From Microcaldota archaeon (GTDB lineage Archaea; Micrarchaeota; Micrarchaeia; Micrarchaeales; CABMGC01): a stretch of 62,912 nucleotides of DNA. The DNA lies in assembly GCA_027365175.1 (NCBI GenBank), contig DAHXNY010000004.1, positions 1-62,912 of the forward strand, read 5' to 3'. Of this stretch, positions 1 to 62,912 are shown piece after piece; within the stretch, counting starts at the first letter, position 1; each line of letters starts with the position of its first letter. The notes beneath the pieces were generated by a model, which made no database searches, was not told the DNA's origin, and was given only the letters and a program-made list of their open reading frames with translations. Position numbers and translations under genes: made by a program.

Positions 1-378
1 CAGCCCAATCAAAAGATCATGGGATTTGTTTATCTTTTCATCTAATATTGACCTGGCTATTTTGTATTTTTCAGTTCTATCTATGTATTTTTGGTATTGT
101 TTTATACGTAGTCTAGCTGAAGCAGGGGCTTCTGGGAGGAACGTTCCTAGATGAGCCCCATTCCAGTTCAAAAGGCACACACTTACGTCCATCTTTGCTA
201 ACCAGCGCAAGGCATCTAAGCTGATATTTCCCGAATGATTATTTAGTATTAAAGTATCATAAGGAATCTGATGTGGCAAGAATTCGATTCGACTATTTTC
301 ATGTTTGTTCACTATCACAAGCCTTCTTTTTTCCACATTTATAACTAGACCCCATCCGCTGATCAAAATTGGATTCAT
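1..378 (-). CDS. cas1: Cas1 family integrase, N-terminal 126 residues (runs off left edge)
   Basis: Reading from an ATG at 378 towards position 1 gives 126 codons without a stop, still open at the window edge. The product starts MNPILISGWG and contains IPYDTLIL, a SGNISLDALRWLA segment and LLNWNG. This is the beta-rich N-terminal domain pattern of Cas1, followed by the first helices of the catalytic domain (RLRIKQYQKY). Cas1 is the metal-dependent integrase that inserts spacers into CRISPR arrays; related enzymes act as casposon transposases. The catalytic Glu, His and Asp lie in the missing C-terminal part, so activity cannot be judged. A TATA box lies upstream. A CRISPR array or other cas genes would have to be left of the window. 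Confidence 0.85.
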   Translation of the reverse strand, partial: MNPILISGWGLVINVEKRRLVIVNKHENSRIEFLPHQIPYDTLILNNHSGNISLDALRWLAKMDVSVCLLNWNGAHLGTFLPEAPASARLRIKQYQKYIDRTEKYKIARSILDEKINKSHDLLIGL

Positions 379-389
379 ACTATCACTTT

Positions 390-424
390 GTCGATATAAT
401 ATAGACGTCAAAATATATAAATGA
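390..424 (-). promoter_or_regulatory. Promoter of cas1 with imperfect palindrome
   Basis: On the minus strand an AT-rich TATA element (TTTATATATTTTG, about 411-423) lies roughly 26 bp before the likely transcription start near 390. An imperfect palindrome, GTCGATATAATATAGAC at 390-406, sits at that start and could bind a repressor. The leader to the ATG at 378 would be about 10 nt. Confidence 0.5.
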
Positions 425-481
425 CTGATTTTACGTCGACTTAGGCGCTTTCTCAGGTTTTGGCAAGGATCAGTCTATCAG

Positions 482-886
482 ATGAGTGTAGATGGCCTGT
501 TACCAAAAATATTAATGAGTTATAACGAGAAGAAGGGTACAGCAGAAAACGGCGTAATCCTATCTGCGGTAATAGCAGTGATCATGTTGTTTGCAGGCAG
601 CATATACTTGATTGTTTCTATAGTCATGTTCAGCCTGATGTTCGACTATCTGCTTGTAGGGTTTGATATAATCCATTTCAGGAGATTGAATAGCAAACCT
701 GATTTCAAGATGCCTCTCTATCCATATTTACCGGTACTGGGAATACTAATTCTGATAAGCTTCTTCGCAGTCCTACCAATCGAGGTTCTTGGCCTTGGAG
801 TAGGAATGTTCATATTTTTAGTGATATTGTATCAATTCCTAAGCAGATCGAAGAAGAAGATTGGCATGGATATACGGCTGTTTTGA
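482..886 (+). pseudogene. C-terminal remnant of an APC-family amino acid permease
   Basis: The 134 residues match only the last part of amino acid/polyamine permeases. They start at the DGLLPKIL motif that follows the middle helices, then show about four hydrophobic segments and the PLYPYLPVLG turn before the last helices. Intact APC transporters have about 12 helices and 430-500 residues, so two thirds are missing. In the same frame the coding sequence upstream meets a TGA at 422-424, and nothing before it resembles a permease. The cas1 promoter occupies that space instead. The ATG at 482 is therefore probably just an internal methionine. The gene looks cut off by a rearrangement near 425-480. 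Confidence 0.7.
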
Positions 887-986
887 CAAGGCTTCATTTA
901 CATACATTCCACATACTGAATCAATTGCCATATTATCTATTTATCATTGAATATTAATATTACATCCGATGCGATACCCTAAGCCT

Positions 987-1250
987 CTACATCCGCTTCC
1001 TTATAGCCAATATCTTAGGGCTGATCATTTTAGTTACTTCCTTATCTTTAACCAAGAAAAGGCTATTTTCAGTGTGAGCCACTATAATCAGAGCGTAATC
1101 TTTTTCCCAATCCAATCTTAACTTCTCACATATTCGTTTAGGCAAATATAAATGCGCTGAATTGCCTTTGTAATTGATTCTGCCTAATTCTACTACCGGA
1201 TTGGGTTTATCTTTGAAATGTCTTATACCATGAATATCTTTCATCCCCAT
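987..1250 (-). CDS. Small AbrB/SpoVT-like DNA-binding protein
   Basis: The 87-residue product has a central swapped-hairpin AbrB pattern (GRINYKGNSAHLYLPKRIC, then KLRLDWEKDYALIIV). This is the fold of MazE/VapB antitoxins and of AbrB transition-state regulators, which bind DNA as dimers. The ATG at 1250 is chosen because a GGTG motif lies exactly 5 nt upstream; a longer form from 1265 is possible. That motif overlaps the stop codon of the cas1 remnant, so translation may once have been coupled. No toxin gene is next to it. The assignment rests on pattern alone. Confidence 0.6.
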   Translation of the reverse strand: MGMKDIHGIRHFKDKPNPVVELGRINYKGNSAHLYLPKRICEKLRLDWEKDYALIIVAHTENSLFLVKDKEVTKMISPKILAIRKRM

Positions 1251-1254
1251 AAGA

Positions 1255-1555
1255 TCACCTATCATAGCTATGTTGCAGCCACATGGCTATCTTTAATTCC
1301 ATTTCGCCTTTGAACTGACCTAGTGTGAGCGCCCTTGGAGCAGGCAAATGATCTATGTTCTTGAGCTTCTCTTCGAGGAGTTGGATAACAGCTAAATCCG
1401 CAATACTTGCTCTGCTTAATTCCTGGATATCATGAACCAAGCTGAATCTTCCATCCTTAAGTAAGTGCAAATACCCAATGCTTCCGTCAAGACCAGCAGC
1501 GTTGACTAACCTTCTACCTCAGATTCTACTATCAAAGTACTGTCAGCGGATAAAT
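1255..1555 (-). pseudogene. cas1: C-terminal remnant of a second cas1 gene
   Basis: The frame ending at 1255 reads RLVNAAGLDGSIGYLHLLK, then DGRFSLVHDIQEL. This is the highly conserved Cas1 C-terminal core with the catalytic His of the LH motif and the Asp of LVHD. Upstream the match continues in another frame as LIVESEVEG, equivalent to the helix before the NA-GLD motif. That implies a frameshift near 1508. Further upstream the match stops at a TAG directly against the end of the HAD gene at 1566. About 100 of some 330 residues remain. It lies on the same strand as the cas1 gene at the left edge and upstream of it, so the two are separate copies, not halves of one interrupted gene. Confidence 0.75.
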
Positions 1556-1565
1556 ATCTAACCTG

Positions 1566-2240
1566 CTAATCATTGGATACACGCATTATTCTCTTCAGCG
1601 CGAGTACCTCTTCAGATGCAAATGGTGACGCCATTGCAATCTTTGCCGATTGCAGCATGGGGATATCATGTATGCTGTCCCCAATCACCATACACTTCCA
1701 AAGCTTCAATCCACGTCTGTCAAGAGCCTCTTCGGTAAGTGCAAGCTTGCTCTCTCCGCAGGTAATCTTCGCATCAAATCCCACCAGCTTTCCTGAGTTA
1801 TCAAATATCTCTGTGTTTGATGCGGTCTCGGTAAGCCCAAAGTTATATTTTGCGTAGTCTGCAATCGTAGAGCCTGCCATAGTTGATAGTAAAACTGGAA
1901 TGTCTCCTGTAACGTAGTAATCTACTATTTTTCCAACCTTTTCAACTATGTTGTTTCTAATATGCCTCCCTACGATATCGCTCATCTCATCTCTCGTGCC
2001 CATGCCATTCTCTATAAGTACCTCGTAGAACTTCCTCTGCCCCTCAGGTATTCCATCTGAATCTTTACGGGCATTTACTATAAAACTCACACAGCCCATC
2101 CCAAAAGCGTAATTCACCGTTTTGTATAGATTAAGCTCCCTGAAAGCTTTTACGAGATATGCCTTTCCAAGAGCCTCTGTCGCGTTTCCCTTCCAAAGGG
2201 TTCTGTCTCCGTCAACTACTACTGCATCAATCACGCTCAT
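1566..2240 (-). CDS. HAD-superfamily phosphatase, phosphoserine-phosphatase-like
   Basis: This 224-residue protein carries all HAD motifs. Motif I is DGDRT near residue 11, with the first Asp as nucleophile. A serine motif II lies in LLSTMAGS, a motif III lysine in GESK, and motif IV is GDSIHDIPML near residue 195. The helical cap between motifs I and II is of the phosphoserine phosphatase type. Cytosolic dephosphorylation of a small molecule is expected, but the substrate is unknown. The ATG at 2240 is preferred over an upstream extension because the protein begins MSVIDAVVVDGD, as family members do. A TATA-like TTCATATAAAAC sits about 25 bp upstream, giving a nearly leaderless mRNA. Confidence 0.75.
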   Translation of the reverse strand: MSVIDAVVVDGDRTLWKGNATEALGKAYLVKAFRELNLYKTVNYAFGMGCVSFIVNARKDSDGIPEGQRKFYEVLIENGMGTRDEMSDIVGRHIRNNIVEKVGKIVDYYVTGDIPVLLSTMAGSTIADYAKYNFGLTETASNTEIFDNSGKLVGFDAKITCGESKLALTEEALDRRGLKLWKCMVIGDSIHDIPMLQSAKIAMASPFASEEVLALKRIMRVSND

Positions 2241-2567
2241 AAAATCAGGTAAATGTTTTATATGAATATAAATCTGAAGACTGGCATACGACAAACATGT
2301 GACCGGCAAGGAATTGCGCCGGTTGCGCAGGGAAGACAAGCCGGCTTGACACGTTGGCCACAGATTGCCTTCCAATATTATAATGGATTTTTAGGTATAT
2401 ACGCCTTTTCATAAGGAACGTTAAGTGCCAACATGCCATTTTATATGTTGCGCTAAGGCCTTGCGTCTAACGTCAATTCTGCACTAAAAGCCTGCACTTT
2501 AAGTCAGTTTAAGTGCAAGTCCTACCTTTAGGATAGTCTTAAATATCAAGTTGAACCACAAAATGTC
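2241..2567. other. Intergenic region with two promoters and GC-rich inverted repeats
   Basis: This 327-bp gap holds the divergent promoters of the HAD gene (TATA about 2255-2270, minus) and of the Cys/His-rich gene (cttaaatatc at 2537-2546, plus). Between them, CCGGC at 2303-2307 pairs with GCCGG at 2318-2322, and a further GCCGGC lies at 2340-2345, inside a segment clearly richer in G+C than its surroundings. An imperfect hairpin GCACTT...AAGTGC spans 2494-2516. No convincing protein is encoded. A small structured RNA is possible but not shown. Confidence 0.4.
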
Positions 2568-2873
2568 ATGGCGGAAGAGTCAGTCACAAAAAAACAGGAA
2601 GCGTCAGAATCTACGGGCATAAAGCGCCTCTTCAAGGCTGCAAGGCGCATAACTGCTACGGGAGCAGAAAAGACTGCCATGCTTGCTCCGACAATGCAGA
2701 ATAATCTGGTGATACTCAGTACCTGTGGGTGCGGAAGCTGTCCCAGGTGTGTCGTAAACGCGGCCGTGGTTACTGCAAATACCGTAATGGCTTTAGTTGG
2801 ATTGAGGAGAAAGGAAAAAAAGCCAGAACATAGCGGACATGATCACTCGGCACATGGCCACAAGCATGAGTGA
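2568..2873 (+). CDS. Small Cys-rich protein with His-rich tail
   Basis: I do not recognise this 101-residue protein as a named family. It has a charged N-terminus, a short hydrophobic stretch (NLVILS), a cysteine cluster CGCGSCPRC around residues 53-61, a second hydrophobic stretch (AAVVTANTVMALVG) and a C-terminal tail with HSGHDHSAHGHKH. Clustered Cys and His suggest metal binding (zinc, copper or nickel), possibly storage or delivery. It is divergent from the HAD gene and opposite to superoxide dismutase, a metalloenzyme, but no functional link is proven. A TATA-like element about 26 bp upstream suggests a leaderless transcript. Confidence 0.6.
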   Translation: MAEESVTKKQEASESTGIKRLFKAARRITATGAEKTAMLAPTMQNNLVILSTCGCGSCPRCVVNAAVVTANTVMALVGLRRKEKKPEHSGHDHSAHGHKHE

Positions 2874-2999
2874 GGCTCGCATAAACCTCAGACTATCCTG
2901 CAGTATTTGACTAAGCGCAATATCCTCTCCTTCTTACTAACGGCAGAGACACTAAAACTAAGAGGACCATTACGGGATTATCTGTGGGATGATGCCGGA

Positions 3000-3656
3000 C
3001 TATGACATTGCCTTTGACTTGTTTCCGTTTAGCACATCGTTAAGGCGCTTGTTCGCTTCCTGCCAGTTTATATTGTCAAGGAAGACCTTTACATAAGAGC
3101 CTTTGTCTGTTCCATAGTCCATCGCGTATGCGTGCTCCCAGCAGTCAAGTGCAATTACCACATCCTGCGCTATTGCAGGGACGTTAATGCTGTGCTCGTT
3201 TATGACCCAGTTGTGCAGCTGGTTACTGTTCCTGTCAACTGTCACGAGGACCCATCCTGGAGTAGAGGCAGCATCAGCCTTTGTCTCTGCCTTCCACTTG
3301 TCTATGCTTCCGAAAGAGCTATTGAGCATCGACTTGAACTGGTCATCAGGCTCGTTAACAGGCTCCAGATTCTCAAAATAAGCCTTGTGCAGGTAGCTTC
3401 CGTTGTATGCGACTATCTCCCTGCGCTTCAGCTCGCTGTAGCTGCCATAGCTGAAGTTCGCATTCTTGCTCAGTATTTCAGGATCGGTATCCATCTGCTT
3501 CCTAAAATCGTCAAGCTTCTGCTCTATTTCATTGAGCTTCTTTACATATCCCTCATAAAGACCTATGTGCGCCTTTATCAGCTTGGGTGTAAGCCCCTTT
3601 ATCGCTCCTTCCTGCAAAAGCGCTGAAAAATCCTTTATCTTATGTTCTACTAACAT
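3000..3656 (-). CDS. sod: Iron/manganese superoxide dismutase
   Basis: The 218-residue protein is a complete Fe/Mn superoxide dismutase, converting superoxide to peroxide and oxygen in the cytosol. The N-terminal helical hairpin holds the first metal ligand (HIGLYEGYV) and the second (NGSYLHKAYF). The C-terminal domain carries LDCWEHAYAMDYG with the Asp and His ligands, then YVKVFLDNINW. The ATG at 3656 is used; upstream TTG and GTG codons would add a few non-conserved residues. The transcript appears monocistronic. It fits an organism exposed to oxygen and iron, as in acid mine drainage. Confidence 0.93.
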   Translation of the reverse strand: MLVEHKIKDFSALLQEGAIKGLTPKLIKAHIGLYEGYVKKLNEIEQKLDDFRKQMDTDPEILSKNANFSYGSYSELKRREIVAYNGSYLHKAYFENLEPVNEPDDQFKSMLNSSFGSIDKWKAETKADAASTPGWVLVTVDRNSNQLHNWVINEHSINVPAIAQDVVIALDCWEHAYAMDYGTDKGSYVKVFLDNINWQEANKRLNDVLNGNKSKAMS

Positions 3657-3684
3657 TCCACTCACACTATACAATTACAACCAA

Positions 3685-3698
3685 GTTATATAAATTTT
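3685..3698 (-). promoter_or_regulatory. TATA box of the superoxide dismutase gene
   Basis: On the minus strand AAATTTATATAAC lies about 30-40 bp before the ATG at 3656. This is the expected distance for an archaeal TATA box with a short leader. Confidence 0.55.
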
Positions 3699-3754
3699 AC
3701 AAATATTTTCAGGAACCTTTGGTAAATGATGCATATGAAAACCTGAAAGATCCT

Positions 3755-4294
3755 TCAATGCCTTAGCAGAATGGAGAACATCTCATCAAGCTTTCCATCA
3801 TTCTTCACACCAAGTACCGCATGCTCATCCATGGAAGGGCTGGAATCTCCATCTATCTCAAACCTGTATCCCTTCAGCCTTGCGAATCTGTCGCTGTATA
3901 CTGAGAGCACCAATGGCATATATCCTTGGTATACGAAGACAGTATCCTCAATTCCATAAGCATCCTTGGGCACATCCCTGCCGATCTGCAAAAGCTCTCC
4001 TCTTATGCTGAATGTGCAGTGCCCTTTGAATTCATCGATTCCAAAGCCATTAATGTAGAAGCTGTCTCCTTTCAGGCTGTTCCTGAACCGCAGCGCCCTT
4101 CTTGAGCTTCCATGCGCCATTGCCAGTATCTCCTGATACCCTGCTGGCCTAAGGCCATGCTCCATAAGGAGCCTAAACGACTCTGTGCAGTTGGCATGGG
4201 CATGCACTCGCGATACTCCTGATTTTGATATCTCCTTGAACTCCAGGCCTTTGCCGTCTGCATGCGCTGTTCTTACGCCTTGCATCTCAATCAT
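3755..4294 (-). CDS. Hypothetical protein, 179 residues
   Basis: I do not recognise the family. The protein is soluble with mixed alpha/beta composition and no signal peptide or membrane segment. It has a His-rich stretch (SRVHAHANCTE) near residue 30, a helix with SSRRALRFRNS, and a basic-aromatic C-terminal half (DRFARLKGYRFEIDGD). Codon use matches the neighbours, and the frame is open for its whole length with a clear ATG at 4294; a second ATG at 4285 is possible. It stands alone, with separate promoters on both sides. Confidence 0.6.
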   Translation of the reverse strand: MIEMQGVRTAHADGKGLEFKEISKSGVSRVHAHANCTESFRLLMEHGLRPAGYQEILAMAHGSSRRALRFRNSLKGDSFYINGFGIDEFKGHCTFSIRGELLQIGRDVPKDAYGIEDTVFVYQGYMPLVLSVYSDRFARLKGYRFEIDGDSSPSMDEHAVLGVKNDGKLDEMFSILLRH

Positions 4295-4520
4295 ATCCTC
4301 CTACTGTCGCATGTAATCATGCGGTCGTGTCTTTCATGCAGTTAACAACAAATAAGTGCTCCGAGTCAAACTGCAGTGCTAACCACTGTCCATTTATCGG
4401 TACAGAGTCTGATTTATAAAATTAGCGTCCTGCTTTCAGATACCTTTTATAAGATTCCCTGCTTTGTTATAGTGGGGGAATCACAAATACAGAAATCAGG
4501 CATTGCTTCGGGGGATTGCA

Positions 4521-5681
4521 ATGATGGAGACGTATATGGTCTATCCGAATGGATTGCGGAAGCTGGATCAGGCAGGAATAACCACAAGGATAGAAGCGCT
4601 CAGGGAAGAGGAGCTTCAAAAGTATCGCATGCCTGCCGTCTCTCTAGATGATATACGACGTGCCGTTGGCAGGATGGAAGGAGAGGGTCATCTGAGAAAC
4701 CTGGAGAAACACGAAAGGAACGAGTACAAGCAATTTCTTAACAGGGCTGCAAGAGAGGAAGACTTCTACTGGACAACAAATAGAAAGGGAGGAAAGCTAA
4801 AGGAACGCGCAGTAGCAGAAGACTTCTACCTGATAAGCGGTCTAAGGAATCTTGCAGTTCTTCAGGATAGCGAACTATTCAACTATAAAAAATTCAATTT
4901 CGAGAGCCTTTTTGAGTTTACAGGCACAGTGGGCTCTGCGCTCGAGATGGTCTCAAAGACCAACGGATGGCAGTACGGTCTGCCTTGGAGTACCATAAGG
5001 GAGAACAAGAGAAAAATATCGAGCATAGTGACAAGCGATGGCGCTGGAGAGATGAGGATATTCCAGCAGGATATAACTCCATATGAAACGACAGATCCGT
5101 TCGGAAAAAGAGTATTCTACAGAAGGCTAGGCATAGCTGACAAAAAAGCTGTAGAAGCTTCACCATCTACCGAGAGCTATCTCCTTATCTCGATACTTAA
5201 GTATGTGGAGCAGCTCGGCCTCAAGCCAGATATACTGGATAGGGGCGCAGTGACTACGAATCAGTACATAACAAACATCGGCCCGATGGAAATGGCAAAA
5301 CGCTACAAGATAGTCAATAAGGATGCCGAATCTATAAGGACGCTGTTTAGGACATGGGAGGTGCCGCTGCCGACAGTATCTGGAGGAAAGGTAAGTGACA
5401 GCAAATTCGCACACTTCATACCATCAACATCGGGCGGGGGCTATAACCTATGCATAGGTGAAAACAACGAGCTTGTCATAGGCAGGAAGATAAGAAATGA
5501 GATGGACGTAGAGAATTCTGTGGTCTTCCTTCCTGATGATACTGACAATCTAATCAAGAGCCTGCTCTATCAGGCTGCCAGAGGGCTGGGAAGGACTACG
5601 GAGAGGCAGCTGCTTGACATAATAGAGTACAGATACTCATCAGAGATAAAAGACAGGTATAAGCTTGCCGCACGGAAGTAA
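4521..5681 (+). CDS. Hypothetical protein, 386 residues
   Basis: I cannot assign this protein. It is soluble, rich in charged residues in the N-terminal 90 positions (predicted helical) and mixed alpha/beta later. Short conspicuous segments are YGLPWSTIRENKRK (about 155-168), DPFGKRVFYRRLG and PSTSGGGYNLCIGENNELVIGRK near the C-terminus. No catalytic motif is obvious to me. The ATG at 4521 is chosen because a GGGGG run lies 6 nt upstream. A TTTTATAAG element near 4445 could be the promoter. It precedes the oxidoreductase operon by about 70 bp, so co-transcription is possible. Confidence 0.65.
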   Translation: MMETYMVYPNGLRKLDQAGITTRIEALREEELQKYRMPAVSLDDIRRAVGRMEGEGHLRNLEKHERNEYKQFLNRAAREEDFYWTTNRKGGKLKERAVAEDFYLISGLRNLAVLQDSELFNYKKFNFESLFEFTGTVGSALEMVSKTNGWQYGLPWSTIRENKRKISSIVTSDGAGEMRIFQQDITPYETTDPFGKRVFYRRLGIADKKAVEASPSTESYLLISILKYVEQLGLKPDILDRGAVTTNQYITNIGPMEMAKRYKIVNKDAESIRTLFRTWEVPLPTVSGGKVSDSKFAHFIPSTSGGGYNLCIGENNELVIGRKIRNEMDVENSVVFLPDDTDNLIKSLLYQAARGLGRTTERQLLDIIEYRYSSEIKDRYKLAARK

Positions 5682-5751
5682 GGGCGATTAGCGATAATTA
5701 TTTTAACTTGCGCAGGGAATAAACTCCAGATATAATTTGGTTGGTGTGTCA

Positions 5752-8518
<2,767 letters not shown>

Positions 8519-8522
8519 TTAG

Positions 8523-8660
8523 TCATGAGTCTCCTGAGCCGCAGTTGCAATAACCAAGCTCATCAACCCTGCCTTTGCAGATTGGGCACTTTATCTCAAG
8601 AAACTCCACTTCATGGAACTCCTTCCCATACATCCTTACGTGCTCATCCTCTTTCATCAT
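8523..8660 (-). CDS. 45-residue zinc-ribbon protein
   Basis: On the minus strand an ATG at 8660 opens a 45-residue frame ending at 8523. The first half is acidic with aromatic residues (RMYGKEFHEVEF). The second half has CPIC followed by CNC (IKCPICKG, then GYCNCGSG), a single zinc-binding knuckle pair. Its stop lies 4 bp from the end of korB, in convergent orientation. The coding look comes from the Cys spacing and the absence of any better use of the segment. Function is unknown; small zinc ribbons often bind RNA, DNA or protein partners. Confidence 0.55.
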   Translation of the reverse strand: MMKEDEHVRMYGKEFHEVEFLEIKCPICKGRVDELGYCNCGSGDS

Positions 8661-8718
8661 TATCAATCAAAATAATAGATTTTACATATTTATTACTTTC
8701 TATTCATATAATCCATGC

Positions 8719-8793
8719 GGGTCCGTAACTCAGTTTGGCTAGAGTGGAAGGCTTTTAACCTTTAAGTCGTGGGTTCAAATCCCACCGGGCCCG
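8719..8793 (+). tRNA. tRNA-Lys (anticodon TTT)
   Basis: GGGTCCG (8719-8725) pairs with CGGGCCC (8786-8792). The D-stem ACTC/GAGT, the anticodon stem GAAGG/CCTTT with loop CTTTTAA and the T-stem GTGGG/CCCAC with loop TTCAAAT all form. The anticodon is TTT. No intron is present and CCA is not encoded. An AT-rich box (catatttattac) lies about 26 bp upstream. Confidence 0.95.
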
Positions 8794-8902
8794 TGATCAC
8801 ATGCAAGGCTCTTTCATAACTCAAATGCAGGAAGCTTGCAGATTAAATTTATTAATCAGGATAATCTACCTCTTTTGAGATATTAAATGCATAGATGTTA
8901 TT

Positions 8903-9502
8903 ATGGAAACTGTAAACGTTCTCAGGAAAAAATCCACAAAGTTAATGTTCTCTGACAGAGAGGTTCTAGTTGACGATATACAAAGGGCCATGCCTGCAGG
9001 GCACAGGCAGGCATATGTAAGAGAGATAGCCTCGTTATTCTTCAACGATGCTGATTTCAGGAAGGAGCTTAGCAATGCAGGAAGCATATGGTCTGCAGAC
9101 AAAGGAACTAAGAACATGGGGACATTCAGAATAACCGAAGACGGCTTATTCCTCCCGGTGAACAGGGAGGATGCAAAAGCGCTCTCCGAGGGTCACTACT
9201 CTGTCCACTATCCTGGGATCGGGCAGGTGATAGTCAGATGCTACAATTGCTCTGACAGGATCGGACTGTACATAGATGCAGAATACAAGCCGTCCAAAGC
9301 AGCTAAAGTTGCATATGTAAAGGACGAAAATGCCAAGACCGATCAGCAAAGTACAAAAACACTTGCGATACCTGTGGAAGAGATAAATACGGTAAAGGAA
9401 TCTCTGAAGGCGGCAGAGGAGTCAATCAAAAGGATGCCACATACCGGAGAACTAATCATATTCATAAGCAACGTAAGGGAACTTTTACGAGACAGAACCT
9501 AA
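8903..9502 (+). CDS. Hypothetical protein, 199 residues
   Basis: I do not recognise this soluble protein. The N-terminal 60 residues look helical (EVLVDDIQRAMPAGHRQAYVRE), which could be a DNA-binding or dimerisation region. A central beta-rich part follows (GTFRITEDGLFLPV, then GIGQVIVRCYNCSDRIGLYID) with a lone CYNC pair. A lysine-rich linker leads to a C-terminal helical segment (VKESLKAAEESIKRMP). The start ATG at 8903 follows a promoter near the tRNA-Lys gene and no strong Shine-Dalgarno motif. It stands alone between tRNA-Lys and the membrane regulator. Confidence 0.6.
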   Translation: METVNVLRKKSTKLMFSDREVLVDDIQRAMPAGHRQAYVREIASLFFNDADFRKELSNAGSIWSADKGTKNMGTFRITEDGLFLPVNREDAKALSEGHYSVHYPGIGQVIVRCYNCSDRIGLYIDAEYKPSKAAKVAYVKDENAKTDQQSTKTLAIPVEEINTVKESLKAAEESIKRMPHTGELIIFISNVRELLRDRT

Positions 9503-9563
9503 CAAAAACCTAACTTTTCAGAAAAGGGTTTAAATTCCAATTGCTTATCCTAATTGTGATTAT

Positions 9564-10454
9564 TTGGGAAAGACTCTTGAGACAAAGAAGAAGATACTCG
9601 AACTTCTTGAAAACAGGAAGATGACAATTACGGAGCTTAGCAAGGAACTGGGGCTCTCAAAAGCGACAGTGAGCCAGCACATAGATGAGCTGACGAGGGT
9701 GCATGCGGTAGAGAAGGTGGATTCGGAATACTTCAAGAAACTAAAATACTACAAGACGACTCCCAATTACTCGGCAATGTTCGCAAAGGCCATAGGTGTA
9801 GTCATTGTACTAGGAATAGTGGCATACGCTCTATACTCATATGCAGGTACTACTCAATATCCCAATGCGCATAACGCAAACGGCAAAACAAAGCTCAAGA
9901 CAGTGCCTGCAACCACTGCATCATATGTGAATTCCTCGGCAAATGCGACAGTAACCCCTGGACAGATATCTTCCGCGTACTCGTGCATATTCCTTAACTA
10001 TCATATGGACGGAAGCATAGTCAATACAAGCGGATTCTCAGCATATGTGCTCAATTATACCGTGGGCAACGAAACACGCAACGTTACTGATTATGTCATA
10101 AGCAGAGGATCTTCAGGCAGCTTCAGGCTTGCCGAGAACATAACGCAGACGCTTTCAGAACCGCAGGGCTTCAACAGCACCAGGACACATTACTATCTAT
10201 TAAGGTACAACAGCAGCATAGCGTCATTGCATCCGACAGGTATAAACATAACTTTCAGCCCGGAGGCATTCCAGGCGGTAAACGGCAGCATAAACACCTC
10301 TGCATACGTCAGAATCGCTGCGAATGCGACTTACGGCACATACTGGATAAACTTCGACGGCCCCTGCGGAGGCGGAATAGGTCCTGAGCTGCTGACTGTA
10401 GGAAGCAGGCCGTACAACGGCACACTGCGCGAGCCTGTCAACATATTCGGCTGA
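9564..10454 (+). CDS. Membrane-anchored winged-helix regulator with extracytoplasmic domain
   Basis: Residues 1-70 form a winged helix-turn-helix of the ArsR/MarR type (ILELLENRKMTITELSKELG, then LSKATVSQHIDEL). One membrane segment follows (about 76-95, GVVIVLGIVAYALYSYAG), then some 200 residues rich in Ser, Thr and Asn with many N-glycosylation sequons. This is a one-component sensor layout: the DNA-binding part is in the cytosol and the sensing part faces outward. Start is a TTG at 9564, with TGTG 5 nt upstream. The outer domain resembles no family I know. Ligand and target genes are unknown; autoregulation would be usual. Confidence 0.7.
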   Translation: MGKTLETKKKILELLENRKMTITELSKELGLSKATVSQHIDELTRVHAVEKVDSEYFKKLKYYKTTPNYSAMFAKAIGVVIVLGIVAYALYSYAGTTQYPNAHNANGKTKLKTVPATTASYVNSSANATVTPGQISSAYSCIFLNYHMDGSIVNTSGFSAYVLNYTVGNETRNVTDYVISRGSSGSFRLAENITQTLSEPQGFNSTRTHYYLLRYNSSIASLHPTGINITFSPEAFQAVNGSINTSAYVRIAANATYGTYWINFDGPCGGGIGPELLTVGSRPYNGTLREPVNIFG

Positions 10455-10509
10455 GTCCCTGCGGATGCATAATCTGCAGGATCTCTCCGGAACAGCAGTT
10501 AACAGCAAA

Positions 10510-10521
10510 CATTAAATACTT
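10510..10521 (+). promoter_or_regulatory. TATA box of the 5S rRNA gene
   Basis: The sequence cattaaatactt lies about 26 bp before the 5S rRNA start, the standard archaeal TATA position. Confidence 0.5.
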
Positions 10522-10538
10522 TATTGTCTTAATTATGC

Positions 10539-10656
10539 TGTCAAACGGCCATAGGAACAGGGAAACGCCCGAACCCATCCCGAACTCGGAAGCTAAGACT
10601 GTTCACGATATGACATACTGCTCGAAGGAGTGGGAAAGCATATTGCTGTTTGGCAT
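10539..10656 (+). rRNA. 5S ribosomal RNA
   Basis: GTCAAAC (10540-10546) pairs with GTTTGGC (10648-10654) to form helix I. Between them lie the conserved archaeal 5S blocks GGCCATAGG, the GAACCCATCCCGAACTCGGAAG loop region and GGGAAAGC. The gene has its own promoter and stands alone, without 16S or 23S rRNA nearby. Ends are set by helix I and may shift by one or two bases. Confidence 0.93.
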
Positions 10657-10771
10657 TATAATTAGACACTTAGCATAAGCTCTGCCTATCTATCATCAAC
10701 ACAGATTAAACAGGGGCGCAATCAGTATAGTATCTCAGGCCGGTCTTAAAGAAAAGCGGCATGGCATCTGG

Positions 10772-11239
10772 TTATACCTTTACCTCCCCGCTCTTTATCT
10801 TTGCAATCATCTCCCTTGCGTTTATGCCTTCGCAAGTGACGTTCATTGACTTGCATGTGCCGAGGATCTGATTGACTCTGTCCTTCATGCTGTTGCCATA
10901 CATCTTAGATTCCTTTGCCTGGGCAACCTTCTTTACCTGTTCAAGCGTTATGTTGCCGGCAATTTCATCCTTGGTCTTAGCCCCTTTCTGTATTCCTATC
11001 TCCTTAAGTATAAGCGCACTTGTAGGAGGAGCACCTACCTCGACAGTATACTTCTTTGTGGAAGGATTGACTATCACCTTTACAGGAACCTTTACTCCTT
11101 CAAATGCCTGTGTCTTCTTGTTTATCTCGTCTATTATCGCTGCAACATTAACCCCGAGCGGACCTAGGGCCGGGCCGAAAGGCGCACCGTTCGTGGCCTT
11201 TCCTCCTTCTATTAATCCATTTATTATAGCATCTGCCAT
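10772..11239 (-). CDS. rpl11: Ribosomal protein L11
   Basis: The 155-residue protein is large-subunit protein L11, which binds the GTPase-associated region of 23S rRNA. The N-terminal domain has GGKATNGAPFGPALGPLGVN and the PPTSALILKE segment. The C-terminal domain (from about residue 75) is the rRNA-binding part, with KVAQAKESKMYGNSMKDRVNQ. Start ATG at 11239 has GGTG 6 nt upstream. It lies 3 bp after spt5, and the spt5-L11 order is conserved in archaea. L1, L10 and L12, often next, are absent here. Confidence 0.95.
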   Translation of the reverse strand: MADAIINGLIEGGKATNGAPFGPALGPLGVNVAAIIDEINKKTQAFEGVKVPVKVIVNPSTKKYTVEVGAPPTSALILKEIGIQKGAKTKDEIAGNITLEQVKKVAQAKESKMYGNSMKDRVNQILGTCKSMNVTCEGINAREMIAKIKSGEVKV

Positions 11240-11242
11240 TGT

Positions 11243-11689
11243 TTACACCTTTTCTGCCTTCTCTATTACGCGAGCCATGTTCGATTTTGTCGTTACAGGT
11301 ATTGGAACTGCAACATCCATAAGCTCTACTGTAATCTCATCTTTTGATGGGTCAGTATTTATTACCTTTGCCTTGTATCCCTTGAACGGACCTGCAAAGA
11401 ACTCCACAAGGTCGTTCGGAGCTATGTCCTGGGACTGCTGCTTCTTGGCCAGCACCTTGTCTATCTCTTCCTGAGTGAGCGGCTTTGGAAGCATCCCCTT
11501 TACATGGGGCTCGTTAAGTATCAAATCCCTGCATGCTATCTCATCCTGCGCCTCCACTATTATGTAGCCGCGCATTCCCTGCGGTATTATTATTGAGTAT
11601 ATTCCATTGTCTTTTCCTTTTGACTTATTCTGCAGTATGTCCGCGGTTATCTTCTCCTGCGACGCAGTTACTCTTACTATAAAATACAT
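11243..11689 (-). CDS. spt5: Transcription elongation factor Spt5 (NusG family)
   Basis: The 148-residue protein has an NGN domain (start MYFIVRVTASQEK) and a C-terminal KOW domain (FFAGPFKGYKAKVIN). With Spt4 it clamps RNA polymerase over the DNA cleft and supports elongation. The ATG at 11689 matches the family start; the TTG further upstream would add residues without conservation and lies at a CATATAATAT promoter. It is the first gene of an spt5-L11 operon. The usual SecE gene upstream is absent. Confidence 0.92.
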   Translation of the reverse strand: MYFIVRVTASQEKITADILQNKSKGKDNGIYSIIIPQGMRGYIIVEAQDEIACRDLILNEPHVKGMLPKPLTQEEIDKVLAKKQQSQDIAPNDLVEFFAGPFKGYKAKVINTDPSKDEITVELMDVAVPIPVTTKSNMARVIEKAEKV

Positions 11690-11814
11690 CTTCACATCCT
11701 TGATATTATATGCGCAAAGGCTGCGCAATAAACATACTTCAAATTAAGGGTATGTTTAACTGATTCATATTGTAAGGGCTTATTTATATATTTTGCGTTT
11801 TGACCTTCATTACT

Positions 11815-12105
11815 ATGAAGGGCTATGCTGAGAAGAAGAATCCGGGAGAGAAGCTCGTCTGCGTAGATATATCCTATTCTGACAAGATAGAGAAGCTCAT
11901 GATAACCGGGGATTTCTTCATACATCCTGAGAGCTGCATAATGGACATAGAGATGGCCCTTGAAGGTGTGCCCCTTGCAATGAATGACATGGAGCTAAGG
12001 GACATAATAAACAACGTAGTCGAATCTCACAGAGCCAAACTTGTAGGAATATCGGCAAACGGCATAGTCGCTGCAATCAGGGATGCAACAATGAGGGAGA
12101 TATGA
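11815..12105 (+). CDS. lplB: Lipoate-protein ligase accessory subunit (LplB type)
   Basis: The 96-residue protein matches the small C-terminal domain of bacterial LplA, which in Thermoplasma and other archaea is a separate protein needed for lipoate adenylation. Recognisable parts are MKGYAEKKNPGEKLVCVDI, the FFIHPE block and the acidic helix DIEMALEGVP. The ATG at 11815 is used; a TATA box (atttatatatt) about 26-35 bp upstream implies a leaderless mRNA. The catalytic subunit starts directly after the stop, so the two form an operon. Confidence 0.82.
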   Translation: MKGYAEKKNPGEKLVCVDISYSDKIEKLMITGDFFIHPESCIMDIEMALEGVPLAMNDMELRDIINNVVESHRAKLVGISANGIVAAIRDATMREI

Positions 12106-12852
12106 ATGGAGCTCAGAGTCATACCTTATTCATCAAATTCTGCATACCAGAACATGGCAATAGACCACGCACTCCTTGAATCCGTTGCTGCAGGAAATTC
12201 CAATATGGCGTTAAGACTGTATTCGTGGAAGCCAAGCGCAGTTTCCATAGGCAGGTTTCAGAGCATGCAGAAAGAGGTAAACCTGGAGCAGTGCAAATCC
12301 ATGGGCATAGACTTTGTCAGGAGGATTACAGGTGGAGGGGCGGTATACCATGATTCTGAAGGGGAGATAACGTACAGCCTTATAGCCAAGGAAGGCGACC
12401 TGCCTGAGGGAATACAGAAGTGCTACAGATTCTCTGCGTCTATGATAATAGATGCGCTGAAGAGCATAGGCATAAACGCCGAGTATGCGCCGATAAACGA
12501 CATAACAGTAGAAGGAAGGAAGATATCAGGCAATGCACAGACGAGGAGAGACGGGGCGGTACTGCTTCACGGCACAATACTCTACGGCGCAGATGTCAAA
12601 AGGATGTTTTCTGTACTCAATGTCAGCAAGGAGAAGATATCAGACAAGATGATAAAGAGCGCAGAGGAGAGGATAACCGATGTAAGGTCAAACTGCCACG
12701 CGAGCATCGATGAACTTAGAGACGCATTGCTAAACAGTTTCACAAAAGGAAGAGCATGGAAGGAATCGCCGCTTACAGATGAGGAAAAAGAGAGAAGCAT
12801 AGAGCTTGAAGAAACTGTCTATAGGAATTCAGAGTGGAACTTTAACAGATAA
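12106..12852 (+). CDS. lplA: Lipoate-protein ligase, catalytic subunit
   Basis: The 248-residue protein is the large domain of lipoate-protein ligase A. It has NMAIDHALLES near the start, the RRITGGGAVYHD motif (about 72-83) that binds the lipoyl-AMP, and DITVEGRKISGNAQ with the catalytic lysine region. It activates free lipoate with ATP and transfers it to a lysine of an acceptor protein. The absence of a C-terminal domain is made good by the small subunit just upstream. No E2 or H-protein acceptor is in the window. Lipoyl synthase at 24481 provides the alternative de novo route. Confidence 0.92.
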   Translation: MELRVIPYSSNSAYQNMAIDHALLESVAAGNSNMALRLYSWKPSAVSIGRFQSMQKEVNLEQCKSMGIDFVRRITGGGAVYHDSEGEITYSLIAKEGDLPEGIQKCYRFSASMIIDALKSIGINAEYAPINDITVEGRKISGNAQTRRDGAVLLHGTILYGADVKRMFSVLNVSKEKISDKMIKSAEERITDVRSNCHASIDELRDALLNSFTKGRAWKESPLTDEEKERSIELEETVYRNSEWNFNR

Positions 12853-12909
12853 CCTATAAAAGTTAGGTACACCTGTATAATCTGTATATAATGCATTTGA
12901 AGGGTTTAG

Positions 12910-14367
12910 ATGGCAGAGGAAACAAAGGTCAAGAAAGTGGAAGAGCTGCTGGAGAAGGGCATAAATCCGTATCCATATTCATACAAGAGGACAAATACGG
13001 CATCAGGCATAACATCGGACTTCAGCAGCAACGAAGGCAAGAGCGCAAGCATTGCAGGAAGGATAATACGCCTGAGAAAGATGGGCAGGATAATATTCAT
13101 CGATCTTCTTGACGAGTCGGGTAAGATACAGATAATGATACGCGAGGACGTGGTAGAAAAAGAGGCAGCTGAGATCCTGCAGTTCATAGACATAGGCGAC
13201 ATAATAGGGGCAGAAGGCACTGTTACGAAGAGCACAAGGGGAGAGATAAGCATAGAGGTAAGGAAAGCCGTTCTTCTTTCAAAGTCTCTGCGCACACTCC
13301 CTGACAAGTTCCACGGGATAAGCGATACCGAATTGAGATACAGGAAGCGTTACCTCGATCTTATAATGAATCCTGATGTGAGGAAGGTATTCAGGACAAG
13401 GACAAGGATAATGGACTATGTAAGGAACTTCTTCAATGCAAGGGGCTATCTTGAATTCGAGACTCCGATACTCCAGCCAACATACGGGGGAGCAAACGCA
13501 AAGCCATTCACGACGTATTACAACTCACTGGAATCCGACTTCTATCTGAGAGTGGCGAATGAACTTTACCTAAAGAGGCTGATAATAGGTGGTTTTGAGA
13601 GGGTCTATGAGTTTTCGAAGGACTTCAGGAACGAGGATATAGACTCATCGCACAACCCCGAGTTCACGATGCTTGAATTTTACGAGGCATACAAGGATTA
13701 CGAGGACTTCATGGAACTCATGGAGGAGATGCTCTCCGGGCTTGCAAAGCATATTAATGGCTCATACACCTTCACGTACCAGGAGAAGGAGCTCAACTTC
13801 AAGCCAAAATTCAAGAGGATATACTGGGTCGAGGAGCTGAAGAAGCTATCGGGAATAGACATATCAAAGATGACGGATGAAGAGGCGAAGAAGATAGCAA
13901 AGGAAGAGAAGCTTGATACCAGGATACTGAACAACTATCATGTTGCAGATTCGCTGTTCGACAAGTACATAAAGCCGACACTGGCAGACCCTACCTTCAT
14001 ACTCGATTTCCCGGCATACATGTGCCCGCTTACTAAAGACAAGCGCGGAAACAAGCTTCTGAGCGAAAGGTTTGAATTGTACATTAACGGTATGGAGGTC
14101 GCAAACTGCTATTCAGAACTTACAAATCCTATAGAGCAGAGGAAGAAGTTCGAGGAGCAGGAAGCTGAAAGGAAGAAGGGCGACGAGGAAGCGCCGCCTT
14201 CGGACAAGGATTTCATAGAGGCGATAGAGTATGGCATGCCTCCGACGGCAGGATGCGGAATAGGGATGGACAGGCTAGTGATGCTGCTGACAAACGTTTC
14301 ATCAATAAAGGAAGTGATGCTCTTCCCGGCGGTAAGGCCCGAGGAAAAGAAAAAACAGAATAAATAA
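12910..14367 (+). CDS. lysS: Lysyl-tRNA synthetase, class II
   Basis: The 485-residue enzyme is a class II LysRS. An OB-fold anticodon-binding domain (about 45-140, IAGRIIRLRKMGRIIFIDL) precedes the catalytic core with motif 1 in FLEFETPIL-type sequence, motif 2 (YEFSKDFRNEDID) and motif 3 (GCGIGMDRLVML). It charges tRNA-Lys with lysine; the matching tRNA-Lys(TTT) is at 8719. Most archaea use the unrelated class I enzyme, so a class II form is notable and was probably acquired by transfer. The start ATG follows GGGT by 4 nt. Confidence 0.95.
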   Translation: MAEETKVKKVEELLEKGINPYPYSYKRTNTASGITSDFSSNEGKSASIAGRIIRLRKMGRIIFIDLLDESGKIQIMIREDVVEKEAAEILQFIDIGDIIGAEGTVTKSTRGEISIEVRKAVLLSKSLRTLPDKFHGISDTELRYRKRYLDLIMNPDVRKVFRTRTRIMDYVRNFFNARGYLEFETPILQPTYGGANAKPFTTYYNSLESDFYLRVANELYLKRLIIGGFERVYEFSKDFRNEDIDSSHNPEFTMLEFYEAYKDYEDFMELMEEMLSGLAKHINGSYTFTYQEKELNFKPKFKRIYWVEELKKLSGIDISKMTDEEAKKIAKEEKLDTRILNNYHVADSLFDKYIKPTLADPTFILDFPAYMCPLTKDKRGNKLLSERFELYINGMEVANCYSELTNPIEQRKKFEEQEAERKKGDEEAPPSDKDFIEAIEYGMPPTAGCGIGMDRLVMLLTNVSSIKEVMLFPAVRPEEKKKQNK

Positions 14368-14458
14368 ACAGGCAGGCGTGGGAAAAGAATTATAAGGATA
14401 GCAAACTGAAGGTATAGCGTGCCAGGGTGGCAGAATCCGGTAACGCGCGCGCCTGGAA

Positions 14459-14470
14459 ATAATACCTGCA
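14459..14470 (+). other. tRNA-Ser intron 1 (position 37/38)
   Basis: The 12-nt insert ATAATACCTGCA lies between A37 and A38, the canonical site. A minimal bulge-helix-bulge can form: C32-T33-G34-G35 against CCTG of the intron (three pairs and one T-T mismatch), with bulges AA^A and CA^A and a 5-nt loop. Confidence 0.75.
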
Positions 14471-14502
14471 AGCGCGTGGCCTCACGGCCTTTTGGGTTCA
14501 AA

Positions 14503-14533
14503 TGAATCTTAGGAAATCCTAACTTTCTGAGAG
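14503..14533 (+). other. tRNA-Ser intron 2 in the T-loop (position 59/60)
   Basis: The 31-nt insert interrupts the T-loop between A59 and T60. TTCA of the loop pairs with TGAG at 14528-14531 (one G-T pair) to give the 4-bp central helix. Three-nt bulges AA^T and AG^T flank it. The intron itself folds as GAA/TTC, a 2x2 loop and TTAGG/CCTAA around AAAT. This is a complete archaeal splicing motif at a rare site. Confidence 0.85.
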
Positions 14534-14700
14534 TCCCAACCCTGGCGTATATTAATGGCTTGAAAGTGGATTACCAATGCGAAGAATAAAGGCTTTTAAA
14601 TCATTCTGTATTAATATAATGCACTGCAGTCAGTTAACGGCAGCTATTTTAACTGCGATTTAACAACGTTTAATTGATGCATTCTTACTGTGGTCATTAG

Positions 14701-15252
14701 ATGGCAAAAGAAGAACCGATAAAGAAGAAGGCGCACGAAGATGCAAAGCCCAAAGCTGCGCAGGGAATGATAGTCCGACTTGCAGGAAGGGACATCAACG
14801 GAGACAAGAAGATAGCCCAGGCAATAGGCGAGATAAAGGGCATAGGGCACACGATGTCGCATGCGCTTGCAATACACATAAAGAACGATCTTGGGATAGA
14901 CTACAACCTGCAGATAGGCCACCTTGACGATGCGAACATGGCAAAGATAGAGCAGGCAGTAAAGGATGCAACAGACTCAAAGATACCATCATATTTATTC
15001 AACAGGCGCATGGAGATGCAGTCAGGAAAGGACATGCACCTTGTCGGCACAGACCTCATAGTCAAGGTCAAGCAGGACATAGACGGCGACATAAAGCTGA
15101 TGAGCTGGCGCGGAATAAGGCACAGGACAAACCAGAAGGTCCGCGGACAGAGAACGAGATCCACCGGAAGGACCGGCACGACCATAGGGGTCATGAAGAA
15201 GTCTGCAAAGCAGGCTCAGGCGGCTGCAGGAAAGCCTGCAGAGAAGAAGTGA
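14701..15252 (+). CDS. rps13: Ribosomal protein S13
   Basis: The 183-residue protein is small-subunit S13, which sits in the 30S head and contacts tRNA and S19. It has VRLAGRDINGDKKIAQAIGE, a helix-two-turn-helix region (IKGIGHTMSHALA) and the basic tail with WRGIRHRTNQKVRGQRTRSTGR. A lysine-rich N-terminal extension of about 22 residues and an Ala/Lys-rich C-terminus are present. It opens the S13-S4-S11 operon, the conserved archaeal order. A promoter-like ggcttttaaatc lies at 14591-14602, leaving a leader of about 80 nt. Confidence 0.95.
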   Translation: MAKEEPIKKKAHEDAKPKAAQGMIVRLAGRDINGDKKIAQAIGEIKGIGHTMSHALAIHIKNDLGIDYNLQIGHLDDANMAKIEQAVKDATDSKIPSYLFNRRMEMQSGKDMHLVGTDLIVKVKQDIDGDIKLMSWRGIRHRTNQKVRGQRTRSTGRTGTTIGVMKKSAKQAQAAAGKPAEKK

Positions 15253-15256
15253 TTAA

Positions 15257-15823
15257 ATGGGAGATCCGAAGCGCATAAGGAGAAAGTTTGACAAGCCAAA
15301 GACAATGTGGTCAAAGGACAGAATAGAAACGGAGCATGCGCTTAAGGAGAAGTACGGGCTTAAGAATCTGAGAGAGCTCTGGCAGGCAACCACAGAGGTA
15401 AGCAGGATAAGGAGAAATGTAAGGAAGGTACTCTCAGGAGCATCGGCTGAAAAAGAAGGGAAGGAGATAACCGAAAGGCTTGCAAGATACGGCATGGTAA
15501 GACAAGGTGCGTCTCTAGACGACCTTCTTGGAGTGACTTCCGAAGCCATACTTGAACGCAGGCTGCAGTCGGTCGCATTAAAGAAAGGGCTGGGAAGGAC
15601 CGCAAAGCAGTCAAGGCAGCTTATAACTCACGGTTTTATATCAGTGAACGGAAGACAGGTGAAGTCACCAGGATACATGGTCAAGGCTTCAGAAGAACCA
15701 AAGATTAATTACTACAAGCCTATAGACCTTAACTTCAACAAGGAGGCAGAACATGCTCCTGCTCCAAAGGCTGCAGAGCCCAAGAGCGCTGCTACAGATG
15801 CAGAGAATAAAGAGAGTGCTTAA
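15257..15823 (+). CDS. rps4: Ribosomal protein S4
   Basis: The 188-residue protein is archaeal S4 (eukaryotic S9), a primary 16S rRNA binder at the 30S body. The N-terminus [17 protein letters not shown] is typical of archaea. The S4 RNA-binding domain spans about 105-165 ([20 protein letters not shown] and [18 protein letters not shown]). The C-terminal tail is Ala/Glu/Lys-rich and not conserved. It starts 4 bp after the S13 stop. Confidence 0.95.
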
Positions 15824-15825
15824 TC

Positions 15826-16344
15826 ATGGCTGGAAAGAAAAAGAAGATAGAGACGAAGCAGACAAAGCAGCAACAGCAACAGCAGCAGAAGTCTAACAAG
15901 AAAGAAGCTCCATCCTTTGAGGCTGCAGTGCAGGAGGCCCAGGAAAAGTTCAAGTCAAAAGCAGTAAGGTGGGGCGTAGCTCACATCTTCTCATCGAAGA
16001 ACAATACAATAATAACTCTTACAGATCTATCAGGGTCAGAGACCATAGCCGTAGGAAGCGGAGGGATGGTCGTGGATGCTGACCACGAGGAAGGATCCCC
16101 ATATGCTGCCATGCATGCGACATACAAGGTAGCCGCAACAGCAATAGAGAAGGGAGTGACTCACATAAACATAAAGATAAGAGCTCCAGGAGGCCATAAC
16201 TCAAAGATTCCAGGACCAGGAGCACAGGCAGTCGTAAGGGCACTCGCAAGGAGCGGCTTCAAGATAGGCAGCATAGAGGATGTAACCCCGATACCTACTG
16301 ATACTACTAAGAGGCCGGGAGGCAGAAGGGGACGCAGAGTATAA
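15826..16344 (+). CDS. rps11: Ribosomal protein S11 with glutamine-rich N-terminal extension
   Basis: The 172-residue protein is S11 of the 30S platform. The conserved core runs from about residue 45 ([22 protein letters not shown]) to the C-terminal GGRRGRRV, with [15 protein letters not shown] near the end. The first 35 residues are an unusual extension of lysines and a run of seven glutamines encoded by alternating CAG and CAA codons. In most archaea rpoD follows S11; here a phosphohexomutase follows instead. Confidence 0.95.
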
Positions 16345-16377
16345 ATATCCTGAGTAAGCATACTCATCGGTGTTGAA

Positions 16378-17733
16378 CTGCCTGAACAAGAGGATATCTT
16401 CAGGGCAAATGACATACGCGGGATATATCCAGATACTCTAAACGAGAAAATTGCCGAAGAGATAGGGATGGCATTCGGCACATTTGTCGGGAAAAAGAAG
16501 CGGTTAGCCTTGAGCATGGACATCAGGGAGAGCAGTCCTGTGCTAAAGGAGAGCTTCCTAAAAGGGCTGACGGGGGCAGGGGCAGAGGTATTATACATAG
16601 GCAAGGTTCCCACTCCGTTGCTCTATTTTGCAATAGCCCACTACAAGCTTGACGGCGGAGCTGCGGTAAGCGCAAGCCACAATCCTCCAAAGTGGAACGG
16701 GCTGAAGCTATGCGGACCTATGGGAAGGACGTATGGGGCAGGATTCGGGCAGGAAGAGATAAAGGAGATATACTCCAAGAAGAGATTCGCATACAGGCCA
16801 GGAGGCAGGGTAATTGACATAAGCAAGAAACTCATGAAGGACTATGAGAACTTTCTACTTAAGAGGGCAAAGATAAGGAAACCTCTCAGGATAGGGATAG
16901 ACCCGGGAAACGGCGCAGACTCGCTGATAGCTGCCAATATCCTCAGAAAAGCAGGCATAGCCGTTGTACCTATAAACGACAAGCCGGATGGCAACTTCCC
17001 CTCACGGTCTCCGGAACCGAAACCTGAGAACATAACTGCACTAAGCGATCTTGTCAAGAGCAGGAAGCTCGATTTCGGAGTGGCATTCGACGGCGATGGA
17101 GACAGGGCCATGTTCGTGGATGACACGGGCAGGGCATTCTTCGGGGACATAACCCTTGCCATGATGGTCAAGAATATGGTAAACAAGGGGGATAGGGTAG
17201 TGTACGAATTAAGTTCTTCAAAGGTTGTAGAGGACATGATAAAGCTGAAGAAGGCAAAGGGCGTAAAGGCAAAGACAGGAAGGGCATTCATAATAGACAG
17301 GATGCTGGAGAACAATGCAAAGCTCGGCGGGGAGCACTCGACCCATTTCTACTTCAGCGACGTATATGGTTTTGATGATGCGATATTCGCTGTGATAAAG
17401 ATGGCTGAGCTGACATCGTCAAGCGAAAAAAAGATGTCAGAATTGATGGATGAGCTTCCCAAGTACGAGCGCATAGTCAGCGAATTCGAGGTTAAGGACA
17501 GCGAGAAGTTCATGATAGTGTCGAGAATGAAGGACAGCCTAAAGAAAATGAAAGGTGTAAGAGTCGTAACTATCGAAGGGGTGAAGATGATAGCGGAAGA
17601 CGGGTGGCTGATGGCAAGGGCATCGAACACGACCCCCAAAGTAAAGATAATTGCAGAATCCGCAGACAAAAGGTCCATGGATAGGTTATATACGCTTGCA
17701 ATTTCGGAATTCGAGAAGGCAAAAGGCGCATAG
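16378..17733 (+). CDS. Phosphomannomutase/phosphoglucomutase (starts at CTG)
   Basis: The 451-residue enzyme interconverts hexose 6- and 1-phosphates for glycan precursors. It has the catalytic serine loop SASHNPPKWNG, the metal loop DGDGDR (about 210) and the sugar-binding GEHSTH. The C-terminal phosphate loop is RASNTTPK. The first ATG (16468) would delete the conserved FRANDIRGIYPD strand that opens domain 1. The only way to keep it in frame, after the TGA at 16351, is a non-ATG start. CTG at 16378 lies exactly 5 nt after GGTG (16369-16372), giving MPEQEDIFRANDIRG. It is 33 bp downstream of S11. Confidence 0.9.
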   Translation: MPEQEDIFRANDIRGIYPDTLNEKIAEEIGMAFGTFVGKKKRLALSMDIRESSPVLKESFLKGLTGAGAEVLYIGKVPTPLLYFAIAHYKLDGGAAVSASHNPPKWNGLKLCGPMGRTYGAGFGQEEIKEIYSKKRFAYRPGGRVIDISKKLMKDYENFLLKRAKIRKPLRIGIDPGNGADSLIAANILRKAGIAVVPINDKPDGNFPSRSPEPKPENITALSDLVKSRKLDFGVAFDGDGDRAMFVDDTGRAFFGDITLAMMVKNMVNKGDRVVYELSSSKVVEDMIKLKKAKGVKAKTGRAFIIDRMLENNAKLGGEHSTHFYFSDVYGFDDAIFAVIKMAELTSSSEKKMSELMDELPKYERIVSEFEVKDSEKFMIVSRMKDSLKKMKGVRVVTIEGVKMIAEDGWLMARASNTTPKVKIIAESADKRSMDRLYTLAISEFEKAKGA

Positions 17734-17807
17734 CCTACTTCTATTATCCACGTATTTCTACAGCATGTTTAAATATTGGTATAAGCATAGTGATATGCGT
17801 GGTATTC

Positions 17808-18020
17808 ATGACTTCAGAAAAAGTGGTATCTATCAACAGGCACATGGAAGAAAAGCAAAAACCCGGAGAGATCTCAGCTGTGCTGCGTAAGGAGGTGATG
17901 ATAGCGCTCGATCCTGACAGGCCTGGCATTTTCGGCAGGTCCGACATTAAACGCCCTAGGTATGAATGCGAGCGATACGATCCTGTGCAGAATGAATTGG
18001 ACTATCTGACTAGGGTCTGA
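17808..18020 (+). CDS. Hypothetical small protein, 70 residues
   Basis: I do not recognise this protein. It is highly charged and soluble (VVSINRHMEEKQKPGE, then IKRPRYECERYDPVQ), with no membrane part or cysteine pairs. The ATG at 17808 follows GGTA by 3 nt and a TTTAAATATTGG promoter-like element at about 17767. It ends 3 bp before the convergent RfcS gene. The tight fit and codon use favour a real gene, but nothing identifies its role. Confidence 0.5.
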   Translation: MTSEKVVSINRHMEEKQKPGEISAVLRKEVMIALDPDRPGIFGRSDIKRPRYECERYDPVQNELDYLTRV

Positions 18021-18023
18021 TGG

Positions 18024-19001
18024 TCAAGGGGATAATGGCTGCTTTCCTGTCAGCGCAAGAGAGGCAAGCATCGCCTCTATCTGTATCCTATCATTTGCAC
18101 CCTCTACTATCCTGAAGTTGTATTCTCCTATGGCGCTTATCAGTCTGAGTTTGGCCTTGTCATCAAGATCTAAATTAATGGCTTCCCTGTAGCACTGTAT
18201 CAGCACATCCTCCCCGCTCATTCCGTATACAAGAAGGAGCTTGTCAAGCTCGTTCCTCGCCCTTATGAAGTCACCGTTGAATGCAAAGTTTAACATAGAG
18301 ACGATCTCCGTAGGGCGCGCCCTTGAAGCTATGTCATACACTGATTTCTCTGTTATCTTCTTGTTAGATATTGCAGCGCTCTGCAGCACGTTAGTAAGCT
18401 TTCTCAGGTCCCCTTCGCTCACATATACTAGTGCCTTTTCAGCATCCTCTGATATCTCTATGCCCTCATTCTTCCTTATCCTTTCTATGTACCCGAGCAT
18501 CTCCTCCTCCTTCAGGGGCTTGAACCTGAGCACAACGCACCTGCTCTGTATAGGTTCTATTATCTTGCTGGCATAGTTTGCGCTGAGTACGAATCTGGTG
18601 CTTGCAGAGTACTTCTCCATGGTCCTCCTGAGCGCATGCTGTGCCTCAGGAGTGAGCGCATCCGCCTCGTCAAGGAAGATTATCTTCACAAGTCCCGTGG
18701 AGAGCGAAAGCGTCTTGGCAAACTCCTTAACCCTGCCACGTATTATCTCTATGCCTCTGGTATCGCTTGCATTAAGCTCCAGGAACGCCTGATTTATGCT
18801 CTCTCCATAGAGCTCCTTCGCCATAGCTATCGCAGACGTGGTCTTGCCTATCCCTGCACTACCTGCGAATATCATGTTCGGGAAGCTCTTTGCCTTGACA
18901 AAGGCCTCCAGCCTCTCGACTATGGCCTTCTGGCCTATTATATCGCTTAGCTTGGAAGGCCTGTACTTCTCCGTCCATGCATTGTCAAGTATCTCTGCCA
19001 A
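18024..19001 (-). CDS. rfcS: Replication factor C small subunit
   Basis: The 325-residue AAA+ protein is the clamp-loader small subunit, which opens the PCNA ring and loads it on primed DNA. It has the RFC box WTEKYRPSKLSDIIGQ, Walker A GSAGIGKTT, Walker B FLDEADALT, the arginine finger SRC motif (QSRCVVLRF) and the C-terminal collar helices. A TTG at 19001, 6 nt after GGGG, gives the family start MAEILDNAWTEKYRP; TTG at 19049 is an alternative. The large subunit is not in the window. Confidence 0.93.
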   Translation of the reverse strand: MAEILDNAWTEKYRPSKLSDIIGQKAIVERLEAFVKAKSFPNMIFAGSAGIGKTTSAIAMAKELYGESINQAFLELNASDTRGIEIIRGRVKEFAKTLSLSTGLVKIIFLDEADALTPEAQHALRRTMEKYSASTRFVLSANYASKIIEPIQSRCVVLRFKPLKEEEMLGYIERIRKNEGIEISEDAEKALVYVSEGDLRKLTNVLQSAAISNKKITEKSVYDIASRARPTEIVSMLNFAFNGDFIRARNELDKLLLVYGMSGEDVLIQCYREAINLDLDDKAKLRLISAIGEYNFRIVEGANDRIQIEAMLASLALTGKQPLSP

Positions 19002-19098
19002 TAAATTCCCCTCTGAAACAGCACCGTATGCTGCATTGATAAGCAACAATACAATACTATTTAATTTAATAAATGCTTACAAAAATTCCGCTTATTCC

Positions 19099-19191
19099 GT
19101 GCCAAGAAACAGGCAAGCACCTCAGCCTGAAGATACAAACCCTGAAGAGGTCTGCAGGGAAATCCTCGCCATTCTGAAAAGAGCAAGCTGA
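19099..19191 (+). CDS. Possible 30-residue peptide
   Basis: A GTG at 19099 opens a short frame rich in Pro, Glu and Arg that ends in a plausible helix (EEVCREILAILKRAS). It fills the gap between the divergent RfcS promoter and tRNA-Leu. It has no recognised relative and no good Shine-Dalgarno motif, so it may be chance. Confidence 0.25.
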   Translation: MPRNRQAPQPEDTNPEEVCREILAILKRAS

Positions 19192-19214
19192 GTGCGCTCT
19201 AACTTATTCCTACG

Positions 19215-19300
19215 TGCAGGGGGAGAGATTTGAACTCTCGCATCCACAAAGGAAACGGGTCCTAAGCCCGTCGCATTTGGCCAAACTCTGCCACCCCTGC
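19215..19300 (-). tRNA. tRNA-Leu (anticodon TAG)
   Basis: On the minus strand GCAGGGG pairs with CCCCTGC. The anticodon stem ACGGG/CCCGT encloses loop CTTAGGA (anticodon TAG). A long variable arm is present, and the T-stem GAGAG/CTCTC has loop TTCAAAT. No intron is found. A TATA-like cgtatatttattt lies about 26 bp upstream on that strand. Confidence 0.95.
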
Positions 19301-19348
19301 AGGCACATAATAAATAAATATACGAGTATATATTAGTTGCCTATTCTT

Positions 19349-19362
19349 AGTTTATATAAACG
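19349..19362 (+). promoter_or_regulatory. TATA box of the seryl-tRNA synthetase gene
   Basis: The sequence agtttatataaacg lies about 40 bp before the SerRS ATG, leaving room for a short leader that holds the GGTTTG motif. Confidence 0.55.
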
Positions 19363-19394
19363 ATGAATCAGGAGAAAATAAAGAGTGGTTTGTT

Positions 19395-20699
19395 ATGCTG
19401 ACAAGCAAGTATCTTAGGGACAACATCGAAGCGATAAAGGAATCGATGGCGAAGCGCAAATCCAATTATCCTGTAGATGAGATGCTGAAGCTGGATGAAA
19501 AGCTCAGAAAGGCAAACATGGAAGTGCAACAGCTGAGGGCAGAAAGGAACAGACTTAGCCTGGAGATAGCGGACAAGAAGAAAAAGGAGAATGTGATAGA
19601 CAAAGATATCACCGCGAAGGTCTCAGAGATAAAGAAGAGGCTGGACACATTGGAGAAGGAGCTGCCTGAAGACGAGAAAAGGCTAACCACTCTGCTGTGG
19701 AACATGCCGAACATACTTGACAAGAGCGTCCCTTATGGCGCAGATGACTCGCAGAATGCAGAGATAAAGGTGCAAGGGAAAGCGATTCCGAAGAATCTGC
19801 CAGGACACGAGGAGATACTTATTAAATTAGGGGTTCTTGATCTTGAGGCAGCGGCAAAGGTATCCGGTGCAAGATTCTACTACCTTAAGGGCGATCTCGC
19901 TCTTATGGAACAGGCGCTGATAAGATTTGCAATAGACGAGCTTGTCGCAAAGGGCTACATGCTTATCTCTCCTCCGCTGATGATGCGCAAGGAGTATTTC
20001 AAAGGAGCGGCCCCGCTTGGGGATTTTGAAGAGACTCTCTACAAGGTTTCTGATCCTAAGGAAGCGGAAAGCAAAAAGGACTTCGAGAAGACAGATGAAG
20101 ACCTGTACATGATAGGAACATCGGAGCACACTATAGCTGCCATGTACTCCGATCATGTATTCTCTGTCAAGGAACTTCCTCTCAGGTTCATAGGCATAAG
20201 CCCATGCTTCAGAAGGGAGGCCGGTTCACATGGCAAGGATACCAAGGGCATATTCCGTGTGCACCAGTTCTACAAGATCGAACAGTTTATATTCTCCGAA
20301 CAGGAAAATTCCTATGCCCTATTCGATGAGCTGATTGCAAACAGCGAGGAGCTCTTCAAGAAGCTCAACATACCTTACCGTATAGTCAATATCTGTACAG
20401 GGGACATAGGCACGGTTGCGGCAAAGAAGTATGATCTGGAAGCATTCACGCCTGCCCAGAACAAGTATCGCGAGATGGTCTCATGCTCCAACTGCACCGA
20501 TTGGCAGTCAATAAGGCTTGACATAAAATATGACAAGGCAGGAGAGAGAAAATACGTCCATACTCTTAATTCTACTGCTCTTGCAATAGAGAGGGCCATA
20601 GTGGCGATAGTTGAGAATTATGCGGATGAAGACGGCACAATAAGGATTCCTGACGCTCTTGTAAAATACATGGGCAAGGACAGGATAACAAAGCAATAG
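19395..20699 (+). CDS. serS: Seryl-tRNA synthetase
   Basis: The 434-residue class II enzyme charges tRNA-Ser. The N-terminal 110 residues form the long antiparallel coiled coil that grips the tRNA variable arm (KLRKANMEVQQLRAERNRLS). The catalytic core has motif 2 (FRREAGSHGKDTKGIFRVHQF) and motif 3 (TLNSTALAIERAIVA). It is the common SerRS type, not the methanogen-specific form. Both tRNA-Ser genes of this window, at 14421 and 55244, are substrates. A GGTTTG motif precedes the ATG. Confidence 0.95.
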   Translation: MLTSKYLRDNIEAIKESMAKRKSNYPVDEMLKLDEKLRKANMEVQQLRAERNRLSLEIADKKKKENVIDKDITAKVSEIKKRLDTLEKELPEDEKRLTTLLWNMPNILDKSVPYGADDSQNAEIKVQGKAIPKNLPGHEEILIKLGVLDLEAAAKVSGARFYYLKGDLALMEQALIRFAIDELVAKGYMLISPPLMMRKEYFKGAAPLGDFEETLYKVSDPKEAESKKDFEKTDEDLYMIGTSEHTIAAMYSDHVFSVKELPLRFIGISPCFRREAGSHGKDTKGIFRVHQFYKIEQFIFSEQENSYALFDELIANSEELFKKLNIPYRIVNICTGDIGTVAAKKYDLEAFTPAQNKYREMVSCSNCTDWQSIRLDIKYDKAGERKYVHTLNSTALAIERAIVAIVENYADEDGTIRIPDALVKYMGKDRITKQ

Positions 20700-20719
20700 C
20701 GCTTACTGCGGTTTTTACG

Positions 20720-21913
20720 ATGAAGAATGAGTATAGCATAAACAAGGAGATAAGGAAGCTGAAGAGCGTGCGCGGATATGGGACAGAGCTGATAAGCGTA
20801 TACATACCTGCCGGCTTCCAGCTGTCTGAAGAGTCCTCAAAGCTCAGGGAAGAGTACAACCAGTCATCAAACATAAAATCAAAATCCGTAAGGACAAATG
20901 TGCAGAGCGCCCTTGATAAGATACTGCAGTACCTTAAGCTATACAGAGATACGCCTGCAAACGGGATTGTGATATTTGCAGGCAACATATCCAATAATCC
21001 CGGAAGGCCTGAAATAGAGCTCTTCTCAATGGAGCCTCCATCGCCTCTCAAGGTAAACATATACCGTTGCGATTCGACCTTCCTTTTAGACCCTCTGGAA
21101 ACGATGATGAGCAACAAGGACGTCTATATCCTTGTGGTGATGGACGGAAGGGAGGCAACGATAGCTACGCTGAAGGGCCATCATATACAGGTCATAAAGA
21201 AGCTAAACTCCATGGTCCATGCCAAGGTGAGGAAGGGAGGGCAATCGGCAGGCAGGTACGCCAGGGGAATAGAAGAGAGCATTGGAGAGTATCATACGAG
21301 GGTAGCCGAGGTAATCAACAGCTACTGCGAACAGAACTCATTCACCCCGAAAGGAGTGATACTTGGCGGTCCGGGGCCCACGAAGGAGGGTTTTGCAAAG
21401 GCAGACAAGCTCAACTACCAGGTAAAGCTGCTTGGAGTTTATGATACAGGATATACTGATGAATTCGGGCTTCATGAATTGGTTGAGAAAGCGTCGGACC
21501 TGCTGAAGGAGCAGGAGGCAGCGCAGGAACGCACGATCATAGAGCGCTTCATAAAGGAAACTGCGGTGAACGGCCTGGCCGTGCACGGTTATGTCAGCAC
21601 AAAAGCCGCCCTCGAAGCGGACCAGGCGTCAAAGCTGATAATAAGCGAGGCCCTTGAGATAACTGAGGTAACGTATAAGTGCACAAGCGACGGTACGACC
21701 TTCGAAGCCATGGAGATAGGCAAGGAGCGCCAGCAGAAGCATAATTGTGGAGGGAAGCTGGAGATAATAAAGGAAGAGGATGCCATAGAGGAACTGATAG
21801 AGGAAGCGGACCATAAGGGCACAGAAACGATATTTGTATCAGAAGAGAGTTCTTACGGCAAGCAGTTCATGATGGGATTCGGAGGAATAGGCGCACTTTT
21901 GAGGTACAAATAA
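20720..21913 (+). CDS. prf1: Peptide chain release factor 1 (aRF1)
   Basis: The 397-residue protein is archaeal release factor aRF1/eRF1, which reads all three stop codons. The N domain has the stop-recognition NIKS motif (SSNIKSKSV, about residue 55). The middle domain has the peptidyl-hydrolysis GGQ motif (KGGQSAGRYAR, about 174). The C domain has a zinc-finger-like insert with CTSDG and HNCGGK. Start ATG at 20720 follows GGTT by 6 nt. It lies 20 bp after SerRS and may share its transcript. Confidence 0.95.
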   Translation: MKNEYSINKEIRKLKSVRGYGTELISVYIPAGFQLSEESSKLREEYNQSSNIKSKSVRTNVQSALDKILQYLKLYRDTPANGIVIFAGNISNNPGRPEIELFSMEPPSPLKVNIYRCDSTFLLDPLETMMSNKDVYILVVMDGREATIATLKGHHIQVIKKLNSMVHAKVRKGGQSAGRYARGIEESIGEYHTRVAEVINSYCEQNSFTPKGVILGGPGPTKEGFAKADKLNYQVKLLGVYDTGYTDEFGLHELVEKASDLLKEQEAAQERTIIERFIKETAVNGLAVHGYVSTKAALEADQASKLIISEALEITEVTYKCTSDGTTFEAMEIGKERQQKHNCGGKLEIIKEEDAIEELIEEADHKGTETIFVSEESSYGKQFMMGFGGIGALLRYK

Positions 21914-21998
21914 GCCGTGTTATGCCACTATTCATGACCTATTATAACCCTTTTAAAGCTTCCTACAAATTATATACCACTTTACTTTTGGTGAGCGA

Positions 21999-22298
21999 TT
22001 GGGAAATGCAGGAAATAGAAAATTCAGCCTGTATGATGTGGAGCAGTTCATAAGGGAGGCCGGTGCGGAGCGGATCTCAGAGGATGCGGTTCTTGACCTT
22101 GAGATGGAGCTGGAGAGCTTTGCAGACTCGATAGCCAAGGAAGCTATAAAGTATGCCGAGCACGCCGGAAGGAAGCTGATAAAGAGCGAAGACATACTTC
22201 TTGCGCTATTCGACGATAAGGAATTGGATGATAGCATATCCGAGAACATGACACTGCTGAAGGGAAGCATGCATGACACAAATACTCTTTCTTATTAA
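21999..22298 (+). CDS. Archaeal histone-fold protein
   Basis: The 99-residue protein shows the histone fold: helix 1 (LYDVEQFIREAG), the paired-loop ERISEDAV, the long helix 2 (DLEMELESFADSIAKEAIKY) and helix 3 (KSEDILLALFDD). It extends about 25 residues beyond the minimal 66-residue archaeal histone at the C-terminus, and 7 at the N-terminus. It could wrap DNA as a dimer or act as an NF-Y/CBF-like regulator. Start is TTG at 21999, exactly 5 nt after GGTG. A TATA box (aattatatacc) lies about 30 bp upstream. Confidence 0.75.
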   Translation: MGNAGNRKFSLYDVEQFIREAGAERISEDAVLDLEMELESFADSIAKEAIKYAEHAGRKLIKSEDILLALFDDKELDDSISENMTLLKGSMHDTNTLSY

Positions 22299-22311
22299 TT
22301 CCAATTGGTAA

Positions 22312-23352
22312 TCAGAGCAATCCGGACAGCTTCATGCCAAAGCCAAGCACCACGAACAGTATCTCGAGAGCTGTAAGATAGTATGCAACATCGGTCTCAG
22401 TGGCTTTATTCTTAAGATTCATGACAAGATGCGTAAGGCTGTATATCTTCCTGCCATAAGGGGCTTTGAAGCTCCCGTCCTTCTGCCTTATTCCAAGGTC
22501 AGTAACCTTGAACCTCTTCCTTGCATGCAGCAGGAACTCTATTATCCAAGGTATGAATATTATCATTCCAAAGGCCTCTGAATTGCCCATCACCATTATC
22601 GCTACAAGAGTTGCTCCTACTGCGTAAGTGAAGCTGTCTCCGGGAACCACCTTTGCCTTGTAAAGATTGAAAGGAAGCATGGCAAGGAGCGCTGCGCTTA
22701 GAAGCGCTGAGAGGAATGCGCCCATGTAGGTGCCGAATATTATGTTGTAGGCAAGGAGCCCCAGAGCGGCAGCAAGGGCCATCAGCGGCTGCAGTCCATC
22801 AAATCCTCCGAGAAGATTAACAGAATTAGAGACAAATATGACTGCAAGGGGGAGCAGTATTAGCGGATACACGATGCCAAGGCTAACCACTCCTACGAAC
22901 GGAAGCTCCACAGAATGCACTCCTGCATCTATTGCCATGAGCGGGAAAGCCCCAAGCACAGTCAATATGGGCTTCTGCCACTGCTTCAAACCCTGCCGTA
23001 TATCCATCATCCCCGTGCTCTTTACGCGTTCCTGCTTCACGTTTATATCATCAAGGAATCCGACCAGTGTTATCAAGAGTATGGAGAGTGCAACTGAGAG
23101 AAGGAGCGATGTGCTTATTACCGGCTTAAAGATAAAAGACCCGCCGAATGTATATGCAAGTATGCCTATTACTATGCCAAAAGCGAATCCGAGCCCGGCA
23201 CTGCTCGGCAGCTTTACCACCTTTGCCTTGTTCCTGTCTTCTGCAACTATCCCTGCAGAATAAAGATACTTCATAAGGAAACTTATGCCTATGTAAGCGG
23301 CAACGAATGCCAGTATCCCAGGTATTATTATCGTCTGGAAAGTGTTGTACAT
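22312..23352 (-). CDS. GPT/MraY-family sugar-phosphate lipid transferase
   Basis: The 346-residue membrane protein has about ten hydrophobic helices and the family motifs: FLDDINVKQERVKSTG with the metal-binding Asp pair (about 93-108) and NSVNLLGGFDGLQPL (about 176-190). Such enzymes move a sugar 1-phosphate, usually GlcNAc-1-phosphate, from UDP onto dolichyl or undecaprenyl phosphate. This is the first membrane step of N-glycan or cell-wall synthesis. In an archaeon with AglB (29282) the N-glycan role (AglH-like) is likely. It is divergent from the GT2 gene. Confidence 0.88.
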   Translation of the reverse strand: MYNTFQTIIIPGILAFVAAYIGISFLMKYLYSAGIVAEDRNKAKVVKLPSSAGLGFAFGIVIGILAYTFGGSFIFKPVISTSLLLSVALSILLITLVGFLDDINVKQERVKSTGMMDIRQGLKQWQKPILTVLGAFPLMAIDAGVHSVELPFVGVVSLGIVYPLILLPLAVIFVSNSVNLLGGFDGLQPLMALAAALGLLAYNIIFGTYMGAFLSALLSAALLAMLPFNLYKAKVVPGDSFTYAVGATLVAIMVMGNSEAFGMIIFIPWIIEFLLHARKRFKVTDLGIRQKDGSFKAPYGRKIYSLTHLVMNLKNKATETDVAYYLTALEILFVVLGFGMKLSGLL

Positions 23353-23401
23353 CCAAACAGCTTAAAATAGTATAATAAAGTATCTTAATTAAGGTATCTC
23401 C

Positions 23402-24487
23402 GTGTCAAATCCCTTCTTGGAAATATTAGGATTACTCGCAGTTCTTGCTGCCATAATGCTATTATCAATAGATTCTGCAAGCCTATTCAGGAAAGAGGAA
23501 GCGCTTCCAAAGAACAGGTACGCGCCAAAGGCCTTGGTAATAGTTCCTTGCAAAGGCATGGACATAAGTCTTTATCAGAATCTCCTCGCGCTGAAAAATC
23601 AGAATTACAAGATATACGGGATAATCGCAGTTGTAGACACCAAGGATGACAGAGCCCTGCCTCTTATAAAAAAGGCAGGCATACCTTATATCATATCAGA
23701 TATGGGAAGCAGCAGGTCAAGCGGCAAGGTAAGGGCCATAGCCTCCGCACTGAAGCGTTTTAGAGATTATGACGCGTATGTAATTGCCGATTCCGACATC
23801 ACAGTAAACAAGTCATGGCTTGGCAGCATACTCTCTCCCCTATATGACAAGGGCATCGGCATATCGACGACGTATCCTCGCTTCCAGCCTATGGGCGGAT
23901 TCTGGCCGAAGGTCAAGATGGTCTGGAACTTCGTAGGCGAGAATCTTCTTGAGAAAGAGTCAAGCAGATTCGCATGGGGAGGCACAATGGCTTTCAGGAA
24001 GGACCTAATGAAAAGCAAGGAGCTGCACTATTTCGAAAATTCAAAATACTCGGTATCAGATGACATAACTCTGACAAGGATATGCAAAATGAAGGGGCTG
24101 AGAATCGCATACGTGAAGGAAGCGCAGCCTATTGTAAAGACAAATGACAGCTTCGGACAGTTTATAGAGTGGTCTAACAGGCAGACGGCTCTGACTCTTC
24201 TGGGCTACCGTAGCAATTTCAGGACAGGCATGTTCTTCTACTGCTCAGAGATATTCGTTCTGATATCCGCTTCACTGCTATCGATATACGTATCTTTGAT
24301 ATTCCTGCTGCTCTTCATGCATCTTGCCGTAAGCTGGAAAAGGTCTTATGCAAGGACAAAAGGCGCAGATCCAGCAATAGCACTGATAGTCATAATCATT
24401 CCTTTCATATATGTCTACAATCTAATCTCCGCACGAATGACAAAAAGGATAACCTGGCGCGGTTCAACCTACTCTCTGTATCAATGA
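23402..24487 (+). CDS. Family 2/21 glycosyltransferase, membrane-bound
   Basis: The 361-residue protein has an N-terminal membrane helix, a GT-A catalytic domain and two or three C-terminal membrane helices. It resembles ceramide glucosyltransferases (GT21). Visible motifs are VIVPCKGMD, the nucleotide/metal DSDIT (about 127), the acceptor SDDITLTR and the RQTALTLLGY block replacing QxxRW. It likely transfers a sugar from UDP or GDP to a lipid at the inner membrane face. Start is GTG at 23402, 5 nt after GGTA. Its end overlaps the convergent lipA gene by 7 bp. Confidence 0.85.
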   Translation: MSNPFLEILGLLAVLAAIMLLSIDSASLFRKEEALPKNRYAPKALVIVPCKGMDISLYQNLLALKNQNYKIYGIIAVVDTKDDRALPLIKKAGIPYIISDMGSSRSSGKVRAIASALKRFRDYDAYVIADSDITVNKSWLGSILSPLYDKGIGISTTYPRFQPMGGFWPKVKMVWNFVGENLLEKESSRFAWGGTMAFRKDLMKSKELHYFENSKYSVSDDITLTRICKMKGLRIAYVKEAQPIVKTNDSFGQFIEWSNRQTALTLLGYRSNFRTGMFFYCSEIFVLISASLLSIYVSLIFLLLFMHLAVSWKRSYARTKGADPAIALIVIIIPFIYVYNLISARMTKRITWRGSTYSLYQ

Positions 24488-25356
24488 GAACCGCTTGCCT
24501 TTACCGCATCCGATATGAAATGCTCTCCGGCCCTGTAAGAGCTCCTTACAAACGGTCCGGACGCAACGTACCTGAAGCCCATCTCCATGCCCTTTTTCCT
24601 GTATTCCTCAAAAACCTCCGGCCTGATGAACTCTTTAACCTCAAGATGATGGCCTTTTGGCTTGAGATACTGCCCTATCGCAACAAAATCTACTCCTGCA
24701 GTTCGCAAGTCAAGCATGCTCTGCACTATCTCTTCAGGCCTCTCCCCTATCCCAAGCATCATTGCAGACTTTGTATATACTCTCTTGTCAAGGAGCTTTA
24801 CTCTTTTCAATAGGCCTATGCTCTGCCAGTAATCCGCCCTCCTGTCTCTTACCTCTTTGCTAAGCCTCTCAACAGTCTCTATATTGTTTCCTATCACGTC
24901 AGGCCTCGCATCAACAACATTCTTCAGAAATTCTTCATTCCCTTGGAAATCAGGTATCAGAACCTCAACTATGGTTCCTGGGCATTTCTCCTTTATCTCA
25001 TTTATGCAAGCTGCAAAGTGCAGCGATCCCTGGTCTTCAAGGTCATCCCTCGCTACAGATGTTATTACTACGTAGCTCAGTCCCCACTCCTTGATAACCT
25101 TGGCAAGTTTGTTCGGTTCTTCTTTGTCAATAGCATTGCCGACTGCACTCTTGCTAACGGCGCAGAACCTGCAGCCGCGTGTGCATCTGCTTCCAAGGAC
25201 CATAAAGGTAGCTGTGCCTCCGGACCAGCACTCCGTTATGTTGGGGCACTGTGCCTCGACGCATACCGTATGCAGGGAGAGCTCCCTTATCCTATCCTTT
25301 ACATGCGCATATTTTTCCGTCGTCGCGGGTCCCACGCTCAACCATTCGGGCAGCAT
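24481..25356 (-). CDS. lipA: Lipoyl synthase
   Basis: The 291-residue radical SAM enzyme inserts two sulfurs into octanoyl groups to make lipoate. The auxiliary cluster motif is CVEAQCPNITEC (about 34-45). The radical SAM motif is CTRGCRFC (about 62-69). The C-terminal RSSYRAGEH provides the serine ligand typical of LipA. The ATG at 25356 (after GGTTGG) fits the family start better than upstream TTG codons. An octanoyltransferase LipB is not present in the window; the lplA/lplB ligase at 11815-12852 handles attachment or salvage. Confidence 0.95.
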   Translation of the reverse strand: MLPEWLSVGPATTEKYAHVKDRIRELSLHTVCVEAQCPNITECWSGGTATFMVLGSRCTRGCRFCAVSKSAVGNAIDKEEPNKLAKVIKEWGLSYVVITSVARDDLEDQGSLHFAACINEIKEKCPGTIVEVLIPDFQGNEEFLKNVVDARPDVIGNNIETVERLSKEVRDRRADYWQSIGLLKRVKLLDKRVYTKSAMMLGIGERPEEIVQSMLDLRTAGVDFVAIGQYLKPKGHHLEVKEFIRPEVFEEYRKKGMEMGFRYVASGPFVRSSYRAGEHFISDAVKASGSH

Positions 25357-25400
25357 CCAACCTATATACAATCGGGACAAAGGATAAAAAGAGCTCCTTA

Positions 25401-25742
25401 TCAGCTAAGGCCAACGAGTGCCGTACCTATCGCTATTATCAGGACGCCTATCCATCTTGCTACTCCCACTGGCTCGAGCAGTACAAAGTATGCAAGCAGC
25501 TCAGCGACAATATAGCTTATCCCTCCAAAGCCGTATGCCCAGCTTAGGTGCGTCCTTGCAAGCGTATAGAAGTATATTGCGGTGGATATTACATAGACCA
25601 GCACGCCAGCGGCTATCACCAGCACCTCAAGATAGAGCGCAGACTGAAGCAATCCTTCCTTGAAGAGGAATTGGCCAATGCCTCCTAAAGAGGTGCTGAA
25701 TACCAGGAGAACGATATAAAACAGCTTGCTATCCCTTTGCAT
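25401..25742 (-). CDS. Small four-helix transporter, SMR/EamA type
   Basis: The 113-residue protein has four hydrophobic helices and the SMR-like pattern of GIGQFLFKEG at the first loop, then HLSWAYGFGGISYIVAELLA with the duplicated EamA half-domain look, and GVARWIGVLIIAIGTALV at the end. Such proteins act as dimers in export of cationic compounds or sugars (drug/metabolite transporter superfamily). GGTG lies 5 nt before the ATG. It follows a paralogue by 8 bp, so the pair probably forms a heterodimer. Confidence 0.75.
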   Translation of the reverse strand: MQRDSKLFYIVLLVFSTSLGGIGQFLFKEGLLQSALYLEVLVIAAGVLVYVISTAIYFYTLARTHLSWAYGFGGISYIVAELLAYFVLLEPVGVARWIGVLIIAIGTALVGLS

Positions 25743-25750
25743 AATATCAC

Positions 25751-26104
25751 CTATGTGAGCGCTATCACAATTATGCCGACTATTATCAGCGCTAAACCCA
25801 AGACTCTCTTAAGCCCGAGCTTCTCCTTGAACTTAACCATGCCTATCAGCGCAACGAAGACAAATATTATCGAGAAGACCGGATACACGAATGACAATTC
25901 TCCGGATTTAAGAGCATAGAGGTAGAAGCCCAACCCTACGAGGTATACTATTATGCCTGTAATTACGCCCTTATTCCTGAAAAGCCCGAGCATCTCCCTG
26001 GGATTGAAACCAAACTTGGGCAGAGCTCCCTTGAAGAAGTACTGCGCAAGAGCGGCAAAGAAGGCAGCTATGACCGTTATTATTATGATTAAGAGCGTAT
26101 CCAT
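25751..26104 (-). CDS. Small four-helix transporter, SMR/EamA type (partner)
   Basis: The 117-residue protein has four helices, with LAQYFFKGALPKFGF after the first one, SGELSFVYPVFSIIFVFVAL in the middle and KRVLGLALIIVGIIVIALT at the end. It is a paralogue of the downstream gene, and paired SMR genes commonly build an asymmetric dimer. The ATG at 26104 is favoured because GGTA is 5 nt upstream. The substrate is unknown; with glycan genes nearby, a lipid-linked sugar (ArnE/F-like role) is one option. Confidence 0.75.
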   Translation of the reverse strand: MDTLLIIIITVIAAFFAALAQYFFKGALPKFGFNPREMLGLFRNKGVITGIIVYLVGLGFYLYALKSGELSFVYPVFSIIFVFVALIGMVKFKEKLGLKRVLGLALIIVGIIVIALT

Positions 26105-26176
26105 CACAATACCTGCTGAATATCTTCAGACCATAAACTATTATAACTTTTAATAATACCTTAAAATCGAAAGTAT

Positions 26177-26416
26177 ATGAAATCTTACGCAAACAATGAG
26201 CAGCAGCTTATGGCGGTATCATTGATAGTAGTGGCACTGGGAATAGTGGCGATAATATCCTCTCCGTTCATACTGGATTCTCCAGTTGTTTTCTACATAT
26301 GCGTAGCCCTTACAATAATAGCAGGTCTTTATCTCTCAAGGAATATCACTTATAAGGAAGGCAATCCTAAAAGAGAAAGGAAACGACCAAAGGCAAGAAG
26401 GCCTAAAAGGAGATAG
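26177..26416 (+). CDS. Small membrane protein, 79 residues
   Basis: The protein has two hydrophobic helices (AVSLIVVALGIVAIISSPFI and VVFYICVALTIIAGLYL) and a very basic C-terminal tail (KRERKRPKARRPKRR). I do not recognise the family. The tail would lie in the cytosol and could contact nucleic acid or phospholipid. The gene ends 12 bp before the start of topA, whose Shine-Dalgarno motif lies directly after this stop. An operon with topA is likely. Confidence 0.6.
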   Translation: MKSYANNEQQLMAVSLIVVALGIVAIISSPFILDSPVVFYICVALTIIAGLYLSRNITYKEGNPKRERKRPKARRPKRR

Positions 26417-26428
26417 AAGGTAGGTAGA

Positions 26429-28621
26429 ATAAACAAACTGATAATAGCAGAAAAACCAAGCGTAGCGATAAGGATAGCATATTCACTGGCAGACGATGGA
26501 AAGCCGCTGTCATATGTTACTAACGGCGTAAGGTATTATGAGGTTAGGAAGGGAGCTGACACCCTTTACATAGTGGCTGCTGCCGGCCATCTCTTCACAA
26601 TAAGGCAGCACGGAGATTCTGACGTGCCTGTCTTTGACGTAGAATGGGTGGAATCCTACAAGACCAACAAGTCTGCATACTTCACAAAGAAGTACATAGA
26701 CACGATATATGCTGTAGGCAAGAAGTGCTCATTCTACATAAACGCATGCGACTATGACATTGAGGGTACGGTTATAGGGAGCAATCTGATAAAGTATGTC
26801 GTAAATTCGAATGTCAATTCAGAGCTGCCAAAGGCAAGCGTCAAGAGAATGAAATTCTCGACGACTACAAAGCCTGACCTTGTCAAATCCTATGAGAACA
26901 TCTCCGACTTCGATTTCGAGAACTTCTATGCTGGTGAGACGCGCCACAAGCTTGACTGGATGTGGGGAATAAACCTCTCCAGGTCACTAATGAGGGCGAT
27001 ATCTACGCAGGGAGTGAAGAAGATACTCAGCATAGGGCGGGTACAAGGGCCGGCATTGGCCCTTCTTGCAGAGAGGGAGCTTGCAATAAAGGACTTCTCT
27101 CCGAAGGATTACTGGAAGGTATTCGCATTTGCAAACGGCACGGAATTCGAATCGGTAAGAGGCTCCATATTCGACGCGAAGGAAGCCGAATCCATAATAA
27201 ACAATGCCGGTAAGGAGGCAAAGGTCGAATCCGTGGAAAAAAACGTAAAAGAGCACTGGTCGTTCCCTCCATTCGATCTTACCTCTCTGCAGCTGGAGGC
27301 GAGCAGAGTATTCAAGATGGATCCTTCAAGGACCCTCGCTGTCGCGCAGTCTCTTTACGAACGCTCATACATCTCATACCCGAGGACAAGCTCGCAGAAG
27401 CTCCCATTCACGCTTAACTTCAGGAACATACTGAACATGCTCTCAAAGATTGAAGGATACAAGGAAGATGTCCTGAAGCTGATAAACGGCAACAGATTCA
27501 GGCCTCTAGAAGGAAAGAAAGCAGACGAGGCCCACCCTGCAATATATCCTACGGGAGAGGAGCCGAAGAAGCTGACTGCCGAGGAGCAAAGGCTTTACGA
27601 CCTGATAACAAGAAGGTTCCTCGCATGCTTTGCAGAGAGCGCGTCTACGGAGAATAACGAAGTGATAATAAGCATAAGCGATGAAAAGTACAGGGCTTCA
27701 GGGTCAAGGCTTCTCAAGAAAGGATGGATAGAGACATACAGATACTATACTCCAAAGACGAGAGAGCTGCCTGATTTCGGCAGAGGGGACATGCATCCTG
27801 TGGAAAAGATAGAATCAAGGGCGCTTAAGACCGAACCCCCAAGGAGATACAACAAGGCAAGCCTCATATCCACTCTCGAAGAGAAAGAGCTCGGCACAAA
27901 GGCAACAAGGGCGGAGATCATAGACACGCTGTTCAGGAGGGAGTACATAAGGAACTCGCAGATAGAGGTTACCGGGTTTGGGATGAGCATATACGACGCT
28001 CTGCATTCGTACTGCCCTGACATACTGGACGAGCAGCTGACAAGAAAGCTGGAAGAGGATATGGGCAGCATATCAAAAGGAACACTCGAAAGCGATACGG
28101 TGATAAAAGAAGGCAAGGACATAATAACGAAGATCACCTTGATATTCAAGGAGAAGCAGACTGAAATAGGGAAGAGGCTGTCCATGGGGCTGGAAAAGAG
28201 CGAGATGGAAGCAAGCATAGGCAAGTGCAAGTGCGGCGGAGATCTGATAGTGAGAAGGTCTACGGCAGGCAAGTCATTCGTGCAGTGCAATAACTGCCAG
28301 CTCTCTTATCCGCTGCCGCAATATTCATTCGTAAAGCCTACCGGGAAGATATGCGAATCTTGCGGTACGCCTATAGTCAAGGTATTCAGGAGAGGGAAGC
28401 GAGTCTTCCAGATGTGCCTGGATCCAAACTGCGAGACAAAGAAGGACTGGGGCAAGCCAAAGACAGCTGCGCAGATAAAGAGTGAACAAGAAGGAGTGGA
28501 GAAGAAAGAAGACACGCCAGCGGCTAAGAAGCCCATGAAGAAAGCCCCTGTGCGCAAGGCTCGGAAGGAAGCCGATTCAAAAAAGAGGAAAGCAAAGAAG
28601 GCTGCTAAAGCCAGTGAATAA
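26429..28621 (+). CDS. topA: DNA topoisomerase I, type IA (starts at ATA)
   Basis: The 730-residue enzyme relaxes negative supercoils. The Toprim domain opens with KLIIAEKPSVA and holds DYDIEG. The catalytic tyrosine lies in SYPRTSS (about residue 318). The C-terminus has two zinc ribbons (CKCGGD...CNNC and CESCGT...C) and a lysine-rich tail. The first conventional start (GTG 26573) would remove the essential LIIAEKPS strand. The frame upstream is closed by TAG at 26414 and contains no ATG, GTG or TTG before that strand. ATA at 26429 gives MNKLIIAEKPSVA and lies 6 nt after GGTA (26419-26422). Confidence 0.92.
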   Translation: MNKLIIAEKPSVAIRIAYSLADDGKPLSYVTNGVRYYEVRKGADTLYIVAAAGHLFTIRQHGDSDVPVFDVEWVESYKTNKSAYFTKKYIDTIYAVGKKCSFYINACDYDIEGTVIGSNLIKYVVNSNVNSELPKASVKRMKFSTTTKPDLVKSYENISDFDFENFYAGETRHKLDWMWGINLSRSLMRAISTQGVKKILSIGRVQGPALALLAERELAIKDFSPKDYWKVFAFANGTEFESVRGSIFDAKEAESIINNAGKEAKVESVEKNVKEHWSFPPFDLTSLQLEASRVFKMDPSRTLAVAQSLYERSYISYPRTSSQKLPFTLNFRNILNMLSKIEGYKEDVLKLINGNRFRPLEGKKADEAHPAIYPTGEEPKKLTAEEQRLYDLITRRFLACFAESASTENNEVIISISDEKYRASGSRLLKKGWIETYRYYTPKTRELPDFGRGDMHPVEKIESRALKTEPPRRYNKASLISTLEEKELGTKATRAEIIDTLFRREYIRNSQIEVTGFGMSIYDALHSYCPDILDEQLTRKLEEDMGSISKGTLESDTVIKEGKDIITKITLIFKEKQTEIGKRLSMGLEKSEMEASIGKCKCGGDLIVRRSTAGKSFVQCNNCQLSYPLPQYSFVKPTGKICESCGTPIVKVFRRGKRVFQMCLDPNCETKKDWGKPKTAAQIKSEQEGVEKKEDTPAAKKPMKKAPVRKARKEADSKKRKAKKAAKASE

Positions 28622-28622
28622 G

Positions 28623-29216
28623 ATGTTCATATATCCGAAGATGTACAGGAAGCTCAAGCGGGGACCGCAGGTGATGCTGCCCAAGGACATAGGCACCATA
28701 ATCGCGTATTCGGGAGTAGGCAAGGAGAGCGTCTGCATGGATGCGGGTACGGGGAGCGGATGGCTCGCAGTCTCGCTTGCAAGGATATGCAGCAAGGTCT
28801 ACAGCTACGATATAAGAACGGAGTTCATTGCGATAGCAGAGAGGAACGCAAACATGCTCGGACTTGCCAACATAGAGTTCAGAAATGAGGATGTATTCAA
28901 GAAAATACATGAAAGGAACCTGGACCTTGTCGTCCTAGATCTGCCCTCTTCCGAGAAAGCGCTAGCGAATGCAAAGAGGGCCCTTGCAGAAGGCGGAACG
29001 GTTGTGGGCTATCTGCCGCATATGGAGCAGGTCCAGAGATTTGCTTCCAAGCTGGAGAAGCTGAAGTTCTCGGACATACATACTGTAGAAGTGATAGTCA
29101 GGGACATGCTGGTAAGGAAGGAGGGGATGCGTCCTTCTACAAAAGGGCTGTGGCACACCGCATATCTTGTCTTCGCAAGAAAGCCCGAGGCAAAGCAGCT
29201 GCATAAACCTATTTAA
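28623..29216 (+). CDS. trmI: TrmI-type tRNA m1A methyltransferase
   Basis: The 197-residue SAM-dependent methyltransferase has the N-terminal family block YRKLKRGPQVMLPKDIG, the SAM motif DAGTGSGWLAVSLA (about 44-57) and DLVVLDLPSSEKAL in motif IV. The C-terminal HTAYLVFARK strand is typical of Gcd14/TrmI. These act as tetramers on A57/A58 of the tRNA T-loop. It is shorter than usual (about 250), as the N-terminal beta domain is reduced. The ATG at 28623 lies within the end of topA; GTG at 28614 is an alternative. Confidence 0.8.
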   Translation: MFIYPKMYRKLKRGPQVMLPKDIGTIIAYSGVGKESVCMDAGTGSGWLAVSLARICSKVYSYDIRTEFIAIAERNANMLGLANIEFRNEDVFKKIHERNLDLVVLDLPSSEKALANAKRALAEGGTVVGYLPHMEQVQRFASKLEKLKFSDIHTVEVIVRDMLVRKEGMRPSTKGLWHTAYLVFARKPEAKQLHKPI

Positions 29217-29281
29217 TGTTTGCACAGCATAAAATTTCTGTAATTTTAATCGGTTTTCCAAAATACATAAAGGAGTAAGAT

Positions 29282-32029
29282 ATGGGAGTGAAAGAGTCTT
29301 TAGAATCGAGGAGGGTACAGTTTCTAATCTTCCTTGTAATAGCCATAGCAATCATATACCTCACAATAATATACAGGACTACCATGTTAAATGACGCAGG
29401 CTTCTACGAGCCTGACGGCTTCTACCACTTCTCTGTAATAAGAGCTGCGGTAAACAACAATTTCATAGTGCCCCACATACTGCACATATCCGGATACCCT
29501 TCCCCGACTACTGTACTCGAGCCTGAAGGCCTTTACTGGGTAACCTTATTCCCTTATCTCTTCCTGCAGTTCTTTGGAATAAGCTATTATGACATAATGC
29601 GCCTTGTTCCTGTACTTTTCGGCATATTCGACGTTATAGGTGCATACTTCCTTGCAAGGATGATAACCAAAGACAAGCTCTTTGGTATACTCTCAATGCT
29701 CTTTGTAGCCCTTAGCATGGGAGACGCGGCTAGGACAAGCGCACTGATATACAGAGGAGACGGCTTCGTCACCATATTCCTGATAATAGCTCTGGTGTTC
29801 GCAGCCCTAGTGATGAAGGAACCTTCGGAGGAAAGGCACAGGCATAAGATATTAGGAATACAATTCGACAAAAAGAAAGCCGCATATGCTGTGCTGTCTG
29901 CTGCCTTCCTGAGCCTATCCAATTATGTATGGAATGGTGCAGCCTTTGCGACAGCGGTTTATATGGTACTGCTGATGCTTGTAATATTCGTCTCGTTCAT
30001 ATTCGACAAGAAGGAGCTTCTTGAGGATTCCAAATATCTGGTAGCTGCATTTGTCCTATGGTATATACTTGTAAACATATACCTTTCATTTGGCTTCATT
30101 GCCCACCAGACATTTACTGGATTAAATACCATCTCCTTGATAGCTCTCGCAGTGATAGGGTGGTTTATCGCCAAATACCTGTCTGACAATGTCAACAAGT
30201 ACAAATCATTTGTAGGATCGTCAGTTACAAGATTAATAGTCACAGTGATTGTGTTCGCCGCAGCGTTCGCAGCGATATATCTTCTTGATAACCAGTTCAT
30301 ATATGAGATATTTGTAGGAAATGGATTCATAATAACAAGCAACTTTGCCGCTACGATACAGGAACTACAGCCGCCTACGCAATCCTTCCTTTATGCGAGT
30401 TTTGGCAATGTTCTCTTCATAACACCAATGACAATCATCATGTACCTCGGTACGGCAGCAACAACGATATCAAGGGCAGCAATATGGGTTATAATGATGG
30501 TCCTTATGCTTCCTTATCTCTTCATGCAGGTCTTTGACTCAGGAGGATACATGAAAGGAAAGGCCAAGGCAGCCTTCGGCATAAATCCAGGAATGCTCAT
30601 ACTCATGGCATACTTTGCAGTCACGGCTTACCTTCAGATAAATGCGATAAGGTTCAATTCATTGATATCCGTGCCACTTGCAATATTCGCAGCATATACT
30701 GTATACTGGCTTCTATCGTTTGCAAGAAGCTCGTCAAAGACGCAGTTAAAATACTACACGGTCATGCTTGAGATACTGGTAATAATCGGATTGGTGCTAT
30801 CTGTTGCAAATTCTGTTGACGTGTACTCATACATGTCCGCATTCGGCTATTGGGGAACGGTGATATTCTTCTTGGCACTCGCCCTGGCATATCCTGCATA
30901 TCTTTATTACGAAGCAAACCATCATGACAAGCATGAGGTACATGTCAAATACGCCACACTGGCAGTGGCAGGCATACTGCTGGTATCATTCATAATTGTG
31001 CTCATGTACATAAGCGGGATATATGCAAACAATCTCTCACAGGCGGACAACGTGAATCCTCAGTTCCTGAGTGCAATGACATGGTTCAAAAACAACTCTC
31101 CGGCAAACAGCGTTGCCTTGACCTTATGGCCAGACGGAAGCGTGGTTGAGGGATGGGCAAACAGGACAAGCGTAACAGACAGTGTTGGCTCGCAGAACGC
31201 AAGCAAGGCAAACCCATTCGCAGCATGGCTGTTTAATTCAAGCTCCGATCCCCAGTTCCTTTCAAGCAAGATAAACGGAAAGCCGGATTACTTTATAGCA
31301 AGATACACGTGGATGATAGAGACGCAGGGTATATACACCGAATCCAATCTTACTGCCAACGCCTCGTTATACGGATCTGTGCTCCTGGACCAATTTGCAG
31401 AGAACTTCAATGCGACTACGGAATTCTTCCAACTCTCCAACCCGCAAGGCATAAATGTAGTGATGTCAATCCCAAAAAATAATTCAATTACTGACTTTAA
31501 GGCATACATAATGTACAAGACCTTGCAGACAGGGCAGGAGGAGATATCTCCATTCTCAACCGTAGTCTTATACAATCAGGACAATGCAAATTTCAGCGTT
31601 ATAAAACCGACATACTTCAACCAGACCAGCGGCAATATGCTTGTATTAATGTACTCTAATGTACCTAGGCAGGGCTATCCTGTAAATATAACCGGCGCAT
31701 ACATACTCAGCAGCTACCTTGCAGATACAAATATGGCAAAGTTCCTGTTCTTATGCTCAAGCTATTCATGTGCATGGAACAACAAGAATGTCTCTATGCA
31801 ATTGGTATATGCGAATCCCGATACAAAGATATTCAAGATTATCTACGATACAAACGCCACAATAGCAGCCACTAATAGCTCAAACAGCACGCATGTGACT
31901 GCTGTACCTGCCAACACCGTATCCACCCCGACAACCAACAACATAAAAAGCAATGCCTCAAATGCTACTGCCGGCAGCCAGACAAACTCTATAGCAAACA
32001 AAACAATAAACGGTTCTGCGTCTCACTAA
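29282..32029 (+). CDS. aglB: Oligosaccharyltransferase Stt3/AglB
   Basis: The 915-residue protein transfers a lipid-linked glycan to Asn-X-Ser/Thr at the outer membrane face. About 13 membrane helices occupy residues 1-590. The first outer loop has EPDGFYHF (Asp about 45), matching the catalytic metal-binding loop, and a DGF motif follows later (IYRGDGF). The soluble C-terminal domain begins near 595. The WWDYG sequon-reading motif is replaced by LWPDG (about 615-619), followed by ANRTSVTDSVG, which keeps the family pattern. Many sequons and a Ser/Thr/Asn-rich tail are present. A GGAG motif precedes the ATG. Confidence 0.9.
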   Translation: MGVKESLESRRVQFLIFLVIAIAIIYLTIIYRTTMLNDAGFYEPDGFYHFSVIRAAVNNNFIVPHILHISGYPSPTTVLEPEGLYWVTLFPYLFLQFFGISYYDIMRLVPVLFGIFDVIGAYFLARMITKDKLFGILSMLFVALSMGDAARTSALIYRGDGFVTIFLIIALVFAALVMKEPSEERHRHKILGIQFDKKKAAYAVLSAAFLSLSNYVWNGAAFATAVYMVLLMLVIFVSFIFDKKELLEDSKYLVAAFVLWYILVNIYLSFGFIAHQTFTGLNTISLIALAVIGWFIAKYLSDNVNKYKSFVGSSVTRLIVTVIVFAAAFAAIYLLDNQFIYEIFVGNGFIITSNFAATIQELQPPTQSFLYASFGNVLFITPMTIIMYLGTAATTISRAAIWVIMMVLMLPYLFMQVFDSGGYMKGKAKAAFGINPGMLILMAYFAVTAYLQINAIRFNSLISVPLAIFAAYTVYWLLSFARSSSKTQLKYYTVMLEILVIIGLVLSVANSVDVYSYMSAFGYWGTVIFFLALALAYPAYLYYEANHHDKHEVHVKYATLAVAGILLVSFIIVLMYISGIYANNLSQADNVNPQFLSAMTWFKNNSPANSVALTLWPDGSVVEGWANRTSVTDSVGSQNASKANPFAAWLFNSSSDPQFLSSKINGKPDYFIARYTWMIETQGIYTESNLTANASLYGSVLLDQFAENFNATTEFFQLSNPQGINVVMSIPKNNSITDFKAYIMYKTLQTGQEEISPFSTVVLYNQDNANFSVIKPTYFNQTSGNMLVLMYSNVPRQGYPVNITGAYILSSYLADTNMAKFLFLCSSYSCAWNNKNVSMQLVYANPDTKIFKIIYDTNATIAATNSSNSTHVTAVPANTVSTPTTNNIKSNASNATAGSQTNSIANKTINGSASH

Positions 32030-32077
32030 TCAAAGACAAAAAAGAAGAGAAAAAGAAAAAACAAACGTCCGAGGTTC

Positions 32078-32488
32078 TTATCTTGTGAAGATGCCTCCTA
32101 TTACGGCTATTATGAACCCTACCACAGCAGCCCAGAAATAACCTGCTGAACCATACGTCAGAGCAGTAAGGCATATTCCTGCAACAGCCGCAAGTTGCAT
32201 TCCTCCATACCTGTATATCCCTCCGGGACTAGCAAGGTTCGCTATGCTTACAAAAAAGAGAGCTATGGATGCCACTACGGCAAGTGAGAAGAATACAGGC
32301 AGCCAGACTCCTCCACCAAGTGCATTCCATGACCTCATGCTGTATTGCGCTCCCACTCCTCCCCAGAATATCAAGCCCAGGAAGATCAAGCTGCCTATGA
32401 ATTGCAGAACATGTGCAGCGGCATTCCCAGAACCTGACTTAACAGATGCGCTTCTCGTATCACGTGCATTTCTTGCATTTCTCGCCAT
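32078..32488 (-). CDS. Four-helix membrane protein, unknown function
   Basis: The 136-residue protein has a basic N-terminal 25 residues (ARNARNARDTR) and four hydrophobic helices (FIGSLIFLGLIFWGGVG; VWLPVFFSLAVVASIALFFV; MQLAAVAGICLTALTYGSAG; FWAAVVGFIIAVIGGIF). Topology resembles MARVEL-like four-helix proteins, but that is shape only. It is convergent with aglB and divergent from the giant surface protein. A TAGTATATAATG promoter lies about 15-20 bp upstream, suggesting leaderless expression. Confidence 0.6.
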   Translation of the reverse strand: MARNARNARDTRSASVKSGSGNAAAHVLQFIGSLIFLGLIFWGGVGAQYSMRSWNALGGGVWLPVFFSLAVVASIALFFVSIANLASPGGIYRYGGMQLAAVAGICLTALTYGSAGYFWAAVVGFIIAVIGGIFTR

Positions 32489-32634
32489 CTCATCAACATT
32501 ATATACTAAAAAGGGTGAATCCTTTTAAAGCTGATGCATTGTATCCGGCAACCAAAAAGCCATTTATCATGCAATAAGCCTTGCCTGTGCCATTTCTACC
32601 CTAAAAACAGTCTCTCATCTGCAAAAAACACTAT

Positions 32635-32647
32635 CATTATAAATCTC
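32635..32647 (+). promoter_or_regulatory. TATA box of the giant surface protein gene
   Basis: The sequence cattataaatctc lies about 40 bp before the ATG at 32681, a standard archaeal promoter distance with a short leader. Confidence 0.55.
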
Positions 32648-32680
32648 TCTCGTGTTAGATAATGCGGTTGCGCTGATAAG

Positions 32681-35600
32681 ATGGATAAGAAGAACATATT
32701 CCTCATTGGGCTTCTGCTGTTATCTTCATATTCCTTAATCGTGCATACCGCATACGCATCCTCAGGAAGCGCATCAAGCTTTCTCGGCACGGCCGCTGTT
32801 CAATTCTGCAAAGCTATAAGCATTCCAAATGCCCACATACATTCTACAAGCACCGGTGCATCCGTAACTGTAACTTATACCTGTCCATTTTCCACACTGT
32901 ACAATCCCATAACCGCAGGTGTAGGAGCAAACAGCCATATCCCACTGCCTTATGCTGGAAACCCGTACGTCTCCCCCGCTTCTCAAGTGGCGTCATACAA
33001 CCAGAAGAATGCGGCATACATGGAAACCTGCCCTAAAAGCCCTCCAACAAACCCTACAAATAACATATATTTTGTGACAGGCGCAGAGCCTTTTATAGCA
33101 GGTGACGGCTGCCAGCTTGCTTCCGCAGGTGTCAAATCCGTATTCTTACTATCAGATCTGGTGTACACGCAGCACTATGATTTTTCATTATTCGATCTTG
33201 CCCACGGCTATTCTAATGTATCTGCAGAGAACACCGCATACATGGTGCTCAAAGATGTTGCTTACTCTCCACAGCTAGAATCCGGGGCAATATCCACTGC
33301 ATACAACTCAAATTCCAACATATTTTCAGGAGTGCCTCCCCAGCCGCAGCATGGGCTATGGTCATGGTTTGCGGAGTATGCGAATTTAGCAGGTGCGCCT
33401 GCGGTGACAAAGACCACATCTGTACTTGCAGGATTGCCGATACCAAGCTTCTTCGGACTCAGCGTGCCTGCAGGATATCTTCCATATGTTGCACCTGGGA
33501 TTGGATACACGCCGCCTTCTGAGGTATACCCTATAGCATGCATATACACCTACAAGTACACCATATCCACTACACTCCAAAGCATACAGAACGCCGAAAT
33601 ACCATATCTGTACCAAACAGCCCCTCCAAGCGGCAAGACCCCAGGAACAAATGCCACATTCAATACGAATTTCCTGCCATACATACTATACAATTTCCAG
33701 GTAAAAAATCCCTCTCTTGGAAACAATCTTTATACGCTTGACCAGCTTTCATATGCTGCATACAGCCCTTACAATTACAATAACCCTAAAACAAGCGAGA
33801 TACCAATAAACATAAGCACGCCTCAGCTCTTCATGGTTTCTTACAATACCAACAAGTACCAGCAGAACTGCAATTCCGGCAATACCGGTTTCTTCGACAG
33901 TATAGGATGCTTCTACGAAAGGCATTTCGGAAGCAGCATAAACAGCAAAACCATCCTGATACCATATGCAATGCCAAACATGATCGTCAATACTATGCAA
34001 AACGAGCCCATAGCATATCCTGCGACAGGAGAGCCGACAATGTACGGCTACGGTGCAACACAGCAGCAGCTTGCAACCGCAGGAGCAAACACCGTAAACG
34101 CTCTGATCTCTATCAAAGACCCTCTTTCGATAGCGGCAATTCCAAACGATTACGTTTTCGTGCTTGCAAATACGATAGTTCCATCGAAGACCACCATCGT
34201 ACAGTCTTCATCATGCACAGTAACCCAGCCTTCATCGGGGAGCAACCTAGAGAACTTCATTCAGGGTTCATTATCAAATCTCGGGGTATCTAACTCTGCA
34301 AACAACGAGGCATTCCTCGCTGCGATAGCACAGGCATACAGCTCCACCGGGGAGGACTTCGCATACAATAATCCATTGGGCTTCGACTCGCTGCAGGGCA
34401 AAGGGTCAAACCAAGGACTGAGCGTGAACATCAAAATGCCATCTTCTCCATGCAATGATCCATATGGCACTCCTGCATACTCGTCGCCAAGCCAGGGCGA
34501 GACCGCCACTTCAGACGCATTGCAATTGTCGGTCAGCGGCAACGGAGCGACTCTTGCAACATTCAATGCGATAATGTACGGCCTGAAGAACAACGAGCCT
34601 CTTGGCTACTATACTACAAATTCAATAGCTCAGTCAGACCTGTTCAATCTCGAGACGATACAATCCCAGTCGACATCGGCTTCAGGATCAAGCGCATACG
34701 GTATAATAAGCGGTGAGCTATCGTCAACTGGCAGCAATTCTTTGGCTGCTACTGCCCTTGTTAAATGGGCTCATGGAATAACTATCTCATCGCAGAGTAC
34801 TCCACCAACAGCCGCATACGCTGGCGCAACGAACAGCATATATGTAATGCGTGTAATGAGCCAGGGCTATTACAACAACTCCGTACTTCCTCCAGGTGCC
34901 ATCCCTAACATAGCCGATACGGTAACTACCAACGATACTGCAATAGGTTCGTCAACGCATCCTGCATCAAGCGTGTGTGCAGGAACAGTGACATGTCAGG
35001 ATGTATGGACTGCTGACTGGAAGAACTACTGGACCAGCCTGATAAAACTGGAATCTGCGAATGTCTATGTAATAAATCAGATTCCAATAACCCAGTCCTT
35101 GGTAACAGGCTCCATAACAGTCACAAGTGGCATAACCATCGGTCCGCAGCCAAAGCACAATACCTGCATTCCTAGCATTGCCAATAATAACTACTGTCCA
35201 CCCCCTACGACCTCCGCCCCGAAAGGACCGGTATTCACTCCTGGAAAAACAACTGCTACCTTCACCCCAATGAACATATCCGCAGATGCAGAAGGCGATG
35301 TGTATGTAACGGGTACAATGTCGATATCAGGGACAATATCACCGTGGGTCATAAAGGTAAGCAACGCCGCAGGCAAATACACTGTAACGGGAAGCCTGCT
35401 CACCGTACCTGCAGGTTCAGGGAAATCCAGCGGGCAATCGGTGCCGCAGAACAACAACGGCAAACCACTTACACCAACAGAGATAGCAGCATCCCCTGAC
35501 GGAAAGCTTATCTTCATAACAAGCCAGCAGAGCAGCAACATATATGTATTCTCAGGAGAGACCCTGAAGTACCTCAGCACATACAATCTGGCATACTCAT

Positions 35601-38600
35601 CAGATGTAGCTCCTCTTGGCATAACCTACCAAGGCGTTACAAGTTCATTATCAAGCGTATCAGGAACTCCCACTTCAAACCCTGCCCCATCTGTAAACAT
35701 AACCGAGTTCATAGCTAATGGCGGTTTCTACGGCCTTAACACAATAAACAATGCCGGAATAGCGCAGATAGTCAACAAATTCAAGAGCGCAGGTATATCG
35801 CAGCTTGATGAACCATCCTACCACCACCCTGTGGCAATCCAGGATGTTAACGGCTATCTGTATGTGCTTGACAACTGGTACGGGGGAATAGGTTCGTCAT
35901 GTAATTTTGCCCTGCACCTGTACCTAGCGAATCTATGCTGGAAATCAAATATCGCCAATTTTGATACTCTTATGCTCAGAGTGATAAATTCTACAGGACA
36001 GGATGTGCCGGTAAACCCGACAAGATACAACGACGTGTGGTTCCAGACAGGCACAAACAACGCCGGAACCGCATCCAACACCGTGCAATATCTGGGCTCC
36101 CAGAGCGGAGGCATATACCCTCCATTCGGTTGGATGATATCGGGCAGCTTGTCTGATGGCACCGGCAGCAGCTCAAAGATTATAAGCCTATGCGGAGTAG
36201 ACTCGGGGAGCAATCCTTGCACAATGCCTCCAACCGCATTCACAGAAAACAACAACTACTGGCCTATCGGTCCAGCGCTTAACGGACTTGACTGCAATTC
36301 CGGCGTACTGGTAACACTGACAAGCGGAACCTATGGGTGCGCATTCCTGCCTTTGTCAGGGCTAAGCTTCTCCGTGAGCTTCAACAACACCGTAGGCATA
36401 CTATTCCCATCCCCGCAGAACATAAACAGCGGCTCCACATCAACAGCAAACAAATACGCGGAAATGATCTTTACACGATTTGATCTTCAGAATTACACGC
36501 AGTTTCTAAGCCCGCAGGGACCTCCAATACTTGCGCAATCCGTGTGCTACATGGATGCGAATGGCAATAGTGCATTATCGCTTCCGTCTGGCGCCACCAA
36601 CCCCGACCTCTGCATAAAGGACACTAATATAAATTCATTCGAGAGTCCTATGCTATTGCTGTCAAGCCCATTCAACTATACTGAGAACATAGGTTCACTC
36701 AAGACACTTACGTACAGCGAATACCTATATTCAACATTCTCAGGAGCAGGCAGCATAACAAATTCTCCTACTACTAATTATGGCTCTACAGAGAATGCAT
36801 ACAACGCATTGCTTGGAAACTCTATCTTCATAAACAAAGGTGAAACTATCCCTGCGTCTACAGGTGCAGTATCTCCATCGCAGGTTGCATCATCCGAGCA
36901 GACAAAACTGCAAAGCCTACTCTCTGGTTATTCTGTAGTGCCATATGAAGAAACCTTCCAGACCCAGCAGCAGATACAACAGCAAACAATGAAGGTTCTC
37001 CCAACAGCTCCTGTTTATTGGTGCTTCACAAAGCCACAGACTGCGCCTCCATTCGATATAAGCAGGACCTGGGATACTCTAACAACACTCTTCTCAACAG
37101 GCGTGAGCAAGACATATGCCTCTCCGACTCTATCTGCCCCCGTAGAGGGCGGACCTTCATACGCGCAATTCCTATTAAACGGCACATTCTACCAGCAGAT
37201 GCTTAACGCTACGATAGCGCCAAGGCAGATACTCTTCAATCTCTTTACAAACAGGATATTTGGAACAGTATATACAAATGATTCCTTAGGATACCAGACA
37301 AACAAGCAGATCACTGTAAATGCCATACGTACGATAGCGTATACGATAGAGATCAACAGGCAGGGTGTAGGGAATCCCGGATCCATTTTAGGTTATCCTT
37401 ACTACGAGTCCATACATCCTATAACAGGTTCAGCAAGCGTAGCTGGGACTTCCTTGCTGCCGTGCGTTGGCGCAGTATGCATGACGCAGGCATCTTTATC
37501 TTCAGCATTGTCATCAGGATTATCAATCTCTGGCAATGGGGATAAGAACACATTTACATATGCGGCGTCGAATACCTTCCCCAACGCAGTAACCCTATTC
37601 AACTTCTATCAGGATATGGTATATGCCAACGATACCTTCCTTAACTTCACAGGAAATGGCATAGGGACACCTGGCACTCTTACCGATCCTTACGGCTATC
37701 ACAGGATAGTGATGGTATTCAATGACAGATTCAACAACAATATCTATCTGCCTCTAGATGCAGACATTGCAAATTCAACGCAGCTTGGCGTCTCCGTAGC
37801 ATCGTCTGTAAGCGGAAGCAATTCAAACCAGACTGCACTTACGATAACAGGAAACCTGAATTACACCCCGCCATTCAGCACGCAGCAGATACCTATGAAC
37901 GGAGGTACTGTGTATCTGTATTACGATACAAACCTTGGCTTCCAGAACTACGGCCCATACTCAGACCCTGCCAACGTACAGCTTTGTGCATTCGGTTTCG
38001 GCGCAAACGTGCCTCAGAACTGCCAGCTTGCAATCCCGGGATGGCTATACGGAGGCACAACTCTCAATCCAAATGCCGAACTTCCAACGTATCACGCATC
38101 AACAAGCGCATCAGGATCATGTCTGGCACCGCCTAACAGCCTGCTGCAGCCTGTACAGTACAACTGCAACATATACGGCTCCGACGGGAAGACAAAGATA
38201 TCCAATACCTGCCCTGTGAACTCAGGGGGCAACAATCAATGGTGCGATCCGATATTCTCCAACGGCACCGGACTATGCACCTCGCAGCTCGGCCTGATAG
38301 GAAGTGCAACGACCAATGCAAATGGCGCATTCTCAAAGACGATAAACGCATGCGGATACGGATATGCAAACATAAAGGCCGTATTCTATGGTGCCCCTTC
38401 GGCAGGCTCGGGCTCTCCTGGCATTTCTACAGTAACGCCAGAACCAATCAAGGTTACGCAATCTCCTATAGCGTATGCGTATAACCCTAGCTACAGCGGG
38501 CCTCAGGACACCTTCTACACCACCGATTATTCATGGGCTCCTGCACAATCAACAACAAGCTTCCCCATAGGAGCTTTATTGCTCTCCTATGGAAACATAG

Positions 38601-38677
38601 GATACATTTACATATTAACCGGAGGAATAATAGTAGGGCTTCTGCTTTTTGCAACAAGAAAGGCAGCAAGGAAATGA
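32681..38677 (+). CDS. Giant secreted, membrane-anchored surface protein (1998 residues)
   Basis: This protein has a signal peptide (IFLIGLLLLSSYSLIVHTAYA), a vast outer region rich in Ser, Thr, Asn, Gly, Pro and Tyr with dozens of N-glycosylation sequons, and one C-terminal membrane helix (IYILTGGIIVGLLLFA) followed by RKAARK. Cysteines are unusually frequent and often paired, suggesting disulfides. Around residues 865-980 the repeats GDVYVTGTMS and SPDGKLIFITSQ look like beta-propeller blades. A Gln-rich stretch (QTQQQIQQQT) lies near 1427. Candidates are an S-layer or adhesion protein. The product would be a client for AglB (29282). The site-2 protease gene begins 9 bp downstream. Confidence 0.8.
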   Translation: MDKKNIFLIGLLLLSSYSLIVHTAYASSGSASSFLGTAAVQFCKAISIPNAHIHSTSTGASVTVTYTCPFSTLYNPITAGVGANSHIPLPYAGNPYVSPASQVASYNQKNAAYMETCPKSPPTNPTNNIYFVTGAEPFIAGDGCQLASAGVKSVFLLSDLVYTQHYDFSLFDLAHGYSNVSAENTAYMVLKDVAYSPQLESGAISTAYNSNSNIFSGVPPQPQHGLWSWFAEYANLAGAPAVTKTTSVLAGLPIPSFFGLSVPAGYLPYVAPGIGYTPPSEVYPIACIYTYKYTISTTLQSIQNAEIPYLYQTAPPSGKTPGTNATFNTNFLPYILYNFQVKNPSLGNNLYTLDQLSYAAYSPYNYNNPKTSEIPINISTPQLFMVSYNTNKYQQNCNSGNTGFFDSIGCFYERHFGSSINSKTILIPYAMPNMIVNTMQNEPIAYPATGEPTMYGYGATQQQLATAGANTVNALISIKDPLSIAAIPNDYVFVLANTIVPSKTTIVQSSSCTVTQPSSGSNLENFIQGSLSNLGVSNSANNEAFLAAIAQAYSSTGEDFAYNNPLGFDSLQGKGSNQGLSVNIKMPSSPCNDPYGTPAYSSPSQGETATSDALQLSVSGNGATLATFNAIMYGLKNNEPLGYYTTNSIAQSDLFNLETIQSQSTSASGSSAYGIISGELSSTGSNSLAATALVKWAHGITISSQSTPPTAAYAGATNSIYVMRVMSQGYYNNSVLPPGAIPNIADTVTTNDTAIGSSTHPASSVCAGTVTCQDVWTADWKNYWTSLIKLESANVYVINQIPITQSLVTGSITVTSGITIGPQPKHNTCIPSIANNNYCPPPTTSAPKGPVFTPGKTTATFTPMNISADAEGDVYVTGTMSISGTISPWVIKVSNAAGKYTVTGSLLTVPAGSGKSSGQSVPQNNNGKPLTPTEIAASPDGKLIFITSQQSSNIYVFSGETLKYLSTYNLAYSSDVAPLGITYQGVTSSLSSVSGTPTSNPAPSVNITEFIANGGFYGLNTINNAGIAQIVNKFKSAGISQLDEPSYHHPVAIQDVNGYLYVLDNWYGGIGSSCNFALHLYLANLCWKSNIANFDTLMLRVINSTGQDVPVNPTRYNDVWFQTGTNNAGTASNTVQYLGSQSGGIYPPFGWMISGSLSDGTGSSSKIISLCGVDSGSNPCTMPPTAFTENNNYWPIGPALNGLDCNSGVLVTLTSGTYGCAFLPLSGLSFSVSFNNTVGILFPSPQNINSGSTSTANKYAEMIFTRFDLQNYTQFLSPQGPPILAQSVCYMDANGNSALSLPSGATNPDLCIKDTNINSFESPMLLLSSPFNYTENIGSLKTLTYSEYLYSTFSGAGSITNSPTTNYGSTENAYNALLGNSIFINKGETIPASTGAVSPSQVASSEQTKLQSLLSGYSVVPYEETFQTQQQIQQQTMKVLPTAPVYWCFTKPQTAPPFDISRTWDTLTTLFSTGVSKTYASPTLSAPVEGGPSYAQFLLNGTFYQQMLNATIAPRQILFNLFTNRIFGTVYTNDSLGYQTNKQITVNAIRTIAYTIEINRQGVGNPGSILGYPYYESIHPITGSASVAGTSLLPCVGAVCMTQASLSSALSSGLSISGNGDKNTFTYAASNTFPNAVTLFNFYQDMVYANDTFLNFTGNGIGTPGTLTDPYGYHRIVMVFNDRFNNNIYLPLDADIANSTQLGVSVASSVSGSNSNQTALTITGNLNYTPPFSTQQIPMNGGTVYLYYDTNLGFQNYGPYSDPANVQLCAFGFGANVPQNCQLAIPGWLYGGTTLNPNAELPTYHASTSASGSCLAPPNSLLQPVQYNCNIYGSDGKTKISNTCPVNSGGNNQWCDPIFSNGTGLCTSQLGLIGSATTNANGAFSKTINACGYGYANIKAVFYGAPSAGSGSPGISTVTPEPIKVTQSPIAYAYNPSYSGPQDTFYTTDYSWAPAQSTTSFPIGALLLSYGNIGYIYILTGGIIVGLLLFATRKAARK

Positions 38678-38686
38678 GGCGTAAAA

Positions 38687-40147
38687 ATGCCTGTAAAAGA
38701 GAAAGAAAAAATAAAAAACAGGCTTAATTCCGCATCAAGCATAGTGGTGGCAGCAGCAGCCATATTGGCGATAGTCTACCTGTATCTCAGCGGAATAAAT
38801 CCCATACTTAGCTGGCCCGCAGCGATAATCATACTGCTCCTGACAGGATACATGATAAGCACTGCAAACGGATTCACTGGCTTCTTCGGAATGTATATGC
38901 TTGGAAGCAAGAGAGGAACTTGGATAATAGACAAGCTCGCAAGCAGGGGAAGGCCTTACTGGGAGTTCATGGCAGACTGGGGGCTTGCAACCGGCTTTGG
39001 TCTTCTATCTTATTTCATGTTCAAGAAGAGGATAAGCGCCAAGATGGCAGTGTTCGGCGCGATTTCAGCTGTATTGATAATGTTCTTTGTAGTCCCATTC
39101 ATGGCCGATTCATTCACTTTCATAAACATACCCCAGATAAGTTCAAGACTTGCGTCCGCTCCAGCTTCACCATCGGTAAATCTTCTTGCATACGCGATAT
39201 ATGCGGTCAACTTCATAGGAGGCTTTACCTTGTTTATCCTATACTCGATAATCTACAACGCAGTCAGCATACTATACGGGATAGGCACATATCTATTGTC
39301 ATTGTCCACTGCCGTTCCAAATACGGCTGCGCTCTCAAGCCAGGTTCCAGGAGTTGCCCCGCTTATACCGGGGATAACGATACCTATATTCGCAGGACTT
39401 CTGGCACTCATACTGATACTAGTCGTGCATGAGTTCTCCCATGGGGTACTATCGAAACTCTTAAAGATAAAGATAAAATCGATAGGTCTTGTCATATTCG
39501 GAGTAATACCGATGGGCGCATATGTCGAACCGGATGAGAAAAAGGTGCTGCAGCTGAAGGCCCACGAGCAGAACAGGATCTTCTCCGCAGGCATCGCATC
39601 AAACATACTCCTTTCAATAATATTCACGGCGCTTCTCGTAGTAATGCTGCTCTACGTGCTTCCAAATTATGTAACCAGCTTTGTTACAGTTACGGCAGTG
39701 CTGAACGGTACGCCTGCATACAATGTCATAGCTCCTGGAAGCATAATCTATTCTTGGAACGGGCATACTATAAACAACATAACTGCGCTGGAGGCAGCGG
39801 CTGTGCAGGATAAGGCCTTCTCTAAGGTAAATGTTGTTACTAACAATGGTTCATACTCCATCATAGCAGCATCTGACGGGAAGATAGGCGTAGACCTTGC
39901 ACAGGAGAGCGGTCCTGTACCTGGAAATGCAGCTTCGCAGATAATATATTTCATATATACATTCGTAGCGCTGTCTGCAATACTTAACTTCCTTGTAGGG
40001 GTTGTTAACCTGCTTCCAATACCTGGATTTGACGGATGGCGCATCTTCCAGACGAGCATAAAGGACAAGAGGATAGTAAATGCAATAGCGCTTATCGCAG
40101 TTATCGCCATACTGATAAACATACTCCCGTGGATCTGGGAAGCCTAA
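38687..40147 (+). CDS. Site-2-protease-type membrane metalloprotease (M50)
   Basis: The 486-residue protein has about ten membrane helices. The zinc site is VVHEFSHGVLS (about 246-256) and the second metal motif is NLLPIPGFDGWRIF near residue 440. A PDZ-like domain lies between (NGTPAYNVIAPGSIIYSWNG). Such enzymes cut proteins within the membrane, often releasing regulators or processing signal remnants. It follows the giant surface protein by 9 bp, so the pair is an operon and the protease may process or monitor that protein. Adjacent GG dinucleotides and GCGTAA precede the ATG. Confidence 0.88.
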   Translation: MPVKEKEKIKNRLNSASSIVVAAAAILAIVYLYLSGINPILSWPAAIIILLLTGYMISTANGFTGFFGMYMLGSKRGTWIIDKLASRGRPYWEFMADWGLATGFGLLSYFMFKKRISAKMAVFGAISAVLIMFFVVPFMADSFTFINIPQISSRLASAPASPSVNLLAYAIYAVNFIGGFTLFILYSIIYNAVSILYGIGTYLLSLSTAVPNTAALSSQVPGVAPLIPGITIPIFAGLLALILILVVHEFSHGVLSKLLKIKIKSIGLVIFGVIPMGAYVEPDEKKVLQLKAHEQNRIFSAGIASNILLSIIFTALLVVMLLYVLPNYVTSFVTVTAVLNGTPAYNVIAPGSIIYSWNGHTINNITALEAAAVQDKAFSKVNVVTNNGSYSIIAASDGKIGVDLAQESGPVPGNAASQIIYFIYTFVALSAILNFLVGVVNLLPIPGFDGWRIFQTSIKDKRIVNAIALIAVIAILINILPWIWEA

Positions 40148-40155
40148 GGAAAAAT

Positions 40156-40662
40156 CTACCAAGGGACATTCTTCAGTTTCATTATATACGCCGCTATATT
40201 TGTGCCTTTGTGCAGCACTCCTGTCAATATTACTATGAATATTATCCCGTACCATGCGGGAAGGTTGCCCAACGGGAATGCGAATATAAACGCAAAAAGC
40301 AGGAAGAGGTACTGGTCCATGAATGGCATGCTCACGCCTTCCGTTGTGCCTATCCTCCTCTTGATGAAGCTTCCGAGAAGATCTCCAAAATGGGTGCCTA
40401 TACTGAGCAATACTCCTATCGCAAGCAGGTAAGGCATCTGAAACGCAACAGATTCAACATAAGCGATTATGATTCCTGAGAGAAGGCCTGCAACAAGTCC
40501 CCTGACGGTCTTGTGGCTGCCGAATATTGGCCTGCCTCCGAGCTTTCTGTTGAAATCAAGAGGCACTCCTCCTCCGAATATTACCGGAGCCCCATTGGAG
40601 ACGTACGCAGGAAATATGTATATCAGTGGATAAGCTATAAGCTGGTATAAAAGATCTGACAT
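40156..40662 (-). CDS. carS: CDP-archaeol synthase (CarS)
   Basis: The 168-residue membrane protein has five or six helices and the family landmarks YVSNGAPVIFGGG, LDFNRKLGGRPIFGSHKTVRG and GTHFGDLLGSFIKRRIG. CarS transfers CTP onto unsaturated archaetidic acid to make CDP-archaeol, the common precursor of archaeal polar lipids. Its start lies 4 bp after the end of alaS on the same strand, so it is the last gene of that unit. It is convergent with the protease gene, with an 8-bp gap. Confidence 0.93.
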   Translation of the reverse strand: MSDLLYQLIAYPLIYIFPAYVSNGAPVIFGGGVPLDFNRKLGGRPIFGSHKTVRGLVAGLLSGIIIAYVESVAFQMPYLLAIGVLLSIGTHFGDLLGSFIKRRIGTTEGVSMPFMDQYLFLLFAFIFAFPLGNLPAWYGIIFIVILTGVLHKGTNIAAYIMKLKNVPW

Positions 40663-40666
40663 GCGC

Positions 40667-43357
40667 TCACGAATCTATTCTTCCTTCAGCATAGTCCATG
40701 CTCCCTCCTCCTTTGAACTTCGCGCCGAACCTCTTCTTCAGGGCGTCTACAGCGGCAATATCCGATTCTGAGCCGCGTGATGCAAGAACCTCCCCAGAGC
40801 CGCCAATCATTATCACAGTAAGTTTCTTGAACCTGGAAGTCAGGTTTCCTATCGACTTCCTCATTACCTGCTTGTTGTAATTAAGCTTCACCTCAGCAAT
40901 ACTCTCTTTCTTAGAGAGAGCGGTATCAATCGCGTCAATGACCTCCTTCGAGTCTGCAACAGCCGCTGCAATCTCCTCAAGCCTCTTTGCATTCTCCTTA
41001 TCCAATGCAAGCTTCTCGTCAAGGAGGGTCTGGACTCTTGAGCCTGTGCTGGAAAGATCCGAGTTAAGGGTCTGCGATATCGCCTTCAGCTGCCTGTATG
41101 ACTCCTGGAAGTATCTGAGCGCAGCCTTTCCAGCGACAAAGTCAACCCTGTCAACTCCGTCCGAGACTCTTGACGTGCCTATCACCTTTATCATTCCTAT
41201 CCTGTGCTCCATGCCGACTACATGAAGACCGCCGCATGCCTCTGCATCTATCAGCTTGCCGTCCTTTGATTCTATAGTGACTATGCGCATTACCTTTGAT
41301 GGTACGCCATGCCCCTGATAAATCGTAAAGCCGTACTTGTTCTCAGCGTCTCCGCGCTCCATATCCTTTACGTTTACCTCAATTCCATCTGCAAGAGCGC
41401 CGTTTGCAAAATCCTCTATCCTTTCAACATCCTTGTCATATAGTTTATCATAGTGCGTTATGTCTATGTGTGCCTTTTCCTCTTCCTTCCTTGTTCCCTC
41501 CTGCCATGCATGCTTTCCAAGCACGTTCCTCAGGGTCGCATTCATGAGGTGGGTAGCAGTGTGGTGCACCATAAGCTTCTGTCTTCTCTCATGGTTCACT
41601 ACGCACTTTACCTTCCCCTCCTTTTTTACGTTTCCCCCTTCTATGAAGTGCACTATCACATCGCCATATTTCTGCACATCATGGACCTTTGCCCCGTCGA
41701 TAGTTCCATGATCCGCTTCCTGTCCGCCTCCCTCAGGGTAAAATGGAGTCCTGTCAAGTATTACGTGATTCTTGTCAGCGTACAGCACCTTTGATTCAGA
41801 CTCTTCTGCAAGCGTATAGTACAGCTGTTCGGTCTTGGGGAACCTGCTCATATCTATGTCTATGCGCTTCTTGGTCTCCCGCTCCCTTGTGAAGTCTCCT
41901 TTCATTATGCCTTCATAAGCATCTCTTGGTATCTCAAGATGCACTCCCTTCTTTGCAGCCACAGAGGATATCATTTCAGGAGTTATCCCATTGCTCTCAT
42001 ACAACGTGCGTAGCTCCTTCACCTCTACGGCGCTCTTCCTTGCGATTATCTTATCCACTATCTTTGCACTGTTCTCCTTGGTAGACGCATAACGCTTCCT
42101 CTCGATATCTATTACCTTTGAGAATATGTCAAGGTTCTCCTTAAGCTCGGGATAAAGCCCCCTGAGCTCATCGGCATGCATCTCCGCTATGTCCTCTATG
42201 TTCACCTCAAGGTTGTACTCCTCTATGAAGCTCAGCGCCCTTCTCAGTATGACTCTCAGGTTGTATCCTCCGCCTATATTGGATGGCAGTGCGCCGTCTG
42301 ATACAGCAAAGAGCAGAGTTCGTGAGTGGTCAAGAACAGCATAAAGCGCCTGCAGAGGTTTTACTCCTCTGTCATAGTCCTTCTTTGCGATTCCCAGTTT
42401 CCTGAGTATCTCCTCCTCTACCTTCCCTCCTGCCTTCTCCGAGAAGTCTATCTTGCTCGAGTGCTTTGCAAATTTGTTGAACAGCTTCTTGTCGAATTCA
42501 ACACCGCTATTCTTCTCTATCTTCTTCAGTATGTCCTTGAATACTGCCTCATATGCGGTGTCATATCCTGTGTAGTACCATACGAGCCTCTCAAAGCCCC
42601 ATCCGACATCGACTACCTTTCCCTTGAACTCCCTGACAGAACCATTCGAGTTCTCGAACTGCGTGAATACGCTGTTGACGAGTTCGCATCCGTTTGCAAA
42701 GCTCTCAAGAGAGGGCCCGAACTCCGAGAAATCACCCATCGCCCAGACATCCTCGTTATAAACAAGGTCCTCTTTCTTTACTCCTATCTCCTCTGTCAGG
42801 AATTTGTAGTTGAGCTCTATGCACCTGTCCCTCCAGTAGCCCTCTTTAGGCCAGTTAAACGCATGCTGGCCGGCCATCATGAAGCTTGTAAAGTGCCTTC
42901 CCGTAACTCCTGTATTCTCAACATCTCCGAAGCGTAGGCATATCTGCGGGACAACAAGCGGATTTGCGTTGTACTCAAATCCCATTATCCCGTTCTCTAT
43001 CCTCTGGAAATCCTGTATGCTCGCTATGGTGAAGAAGAGATCCCTTCTCCATCTGCTCACTACTGGATATTTGGGTATTACTTCATGCCCGTTCTTCTTG
43101 AAGAAATCGGCAAATTTCTTCCACATGCTGACATAGCTGATATCCCTTTTCTTTTCCTTGAAGAACGTGTATTCCGCATGTTCAGGATCCTCGCAAGTCT
43201 CCCTGTCATCTATGCTCCAGAAATTCTTATGGCATATGCTGCACTCATGCCTGCCGAAGCCTAGGTCTTCGAACAGCTGTGTGCTGTAGTAACTCTTGTA
43301 ATCCTTGGAGAACTCCTTCCTCAACGAAGGCTTGTCAAGCTTTACACTCTCAAACAT
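40667..43357 (-). CDS. alaS: Alanyl-tRNA synthetase, archaeal type
   Basis: The 896-residue enzyme charges tRNA-Ala and edits mischarged serine. The N-terminal zinc insert typical of archaea is CSICHKNFW...C. The class II core follows (VVSRWRRDLFFTIASIQDFQ; MMAGQHAFNWP). The editing domain has HHTATHLMNATLR and CGGLHVVG, the four zinc ligands. A coiled-coil and C-Ala domain close the protein. The ATG at 43357 is preferred over a TTG at 43414, because a GTGG lies 5 nt upstream and a TTATAAATA promoter covers the longer version. Confidence 0.95.
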   Translation of the reverse strand: MFESVKLDKPSLRKEFSKDYKSYYSTQLFEDLGFGRHECSICHKNFWSIDDRETCEDPEHAEYTFFKEKKRDISYVSMWKKFADFFKKNGHEVIPKYPVVSRWRRDLFFTIASIQDFQRIENGIMGFEYNANPLVVPQICLRFGDVENTGVTGRHFTSFMMAGQHAFNWPKEGYWRDRCIELNYKFLTEEIGVKKEDLVYNEDVWAMGDFSEFGPSLESFANGCELVNSVFTQFENSNGSVREFKGKVVDVGWGFERLVWYYTGYDTAYEAVFKDILKKIEKNSGVEFDKKLFNKFAKHSSKIDFSEKAGGKVEEEILRKLGIAKKDYDRGVKPLQALYAVLDHSRTLLFAVSDGALPSNIGGGYNLRVILRRALSFIEEYNLEVNIEDIAEMHADELRGLYPELKENLDIFSKVIDIERKRYASTKENSAKIVDKIIARKSAVEVKELRTLYESNGITPEMISSVAAKKGVHLEIPRDAYEGIMKGDFTRERETKKRIDIDMSRFPKTEQLYYTLAEESESKVLYADKNHVILDRTPFYPEGGGQEADHGTIDGAKVHDVQKYGDVIVHFIEGGNVKKEGKVKCVVNHERRQKLMVHHTATHLMNATLRNVLGKHAWQEGTRKEEEKAHIDITHYDKLYDKDVERIEDFANGALADGIEVNVKDMERGDAENKYGFTIYQGHGVPSKVMRIVTIESKDGKLIDAEACGGLHVVGMEHRIGMIKVIGTSRVSDGVDRVDFVAGKAALRYFQESYRQLKAISQTLNSDLSSTGSRVQTLLDEKLALDKENAKRLEEIAAAVADSKEVIDAIDTALSKKESIAEVKLNYNKQVMRKSIGNLTSRFKKLTVIMIGGSGEVLASRGSESDIAAVDALKKRFGAKFKGGGSMDYAEGRIDS

Positions 43358-43421
43358 CGGATCCACAGTTAAGATTAGATACGGATTATTTATAACATTA
43401 GCGGGATTGGGCAAGGCATAA

Positions 43422-44303
43422 TTAAGATTGCTCCTTAAAGTAACTGGCTCCGAATTGGCATTTATTGATCTTCAGGAAGTAACAGCTTCGGCACTTCCAT
43501 GATTCCTCCTTAGGGACAGGCTCAGGACTCTTCTTCTTGTCCCAGAATAGGAAATCCTTGTCAAGTATCTTCTTGAGCCACTGCGCATCATATTTTATTC
43601 TTACCTCTTCTATTACCTCCTTGCTCCCCCTGTCAAGGTATCTTATCATCAGAGTGTCGCTTATCCTAGGCAGCTGCTGGTATCCTTCGAACATGCTGAG
43701 GCATATGGCACCTATGTTTATCATATCGTCCTTTATCCCTATCCCCTTCAATCCCTGTATGAACTGCGGGGAGAGCTTCATCCTGCTTACCCCGTTTGTG
43801 TCATAATATTTCTTGAACGTATACCTCTTTTCAAGTATGTCCTTGAAAAGCATCCTGTAGACCATGGCCTGCACCGAATGCATCTCCCTAAGCGCATCCA
43901 TATGTTTGCTATCCCTGTTGGTCGTCTTGTTCTCCACTATTATGGTTTCCCCATTCTCAACAAGAAGCTCGTCTATCTTGCCCCTTATCGTAAAGCCGTC
44001 TATCTCCCCCTCTACCTTAAGCTCCCTTCCCTTTCCATTGTCAATGATGCTCTTCAGCGTCAATATGTTCTCATACGCATTCTTGTAGAAGACATCGGGA
44101 TAATTGACAGGCTCGACCGCGAGCTCCTTATAAACCTCCTTCTGCAGGTTCATGTGGATTGCTTCGCCGATCCTCATCGCCTTCGTCTGCCCCTCTTTCT
44201 GCGTGCACGAAAGGAAGACCTTGTACTCGCACCAGGACTGATTTGCAATATCAGTAACAGTTACGCTGCTCTTGTTGAGCTCCTCAAGTATTCCCTTTCG
44301 CAT
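43422..44303 (-). CDS. Cas4/EXO5-like PD-(D/E)XK exonuclease with Fe-S cysteines
   Basis: The 293-residue protein has all RecB-type nuclease motifs: GEAIHMNL (metal His, about 52), GKIDELL (Asp, about 123), VENKTT (Glu-X-Lys, about 136) and QAMVYRM. One cysteine near the N-terminus (SWCEYK) and three at the C-terminus (CRSCYF...C) match the 4Fe-4S cluster of Cas4 and exonuclease V. At this length, and far from any array, exonuclease V (EXO5) is as likely as Cas4. It would degrade single-stranded DNA ends in repair or make 3' overhangs. It lies 65 bp from alaS; ATG at 44303 removes an unconserved extension. Confidence 0.8.
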   Translation of the reverse strand: MRKGILEELNKSSVTVTDIANQSWCEYKVFLSCTQKEGQTKAMRIGEAIHMNLQKEVYKELAVEPVNYPDVFYKNAYENILTLKSIIDNGKGRELKVEGEIDGFTIRGKIDELLVENGETIIVENKTTNRDSKHMDALREMHSVQAMVYRMLFKDILEKRYTFKKYYDTNGVSRMKLSPQFIQGLKGIGIKDDMINIGAICLSMFEGYQQLPRISDTLMIRYLDRGSKEVIEEVRIKYDAQWLKKILDKDFLFWDKKKSPEPVPKEESWKCRSCYFLKINKCQFGASYFKEQS

Positions 44304-44405
44304 TAAAAACACTGTCAGACCGCCTACCAATCGTCATAGCCTAAGCTCAGCGATCACCTATCTCATCATATGGATTTTTAATTGCCTGACAATATTAATA
44401 ATGCT

Positions 44406-45062
44406 ATGCTGCTAGATGACAACGAGCTCTTCATATTCGACTGGGACGGCACACTTGCAACGTCAGGTGCGCTGATAAGGGTCTCAAAGATGCTGAAAGC
44501 CCGATATAAGTTGGGATACATCCTCAAGCACAAGGAAAGGTATAGGGTAAGGTCAGTGAACGACCTTGTGATAAAGGAGGAGACAGGAAAGCTCGTATCA
44601 ACAATATATGCGCTGTATGCAAAGCTCTCCATGGTAAGGCTAAAGCCGGGTTCAGAGGAGATCCTCAAACTCCTAAAGGAGAATAAGAAGAAGGTCTGTA
44701 TATTCAGCGATTCTAACACTACAAGGCTTATGGCAGAGACGAGGAGCACTAATGTGGTAAAGTATGCAGATTTCATACTGAGCGCCGATTCTATAAACAG
44801 GTACAAGCCCGACCCTTCCGGCATACTTCTTATAATGGATAAGTACAGGATGAAAAAGGACAAGGCCGTATACGTCGGGGATATGGCCTCTGATGTATAC
44901 GCATCAAGATTCGCAGGCGTGAAGGCATGCATAGTCGCAGACGGCCTTGATCCTATACAACTGATAAAGGATGCAAAGCCTGATTACCTCTTTTCAAGCA
45001 CAGAGAAAATGCTTGATAACCTTCGCAGGAAAAAGGCAAAGAAAGCCTCACGACGAAGATAA
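44406..45062 (+). CDS. HAD-superfamily hydrolase, phosphoglycolate-phosphatase-like
   Basis: The 218-residue protein has motif I FDWDGTLA (about 11-18), the serine motif II in CIFSDSN, a motif III lysine in RYKPDPSG and motif IV VGDMASDVYASR. The cap is helical and small (class C1). Likely a small-molecule phosphatase of the Gph/pyrophosphatase type. The C-terminus is very basic (RRKKAKKASRRR), which is not usual for the family and may bind nucleic acid. The ATG at 44406 follows a string of possible starts; an upstream TTG (44382) is less likely. Confidence 0.78.
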   Translation: MLLDDNELFIFDWDGTLATSGALIRVSKMLKARYKLGYILKHKERYRVRSVNDLVIKEETGKLVSTIYALYAKLSMVRLKPGSEEILKLLKENKKKVCIFSDSNTTRLMAETRSTNVVKYADFILSADSINRYKPDPSGILLIMDKYRMKKDKAVYVGDMASDVYASRFAGVKACIVADGLDPIQLIKDAKPDYLFSSTEKMLDNLRRKKAKKASRRR

Positions 45063-45067
45063 CGATA

Positions 45068-45080
45068 TGTTTATAAATCA
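45068..45080 (+). promoter_or_regulatory. TATA box of the TRAM-protein gene
   Basis: The sequence tgtttataaatca is followed by a leader of about 45 nt that ends with GAGG before the ATG at 45148. A strong ribosome binding site on a long leader is less common in this window. Confidence 0.55.
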
Positions 45081-45147
45081 TAACATCGCTAAGTGTAGTG
45101 AAGTAGTAAAGCGAAGTTAAAAGCGCTGATCCTACAGAGGAAATAAA

Positions 45148-45504
45148 ATGCCAAGAGATTTCGGAAGAGGAGATGACAGACGAGGAGACAGAGGAGACAG
45201 AGGAGACAGGCACGGAGGTTCAGGAAGAGGAATAAACCCTAATTACTTCCTACCAAAGCCTGTAAAGGTCGGAGACGAAGTAGACGTCAAGATAGAGGCT
45301 ATGGCTTCGAAAGGAGACGGAATAGCAAAGAAGGACGGATTCGTAATCTTCGTAAAGGATGCAAAGGAGGGCCAGACTCTGAAAGTAAAGATAACAGAGG
45401 TAAGGACCAGATTTGCAATGGGCGAAGTGCTGGGAGAGGCGGAAGCTGCTCCAGAAGCAAGCGCAGAATCAGCTCCAGAACCAGAAGAGTCAGAAGAAGC
45501 GTAA
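45148..45504 (+). CDS. TRAM-domain RNA-binding protein
   Basis: The 118-residue protein has an Arg/Gly/Asp-rich N-terminal 35 residues (GRGDDRRGDRGDRGDRHG), a TRAM domain at about 40-95 (KVGDEVDVKIEAMASKGDGIAKKDGFVIFV, split by charged loops) and an acidic Ala/Glu/Pro tail. Archaeal single-TRAM proteins bind RNA without strict sequence preference and act as cold-shock-like chaperones. The leading Arg/Gly repeats would strengthen RNA contact. A GAGG motif 6 nt before the ATG and a poly-T terminator after the stop suggest high expression as a single gene. Confidence 0.85.
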   Translation: MPRDFGRGDDRRGDRGDRGDRHGGSGRGINPNYFLPKPVKVGDEVDVKIEAMASKGDGIAKKDGFVIFVKDAKEGQTLKVKITEVRTRFAMGEVLGEAEAAPEASAESAPEPEESEEA

Positions 45505-45528
45505 GCAGAAAGAACCCAAAAGAAGGTT

Positions 45529-45575
45529 AGTTATTTTATTTTTTATTCTTTATCTTTTCCTATTTTCTTATATTT
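45529..45575 (+). terminator. T-rich terminator after the TRAM gene
   Basis: A pyrimidine tract with several T5-T6 runs starts about 25 bp after the stop codon. Archaeal RNA polymerase ends transcription at such T-runs without a hairpin. Confidence 0.55.
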
Positions 45576-45624
45576 TCGGTAAAAACATATCGGGATAAAC
45601 CTTTTAAATTGAAAAAGCCGATAT

Positions 45625-48432
45625 GTGAGCATGGAAGAGGATACGAGGGAGCTGAGCAGAAAGCTTAAATCGTCGTTCAGGATGTCGGACGGTTCTGAAA
45701 TATTCTACTACTCACTGCCAGCCATGAAAGAGGCAGGCATCGGAGACACCTCGGCGCTTCCCTATTCAATAAGGGTGGTGCTAGAATCATTAGCAAGGAA
45801 TTATGACGGAAAGGGGATCAAGCTTGAAGACGTAAAGGAGCTTGCAAACTGGGATCCAAAAAACACTTCAGAGCGTGACATACCATTCAAAGTTGCAAGA
45901 GTGCTCATGCAGGACTTCACAGGGGTTCCTGCGGTCGTAGACCTTGCGGCGATGCGCAAATACGTATCGGACATCAATCTATCCCCTGAACTGATACAGC
46001 CATTGATGCCTGTAGACCTGATAATAGACCACTCCGTACAGGTCGATGTTTTCAACTCCAGCGACGCTCTTGTAAAGAACCAGGAGATGGAGATGAAGAG
46101 AAACTGGGAAAGGTACAAGCTGCTGAAGTGGGCCAGCAACTCGATGGACAATTTCAGGGTCTTCCCGCCTTCATCAGGCATCTGCCATCAGGTCAATCTT
46201 GAATACATAGCGACATGCGTCAGCATCAAGAACATAGAAAAGAGCAAGTGGGCTTTTCCAGACACGCTTGTAGGCACAGACTCGCACACTACAATGATAA
46301 ACGGCCTTGGGGTGGTCGGCTTCGGCGTAGGAGGCATAGAGGCGGAAGCCGCGGTACTAGGCCAGCCGGTATCATTCATAACCCCGAAGGTCCTTGGGGT
46401 AAAGCTTGAAGGAAGGCTCGGAAGTGGAGTTACCGCGACAGACTTTGCCCTAACCCTTACGAAGATACTCAGGGAGCATGGCGTAGTCAATATGTTTGTA
46501 GAGTTCTATGGGCCTGGGCTCAGCTCATTATCACTGCCTGACCGTGCCACTCTCTCCAACATGTGCCCTGAATACGGTGCAACAATAGCGATATTCCCGC
46601 CTGACAACGAGACTCTCAGATACATGAAGAGCACAGGCAGGAGCGATTATCAGGCAGAGCTGGTAGAGAAGTACCTCAAAGCGCAGGAAATGTTCGATAT
46701 CGATTATTCAAAGGTGAGATACAGCGATGTGATGCATGTCGATCTTGGAAGCATAAAGCCCAGCGTCTCAGGCCCATCGCAGCCCAAGCAGGAGATGCCG
46801 CTGAGCGGCATAGCATCAAACTTCAATGATCTATTCCTCTCAGATAACGGCAAGCAGACCAATGGGCTCAGTACAAAGGATTATACCCGATGGTCGGGAG
46901 AGAGCGAGACTCCGGAAAACGGGCCCATAAAGAATGCACTAAAACATGGCAACCCGAAGAGCGTCCAGATAAGGTATGATGATTACAGCATTAATCTCTC
47001 AGATGGAGATGTGGTCATAGCTTCAATAACAAGCTGTACAAATACCAGCAATCCCTCAGTAATGGTCGGTGCAGGCCTGCTTGCGAAAAAAGCTCTTGAG
47101 AAAGGGCTCAGCGTAGACACAAGAAAGGTGAAGACGAGCTTCGGCCCGGGTTCAAGAGTGGTGATAGACTATCTGAAGAACCTGCGGCTCATAGAGCCGC
47201 TGCAGAAGCTAGGTTTTGGACTTGTCGGCTTCGGCTGCATTACCTGCATAGGCAACTCAGGCCCCCTGATAGAGAAGCAGAGCGAAGCGATAAATGGCAG
47301 CAATCTTGCAGTCGCATCGGTCCTCTCTGGAAACAGGAACTACGAGGCGCGTATACACCGTGATGTGAGGGCAAATTACCTGATGTCGCCTCCTCTAGTA
47401 GTGGCCTTTGCGATAGCCGGCACCGTACTTAAGGATCTGGAGAACGAGCCTCTTGCAAAGAATGACAAAGGCGAGGATATTTACCTTAAGGACATATGGC
47501 CTAGCCACGAAGAGATAAACCAGTTCATGGGCAATGCGGTTAGTCCTGAACTGTTCAAGAAAGAGTACGGTGCGGATCTGTTCAAGGTAAACAACTACTG
47601 GAACGCCATAGAAGGAGCAACCGGCATTGTCTACGGAATAGACGAGAACAGTACGTATATCAAGCTGCCCCTGTTCTTCGATAATTTCGACCCGATGTCA
47701 GAACCAAAGATAGCGCCTATAGAGAATGCGGCCGTACTTGCCGTCTTCGGCGATTCCCTATCGACAGATCACATCTCCCCGGCAGGCGCGATAGGGAAGG
47801 ACAGCCCGGCTGGCAGGTATCTGCAGGAAAAGGGGGTAGCATATGCTGACTTCAACACCTACGGATCAAGAAGGGGAAACCACGAAGTGATGATGCGTGG
47901 CACCTTTGCAAACAACAGGATAAAGAACCTGCTCCTCCCAGGTACCGAGGGAGGGATGACCATCCACTTCCCCGGCAAGGAAAGACTATCGATATACGAT
48001 GCTGCTATGGAATATGCCAAGGAAAAAAGGCCATTGGTGGTATTTGCAGGCAGCGAGTACGGCTCCGGAAGCTCAAGGGACTGGGCTGCAAAAGGCCCCA
48101 TGCTTCTCGGAGTAAAGGCTGTTGTTGCAAAGAGCTTTGAGAGGATACACAGGAGCAATCTTGTCGGAATGGGCATACTCCCTCTGCAGTTTAAAAACGG
48201 AGAGGATGCGGACTCGTTGCAGATAGACTTCTCAAAACCTGTCTCTATACAAACAAGCGGAGAGATAAAGCCAAGAGAAGAAATTAAGATGTCATACACC
48301 GGTGCATCCGGAGAAGAACGCGTGACAACACTGCTTATAAGGATAGACACCGACATGGAACTGGAGTATTACAAAGCTGGCGGCATACTGAATTATGTGC
48401 TAAAGGAGATAGTCTCCAAGAACAGAAGTTGA
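45625..48432 (+). CDS. acnA: Aconitate hydratase (AcnA type)
   Basis: The 935-residue enzyme isomerises citrate to isocitrate. The 4Fe-4S ligands lie in SITSCTNTSNPSVM and GFGCITCIGNSG. Substrate-binding segments include GTDSHTTMINGLG and the C-terminal swivel domain GSEYGSGSSRDWAAKG. It is the long bacterial/eukaryotic AcnA (IRP1-like) type. GTG at 45625 and ATG at 45631 are both possible starts. It heads the TCA cluster and is followed, 4 bp after its stop, by the malate oxidoreductase-like gene. Confidence 0.95.
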   Translation: MSMEEDTRELSRKLKSSFRMSDGSEIFYYSLPAMKEAGIGDTSALPYSIRVVLESLARNYDGKGIKLEDVKELANWDPKNTSERDIPFKVARVLMQDFTGVPAVVDLAAMRKYVSDINLSPELIQPLMPVDLIIDHSVQVDVFNSSDALVKNQEMEMKRNWERYKLLKWASNSMDNFRVFPPSSGICHQVNLEYIATCVSIKNIEKSKWAFPDTLVGTDSHTTMINGLGVVGFGVGGIEAEAAVLGQPVSFITPKVLGVKLEGRLGSGVTATDFALTLTKILREHGVVNMFVEFYGPGLSSLSLPDRATLSNMCPEYGATIAIFPPDNETLRYMKSTGRSDYQAELVEKYLKAQEMFDIDYSKVRYSDVMHVDLGSIKPSVSGPSQPKQEMPLSGIASNFNDLFLSDNGKQTNGLSTKDYTRWSGESETPENGPIKNALKHGNPKSVQIRYDDYSINLSDGDVVIASITSCTNTSNPSVMVGAGLLAKKALEKGLSVDTRKVKTSFGPGSRVVIDYLKNLRLIEPLQKLGFGLVGFGCITCIGNSGPLIEKQSEAINGSNLAVASVLSGNRNYEARIHRDVRANYLMSPPLVVAFAIAGTVLKDLENEPLAKNDKGEDIYLKDIWPSHEEINQFMGNAVSPELFKKEYGADLFKVNNYWNAIEGATGIVYGIDENSTYIKLPLFFDNFDPMSEPKIAPIENAAVLAVFGDSLSTDHISPAGAIGKDSPAGRYLQEKGVAYADFNTYGSRRGNHEVMMRGTFANNRIKNLLLPGTEGGMTIHFPGKERLSIYDAAMEYAKEKRPLVVFAGSEYGSGSSRDWAAKGPMLLGVKAVVAKSFERIHRSNLVGMGILPLQFKNGEDADSLQIDFSKPVSIQTSGEIKPREEIKMSYTGASGEERVTTLLIRIDTDMELEYYKAGGILNYVLKEIVSKNRS

Positions 48433-48436
48433 TGGG

Positions 48437-49807
48437 ATGCAAGACTCTTACGATGTAATAATAGTCGGAGGCGGCATAACAGGCGCATCTCTCTTATACA
48501 TGCTCAGCAGATACGCCGATGCAAAAAGGATACTGCTGCTTGAGAAGTTCGATTCGTTCGCAGCGCTTAATTCTAATTCAATCAATAATGCGCAGACCCT
48601 GCACTTTGGCGATATAGAGACCAACTACTCCTTAGAGAAATCAAGGGAAACGAAAGAGGAAGCCGAGATAGTATTGAAGTACCTCAGCATGCTTCCAAGA
48701 AAGGAATATGACTCAATAACAAAGAAATGCGGAAAGATGGTCCTTGGTGTAGGGGAGGAAGAGATTCGGAAACTAGACAAGATATATGATTCTGGGCTCA
48801 AGCATATCTTTCCCGGTTTAAGGAAGATAGGGCCTAACGAGATAGCAAAGCTCGAACCGAATGTCATGAAGAAGAGAGCGATGGACGAGAAGGTGCAGGC
48901 GCTGAAGTCTGACAATGGCCAGATGATGAACTTCAGGAATCTCACTTACTCATTCGTCAAAAGGGCAAAGCTTGCAAGCAAAGGAAGAGTATCAATCAAA
49001 CTGAATACCAAGGTGACTTCCATAGAAGGAAGCCAGGGCGAATTCCGGATACTTGCAAACGGAAAGAAATACCATTCAAAATTTGTGGTATTCTGCTCAG
49101 GAAGCTACAGCCTCTACTTTGCAAAGATGATGGGTTATGAAAAGAACCTTTCCATACTCTGCGTGGGGGGCAATTTCTATACTGCTCCGAAGGTGCTCAA
49201 CGGAAAGGTGTACAGGGTGCAGATGGGCGGAATTCCGTTTGCAGCGGTTCATGGGGATCCGGATATAACCAATCCACATATAACTAGGTTTGGACCAACA
49301 GTGACGATTTACCCTGAATTGGAGAAAGGCAACTCATCTACCTTCTCAGACTACATGAAAACCTTTGATTTCGACCTCGCTACCGCATCAAGCCTGTTCA
49401 ACATACTCCTGAACAAGGATATAAGGAGGATATTATGGAACAACATGTTCTATGACCTGCCCGGGATAGGCACCGGCATCTTCCTCAAGAACGAGGTCTC
49501 AAAGATAGTGCCTTCATTGACTGTAAAGGACGTAAGGCTTGCGCCTCAAATGGGAGGCATAAGGCCCCAGATAATAGATGAAAACAAAAAAGCGCTTGTG
49601 CTGGGAGAATCAAAGATAAAGGAGCAGGGAATAATCTTCAACATAACTCCGTCTCCAGGCGCAACCTCCTGCCTTGCCAGCGCTATAGAAGACACATCCT
49701 ATATATGCGACCAGATGGGACTGAACCTTGACATAAAAGCCATAGAGCGCAATCTTGTGAACAAAGACACCATGCCGATAACAATGAGGAAGCTCAAAAA
49801 CTGGTGA
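48437..49807 (+). CDS. FAD-dependent dehydrogenase, malate:quinone oxidoreductase-like
   Basis: The 456-residue flavoprotein begins with an FAD-binding Rossmann motif (DVIIVGGGITGASLLYM). It then has the block NSNSINNAQTLHFGDIETNYS, which parallels the NNAGTGH region of malate:quinone oxidoreductase (Mqo). FVVFCSGSYSLYFA and PQMGGIRPQ belong to the second FAD region. Mqo oxidises malate to oxaloacetate and passes electrons to quinone at the membrane surface. Position between aconitase and citrate synthase supports this role. L-2-hydroxyglutarate dehydrogenase is the main alternative. It is the second gene of the aconitase unit. Confidence 0.72.
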   Translation: MQDSYDVIIVGGGITGASLLYMLSRYADAKRILLLEKFDSFAALNSNSINNAQTLHFGDIETNYSLEKSRETKEEAEIVLKYLSMLPRKEYDSITKKCGKMVLGVGEEEIRKLDKIYDSGLKHIFPGLRKIGPNEIAKLEPNVMKKRAMDEKVQALKSDNGQMMNFRNLTYSFVKRAKLASKGRVSIKLNTKVTSIEGSQGEFRILANGKKYHSKFVVFCSGSYSLYFAKMMGYEKNLSILCVGGNFYTAPKVLNGKVYRVQMGGIPFAAVHGDPDITNPHITRFGPTVTIYPELEKGNSSTFSDYMKTFDFDLATASSLFNILLNKDIRRILWNNMFYDLPGIGTGIFLKNEVSKIVPSLTVKDVRLAPQMGGIRPQIIDENKKALVLGESKIKEQGIIFNITPSPGATSCLASAIEDTSYICDQMGLNLDIKAIERNLVNKDTMPITMRKLKNW

Positions 49808-49811
49808 TTTA

Positions 49812-50864
49812 GTAAGATACCATCTTCAATGCATGAAGTGCAGGGAGAAATACGAAAGCAGCTTTCCATCCCAGATATGTGGCAATTGCGACTCTCTACT
49901 TAATGTAGTGTATGATGAAAAGAAAAAGTTCAGCTACACCAGGGAAAACTCATTCTGGTCCTACGAAGCATTCATGCCAGACTGCAATTACAAGCGCCTT
50001 GAAGCCGGAAGCACCAATGTGGTAATAGCCGATGAATACGGCCTGTATTTCAAGGTTGAGACTACAAATCCAACAAAATCTTTTAAGGACAGGGGCTCGG
50101 TGATAGAGCTGAACAAGGCATCTGAGTACGGATACACTGAGGTCGCATGCGCATCGACGGGCAACATGGCGTATTCTATAGCACACTATTCCAGAATATT
50201 GGGAATAAAGGTAAAGGTATTCATAAGCAAACATGCGAACAGGGACAAGATAAAGCTGATAAAGGGAACGCATGATGCGGACATAACCGAGATAGATGGG
50301 GACTTTACCGACGCTCAGCATGAAGCCATAAAATACTCGAAGAAAAACAATGCATTTCTTACAGGGGACTACTGCTACAGGAAAGAGGGGCAGAAGACCG
50401 CGATATTCGAGGCGATGCACGACCTCAGGTCTGTCGACACAATAATCCTGCCTGTTGGGAATGCTACTCTGCTTGCAGGGGCACTTGAAGCGGTAAAGTA
50501 CATGAAGCGGAACAACACGATCAAGCAGATCCCCAAGGTGATAGGCGTGGAAGCAGAAGGTGCAAGGCCGCTATATGCTGCATTCAAATCGGGCATGCCG
50601 ATAATCAGGGAGAAGCCGGATACTGCTGCAGATGCGATAGCTGTAGGCTTCCCGACCTTCGGCGAAGAGAGCATCAGACTGCTCAGGGAGCTTGACGGGG
50701 ACATGATTACGGTGAGCGACAGGGAGATGCAGGAAGAGGCAGCTAAGCTAAAGGAGATGTACAATATAGATGCTGAGCTAGGAGGGGCCGCAAGCGTTGC
50801 AGCCTACAGGAAGCTGAACCCTGAAGGCAAGACAATTGCATTGGTAAGCGGGGGAAAAGTCTGA
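49812..50864 (+). CDS. thrC: Threonine synthase (probable GTA start)
   Basis: The 350-residue PLP enzyme converts phosphohomoserine to threonine. The PLP lysine lies in NPTKSFKDRGS (about 82-92). The phosphate-binding loop is ASTGNMAYS and SGGK closes the chain. The first ATG (49833) would lose one Cys of an N-terminal zinc ribbon, CMKC...CGNC. Using GTA at 49812, exactly 5 nt after GGTG (49803-49806), restores RYHLQCMKC. The GGTG overlaps the stop of the preceding gene. It ends exactly where the convergent citrate synthase gene ends. Confidence 0.88.
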   Translation, partial: VRYHLQCMKCREKYESSFPSQICGNCDSLLNVVYDEKKKFSYTRENSFWSYEAFMPDCNYKRLEAGSTNVVIADEYGLYFKVETTNPTKSFKDRGSVIELNKASEYGYTEVACASTGNMAYSIAHYSRILGIKVKVFISKHANRDKIKLIKGTHDADITEIDGDFTDAQHEAIKYSKKNNAFLTGDYCYRKEGQKTAIFEAMHDLRSVDTIILPVGNATLLAGALEAVKYMKRNNTIKQIPKVIGVEAEGARPLYAAFKSGMPIIREKPDTAADAIAVGFPTFGEESIRLLRELDGDMITVSDREMQEEAAKLKEMYNIDAELGGAASVAAYRKLNPEGKTIALVSGGKV

Positions 50865-52013
50865 CTATCTCCTTTCTATCGGGACGTACTGCCTGTCGAG
50901 TTCTCCATTGTAATACTCAAGGGGCCTCACAAGCCTGTTGCTCTTCCAGTACTGCATTATGTGAGCACACCATCCGGGAACCCTGCTCGCTGCGAAAATA
51001 GGAGTGAAAAGATAGTCGGGTATGCCAAGGTCGGTGTATACTGGCCCCGAGAAGAAGTCAACATTCGGCCATATCCCATGGCTCACCCCTAATTTATCTA
51101 TCATGAGCTTCTCAGCGGCAAGCGCTATATTCGTAAGGTTCTTTACCTCTTCATCGGCGCTTCCCCTAAGCTCCTCAAGCCTTTTCTTTATTATTCTCGC
51201 TCTTGGGTCATACGTCTTGTATACGCGGTGCCCGAAGCCCATTATCTTCTTCTTTCCTGCAAGAGCGTCGTTTATGTAAGCCTCTGTATTATCCGGCCTG
51301 CCTATCGCGTGCATCATGTGCAGCGCAGCCTCATCCGCTCCTCCATGCAGCGGGCCCTTCAGGGTGCCTATCGCCGATGTAATCGACGAGTGCAGATCAG
51401 AAAGAGTAGAGGCGGTGACTATTCCAGAGAAGGTAGATGCATTCGAGCTGTGCTCCGCGTGCAGCAGGAACATAAGGTCAAGAACCTTAACATCTTCAGC
51501 ATCTGGCTTTTTCCCATTCAGCATATACAGTAAGTTCTCAACATGGCCCAAGGAGCTGTCAGGCTTCACATACCCCCACCCTTCCCTAAAGCTCCCTATC
51601 GCAGCAGTTATGGAAGCCACCTTTGATATAAAACGTATGCTCTTTCTCATGTTTGCCTCTTCTTGATTGTCATTTGCATCCTTGTCATAAAGCGAAAGCA
51701 TGGAGACAGCGCTTCTCAGCAGGTCCATGGCATTAGCTCTCTCCGCAGAGGCCTCTATCGCAGAGACTATCTCAGCAGGAAGCTCTCTCTCAGCAGCAAG
51801 GTTCTTCCTAAAAGCTTGGAGCTCTGCCCCTTCAGGCAGCCTTCCGTTTAGAAGCAGGAAGCATGTCTCTTCAAAGTTTGAATTTTCAGCAAGCGTCTCT
51901 ATGGAATAGCCGCAATAATACAGCCTTCCGTTTATCCCGTCTACCTTGCATATGCCTGATTCTGTAAAATAGACTCCCTCCAGCCCGAGCTTTATTTCAG
52001 GTTTATTCTCCAT
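50865..52013 (-). CDS. gltA: Citrate synthase
   Basis: The 382-residue enzyme condenses acetyl-CoA with oxaloacetate. Catalytic residues appear in HSSNASTFSG (first His), GFGHRVYKTYDPRAR (second His and Arg) and DFFSGPVY (Asp). GPLHGGADEAALHMM lies between. The length matches archaeal and Gram-positive types (type II of about 380). The ATG at 52013 follows GGATTGGA. It lies 71 bp after the isocitrate dehydrogenase gene on the same strand, so the two may be co-transcribed. Confidence 0.95.
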   Translation of the reverse strand: MENKPEIKLGLEGVYFTESGICKVDGINGRLYYCGYSIETLAENSNFEETCFLLLNGRLPEGAELQAFRKNLAAERELPAEIVSAIEASAERANAMDLLRSAVSMLSLYDKDANDNQEEANMRKSIRFISKVASITAAIGSFREGWGYVKPDSSLGHVENLLYMLNGKKPDAEDVKVLDLMFLLHAEHSSNASTFSGIVTASTLSDLHSSITSAIGTLKGPLHGGADEAALHMMHAIGRPDNTEAYINDALAGKKKIMGFGHRVYKTYDPRARIIKKRLEELRGSADEEVKNLTNIALAAEKLMIDKLGVSHGIWPNVDFFSGPVYTDLGIPDYLFTPIFAASRVPGWCAHIMQYWKSNRLVRPLEYYNGELDRQYVPIERR

Positions 52014-52084
52014 TCCAATCCAAGAAATCTATTCTTGCCAATTAATATAAGACTTGTCAGGGAAAGTACAAAAGCAGGTAAACG

Positions 52085-53251
52085 TCACCCCTCCTTTATC
52101 CTAGCTATGATGCTGTCTGAGAACTCCTTTGTTCCCACAGGTTCTGCCCCCATGAACCTTGCAATATCCTTTGTAGCTATCCTGTCTTCAAGAGTTGCAG
52201 ATACCGCCTTCTTTATCGATGCCGCTGCACCATACATCCCTATGTGCTCAAGCATAAGCGTGCATGCACTCAGCATTCCCATCGGATTTGCCACATCCAT
52301 GCCTGCATACTTCGGAACGGTTCCATGTACTGCCTCGAACAGCGCATAGTCATCCCCTATGTTTGCCCCTCCCAGGACTCCTATGTTTCCTATGAGCGCC
52401 CCTGCAGCGTCTGAGACATAATCCCCATTCAGGTTCGGAGCAAGTATGATGTCATATTCATCAGGCCTTGTTATTATCTGCTGGAACATATTATCCGCTA
52501 TCCTGTCATTCAGCAGTATCCTTCCATCCCTTGAAGCTCCGTTTGCAACCTCCTGCTCAGTTACAATCCTCTCTCTAAACTCTTTCTCAGCTGTCTCATA
52601 AGCCCACTCCCTGAAAGCCCCTTCCGTATACTTCATTATGTTGCCCTTGTGCATGATTGTTATGCTCTTCCTTCCATGGCTTATCGCATAATTGAGCGCC
52701 ATCCTTGTAACCCTCTGGGTCTTCGCCTTCCCAATCACCTTTATCCCTATCCCTGCATCGCTCTCTATATCGGTGCCAAGCTCAGAATTCAGGAAGTTTC
52801 TTACCTTTCCTGCTTCAGCAGAGTCATACTTCCACTCTATTCCGCGGTAAAGATCATCGGTATTCTCCCTGAATACCACCATGTCTATCCCTTCCGGCTT
52901 CTTGAGCGGACTAACTATCCCTGGGAAGTATTTTACAGGGCGTATATTCGCATAAAGATCAAAGGCGAGCCTTAGCCTTACATTTATCGATGTGAAGCCC
53001 TTGCCGACAGGAGTCTCTATAGGCCCCTTTATCGCAACCCTGCATCTCTTTATTATCTCCAGAGTCTGGTCGGGAAGCCTGTTCCCAAATCTCTCCTCCG
53101 CATCAGAGCCTGCGTATGCCTCCACCCACTTTATACTTCCTGCGCCTGCCTTCCCGACCGCAGCATCTACTACTCTCTTTGAATTATCAACAATCTCGGG
53201 GCCTATCCCATCTCCCCTCATGAACGCTATCTCCTTTTCAGTTCCAGCCAC
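52085..53251 (-). CDS. icd: Isocitrate dehydrogenase (NADP-type)
   Basis: The 388-residue enzyme oxidises isocitrate to 2-oxoglutarate. It has MRGDGIGPEIV at the start, the substrate-binding RLAFDLYANIRPVK, the metal-binding NLNGDYVSDAAGALIG and the coenzyme loop HGTVPKYAGMDVANPMG. The Lys and Tyr neighbours suggest NADP, which is not certain. Start is GTG at 53251, with GGTT 5 nt before it. Its product feeds the 2-oxoacid:ferredoxin oxidoreductase encoded at 5752-8518. Confidence 0.95.
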   Translation of the reverse strand: MAGTEKEIAFMRGDGIGPEIVDNSKRVVDAAVGKAGAGSIKWVEAYAGSDAEERFGNRLPDQTLEIIKRCRVAIKGPIETPVGKGFTSINVRLRLAFDLYANIRPVKYFPGIVSPLKKPEGIDMVVFRENTDDLYRGIEWKYDSAEAGKVRNFLNSELGTDIESDAGIGIKVIGKAKTQRVTRMALNYAISHGRKSITIMHKGNIMKYTEGAFREWAYETAEKEFRERIVTEQEVANGASRDGRILLNDRIADNMFQQIITRPDEYDIILAPNLNGDYVSDAAGALIGNIGVLGGANIGDDYALFEAVHGTVPKYAGMDVANPMGMLSACTLMLEHIGMYGAAASIKKAVSATLEDRIATKDIARFMGAEPVGTKEFSDSIIARIKEG

Positions 53252-53402
53252 TATAAAACCAAAGAACTTTCAAAGAGAAAATACTTATTATGTACGCATT
53301 TAACAATGTGAGCGGGAGATCCCACACTCTTTAGAGGTGGACGATATCACAAGGTGCCTGCGTATTCGCAGTAAGGATCTGCATAGTCTGCGTATCTCGG
53401 CC

Positions 53403-53567
53403 TTACTGCTCAAACAGGCTCTCAAACTCCCGCAGCTTCTCCTTCGCATTCTTGAAGTAAGCTTCAAACTTTATGTCATTGCTCCTCCAGCACTGCTCAG
53501 CAAGACGTATATTCTCGTTTATCTCCTCAAACATCTTCTCTGCAATATATTTCGACGCATCTGTCAT
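53403..53567 (-). CDS. Small helical protein, 54 residues
   Basis: On the minus strand an ATG at 53567, preceded by GGTG at exactly 5 nt, opens a 54-residue frame. The product is charged and predicted to be almost all helical (SKYIAEKMFEEINENIRLAEQ, split by Trp, then FKNAKEKLREFESLF). No family is recognised. The strong Shine-Dalgarno placement and the absence of better coding on the other strand support it. It follows no obvious operon; icd lies downstream, 150 bp away on the same strand. Confidence 0.6.
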   Translation of the reverse strand: MTDASKYIAEKMFEEINENIRLAEQCWRSNDIKFEAYFKNAKEKLREFESLFEQ

Positions 53568-53786
53568 TCACACACCTCAGTAAACACGAAACGGCAATGA
53601 CTGCGCATACCTTACGATAATGCCCAAATAAAATGCCTAAATAAACTCTGTCAAAGGCTATTCCAATTGCGTAGCAGCTTTAAAAATACGTCTGTGCGCT
53701 TATTTTACCACAATAAAAAAATAAACGCTGGGTGCGTGAGCAACACCAAAGGTAAAGCTCCTGTACGATTACAAAAGATCCGCGAA

Positions 53787-54158
53787 TCAGAAAAGTTCCA
53801 AATTAGGGATATTTGAAAAATGCTTTTTGTTGTTGGTATAAAGTTTGGCATTGTGATTTATGGCAATGGCAGCAATTATCGCATCCACTCTATCTATTTT
53901 CCTGCCTTTTATCTCTGTTTTCCATTCCAACTCTGCTGCTAACCTGGCATCTTCTTTATTGTAGTCTATGGTAGGAAGTTGAAGCATGTACGTAGTCTGC
54001 TTGGCATACTTTAACAGCCCATATAACACCTCTTGGATATTTATCGTAGTAGTATAAAAATTGTCACCGCTTTCCTCTATTTTCTTAAGCAATGCTTCGC
54101 CTGACATAGACTTTTTGTCGTATATCTCTATCAGAATGTCAGAATCAAGAATTATCAA
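53787..54158 (-). CDS. vapC: VapC toxin, PIN-domain ribonuclease
   Basis: The 123-residue protein has a PIN domain with the acidic triad: LDSDILIEIYD near the start, NIQEVLYGL with the Glu, and RVDAIIAAIA with the late Asp. VapC toxins cut tRNA or rRNA and stop growth when free of antitoxin. It starts at TTG inside the end of the antitoxin gene (4-bp overlap), so translation is coupled. Codons are more A/T-rich than the housekeeping genes, hinting at transfer. Confidence 0.88.
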   Translation of the reverse strand: MIILDSDILIEIYDKKSMSGEALLKKIEESGDNFYTTTINIQEVLYGLLKYAKQTTYMLQLPTIDYNKEDARLAAELEWKTEIKGRKIDRVDAIIAAIAINHNAKLYTNNKKHFSNIPNLELF

Positions 54159-54373
54159 TACCTCATCTCAGATCTCTTCGAACGCATTTCAGATAGCATC
54201 TTCCCTTTATCCTTAAATTCAACACTACCACGCATCTTTTGCAGAATCTCTATTGGCGTAGCTGACTTCATCAGCCTCTCAAAAAGCTCGCTGAAGCTTT
54301 CGTCATCCTTCTTTACCTTGACAAGATCCATATATACCTCTGTCCTGATTGTTATTGTCTTCGACATAAGCAT
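54155..54373 (-). CDS. vapB: VapB-type antitoxin (DUF217 family)
   Basis: The 72-residue protein has an N-terminal beta strand (SKTITIRTEVYMDL), a helix with KKDDESFSELFERLM and an Arg/Lys-rich tail. This is the archaeal VapB/DUF217 type. It binds its toxin through the C-terminal tail and the operator through the N-terminal part. ATG at 54373 or 54367 can serve. A 16-bp perfect palindrome lies 10 bp upstream of the start. Confidence 0.85.
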   Translation of the reverse strand: MLMSKTITIRTEVYMDLVKVKKDDESFSELFERLMKSATPIEILQKMRGSVEFKDKGKMLSEMRSKRSEMRY

Positions 54374-54382
54374 CTACTAAAC

Positions 54383-54398
54383 ATATGTTTAAACATAT
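54383..54398. promoter_or_regulatory. Palindromic operator of the first VapBC module
   Basis: ATATGTTTAAACATAT is a perfect 16-bp palindrome just upstream of the antitoxin start and next to a TTTAAATATATG-like TATA element. It is the expected binding site for the VapB-VapC complex that represses its own operon. Confidence 0.7.
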
Positions 54399-54503
54399 AT
54401 TTAAATCTTCCCGATTCAACTAGAATTCGCTAAAAATAAAAAGAACGCAGGATATGGGAACAGACTAAAAGTTGAGCTCTTTACTTGTGTGTGTCTGTGT
54501 AAT

Positions 54504-54932
54504 CTACTGTCTAAATGGATTTGTCACTTTTATTCCTGGTATTCTGCCGAAATCCTTCTCGTCTTCAGTGAGTATCTCAGTTATAAAATTTTCCTTCATC
54601 GTTTCTGCTATGAGCATATCCAAAAGTGGCGTCTTGGTTCTATAAGAGTTGTCTAGTGCCCTGTTTAGAGTATCCGAAGTGTAGTTTATCCTGTACCAGT
54701 GTTTGGATGTTGTCAAAGATTTCATTATTTCATTTGTTTTGCCTATGGGCATTTCAAATTTCCTAGTAAGCGTGTTGTATGTCTCTACCAAGACCTGATT
54801 TGATATCACTCCAGGTATCTCGTTTTTATACACTTTTTCTATAAGGTGCTCGCATGTCTTTCTCTTAGATGGCTCTGAAGAATCAAACGCATAGCATATG
54901 ATATTCGTGTCAAAGAATATTTTATCTTTCAT
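54504..54932 (-). CDS. vapC: VapC-type toxin, PIN-domain ribonuclease (second module)
   Basis: The 142-residue PIN protein has FFDTNIICYAFD at the start (first Asp), QVLVETYNTL with the Glu and DMLIAETMKENF with the later Asp. It belongs to a different PIN subfamily from the neighbouring toxin. It overlaps the upstream antitoxin gene by 11 bp. Both modules point the same way and lie about 130 bp apart, which suggests two separate acquisitions into one site. Confidence 0.88.
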   Translation of the reverse strand: MKDKIFFDTNIICYAFDSSEPSKRKTCEHLIEKVYKNEIPGVISNQVLVETYNTLTRKFEMPIGKTNEIMKSLTTSKHWYRINYTSDTLNRALDNSYRTKTPLLDMLIAETMKENFITEILTEDEKDFGRIPGIKVTNPFRQ

Positions 54933-55158
54933 AAAGCTCCTCTCTGTTAAATTTCCACGGCTTGGTCTTTATGCCCTCCTTTAATAATTTTAAGAATTTA
55001 GCGTCTGCATCATCATTTTTCTTTTCGGACCACTCCTTCAACGCCTCAGTTGCAGCCTTTCCGAGATAACCCTTCTTCTTGCCATATTTTAAGCCTGCTA
55101 TCTTTCTGAACTCTTCTGCAACGTCTTCCTTTACATTCACCGTTATGGTCTTTGACAT
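54922..55158 (-). CDS. vapB: VapB-type antitoxin (second module)
   Basis: The 78-residue protein starts SKTITVNVKEDVAEEFRKIAG, a ribbon-helix-helix pattern, and continues with KKGYLGKAATEALKEW. The C-terminal part is charged and would wrap the toxin (TKPWKFNREELYER). The ATG at 55158 is preferred over an upstream ATG at 55185, because the promoter and an inverted repeat cover the longer version. It is the first gene of its operon. Confidence 0.82.
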   Translation of the reverse strand: MSKTITVNVKEDVAEEFRKIAGLKYGKKKGYLGKAATEALKEWSEKKNDDADAKFLKLLKEGIKTKPWKFNREELYER

Positions 55159-55165
55159 ACTATCA

Positions 55166-55200
55166 ATAACATTTAGAATATACAAATATTTAAATGTTAT
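55166..55200. promoter_or_regulatory. Inverted-repeat operator of the second VapBC module
   Basis: ATAACATTTA (55166-55175) and TAAATGTTAT (55191-55200) are exact 10-bp inverted repeats around a 15-bp spacer that holds the TATA element. The site lies 8 bp before the antitoxin ATG and should mediate autorepression. Confidence 0.75.
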
Positions 55201-55243
55201 GTTTTTGTAAATAAATGTTCTGTTTTTGTAACTTAAGTATGTA

Positions 55244-55327
55244 CGCTGGGTACGAGAATCGAACTCGTGAAGGTCTTACGACCAAGTGGGTTAGCAACCC
55301 ACCGCCATACCTCTAGGCGAACCCAGC
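55244..55327 (-). tRNA. tRNA-Ser (anticodon GCT)
   Basis: On the minus strand GCTGGGT pairs with ACCCAGC. The anticodon stem GTGGG/CCCAC encloses loop TTGCTAA (anticodon GCT). A long variable arm GGTC/GACC and the T-stem ACGAG/CTCGT with loop TTCGATT are present. No intron is found. It lies about 60 bp downstream of the SRP RNA on the same strand; this linkage is common in archaea. Confidence 0.95.
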
Positions 55328-55387
55328 ACATGCAGCAGAAACCTGTCTTGCATAATGCGAATATGTAAGCTGGTTTGCATGTCGACT

Positions 55388-55632
55388 CAATCCTGTATCT
55401 TCAGAGCATAGGTTTTTATACGCATAGTGAAGGTCCACTTCTGCAGTGTACTTAGGGTTGCTCCTTCCGGCCTGGCCCGGTTCATATACAAAACTACCGC
55501 CAAAGGCAGGATCTCAACGTTTTCATACAAGGCCGACATATACGGCATAACACGCAACAGGCATAAGGCCCGCCATGAAGAGGATTTGCGGTAAAGGAAA
55601 CCTCTAGCTCCCTGCCCTTCTGCTGCAATAAA
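55388..55632 (-). ncRNA. Signal recognition particle 7S RNA
   Basis: The minus strand contains the SRP helix 8 signature at about 55452-55485: ACCGGGCCAGGCC, the GGAA tetraloop and AAGGAGCAACCC, which is the SRP54 binding site. A 5' segment CAGGGAGC...GGTTT can pair with AAACC...GCTCTG near the 3' end, closing the Alu-proximal stem. Ends are approximate. About 245 nt is short for archaeal 7S RNA (usually near 300). The segment has no conserved protein despite an open frame. A promoter-like TATTAATAAGG lies about 25 bp upstream. Confidence 0.85.
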
Positions 55633-55705
55633 ATTCACCACTATAACCTTATTAATACCTTTCTTGTATTATCTATAACTGCAGATCTTAATCTTGGTGA
55701 AGCGA

Positions 55706-56113
55706 TTGAATTACGAAGAATTACTGGATAGGGCATTTACGCAGATATCCCAGCTCTCAGAGGAGAAGGTAGATTTCAAGATACCTGAGGCAGACTCGAT
55801 GATACAGGGAAGCAAGACCTTCCTCAGGAACCTCAACTCCATAGCAGATGCCGCAAGGAGGGAACCTTCGGATATAGCAAGGTATCTGACAAAGGAGCTA
55901 GGAACCCCGACATCCATGGACAATTCATCATTGATAATAAACGCAAAGGTGCAGCAGCAGGAGCTTACTGAAAAGATAAAGAAGTATTTTGAGATATATA
56001 TAATATGCAAGGAGTGCCACAAGCCCGACACTCACGTGCAGAGCACCGAACGCGGCTACATGACGATAGTGTGCGAGGCCTGCGGAGCAAGATATACCGT
56101 TAAGAACTATTAG
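55706..56113 (+). CDS. Translation initiation factor aIF2, beta subunit
   Basis: The 135-residue protein is the beta subunit of the factor that brings initiator tRNA to the ribosome. It has a central alpha/beta domain (GSKTFLRNLNSIADAARREP; DIARYLTKELGT) and a C-terminal zinc ribbon (CKECHKPDT and CEACGARY). Start TTG at 55706 follows GGTG by 6 nt; TTG at 55694 is the longer alternative. It overlaps the aIF1A gene at one base. Confidence 0.93.
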   Translation: MNYEELLDRAFTQISQLSEEKVDFKIPEADSMIQGSKTFLRNLNSIADAARREPSDIARYLTKELGTPTSMDNSSLIINAKVQQQELTEKIKKYFEIYIICKECHKPDTHVQSTERGYMTIVCEACGARYTVKNY

Positions 56114-56424
56114 TGATTATTTTGTACAGGAAAAATGGTGTAGAGGAGGTACATACCCTAATGATTCCAAGGGACAACGAGATTATAGGCACGGTCTACA
56201 AGGCGCTTGGAGCTTCAAAGTTCATGATAAACTGCGCAGACCAGAAGCAAAGGGTCTGTTCAATACCCGGAAGGCTCAAGAGGAGGTTCTGGGTCAAGGA
56301 AAACGATCTCGTCCTGGTAAAACCCTGGGTTGTACAGGGAGATGAGAAAGGGGACATAATCTGGAGATACAGCCTGCTGGACAAGGACACGCTTAAGAAA
56401 AAAGGCTTCGAAATCCCTAAGTGA
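56113..56424 (+). CDS. Translation initiation factor aIF1A
   Basis: The 103-residue OB-fold protein binds the ribosomal A site during initiation. The core runs HTLMIPRDNEIIGTVYKALG, then CSIPGRLKRRFWVKENDLVLVKPW with the typical basic strand. The C-terminus is short. The GTG at 56113 overlaps the aIF2-beta stop codon; a TTG at 56122 is possible. Both factors form an operon. The gene ends exactly where the convergent RIO kinase gene ends. Confidence 0.93.
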   Translation: MIILYRKNGVEEVHTLMIPRDNEIIGTVYKALGASKFMINCADQKQRVCSIPGRLKRRFWVKENDLVLVKPWVVQGDEKGDIIWRYSLLDKDTLKKKGFEIPK

Positions 56425-57183
56425 TCAGCTCTTTATCTGCGAAACAACCTTCTCATGATTTCTCTCTATCCCGTATCTCTTCTTGAAGTAATAGAGTATG
56501 TTGGTAACATCTCTTTCAAGGAACTCGTTTGCCTTGGGATGGCCCAATGAGACTCCCTGCCCAATGTCTATCAAGAACGGCATACCATCCTTGATCAGTA
56601 CGTTATACTCGCTCATGTCCCCATGCACAAGGTTGGCAGAATAAAGCCTTTTCATGTTCTCTACGATCTCATCAAGGACCTTCTCCGGGTCCTCGAGTCC
56701 TATGTTCTTTAGTATCGGTGCAGGCACGCCGTCATCTCCTATCAGTTGCATGGCAAGCACATTCCCCCTGAAGTAATACGGTTTAGGAGCTGAGACCTGC
56801 GCCTCCTCTGCTATCTTCAGGTTCCCGTACTCCTTCCTGCACCATATCCTTATTATGCTCTTCACGTCTGCCTTTATGCCGTCAAATCTCGGATCCCCTT
56901 TAACGTACTCGGTCCTTCTCTTGAAGCTGGTGTTCTCCTGATTGAATATCTTGAGCACTGCATACATCTCACTGACCTTTTCTCCTGCCTCTGCAAGGTA
57001 GACATCCGCTTCCTTGCCTTTTGATATTATGTGGATCATCCTAGAAACGATGCCATGGGTGAAGACCTTCTCTATGTTCATCATCGTCTTCCTGTCAAAT
57101 ACGCCTTCCTCTATCTTCCACTGTTCCTTAACCCTGAAGTCATCCCTGTCGGGCATCTTTCTCTTGCTGACCCTTCTTGCCAT
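56425..57183 (-). CDS. rio1: RIO1-type serine kinase
   Basis: The 252-residue kinase has the N-terminal RIO helical part, a lysine in YAVLKIFN (ATP binding), the flexible loop FKRRTEYVKGDPRF, the hinge LAMQLIG, the catalytic HGDMSEYNVL (about 197-206) and the metal loop LIDIGQGVS. RIO1 acts in final maturation of the small ribosomal subunit. This fits its place beside initiation factors. The N-terminus is very basic (ARRVSKRKMPDRDD). Confidence 0.93.
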   Translation of the reverse strand: MARRVSKRKMPDRDDFRVKEQWKIEEGVFDRKTMMNIEKVFTHGIVSRMIHIISKGKEADVYLAEAGEKVSEMYAVLKIFNQENTSFKRRTEYVKGDPRFDGIKADVKSIIRIWCRKEYGNLKIAEEAQVSAPKPYYFRGNVLAMQLIGDDGVPAPILKNIGLEDPEKVLDEIVENMKRLYSANLVHGDMSEYNVLIKDGMPFLIDIGQGVSLGHPKANEFLERDVTNILYYFKKRYGIERNHEKVVSQIKS

Positions 57184-57249
57184 AGCAGCACTGCAGATTA
57201 ATCTGCAAGAAGGTTAAAAAAGACGTCAAACCAACTAATTACTGGTTCG

Positions 57250-57885
57250 ATGCAGAGTCTGAAGATACTTGTTGACAATAGGGAGCGCAATCTGATAATG
57301 CATGAGGAGCTGTCCAACCTCGGAGTGCTGATAGACTTTGCCCAGCTGCCTGTAGGGGATTACATAATCTCGGACAGGATCTGTGTAGAACGCAAGACGG
57401 TTCCGGATTTTGAGAAATCGATAATGGACAACAGGCTCTTCGACCAGGTCAAAAGACTTGCGGCAAGCTTCGGGAAGCCGATACTGCTTATAGAGGGGGA
57501 TGATTCTGACTTCAGGCTCAGCGAAAACGTGATACTCGGGACGATACTGAAGCTCTACTACGATTTCAATATACAGGTGATAAGGTCTAGGGATCCTGTG
57601 CATACCGCAATTATACTTGCAAAGGTTGCGGAGCGAGAACAGACAACGGATTCAAGAGAGCCAAGGCTGATAGGGGAGAAGCGAGCCTTCTCAGAATATG
57701 AGAGGAGGGTAATGCTGCTGAGCATGCTTCCGGGAATAGGCCCGATGCTTGCCAAGAGGATGCTTGAACATTTTGGAAGCATAAGGAATGTAATGAATGC
57801 AAGCGAGGAAGAGCTGTGCAAAGTCGATAAGATAGGGAAGAAGAAGGCAGCTGTGCTCCATGCGCTGATAAACGAAGGCAGATGA
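57250..57885 (+). CDS. ERCC4/XPF-family nuclease
   Basis: The 211-residue protein has the ERCC4 nuclease domain with VDNRERN near the start and the catalytic VERKTVPDFEKSI, then two helix-hairpin-helix motifs at the C-terminus (LSMLPGIGPMLAKRMLEHFG; LCKVDKIGKKKAAVLHA). Such proteins act as dimers on 3'-flap, splayed-arm and fork DNA, often with PCNA. There is no helicase domain, as in crenarchaeal XPF. The start ATG is preceded by GGTTCG. Confidence 0.93.
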   Translation: MQSLKILVDNRERNLIMHEELSNLGVLIDFAQLPVGDYIISDRICVERKTVPDFEKSIMDNRLFDQVKRLAASFGKPILLIEGDDSDFRLSENVILGTILKLYYDFNIQVIRSRDPVHTAIILAKVAEREQTTDSREPRLIGEKRAFSEYERRVMLLSMLPGIGPMLAKRMLEHFGSIRNVMNASEEELCKVDKIGKKKAAVLHALINEGR

Positions 57886-57895
57886 GTGTTGTATC

Positions 57896-58531
57896 ATGGG
57901 ATTCTTTGGAAAACTATTCGGCAAGAGCTCCGAAGAGGAGATGATGGAGAAGAGCAGCAGGATAGTCTCGCATGCGCTCAACGCGAACAATGAGCTGAGG
58001 AAGGTGATAGGCGGCTCCGGAAGCGTAGCCTCCATAAAGAAGATAGAGGAAGCGTCAGACAGGGCTGTATTCGACGTCTCCAACTCCATAACCTCGGGAG
58101 GCATGCCACCGAACATCATACCTGATCTGCTCCGCTTCATGGATTTCGAGGATGACATAGTCGACAGTATATTCAACCTTTCAAGGGCGTATGTCCGCTA
58201 CAGGATAAAGAACAGGAAGATGGACGGGTATGTGACCGGGCAGATGGTCAAGATGTGCGGCCTTTCTGACAGTGCGATAAAGGTTCTCCTGAAGATGCAC
58301 AAGGCCTCAAGCGTGTCAGAGGTGCGCAGGCTGCGCTTCGAGATAGAAAAGTATGAGCAGGCAGGTGACAATATAAAGGACGAGATGGTTGCCTACGCAT
58401 ACAATTCGAAGATGGACTACAAGACCTTCAACCATATCCTGGACCTGGCATACCTCTCTGACGACGTGCAGGACAACTGCGAGGACGTGGCGGACAGGCT
58501 GGTGAGCATCTTCGCATCAATAATAAGTTAG
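57896..58531 (+). CDS. DUF47 (PhoU-like) protein
   Basis: The 211-residue all-helical protein resembles the DUF47/PhoU-like family, which forms three-helix bundles with metal-binding acidic pairs. Here these could be DFEDDIVDSI (about 81-90) and YLSDDVQDNCEDVADRL near the end. In archaea it lies next to a Pit-type phosphate permease, as here (7 bp apart), and probably tunes its activity or metal-phosphate complex handling. It begins MGFFGKLFGKSSEE, typical of the family. Confidence 0.88.
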   Translation: MGFFGKLFGKSSEEEMMEKSSRIVSHALNANNELRKVIGGSGSVASIKKIEEASDRAVFDVSNSITSGGMPPNIIPDLLRFMDFEDDIVDSIFNLSRAYVRYRIKNRKMDGYVTGQMVKMCGLSDSAIKVLLKMHKASSVSEVRRLRFEIEKYEQAGDNIKDEMVAYAYNSKMDYKTFNHILDLAYLSDDVQDNCEDVADRLVSIFASIIS

Positions 58532-58538
58532 TGGTCAA

Positions 58539-59462
58539 GTGCAGAACCTGATTGTCTATTTGCTGGCATTCCTTGTAATAGCCCTTGTCTCAGGAAACAA
58601 CCTTCCCGCATGCACAGGTTCCCTGATAAACAGCAATATAGTCAGCAAGAGAAAGGGCATCCTGCTTACGATACTCGGGTACTCGCTGGGGCTGGTAGCG
58701 GAGGGCAACCTGCTCAACACAGGGCTTCTCAGCCTTATGCCTGTAAACAGCTATCTTCTCTCATCCATAGTGCTATTTACTGCGCTTATAGTCTTCCTGT
58801 TTGCGCACAAGACCAAGGTCCCGCAATCCCTGTCGATGACCATGGCCATGGCGATGCTGGGTCTTGACATGGCGATAGGCGCAAATCCAGACCTGGCATT
58901 CGTTGCGATAATGGCACTCGCATGGATACTCTCATCGGTCTTTGCAATACTGCTCAGCTATGCGACAATGCGTTACTCATACAATTTCATGAAGGACAAG
59001 AGCATATGGGCGAGCATAAGATACATGAAGCTGCTTCTGATAGTAGTATCATTCTTCACAGCCTTCACTCTTGGTGCAAATACTATAGGTTTCGTATATG
59101 CGCTCATGCCCCACCAGGGCAATGCCGCATACGTCCTTGCCCTTGCCATAATAGGCATAATCATAGGGAGCCTTTTCCTGAGCAGGAGGGAGCTGGCGCT
59201 TATGGGAAACGGGATAGTGGCCATGCGTTATCTCAATTCAACGATATCCCAGGCAGTATCGGCGATATTCGTAGAGATAGCAACCATATTTGGCATACCT
59301 CTCTCAAATACGCAGATATACGTATCCAGCATATACGGCTCTACTATCAGCTACAAGATGCACTTCGCGCAGGGGAAGACAATGCTTGCGATAATCAGGT
59401 CATGGGTCTTCCTCGCTATCCTTGCAATGGCTCTTGGATATGCCATGGCATTGCTTATCTGA
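58539..59462 (+). CDS. Inorganic phosphate permease (PiT family)
   Basis: The 307-residue membrane protein has about nine or ten helices and both repeats of the PiT signature: SGNNLPACTGSLI near the N-terminus and the second half with GIPLSNTQIYVSSIYGSTISY. It imports metal-phosphate with protons or sodium. Length is slightly short for the family but both motifs are kept. Start is a GTG at 58539, 8 bp after the DUF47 gene, with GGTCAA in front. Confidence 0.9.
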   Translation: MQNLIVYLLAFLVIALVSGNNLPACTGSLINSNIVSKRKGILLTILGYSLGLVAEGNLLNTGLLSLMPVNSYLLSSIVLFTALIVFLFAHKTKVPQSLSMTMAMAMLGLDMAIGANPDLAFVAIMALAWILSSVFAILLSYATMRYSYNFMKDKSIWASIRYMKLLLIVVSFFTAFTLGANTIGFVYALMPHQGNAAYVLALAIIGIIIGSLFLSRRELALMGNGIVAMRYLNSTISQAVSAIFVEIATIFGIPLSNTQIYVSSIYGSTISYKMHFAQGKTMLAIIRSWVFLAILAMALGYAMALLI

Positions 59463-59474
59463 TTAGGCCAGGTA

Positions 59475-59879
59475 TCAGGATTCGAAGCCCGGAACTATCT
59501 TTATCCTCTGCAGCTTCTTTACCTTTTTTGCATCGGCAAACCTGTCAAATAATCTCTTGCTGTCGGAAAAGAGTATGAACCTCTTATTGTCCAGCTTCAC
59601 GGCCTTCGCATTCCTTCCTATCTCATGGTCTGCATAGAGAAACATGAGCATCTCCATGCTCCTCTTCTTGTACTTGTTTATATGGTCGTTGAACCTTACC
59701 ATCATGTTTAGGTATGCCGAACCTATCCCATTCTCAATATCCCCATCATTCCTGAGGACAAGAAGGACCTTCCTGCCGCTGGGAAGGTCAGTCGCATAAT
59801 CCACAAGCTCCTGGGCTGCGTATTCCGAAGAGCAGATATAGGCAAAGAGCTCCCATTTAGGCACATAAGGCGCGTTCAT
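59475..59879 (-). CDS. Hypothetical protein, possibly Cgi121-like
   Basis: The 134-residue protein is soluble alpha/beta. The part ENGIGSAYLNMMVRFNDHIN, then KKRSMEMLMFLYADHEIGRNAK, resembles Cgi121, the KEOPS subunit that binds the tRNA 3' end during t6A formation. There a conserved helix (E-LL-ASG-RQI-KA) lies at the same place. The match is weak and the usual order is not clear, so this is only a suggestion. It stands alone on the minus strand, convergent with the phosphate permease. Confidence 0.4.
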   Translation of the reverse strand: MNAPYVPKWELFAYICSSEYAAQELVDYATDLPSGRKVLLVLRNDGDIENGIGSAYLNMMVRFNDHINKYKKRSMEMLMFLYADHEIGRNAKAVKLDNKRFILFSDSKRLFDRFADAKKVKKLQRIKIVPGFES

Positions 59880-59975
59880 ACATCAGAATAACGCATAGCA
59901 ACGCTTTAAAAGTTTTCCCAGCATAAGTATAGCAGTGCTATACTAATATAGATAGTGTTAATTATAAGTGGTTTA

Positions 59976-60371
59976 ATGAGTCAGTTTGGATCGCAATTCC
60001 ACGGGAAGTCGCGCAGGAAGCTCAACGGCAGTGGCAAGAAGAAGCTGAAGAATCATGACAAGAAGAGGCATGACATGGGAGGATACTTCATAGCTACGAA
60101 GCTGGGAGATAAGAACAAGGTCAAGGAGGTAAGGGGAAGGGGCGGAGAGAGGAGAAGCAAGCTCCAGTATGCTGGATTCGCAAACCTATTGGTTAACGGC
60201 AAGTACAAGAAGACAAAGATAAAGTCGATTCTTGAATCCAAGGACAACAGGAACTTCGCAAGGCTTAACATAATAACCAAGGGTACGGTAATAGACACCG
60301 ATGATGGCAAGGCGGTAGTCATAAACAGGCCTGGAAAGGAGGGCAGCATAAACGCAAAGAAAGTAGAATAA
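59976..60371 (+). CDS. rps8e: Ribosomal protein S8e
   Basis: The 131-residue protein is the archaeal/eukaryotic S8e of the small subunit. It opens with HGKSRRKLNGSGKKKLKNHD and has GGYFIATKLGD, RGRGGERRSKLQYAGFANLL and the C-terminal ITKGTVIDTDDGKAVVINRPG. The ATG at 59976 follows GTGGT. It is the first gene of a three-gene unit in which both following genes have non-standard starts. The stop TAA directly touches the GGTG of the next gene. Confidence 0.93.
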   Translation: MSQFGSQFHGKSRRKLNGSGKKKLKNHDKKRHDMGGYFIATKLGDKNKVKEVRGRGGERRSKLQYAGFANLLVNGKYKKTKIKSILESKDNRNFARLNIITKGTVIDTDDGKAVVINRPGKEGSINAKKVE

Positions 60372-60380
60372 GGTGTTTGT

Positions 60381-60755
60381 ATACCTTCAAGAGTCTACGT
60401 ATTTGATTCCTCAAAGACAGCAGAGGTAAAGAAGCTAATGGAGTATGATCCTTATCTAGATAAGAGCAAGTCCGAAGAGGAGGTAAGCAAGCTCAAGGAG
60501 GACACGGAGGCAAACATAATATTTGCAAGGCAGGATTATAATATAAAGGACGGCATATCTATGGACTTAGAAAGGGAGAAGGGCTACCTGTGCATTTCGG
60601 CAAACCAGGAGTTCCTGGAGAAGGGGGAGGAGAAGCTGAAGAAGAGCATAGAGGGGCTGCAGCGCGCTGATGAAAAGACCGAGAACAAGGTAATAGAGAT
60701 AATAGAGGCGGAGAGGAATCAGAGCGAACAGGGGCTCGGTGCAATTTTTGGGTAA
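60381..60755 (+). CDS. Hypothetical protein, 124 residues (starts at ATA)
   Basis: I do not know the family. The product is charged and alpha/beta (SRVYVFDSSKTAEVKKLMEY at the start, then ANIIFARQDYNIKDG and a long C-terminal helix). The first ATG (60438) is 19 codons in and would remove a good beta strand, VYVFDSS. ATA at 60381 lies exactly 5 nt after GGTG (60372-60375), and no ATG, GTG or TTG is available in frame before 60438. It ends 4 bp before the UMP kinase start and overlaps its Shine-Dalgarno motif. Confidence 0.75.
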   Translation: MPSRVYVFDSSKTAEVKKLMEYDPYLDKSKSEEEVSKLKEDTEANIIFARQDYNIKDGISMDLEREKGYLCISANQEFLEKGEEKLKKSIEGLQRADEKTENKVIEIIEAERNQSEQGLGAIFG

Positions 60756-60759
60756 TTAA

Positions 60760-61452
60760 ACGAAGAAAACCGTTTGCGTTTCTATAGGCGGAAGCATACT
60801 CTCAAAGGAGAGCGGGATAAATGTGAAATACGTGGAGGAGCTTGCGGTTCTTCTTAGAAAGAGGCTAAAGACCACCAAGTTCATACTTGTCGTAGGTGGA
60901 GGGTACTCCAGCAGATTGTACATAAGGTCGACGAGGAGCATAATCAGCAACAATGCCATACTGGACCAGATAGGGATAGCGTTCACAAGGATAAATGCAC
61001 TGATACTAAAGGACCTGCTCTCAGAGTTCAACGTATATCCCAACATAGTAACTACTATGGAGGAGCTCAATGCGGGGATAACGCTGAGCGATATAGTGAT
61101 AATGGGAGGCATAATCCCCGGAATAACCACCGATTCTGTTGCAATGCTCGCATGCGAGCTTACAGGCTGCAAAGAGATGATAAACGTAAGCAATGAGAGC
61201 TATGTGCATGACAGGCCTGTAATGGAGAAGGGATCGAAGAAGCTTCCGAAGCTAAGCCATCAGCAGCTTGTTGACATAGCAAACAAATATGACGACAGGT
61301 CTGCAGGATCAAACTTCATACTGGATTTCTTTGCTGCAAAGATTGCAAAGAGGTCAAAAATAGACATATTATTTGTCAATGACAGCATAAAAGAGCTGGA
61401 TCTGGTCCTAAGCGGCAAAAAGCACAACGGAAGCGTAGTAAAGGACCAATAG
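60760..61452 (+). CDS. pyrH: UMP kinase (starts at ACG)
   Basis: The 230-residue enzyme phosphorylates UMP to UDP; archaeal forms are about 225. It has VCVSIGGSIL (P-loop-like first strand), VGGGYSSR, the helix with QIGIAFTRINALI, GGIIPGITTDSVAML and the C-terminal GSNFILDFFAAKIA. A GTG at 60823 would cut off the first strand and its glycines. TAA at 60757-60759 closes the frame just before ACG (60760). ACG gives MKKTVCVSIGGSI and lies 5 nt after GGTA (60751-60754). Confidence 0.92.
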   Translation, partial: TKKTVCVSIGGSILSKESGINVKYVEELAVLLRKRLKTTKFILVVGGGYSSRLYIRSTRSIISNNAILDQIGIAFTRINALILKDLLSEFNVYPNIVTTMEELNAGITLSDIVIMGGIIPGITTDSVAMLACELTGCKEMINVSNESYVHDRPVMEKGSKKLPKLSHQQLVDIANKYDDRSAGSNFILDFFAAKIAKRSKIDILFVNDSIKELDLVLSGKKHNGSVVKDQ

Positions 61453-61508
61453 CACGCAGCAGTATGGATAATTCCATAAGGAATGCGTCCGGAAAGAGCA
61501 AACGGAAT

Positions 61509-61520
61509 GTATAAATACTT
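61509..61520 (+). promoter_or_regulatory. TATA box of the right-edge secreted protein gene
   Basis: The sequence tgtataaatact lies about 50 bp before the ATG at 61569. A leader of about 25 nt carries GGTG. Confidence 0.5.
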
Positions 61521-61568
61521 TGTAAGCGATTAAAACTATTACTCTAAGCGAATATGATAAGGTGTGAA

Positions 61569-62912
61569 ATGAAAGGCATTACTTCCGCAATCACATTGTC
61601 TCTGGTTTTCTTAATATGCTTAGTCCAGCTTTCAATGGCTCAACCAACAGTCCCAGCCAACATAGTAGCCTACCTGCCTATAACCTTTACCAACTACCAG
61701 AGCACAGCAGTGGCAGCCAACACGCCATTGGCAGTAGGAACTGTGAACAGCATAACAGGGAATGTAATCGGCTTCAATGCAATAGCCTACCAGCAGTATG
61801 AAACGTGCAATCTTAACAACGGAGAGTTCTTCCTAGCAAACGGAATGGTGCTAAACTCATGGATGGAAGGAAACATACTCAACGAGCAGACGGCAAACGC
61901 ACTCTGTTCTTCAGCTAGCTCCACGAATGCCTTGGCAGCCAGCGCAAACATACTCTACTGGGTGGAGATACCAACCAATACCTTCCTTCCAGCCAATACA
62001 GGAACCTTTACGCAGAACACATTATACCTTGGCTGGGCAGGTAACACGCTTACTTCTGCAAACAACCTGCTTTCAAATACAATAGGGGCAGGTGAGGCTC
62101 CGCAGCTTTCCAGCATATACGGACAATACGACAACGGAGCAGATGTCTTCAGTGCATATGTCAATGGCAACACGCCTACCACTGATTTTAATATAGCGAC
62201 TGGCATAGTTTTATCTCAAGTTACGGGAGTCGCTTATGGAACAGCAAACATCAATGTATTATATGTCAGTGGCAATACTGAAAATTTCAACGAACCAGCA
62301 GCAATTCTTAAAAATACAGTGTTGCCGAATCAAGCAACAATACTGGAATCAAATTTTATGCATCTGTCTTCTGGTTCTGGAGGGTTGGGTGCAGATAATG
62401 GCCAAGGGACGCTGACTAATCTGCCAACAGTAGGCACGACAAGCAATTCAATAGCCGTTGAAGTTGGCTGGGCATCCAGTTATTTTTCACAGTCATATAC
62501 TTTATCAGGAACAATAACTCTTGATGTAAACCAGAAAGGGACCGACAATAATAATTGGAATTATGGCTCTGTAACCTATTATGGAAGTTCTGCGACTAAC
62601 TGGGAAGCATACACTGCTCCACAATTATATTCCACAAGCGGTGGTTATTCTGGAACGGTAAGTAATAACCCATTAAGCTCTGCCGCTAATATCTATCTGG
62701 CAATTGGTTTAGCTGCTACTAGTTCGTCTTCTGCCTATCAGTCTTATTATAACTGGATTCGTACCCGTACTGCCCCTCCTAACAGTGTAAATCCAGGAAC
62801 TACATATGGTTTAGTTCAATCTTCCATATGTTCAGCTTTCATAACCTCCCCGTCCAATGCAATAGTGGATGCAGGGCAGTATGAAAGCTTTACGGTGACT
62901 CCAAGCAGTGGC
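61569..62912 (+). CDS. Secreted surface protein, partial (runs off right edge)
   Basis: The frame is open for 448 codons to the window end. A signal peptide (ITSAITLSLVFLICLVQLSMA) is followed by PANIVAYLPITFTNYQSTAV, a start typical of archaeal surface proteins with DUF2341-like or concanavalin-like domains. The rest is rich in Ser, Thr, Asn, Gly and Tyr, with several N-glycosylation sequons. A segment YQSYYNWIRTRTAPPN is typical of the end of a DUF2341-like domain. Codon choice changes at about 62175, from G/C-ending to A/T-ending codons. Start ATG at 61569 lies 4 nt after GGTG. Confidence 0.8.
   Translation, partial: MKGITSAITLSLVFLICLVQLSMAQPTVPANIVAYLPITFTNYQSTAVAANTPLAVGTVNSITGNVIGFNAIAYQQYETCNLNNGEFFLANGMVLNSWMEGNILNEQTANALCSSASSTNALAASANILYWVEIPTNTFLPANTGTFTQNTLYLGWAGNTLTSANNLLSNTIGAGEAPQLSSIYGQYDNGADVFSAYVNGNTPTTDFNIATGIVLSQVTGVAYGTANINVLYVSGNTENFNEPAAILKNTVLPNQATILESNFMHLSSGSGGLGADNGQGTLTNLPTVGTTSNSIAVEVGWASSYFSQSYTLSGTITLDVNQKGTDNNNWNYGSVTYYGSSATNWEAYTAPQLYSTSGGYSGTVSNNPLSSAANIYLAIGLAATSSSSAYQSYYNWIRTRTAPPNSVNPGTTYGLVQSSICSAFITSPSNAIVDAGQYESFTVTPSSG

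Follow-up and report, generated by a model that had tools for sequence, protein, structure and literature searches.

The stretch of DNA analysed here, called the window below (62,912 nucleotides; contig C24 of a genome assembled into 795,159 bases in 29 contigs, about 89% complete), carries between lysS (12910-14367) and uS13 (14701-15252) what we take, with a probability of roughly 95%, to be a functional and probably essential Micrarchaeales tRNA-Ser(GGA) gene interrupted by two protein-spliced archaeal introns. A tRNA-Ser(GGA) with two inserts had been read at this place in an initial annotation, the coordinates of which proved exact, and both insert positions are upheld by 56 homologues. 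The precursor gene occupies 14421-14547 on the plus strand, a span delimited exactly by the acceptor ends (GCCAGGG...CCCTGGC, then the discriminator G73), and the predicted mature tRNA is 84 nt long, with CCA not encoded. In full it reads GCCAGGG-TG-GCAGAATCCGGTAACGCG-CGCGC-CTGGAA[ATAATACCTGCA]A-GCGCG-TGGCCTCACGGCCTT-TTGGG-TTCAAA[TGAATCTTAGGAAATCCTAACTTTCTGAGAG]T-CCCAA-CCCTGGC-G. Exon 1 (positions 1-37; 14421-14458, plus strand like all that follow, anticodon GGA at 14455-14457) precedes a 12-nt intron at 37/38 (14459-14470); exon 2 (positions 38-59; 14471-14502) holds the long variable arm and the 5' strand of the T stem; a 31-nt intron lies in the T loop at 59/60 (14503-14533); and exon 3 (14534-14547) supplies T60, the 3' strands of the T and acceptor stems and the discriminator. 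The tRNA is of class II, with a variable arm of four base pairs and a weak D stem that contains one A-C mismatch. The predicted spliced junctions join GGTTCAAA to TCCCAACC in the T loop and CTGGAA to AGCGCG in the anticodon loop, for mature loops of TTCAAAT and CTGGAAA, respectively. A putative TATA-box-like promoter element, TTATAAGG (14390-14397, plus strand), precedes the tRNA by about 25-30 bases; the stretch GGAAAAG[A/G]ATTATAAGGATAGCAAACTGA is retained in five genomes of the same genus, while the sequence further upstream diverges.

Sixty related genomes were searched at the DNA level; all 60 gave matches, and 56 homologues could be parsed. These share ancestry, and their counts do not represent independent events, while the intron sequences differ greatly among genera. 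The anticodon-loop intron (CTGGAA^ATAATACCTGCA^A, 12 nt) is present in all 56, at 10-24 nt and most commonly 12. The initial annotation had called it canonical and near the minimum size. Canonical it is in its position, 37/38, but not in its motif: U33.U is mismatched in the central helix, CTGG/CCTG, and an intron-side helix is absent, leaving a 5-nt remainder, so that in place of the perfect 4-bp central helix and intron-side helix of a strict bulge-helix-bulge (BHB) there is a relaxed bulge-helix-loop (BHL). As to size, the relatives agree with the earlier remark, while no usable figure for the smallest archaeal intron emerged from a search of the literature; the shortest example seen among the homologues has 10 nt (L017, G044:C11:61565-61644, minus strand). 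At least three of the four central pairs are formed in 55/56 homologues, against a mean of 10.6 and a maximum of 24 after shuffling. The U33 mismatch is systematic across homologues, with position 33 paired in only 10 of the 56 and the other three pairs present in 54-55.

Each junction of both introns can be shifted by one base without altering the mature sequence, and the positions given here are preferred among the one-base shifts because of BHB geometry and the relatives. It is conceivable, given the mismatched central helix, that the 37/38 cut falls one base away from the site given or is made via a different motif; the relaxed BHL, in which 46/56 homologues leave U33 unpaired, and the identical mature RNA that would follow from a slide of one base speak for this, but all 56 homologues have A at position 38 and the same bases at loop positions 32-36, and an epsilon2 splicing endonuclease is reported to cleave a BHL precursor, pre-tRNA-Cys (PMC12397907), so we regard a displaced cut as unlikely.

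The T-loop intron (TTGGG-TTCAAA^TGAATCTTAGGAAATCCTAACTTTCTGAGAG^T-CCCAA, 31 nt) can form the complete BHB that had been described for it, with a 4-bp central helix (TTCA/TGAG) flanked by two 3-nt bulges (AA^T and AG^T), the intron on one side, and intron-side helices GAA/TTC and TTAGG/CCTAA. It is found in 45 of the 56 parsed homologues, with lengths of 13-43 nt. The central helix is complete in 43/45 of these (mean 0.8, maximum 5 in 2000 shuffles) and the first three intron-side pairs in 25/45 (shuffle mean 2.9, maximum 9); positions 54-59 (TTCAAA) and T60 are invariant in all 45 carriers, and the intron begins with A, T or C. The remaining 11 homologues are without the intron, and their T loop is exactly TTCAAAT, the predicted spliced loop. 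Retention of the insert as an enlarged T loop in the mature tRNA is very improbable: the insert has structure, and inserts recur in several relatives, but the length and sequence of the insert turn over while the BHB is kept at its ends, 11 relatives display the precisely spliced loop, and an enlarged T loop would disturb the elbow formed by the D and T loops, an established feature of tRNA structure. In a nearest-neighbour model the minimum-energy fold of the precursor (-54 kcal/mol), which pairs the T stem with the D loop, lies 11 kcal/mol below the cloverleaf with BHB (-43 kcal/mol); with the T arm folded by itself, the BHB exceeds the minimum by 2 kcal/mol. The global fold, in which the BHB does not appear, was set aside as a structural guide.

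The intact gene is recognised neither by ARAGORN nor by the Rfam tRNA model. ARAGORN reports a tRNA-Ser(GGA) once both inserts are removed in silico, but gives no call while either of them is still in place; precise removal of the T-loop intron is part of what restores a standard tRNA. Run with introns of 0-80 nt allowed, the program did not recover the gene and misnamed other tRNAs; it fails here because it assumes that introns lie in the anticodon loop only. A finder based on stems of the Ser type gave one gene in the real genome and none in six Markov-shuffled genomes, and T-loop-intron candidates with at least three central pairs numbered five in the genome versus 0-1 in shuffled ones. The other three serine isoacceptors are separate genes, with anticodons read from the sequence: tRNA-Ser(GCT) in the window (55243-55328, minus strand), tRNA-Ser(TGA) (L059, C11:32318-32438, plus strand), which ARAGORN misnames Ala(tgc) and which has a long intron with ATGATG(A)-like elements, and, outside the window, tRNA-Ser(CGA) (L065, G000:C27:18782-18892, minus strand). 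The case raised at the outset, that a better intact tRNA-Ser(GGA) might exist elsewhere, was pursued through all 795,159 assembled bases, and no second such gene was found; with the genome about 89% complete, one could sit in a gap. That the gene is a pseudogene or remnant with chance insertions, its function supplied by another gene, is very improbable; the failure of standard finders and the incomplete assembly speak for it, and it is countered by exons conserved in all 60 relatives, the intron-free ones included, by acceptor, anticodon, variable and T stems that remain paired, by the splice motifs kept in both inserts and by the lack of another tRNA-Ser(GGA) in the assembly.

One splicing endonuclease gene was found in the genome (P0001, on G000:C11), and it is of the three-unit (epsilon2) type that the initial annotation had suggested looking for. 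The 384-aa protein matches the ARMAN-2 enzyme (4fz2/9w2k) from residue 8 to its end at 384 (E=2.3e-148), contains two PF01974-type stretches and PF02778, and has the single chain of about 390 aa with N, catalytic and C units that characterises epsilon2. By alignment its catalytic residues are Y233, H251 and K279 and its ASL pair is Y157 and K158, all five being identical in 53/53 aligned genomes; they correspond to ARMAN-2 Y236, H251 and K282 and to Y160 and K161, where alanine substitutions abolish cleavage of one BHB and one BHL precursor (PMC12397907). Across a phylum-wide sample the endonuclease family is matched in 191/196 genomes, mostly by frames of about 380-430 aa. The RtcB ligase is also encoded in the genome (E=7e-166). 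Bulge cleavage followed by RtcB ligation is established for these enzyme families. Gene structure, conservation and the presence of both enzymes are direct observations, from which we infer the processing steps and their order. The TATA-like element just upstream would drive transcription of the precursor; the epsilon2 endonuclease would cleave the relaxed BHL at 37/38 and the full BHB at 59/60, both by in-line attack; and RtcB would ligate the exons to the 84-nt tRNA. Judged from the sequences, the 12-nt and 31-nt introns are almost certainly removed by this broad-specificity splicing enzyme.

The two-intron arrangement of tRNA-Ser(GGA) is already known in kind and is widespread among the relatives, since T-loop introns at 59/60, multi-intron tRNAs and the enzyme have all been published and the gene with both introns also occurs in ARMAN-2. 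Both 59/60 introns and tRNAs with several introns are described for Crenarchaeota and Nanoarchaeota (PMC4090602), multi-intron tRNAs for ARMAN-1 and -2 (PMC4033280), and T-loop introns together with the broad specificity of epsilon2 enzymes have been reviewed (PMC6379350), in keeping with the initial annotation, which had treated T-loop introns as a known phenomenon. The closest counterpart is that of Candidatus Micrarchaeum acidiphilum ARMAN-2; genome G043 is taken to be this organism or the same species because its endonuclease is identical to the crystallised ARMAN-2 enzyme (4FZ2). Its tRNA-Ser(GGA) has introns at the same two positions, and the anticodon-loop intron is of 12 nt in both, whereas its T-loop intron is of 22 nt and differs in sequence from the 31-nt intron here; a literature search found no published splicing account for this ARMAN-2 tRNA. 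The substrates described for the ARMAN-2 epsilon2 enzyme, pre-tRNA-Ile(UAU) with a BHB and pre-tRNA-Cys(GCA) with a BHL (PMC12397907), show the same two motifs with the same enzyme type, but in separate precursors rather than in one as here. The 59/60 introns of Crenarchaeota and Thermoproteales share the site, the BHB motif and a coexisting 37/38 intron (PMC4090602; PMC6379350), while in their hosts the place of epsilon2 is taken by an (alpha-beta)2 endonuclease that has a loop specific to Crenarchaea.

Beyond this gene, 59/60 introns were counted with a pattern for introns within GGG/CCC T stems, the reversed pattern serving as control. It matched in 53/60 relatives, from which 149 introns were used, with no match for the control; in the phylum-wide sample it matched in 125/196 genomes (control, 1 match), that is, in 90/103 within the window's order and 35/93 outside it. 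Plain loops that matched an earlier genus-level pattern by chance (e.g. G000:C11:252064) were excluded. The genome studied here has T-loop introns in tRNA-Ser(GGA), Ser(CGA), Arg(TCT), Arg(CCT), Ala(GGC) and probably Leu(CAA), and those of Arg(TCT) and Ser(CGA), both AAGACCTTCTGAAAG-like, are nearly identical despite the different tRNAs. The Ser(CGA) gene has an anticodon-arm insert of about 13 nt (AACTTTGGCGAAA) before CTCGAGA as well as its T-loop intron of 14 nt, the near-identical partner of which lies in tRNA-Arg(TCT) at C11:147697-147785 (minus strand). One T-loop intron type is common to Arg(CCT), Ala(GGC) and Arg(TCG) in G044, and one to Ala(GGC) and Arg(CCT) in G043. Intron pairs alike at shuffle p<0.01 make up, as plain counts, 19/174 within genomes versus 12/400 between genomes, short cores limiting the power of this comparison. 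As for the T-loop intron of Ser(GGA), in G005 it is similar to that of Ala(GGC) (p at the limit of 2000 shuffles, uncorrected for the 174 pairs), and in the source genome the likeness is partial.

That tRNAs of different identity within a genome share near-identical introns suggests transposition like that of Thermoproteales, where similar introns likewise recur at one site across the tRNAs of a genome; the present case differs in its Micrarchaeota host, its epsilon2 endonuclease and its focus on the T loop. Mapped onto the endonuclease tree, the distribution of the T-loop intron of Ser(GGA) calls for 7 changes between presence and absence, no fewer than 4 of which well-supported branches make unavoidable; the tree is that of a single gene with 27/50 inner branches weak, so that gains are not separable from losses on it. 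This T-loop intron is probably one of a class of 59/60 introns, common in the order, that is mobile or at the least turns over fast. We lean slightly towards a wider view, in which 59/60 introns would have spread by transposition in Micrarchaeota independently of Thermoproteales, with repeated gain, loss and replacement under cover of the epsilon2 enzyme, the Ser(GGA) intron being one such. No publication on tRNA intron transposition in Micrarchaeota was found, which is weak evidence of novelty, subscription papers lying mostly outside the search. Two genes of the Ser(GGA) type occur in a single genome, G024 (L300, G024:C148, and L009, G024:C64); the T-loop intron is present in one of them and missing from the other, and the pair may stem from duplication or from contamination.

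The only tRNA-Ser(GGA) gene found in this genome, required for reading UCC and UCU, is one that ARAGORN and the general Rfam tRNA model overlook, and genomes with such genes consequently appear falsely poor in tRNAs. The precursor is a naturally occurring substrate that combines a BHB and a BHL, suited to testing how epsilon2 with its Tyr-Lys loop handles both, and close relatives that either have the T-loop intron or show a perfect empty site provide material on the gain, movement and loss of archaeal tRNA introns.

Two further tRNA genes of the same genome are better read otherwise than ARAGORN names them. L060 (G000:C11:175756-175895, minus strand), called Arg(cct), is better read as a tRNA-Trp(CCA) with a long intron that holds ATGATGA, a box C-like element; box C/D guide introns are known from archaeal pre-tRNA-Trp. 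L061 (G000:C11:168569-168688, plus strand), called Ser(cga), reads as Met(CAT), and ATGATG(A)-like elements lie in its long intron. Elsewhere in the window, 53787-54158 and 54504-54932 (both minus strand) appear, from a reading of their translations by eye, to encode adjoining small proteins resembling PIN-domain nucleases of the toxin type.

Follow-up and report, generated by a model that had tools for sequence, protein, structure and literature searches.

The window analyzed in the present study, a stretch of 62,912 nucleotides (contig DAHXNY010000004.1 of assembly GCA_027365175.1; contig C24 in our numbering), belongs to a Micrarchaeota metagenome-assembled genome (MAG) of 795 kb in 29 contigs, hereafter G000. 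An open reading frame at 26417-28621 (+) was identified as a full archaeal topA, encoding DNA topoisomerase I, which is present in single copy in the genome. In profile searches it scored 642 bits against TIGR01057 (cut-off 458), covering profile positions 1-614 of 618, and Topoisom_bac and Toprim domains were recognized. Read from ATA at 26429 the gene extends over 26429-28621 (+) and comprises 730 aa, stop included. It is preceded by a gene for a small two-TM protein (26177-26416, +), which matched no Pfam family at its cut-off and whose stop lies 12 nt before the ATA, and further upstream on the minus strand by two adjacent half-size EamA/SMR-like transporter genes (25401-25742 and 25751-26125), a likely heterodimeric pair.

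After the in-frame TAG at 26414-26416 the codons AAG GTA GGT AGA precede ATA, which is followed by AAC AAA CTG, and no ATG, GTG or TTG occurs until GTG at 26573. A start at this GTG (ORF of 682 aa) would remove the first Toprim strand with its acidic residue (IIAEKPSVA), given that the Pfam match to Toprim begins at residue 7 of the stop-to-stop frame and the PDB match 6k8n aligns from LIIAEK. The original prediction, that topA starts at ATA 6 nt behind GGTA because no canonical start codon lies between the TAG and the Toprim strand, was thus accurate in its description: GGTA (26419-26422) ends 6 nt before ATA.

Comparison with topA of other Micrarchaeota, as had been proposed, supports ATA as the start. 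Of five other genomes of the genus, the codon could be read in four species, in which it is ATA (G001), ATT (G002), ATA (G003) and ATA (G005), with protein identities of 86-94%, whereas the most divergent congener (G004, L058) has a run of N just behind ATA AAC and a possible GTG 9 nt upstream, and its start is therefore ambiguous. Among about 40 distinct topA 5' ends from other genera ATG was found at exactly this codon with two exceptions, GTG in G088 and ACG in G076. In the latter (L085) topA reads TGA ACT CGC ACG AAC AAG CTC, an independent loss of ATG. Topoisomerase matches in two further genera (G011 and G010; L011 and L013) contain one in-frame TGA each.

With regard to the ALTERNATIVES at topA, three TAG stops, one per frame (26414, 26421 and 26425, within 26414-26427), lie at -15, -8 and -4 and are conserved in G001 and G002, while in G003 and G005 the upstream gene ends at -17 in another frame, so that no conserved route lets an upstream ribosome enter the topA frame. 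Mean identity between the two subgroups of the genus was 0.25 and 0.29 at -45 to -15 and 0.55 at -15 to 0, the segment of the Shine-Dalgarno (SD) site, but 0.90, 0.96 and 0.96 from ATA on, and coding constraint accordingly starts at ATA. The 3' end of the 16S rRNA of this genome is GAUCACCUC, to which AGGU at 26418-26421 offers a partial SD pairing. In genes with one unambiguous ATG the SD sits at a sharp offset of 3-5, and AGGU of topA lies at offset 4, although with 4 nt it is weaker than the SD of most of the other genes described below.

In order to learn whether topA is an isolated case, the whole genome (795,159 bases) was compared with G032, a one-contig genome of another genus, and with 655 kb of G005. 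A first loose screen returned 247 candidates, which were mostly upstream flanks aligning between close species, rRNA regions and transposase fragments, and was replaced by stricter screens, blind to SD sites, for genes lacking ATG, GTG or TTG before the conserved N-terminus. After curation by hand these gave nine genes among 457 orthologous ORFs of 100 bits or more: topA and fen1 with ATA, rnhB with ATT, a Nop56/58-like gene with GTA, PAC2, SufBD, a presenilin-like gene and uS17 with CTG, and a second gene of the window with ATA. Family names were taken from Pfam, except that 'presenilin-like' is our own reading. Weaker-scoring additions were an eS26-like gene (CTG) and the ORFs o0_1109 (CTG), o0_7019 (ATA) and o0_6308 (CTG). 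The second gene of the window (60381-60755, +) encodes a conserved protein without Pfam match, is preceded by an in-frame TAA at 60369 and by AGGTG at 60371-60375, and has ATT in G005 and ATG in G032. In fen1 the ORF opens at ATA itself directly after the stop (ggcggtgagTAG followed by ATA). The original prediction had thus missed that the start of topA is no oddity of this gene.

Most of these codons are conserved in G005, namely ATA in fen1, ATT in rnhB and CTG in PAC2, SufBD, uS17 and eS26, whereas ATA at 60381 is replaced by ATT and GTA of the Nop56/58-like gene by GTG; for the presenilin-like gene no counterpart was present in the part of G005 compared. Furthermore, fen1 has ATA in G000, G001, G002 and G005, and uS17 has CTG in all five species matched. 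A possible start codon in transition was noticed in o0_4213 (contig C22 of G000, 32581-33070, +), where ATA GTG stands behind AGGTGA and G005 has ATG.

Each of fen1, rnhB, uS17, PAC2, SufBD, the Nop56/58-like gene and the gene at 60381 has an SD at the spacing used by the ATG genes of this genome. In six genes in which the start of G032 maps without gaps onto a near-cognate codon with no canonical codon within 8, all six have an SD of 4 nt or more at offset 3-4 (interior rate 6.4%) and five have an SD of 5 nt or more at offset 3 (interior rate 0.44%), which corresponds to chances of about 7e-8 and 9e-12. However, these six were picked by hand from an SD-blind list that also holds misaligned and internal positions, and the figures should be taken as a guide rather than a strict test. 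An SD-anchored tally in the single genome was too noisy for ATA, because ATA is common in gene interiors, but this was resolved by a tally in two species: positions with an SD of 5 nt or more at offset 3 in both number 43 in start zones against 8.8 expected, with ATG 21, TTG 5, CTG 5, ATA 3, GTA 2, ATT 1, GTG 1 and others. One of the two GTA hits (o0_2994) is probably internal.

The reverse screen in G032 revealed ACG at the starts of uS4 and aIF2-alpha, the ORFs of which both open at ACG directly after a stop, as well as of TopoVI-B and a NuoK-like gene, each behind GGTG(A) at the usual offset. Since uS4 has ATG in the seven other species of that genus, the change is recent or particular to this genome; a sequencing error in uS4 of G032 alone is not excluded, though four such genes with matching SDs speak against it.

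Neither of two possible causes of relaxed initiation was found. The initiator tRNA-Met(CAU) (L124, 1719-1795) is canonical, with A1:U72 and a GGG/CCC anticodon stem, and aIF1 (SUI1), which discriminates against non-canonical start codons in Sulfolobus (PMC6237735; PMC8211752), is present in G000 and in 70 of 79 genomes of the family. A tRNA-Ile with anticodon UAU (L121, 19845-19939, minus strand), also detected in G032, occurs instead of the usual archaeal CAU-modified tRNA for AUA, and no elongator tRNA-Met was found by ARAGORN in G000.

Among alternative explanations, the most serious is a start at the CTG at 26438-26440, nine nt downstream, which would give Met-IIAEKPSVA and leave the ATA untranslated. 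This codon is NTG in all five species (CTG, or TTG in two of them), against about a third of family members, and CTG is used as a start by other genes of this genome. However, the SD would then lie at offset 12-13, outside the peak, nucleotide conservation begins at ATA and not at CTG, the N and K codons are kept with only a synonymous change, and most of the family has MNKL starting at the ATA position, so that we consider this start unlikely. A fusion with the upstream membrane protein by readthrough of TAG 26414 or by frameshifting might be suggested by the fact that in G000, G001 and G002 the upstream gene is in the same frame, separated by one TAG, but it is contradicted by the stops in all three frames and by the different frame of the upstream gene in G003 and G005, and is very improbable.

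Likewise, editing of the RNA to AUG (A-to-I in AUA, C-to-U in ACG) could be considered, as both codons are one edit from AUG and ACG in G032 fits C-to-U, yet AUU, CUG and GUA in the same genome cannot be made AUG by one kind of editing, and although no editing enzyme was looked for, we regard it as very doubtful. A sequencing or assembly error, a pseudogene or a start at GTG 26573 is the least likely and practically excluded, although a metagenome assembly is the only source for each species: five independent MAGs agree and differ from each other as real species do, the frame is open over 730 aa, and the GTG start would cost the first Toprim strand.

Hence, it is most likely, in the absence of proteomic or ribosome profiling data, that topA of this genus is translated from AUA at 26429 (AUU in one species), giving Met-NKLIIAEKPSVA, an interpretation we hold with good confidence. 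The 30S subunit is inferred to be placed by pairing of the upstream AGGU or GAGG/GGUGA-like element with the 16S 3' end at the standard spacing, and Met-tRNAi(CAU) to accept the near-cognate codon with a single mismatch (AUA and AUU at position 3, CUG at position 1, ACG at position 2), whereas GUA needs two. The N-terminal peptides expected on this reading, with Met kept or removed, are NKLIIAEKPSVAIR for topA, AVDISKLVSEVK for fen1 and ECNDKNCPVHHGLK for uS17. The gap of 12 nt to the upstream stop might add reinitiation, which in Haloferax falls to 40-60% at 13-14 nt (PMC10666635). On the other hand, AUU initiates in E. coli at about 0.3% of AUG (Hecht 2017, as cited in PMC10666635), which is low for essential genes, and the presence of aIF1 likewise speaks against this view.

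Initiation at near-cognate codons as such is known. AUG, GUG and UUG are named as start codons in a review of archaea (PMC7531240); the starts reported here share with GUG and UUG starts SD-led mRNAs and, as inferred above, the same initiator tRNA, while AUA, AUU, CUG, GUA and ACG are outside that set. In bacteria, only 2 CUG and 1 AUU were found among 61,358 ancestral AUG starts in 36 genome groups, with no AUA listed (Belinky et al. 2017, PMC5622118). At least nine of 457 conserved genes in one archaeon is far higher, with the caveat that the starts in that study were taken from annotation, which rarely admits such codons. Compensation of weak start codons by stronger SDs was described there for GUG and UUG only, whereas the near-cognate starts reported here mostly carry strong SDs (GGTGAT) at optimal spacing. 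No report of such starts in Micrarchaeota or other archaea was found in the literature open to searching, which excludes most subscription papers, and to this extent the codons and the scale in an archaeon are new.

It is probable that members of this Micrarchaeota family have an enlarged start codon set, AUA, AUU, CUG and GUA in one genus and ACG in at least one other, used routinely behind well-spaced SDs for core genes including topA, fen1, rnhB, uS17, eS26, uS4, aIF2-alpha and TopoVI-B, so that the start is defined more by the SD than by the codon. Start codon identity is treated as near-invariant in prokaryotes, and gene finders accept only ATG, GTG and TTG. If these archaea initiate core genes at AUA, AUU, CUG or ACG, their ribosome and factors tolerate codon-anticodon mismatches that others reject, which makes the question of how archaeal aIF1, aIF1A, aIF2 and tRNAi set start codon stringency accessible to comparison. 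It also means that topA, fen1, uS17 and others are likely truncated or lost in annotations of these genomes, which can bias completeness estimates and claims of missing genes.

Follow-up and report, generated by a model that had tools for sequence, protein, structure and literature searches.

ATA and ACG as probable translation starts of a small S8e-linked gene and a UMP kinase gene in a Micrarchaeota family

Eukaryotic near-cognate initiation and plastid ACG initiation use the codons CUG, ACG, AUU and AUA and involve scanning or RNA editing. In bacteria, non-canonical starts are described for infC (AUU/AUC) and sigR (GTC) (PMC5472188). For prokaryotic GUG and UUG starts, non-AUG codons have been linked to stronger Shine-Dalgarno (SD) sequences, and a survey of 61,358 ancestral AUG starts, which used annotated starts, counted two switches to CUG and one to AUU (both PMC5622118). 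Loss of KsgA/Dim1 in E. coli and Haloferax relaxes start selection, with greater expression of non-AUG genes (PMC7897474). The open-access literature yielded no prior report of non-AUG starts in Micrarchaeota or DPANN, most subscription papers being outside the scope of that search.

The window, the whole stretch of 62,912 nucleotides that we analysed, comes from the 795-kb, about 89% complete MAG of a small symbiotic-type archaeon (genome G000). Within it S8e, a 124-residue protein and UMP kinase are encoded in a compact unit with the following features.

59976..60371, + strand: ribosomal protein S8e gene with an ATG start (Pfam PF01201 and TIGR00307 above cut-off)
60372..60375, + strand: GGTG, SD of the small gene
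60381..60383, + strand: ATA, proposed start codon of the small gene
60381..60755, + strand: gene for the 124-residue protein
60751..60754, + strand: GGTA, weak SD of UMP kinase (GGTAAT versus GGTGAT), overlapping the stop of the preceding gene
60757..60759, + strand: in-frame TAA immediately 5' of the ACG (TGA in G001 and G002)
60760..60762, + strand: ACG, proposed start codon of UMP kinase
60760..61452, + strand: archaeal UMP kinase gene (TIGR02076; PDB 2bmu/2ij9)

The S8e gene stops at TAA 60369-60371 and the small gene at TAA 60753-60755. The native leaders of the two downstream genes are GGTAATTAAACG and GGTGTTTGTATA. Past the S8e stop the in-frame codons of the small gene run GGT GTT TGT ATA CCT TCA AGA GTC TAC, and those of UMP kinase run TAA ACG AAG AAA ACC GTT TGC GTT TCT ATA GGC GGA AGC; there is no in-frame ATG, GTG or TTG before ATG 60438 in the small gene or GTG 60823 in UMP kinase. 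The sequence-only reading had proposed that the two genes start at ATA 60381 and ACG 60760, each 5 nt after an SD motif (GGTG and GGTA) and the latter directly after an in-frame stop. Read from these codons, the predicted N-termini are (M)PSRVYVFDSSK and (M)KKTVCVSIGGSILSK.

Comparison of the locus in MAGs of six species of one genus (G000, the window genome, to G005) bore out both proposals. In the small-gene start column G005 has ATT and the other five species have ATA, with AGGTG upstream in all six. The UMP kinase column is ACG in G000, G001, G002, G003 and G005, and the alignment of close relatives that the sequence-only reading had suggested as a check places an ATG of G004 in that same column. 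An ordinary start of orthologues is likewise aligned with the ATA, as the small gene begins with ATG in many genera. At both genes the conserved N-terminus holds no usual codon, the proposed start is kept in relatives and the SD lies at the proper distance, the SD of UMP kinase being the weaker. The UMP kinase start is found 4 nt past the stop of the preceding gene in 6/6 species, and the bases directly 5' of it vary (TAA, TGA, CTC, CCT, TCT). The downstream usual codons vary within the genus: ATG 60438 is replaced by ATA in G003 and by CTT in G004, and in place of GTG 60823 the five other species have GTA.

As the window is a MAG contig and either codon is one base off ATG, an error of sequencing or assembly at both sites has to be weighed. 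It is refuted by the five species with the same codons in independent MAGs, whose flanking bases differ and whose UMP kinases are 75-86% identical, and by similar starts in a dozen other genes and in another genus. The sequence-only reading had argued that two such codons in succession make random error less likely, and we consider an error virtually excluded. The small gene also shares the S8e frame across the TAA in the window, and G003 and G005 have an in-frame TTG or GTG 5' of the ACG, so that readthrough of the S8e stop might produce the small protein, and translation of UMP kinase might begin upstream, at an overlapping start. However, a 2-nt difference between S8e and the small gene in G001 shifts their relative frame and leaves the GGTG-N5-ATA spacing intact, the fusion is also broken by frame in G004, and a stop stands directly 5' of the ACG in G000, G001 and G002. 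This route is extremely improbable.

Gene finders would pick 60438 and 60823, and the resulting shorter proteins can be judged by what they would lack. UMP kinase read from the ACG scores 162.8 bits with TIGR02076 (NCBIfam cut-off 158.05) with the N-terminal GGS segment present, its Pfam AA_kinase match begins at residue 4 and the P. furiosus UMPK structures (2bmu/2ij9) align from residue 6; hence a start at 60823, which is residue 22, would lose the GGSI segment. The ACG thus gives the N-terminus expected of a UMP kinase, as had been claimed. In nearly all of the readable UMP kinases of other genera an ATG (in one case GTG) stands 2-4 codons 5' of an [IV]CIS.GG motif. In the AlphaFold model of the small protein (pLDDT 88), strand beta-1 spans residues 3-9 and would be absent after a start at 60438. 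Both the GGSI segment and beta-1 are conserved, and neither usual codon is conserved in the genus, in agreement with the earlier claim that the usual starts truncate conserved N-termini; translation from them is very improbable.

The small S8e-linked protein is near-universal, with an orthologue in 59/60 Micrarchaeota genomes searched, yet matches no known family. It gave no Pfam or NCBIfam match, no convincing PDB relative by profile search, no good match by fold comparison (best E 0.13) and no relative in the viral contigs searched.

Across the order the first residue of the small gene is encoded by ATG, TTG, GTG, ATA, ATT or ACG, which under the standard code would be Met, Leu, Val, Ile or Thr. 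The column varies as a start codon would, and unlike an amino acid. Within its own family 13 genomes, from 8 genera, have a clearly non-canonical start, a count that leaves aside four ambiguous genomes with a usual codon nearby (G006, G014, G026 and G031). The sister family has 0/23 non-canonical starts in the small gene, the only gene tested there. Without correction for phylogeny, Fisher tests of the difference between the families gave p 0.0006 when genomes were counted and 0.013 when genera were counted.

We then searched for conserved genes without a usual start in the homologous N-terminus, using reciprocal best ORFs between G000, most of G002 from the same genus and G032, a complete single-contig genome of another genus in the family; all genomes but G032 are fragmented MAGs. 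Antisense shadow ORFs dominated the initial lists and were filtered out, and the final count was curated by hand. G000 has 14 such genes, 13 of which were seen in G002 as well. They are listed with their candidate start codons; the first two lie, like the small gene and UMP kinase, in the window.

26429..28621, + strand: DNA topoisomerase IA, ATA (ATT in G002, aligned ATG in G032; 48 codons without a usual start)
16378..17733, + strand: phosphoglucomutase/phosphomannomutase, GGTG-N5-CTG (30 codons without a usual start)
G000: FEN1, ATA
G000: RNase HII, ATT
G000: small S8e-linked gene, ATA
G000: UMP kinase, ACG
G000: PAC2, CTG
G000: SufBD-like protein, CTG
G000: ribosomal protein S17, CTG
G000: ribosomal protein S26e, CTG
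G000: signal-peptide-peptidase-like protein, CTG (absent from the portion of G002 compared)
G000: Nop5, GTA
G000: 327-residue protein, ACG
G000: RNase P p30-like protein, CTG (our own reading of its identity, without Pfam support)

GTA is two bases away from ATG. Pfam domains begin 5' of the first usual codon in four of these genes: in RNase HII profile position 1 falls at residue 4 (first usual codon at 42), in topoisomerase IA Toprim position 1 at residue 3 (48), in PAC2 position 1 at residue 18 (53) and in phosphomannomutase position 3 at residue 7 (30). Eleven of the genes came from the comparison with G032, in which about 375 genes were testable, for a crude minimum of about 3%; the survey is blind to non-canonical starts close to a usual codon. 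In G032 itself, the starts of PolD large subunit, Top6B, S4 and dCTP deaminase are ACG in a GGTG-N5-ACG arrangement, where the aligned codon of G000 is ATG, and aIF2alpha has an ACG start aligned with ATG in G000. ACG is the commonest non-canonical start codon of G032, whose GC content is 56% (45% in G000), and it is only a suggestion that base composition steers codon choice. Two whole-genome enrichment tests with different filters were weak or non-significant (p 0.18 for G000, 0.014 for G032) because of small counts, the double-anchored test being underpowered.

The 16S rRNA ends in ...GATCACCTC, for which the expected SD is GAGGTGAT. A run of at least 4 bases matching GAGGTGAT, with GGTG beginning 9 nt 5' of the codon (d=9), is present in 10/11 of the genes found by the G032 comparison, which had been picked for absence of a usual start, although the SD helped pick the start positions of PAC2, the SufBD-like protein and the 327-residue protein. 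For the seven genes whose start was placed only by alignment the figure is 6/7 (p 0.001). At any other register tested a matching run occurs in 0-2 of the 11 genes, and among genes with aligned ATG starts the d=9 run is found in 33/145 (p 1e-5 versus 10/11). Hence the weak codons accompany strong, exactly positioned SDs; topoisomerase IA is without the exact register and the SD of UMP kinase is weak (GGTAAT).

Taking together the codons, their conservation, the absence of usual starts, the fixed geometry and the spread over genes and genera, we hold it highly probable that ATA 60381 and ACG 60760 are real starts, placed by the SD and read as near-cognate codons by Met-tRNAi, and that such starts are used family-wide. 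The most likely mechanism is that a GGUG-type SD exactly 5 nt upstream would bring ATA or ACG to the P site and that the usual initiator Met-tRNA, with anticodon CAU, would accept the mismatched codon there; the proteins would then still begin with Met. At UMP kinase, ribosomes that have just terminated at the stop 4 nt upstream may also contribute, as the constant 4-nt distance in all six species suggests termination-reinitiation. By the same route ATA, ATT, CTG, ACG and perhaps GTA would start a few percent of the conserved genes in this Micrarchaeota family.

The translation machinery encoded by G000 bears on a different route, C-to-U editing of ACG to AUG or a special initiator tRNA. Such editing makes start codons in plant organelles (PMC12548569), but a change of C would explain only ACG and not ATA, ATT or CTG. 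A single initiator-type tRNA is encoded in G000; its anticodon is CAU, its anticodon stem GGG:CCC and its first pair A-U. No second initiator tRNA with another anticodon was found in this about 89% complete genome, which argues against a special tRNA. We regard either form of this explanation as quite improbable. A 95-nt tRNA-Ile with anticodon UAU is encoded at G000:C11:59845-59939 (-), so that AUA may have a dedicated tRNA.

Loss of aIF1 (SUI1) as a cause was rejected, the gene being present in G000 and 58/60 relatives, as was loss of KsgA/Dim1 (PF00398 in G000 and 59/60 genomes). Two obvious gene-loss routes to relaxed start selection are thereby excluded. G000 has two strong PF00398 genes of KsgA/Dim1 type (C23:59595-60212 and C2:16786-17361), as do G003 and G004; most relatives have one.

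Weak starts might alternatively serve gene-specific regulation of the infC type, holding particular proteins low or autoregulated. There are bacterial precedents in infC (AUU) and sigR (GTC) (PMC5472188), and the small gene is weakly started in many genera and adjoins S8e. However, the affected genes are housekeeping genes of various kinds with strong SDs, unlike one regulon, and the small gene starts with ATG in many other genera, which makes this explanation unlikely. Extending the SD-placed, near-cognate reading, we propose tentatively, and with rather less than even confidence, that relaxed start identity is a trait of the family's initiation machinery, in which SD distance would define the start and AUA, AUU, AUC, CUG, ACG and GUA, native ACG included, would be ordinary for housekeeping genes.

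Starts of the ATA and ACG type are missed by gene finders, and this whole archaeal family seems to use them. Since gene finders and proteome databases assume ATG, GTG or TTG, it is likely that essential proteins of the family are annotated with truncated N-termini, among them topoisomerase IA, RNase HII and UMP kinase, and in the second genus PolD and S4. The family offers a natural system for how archaeal initiation separates start from non-start codons, and useful contrast comes from a sister family without the feature in the gene tested, with aIF1, Dim1 and initiator tRNA all ordinary-looking.

Like infC and sigR, the starts described here are chromosomal, differ from ATG, GTG and TTG, have been overlooked by gene finders and are kept in relatives. 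Whereas infC and sigR are single regulated genes under the bacterial IF3 check, this archaeal genome has at least 14 mostly housekeeping genes, with ATA, CTG and ACG among their starts. As with GUG and UUG starts, a mismatch to the CAU anticodon would be tolerated given a good SD, yet set against the handful of switches in the survey of ancestral AUG starts the extent is roughly 3% of testable genes in G000. Unlike the KsgA/Dim1-loss strains, G000 retains a KsgA/Dim1 gene. The codon set is that of eukaryotic and plastid near-cognate starts, from which the Micrarchaeota family differs by its fixed SD distance. What appears to be new is the lineage-wide scale and the native ACG starts.
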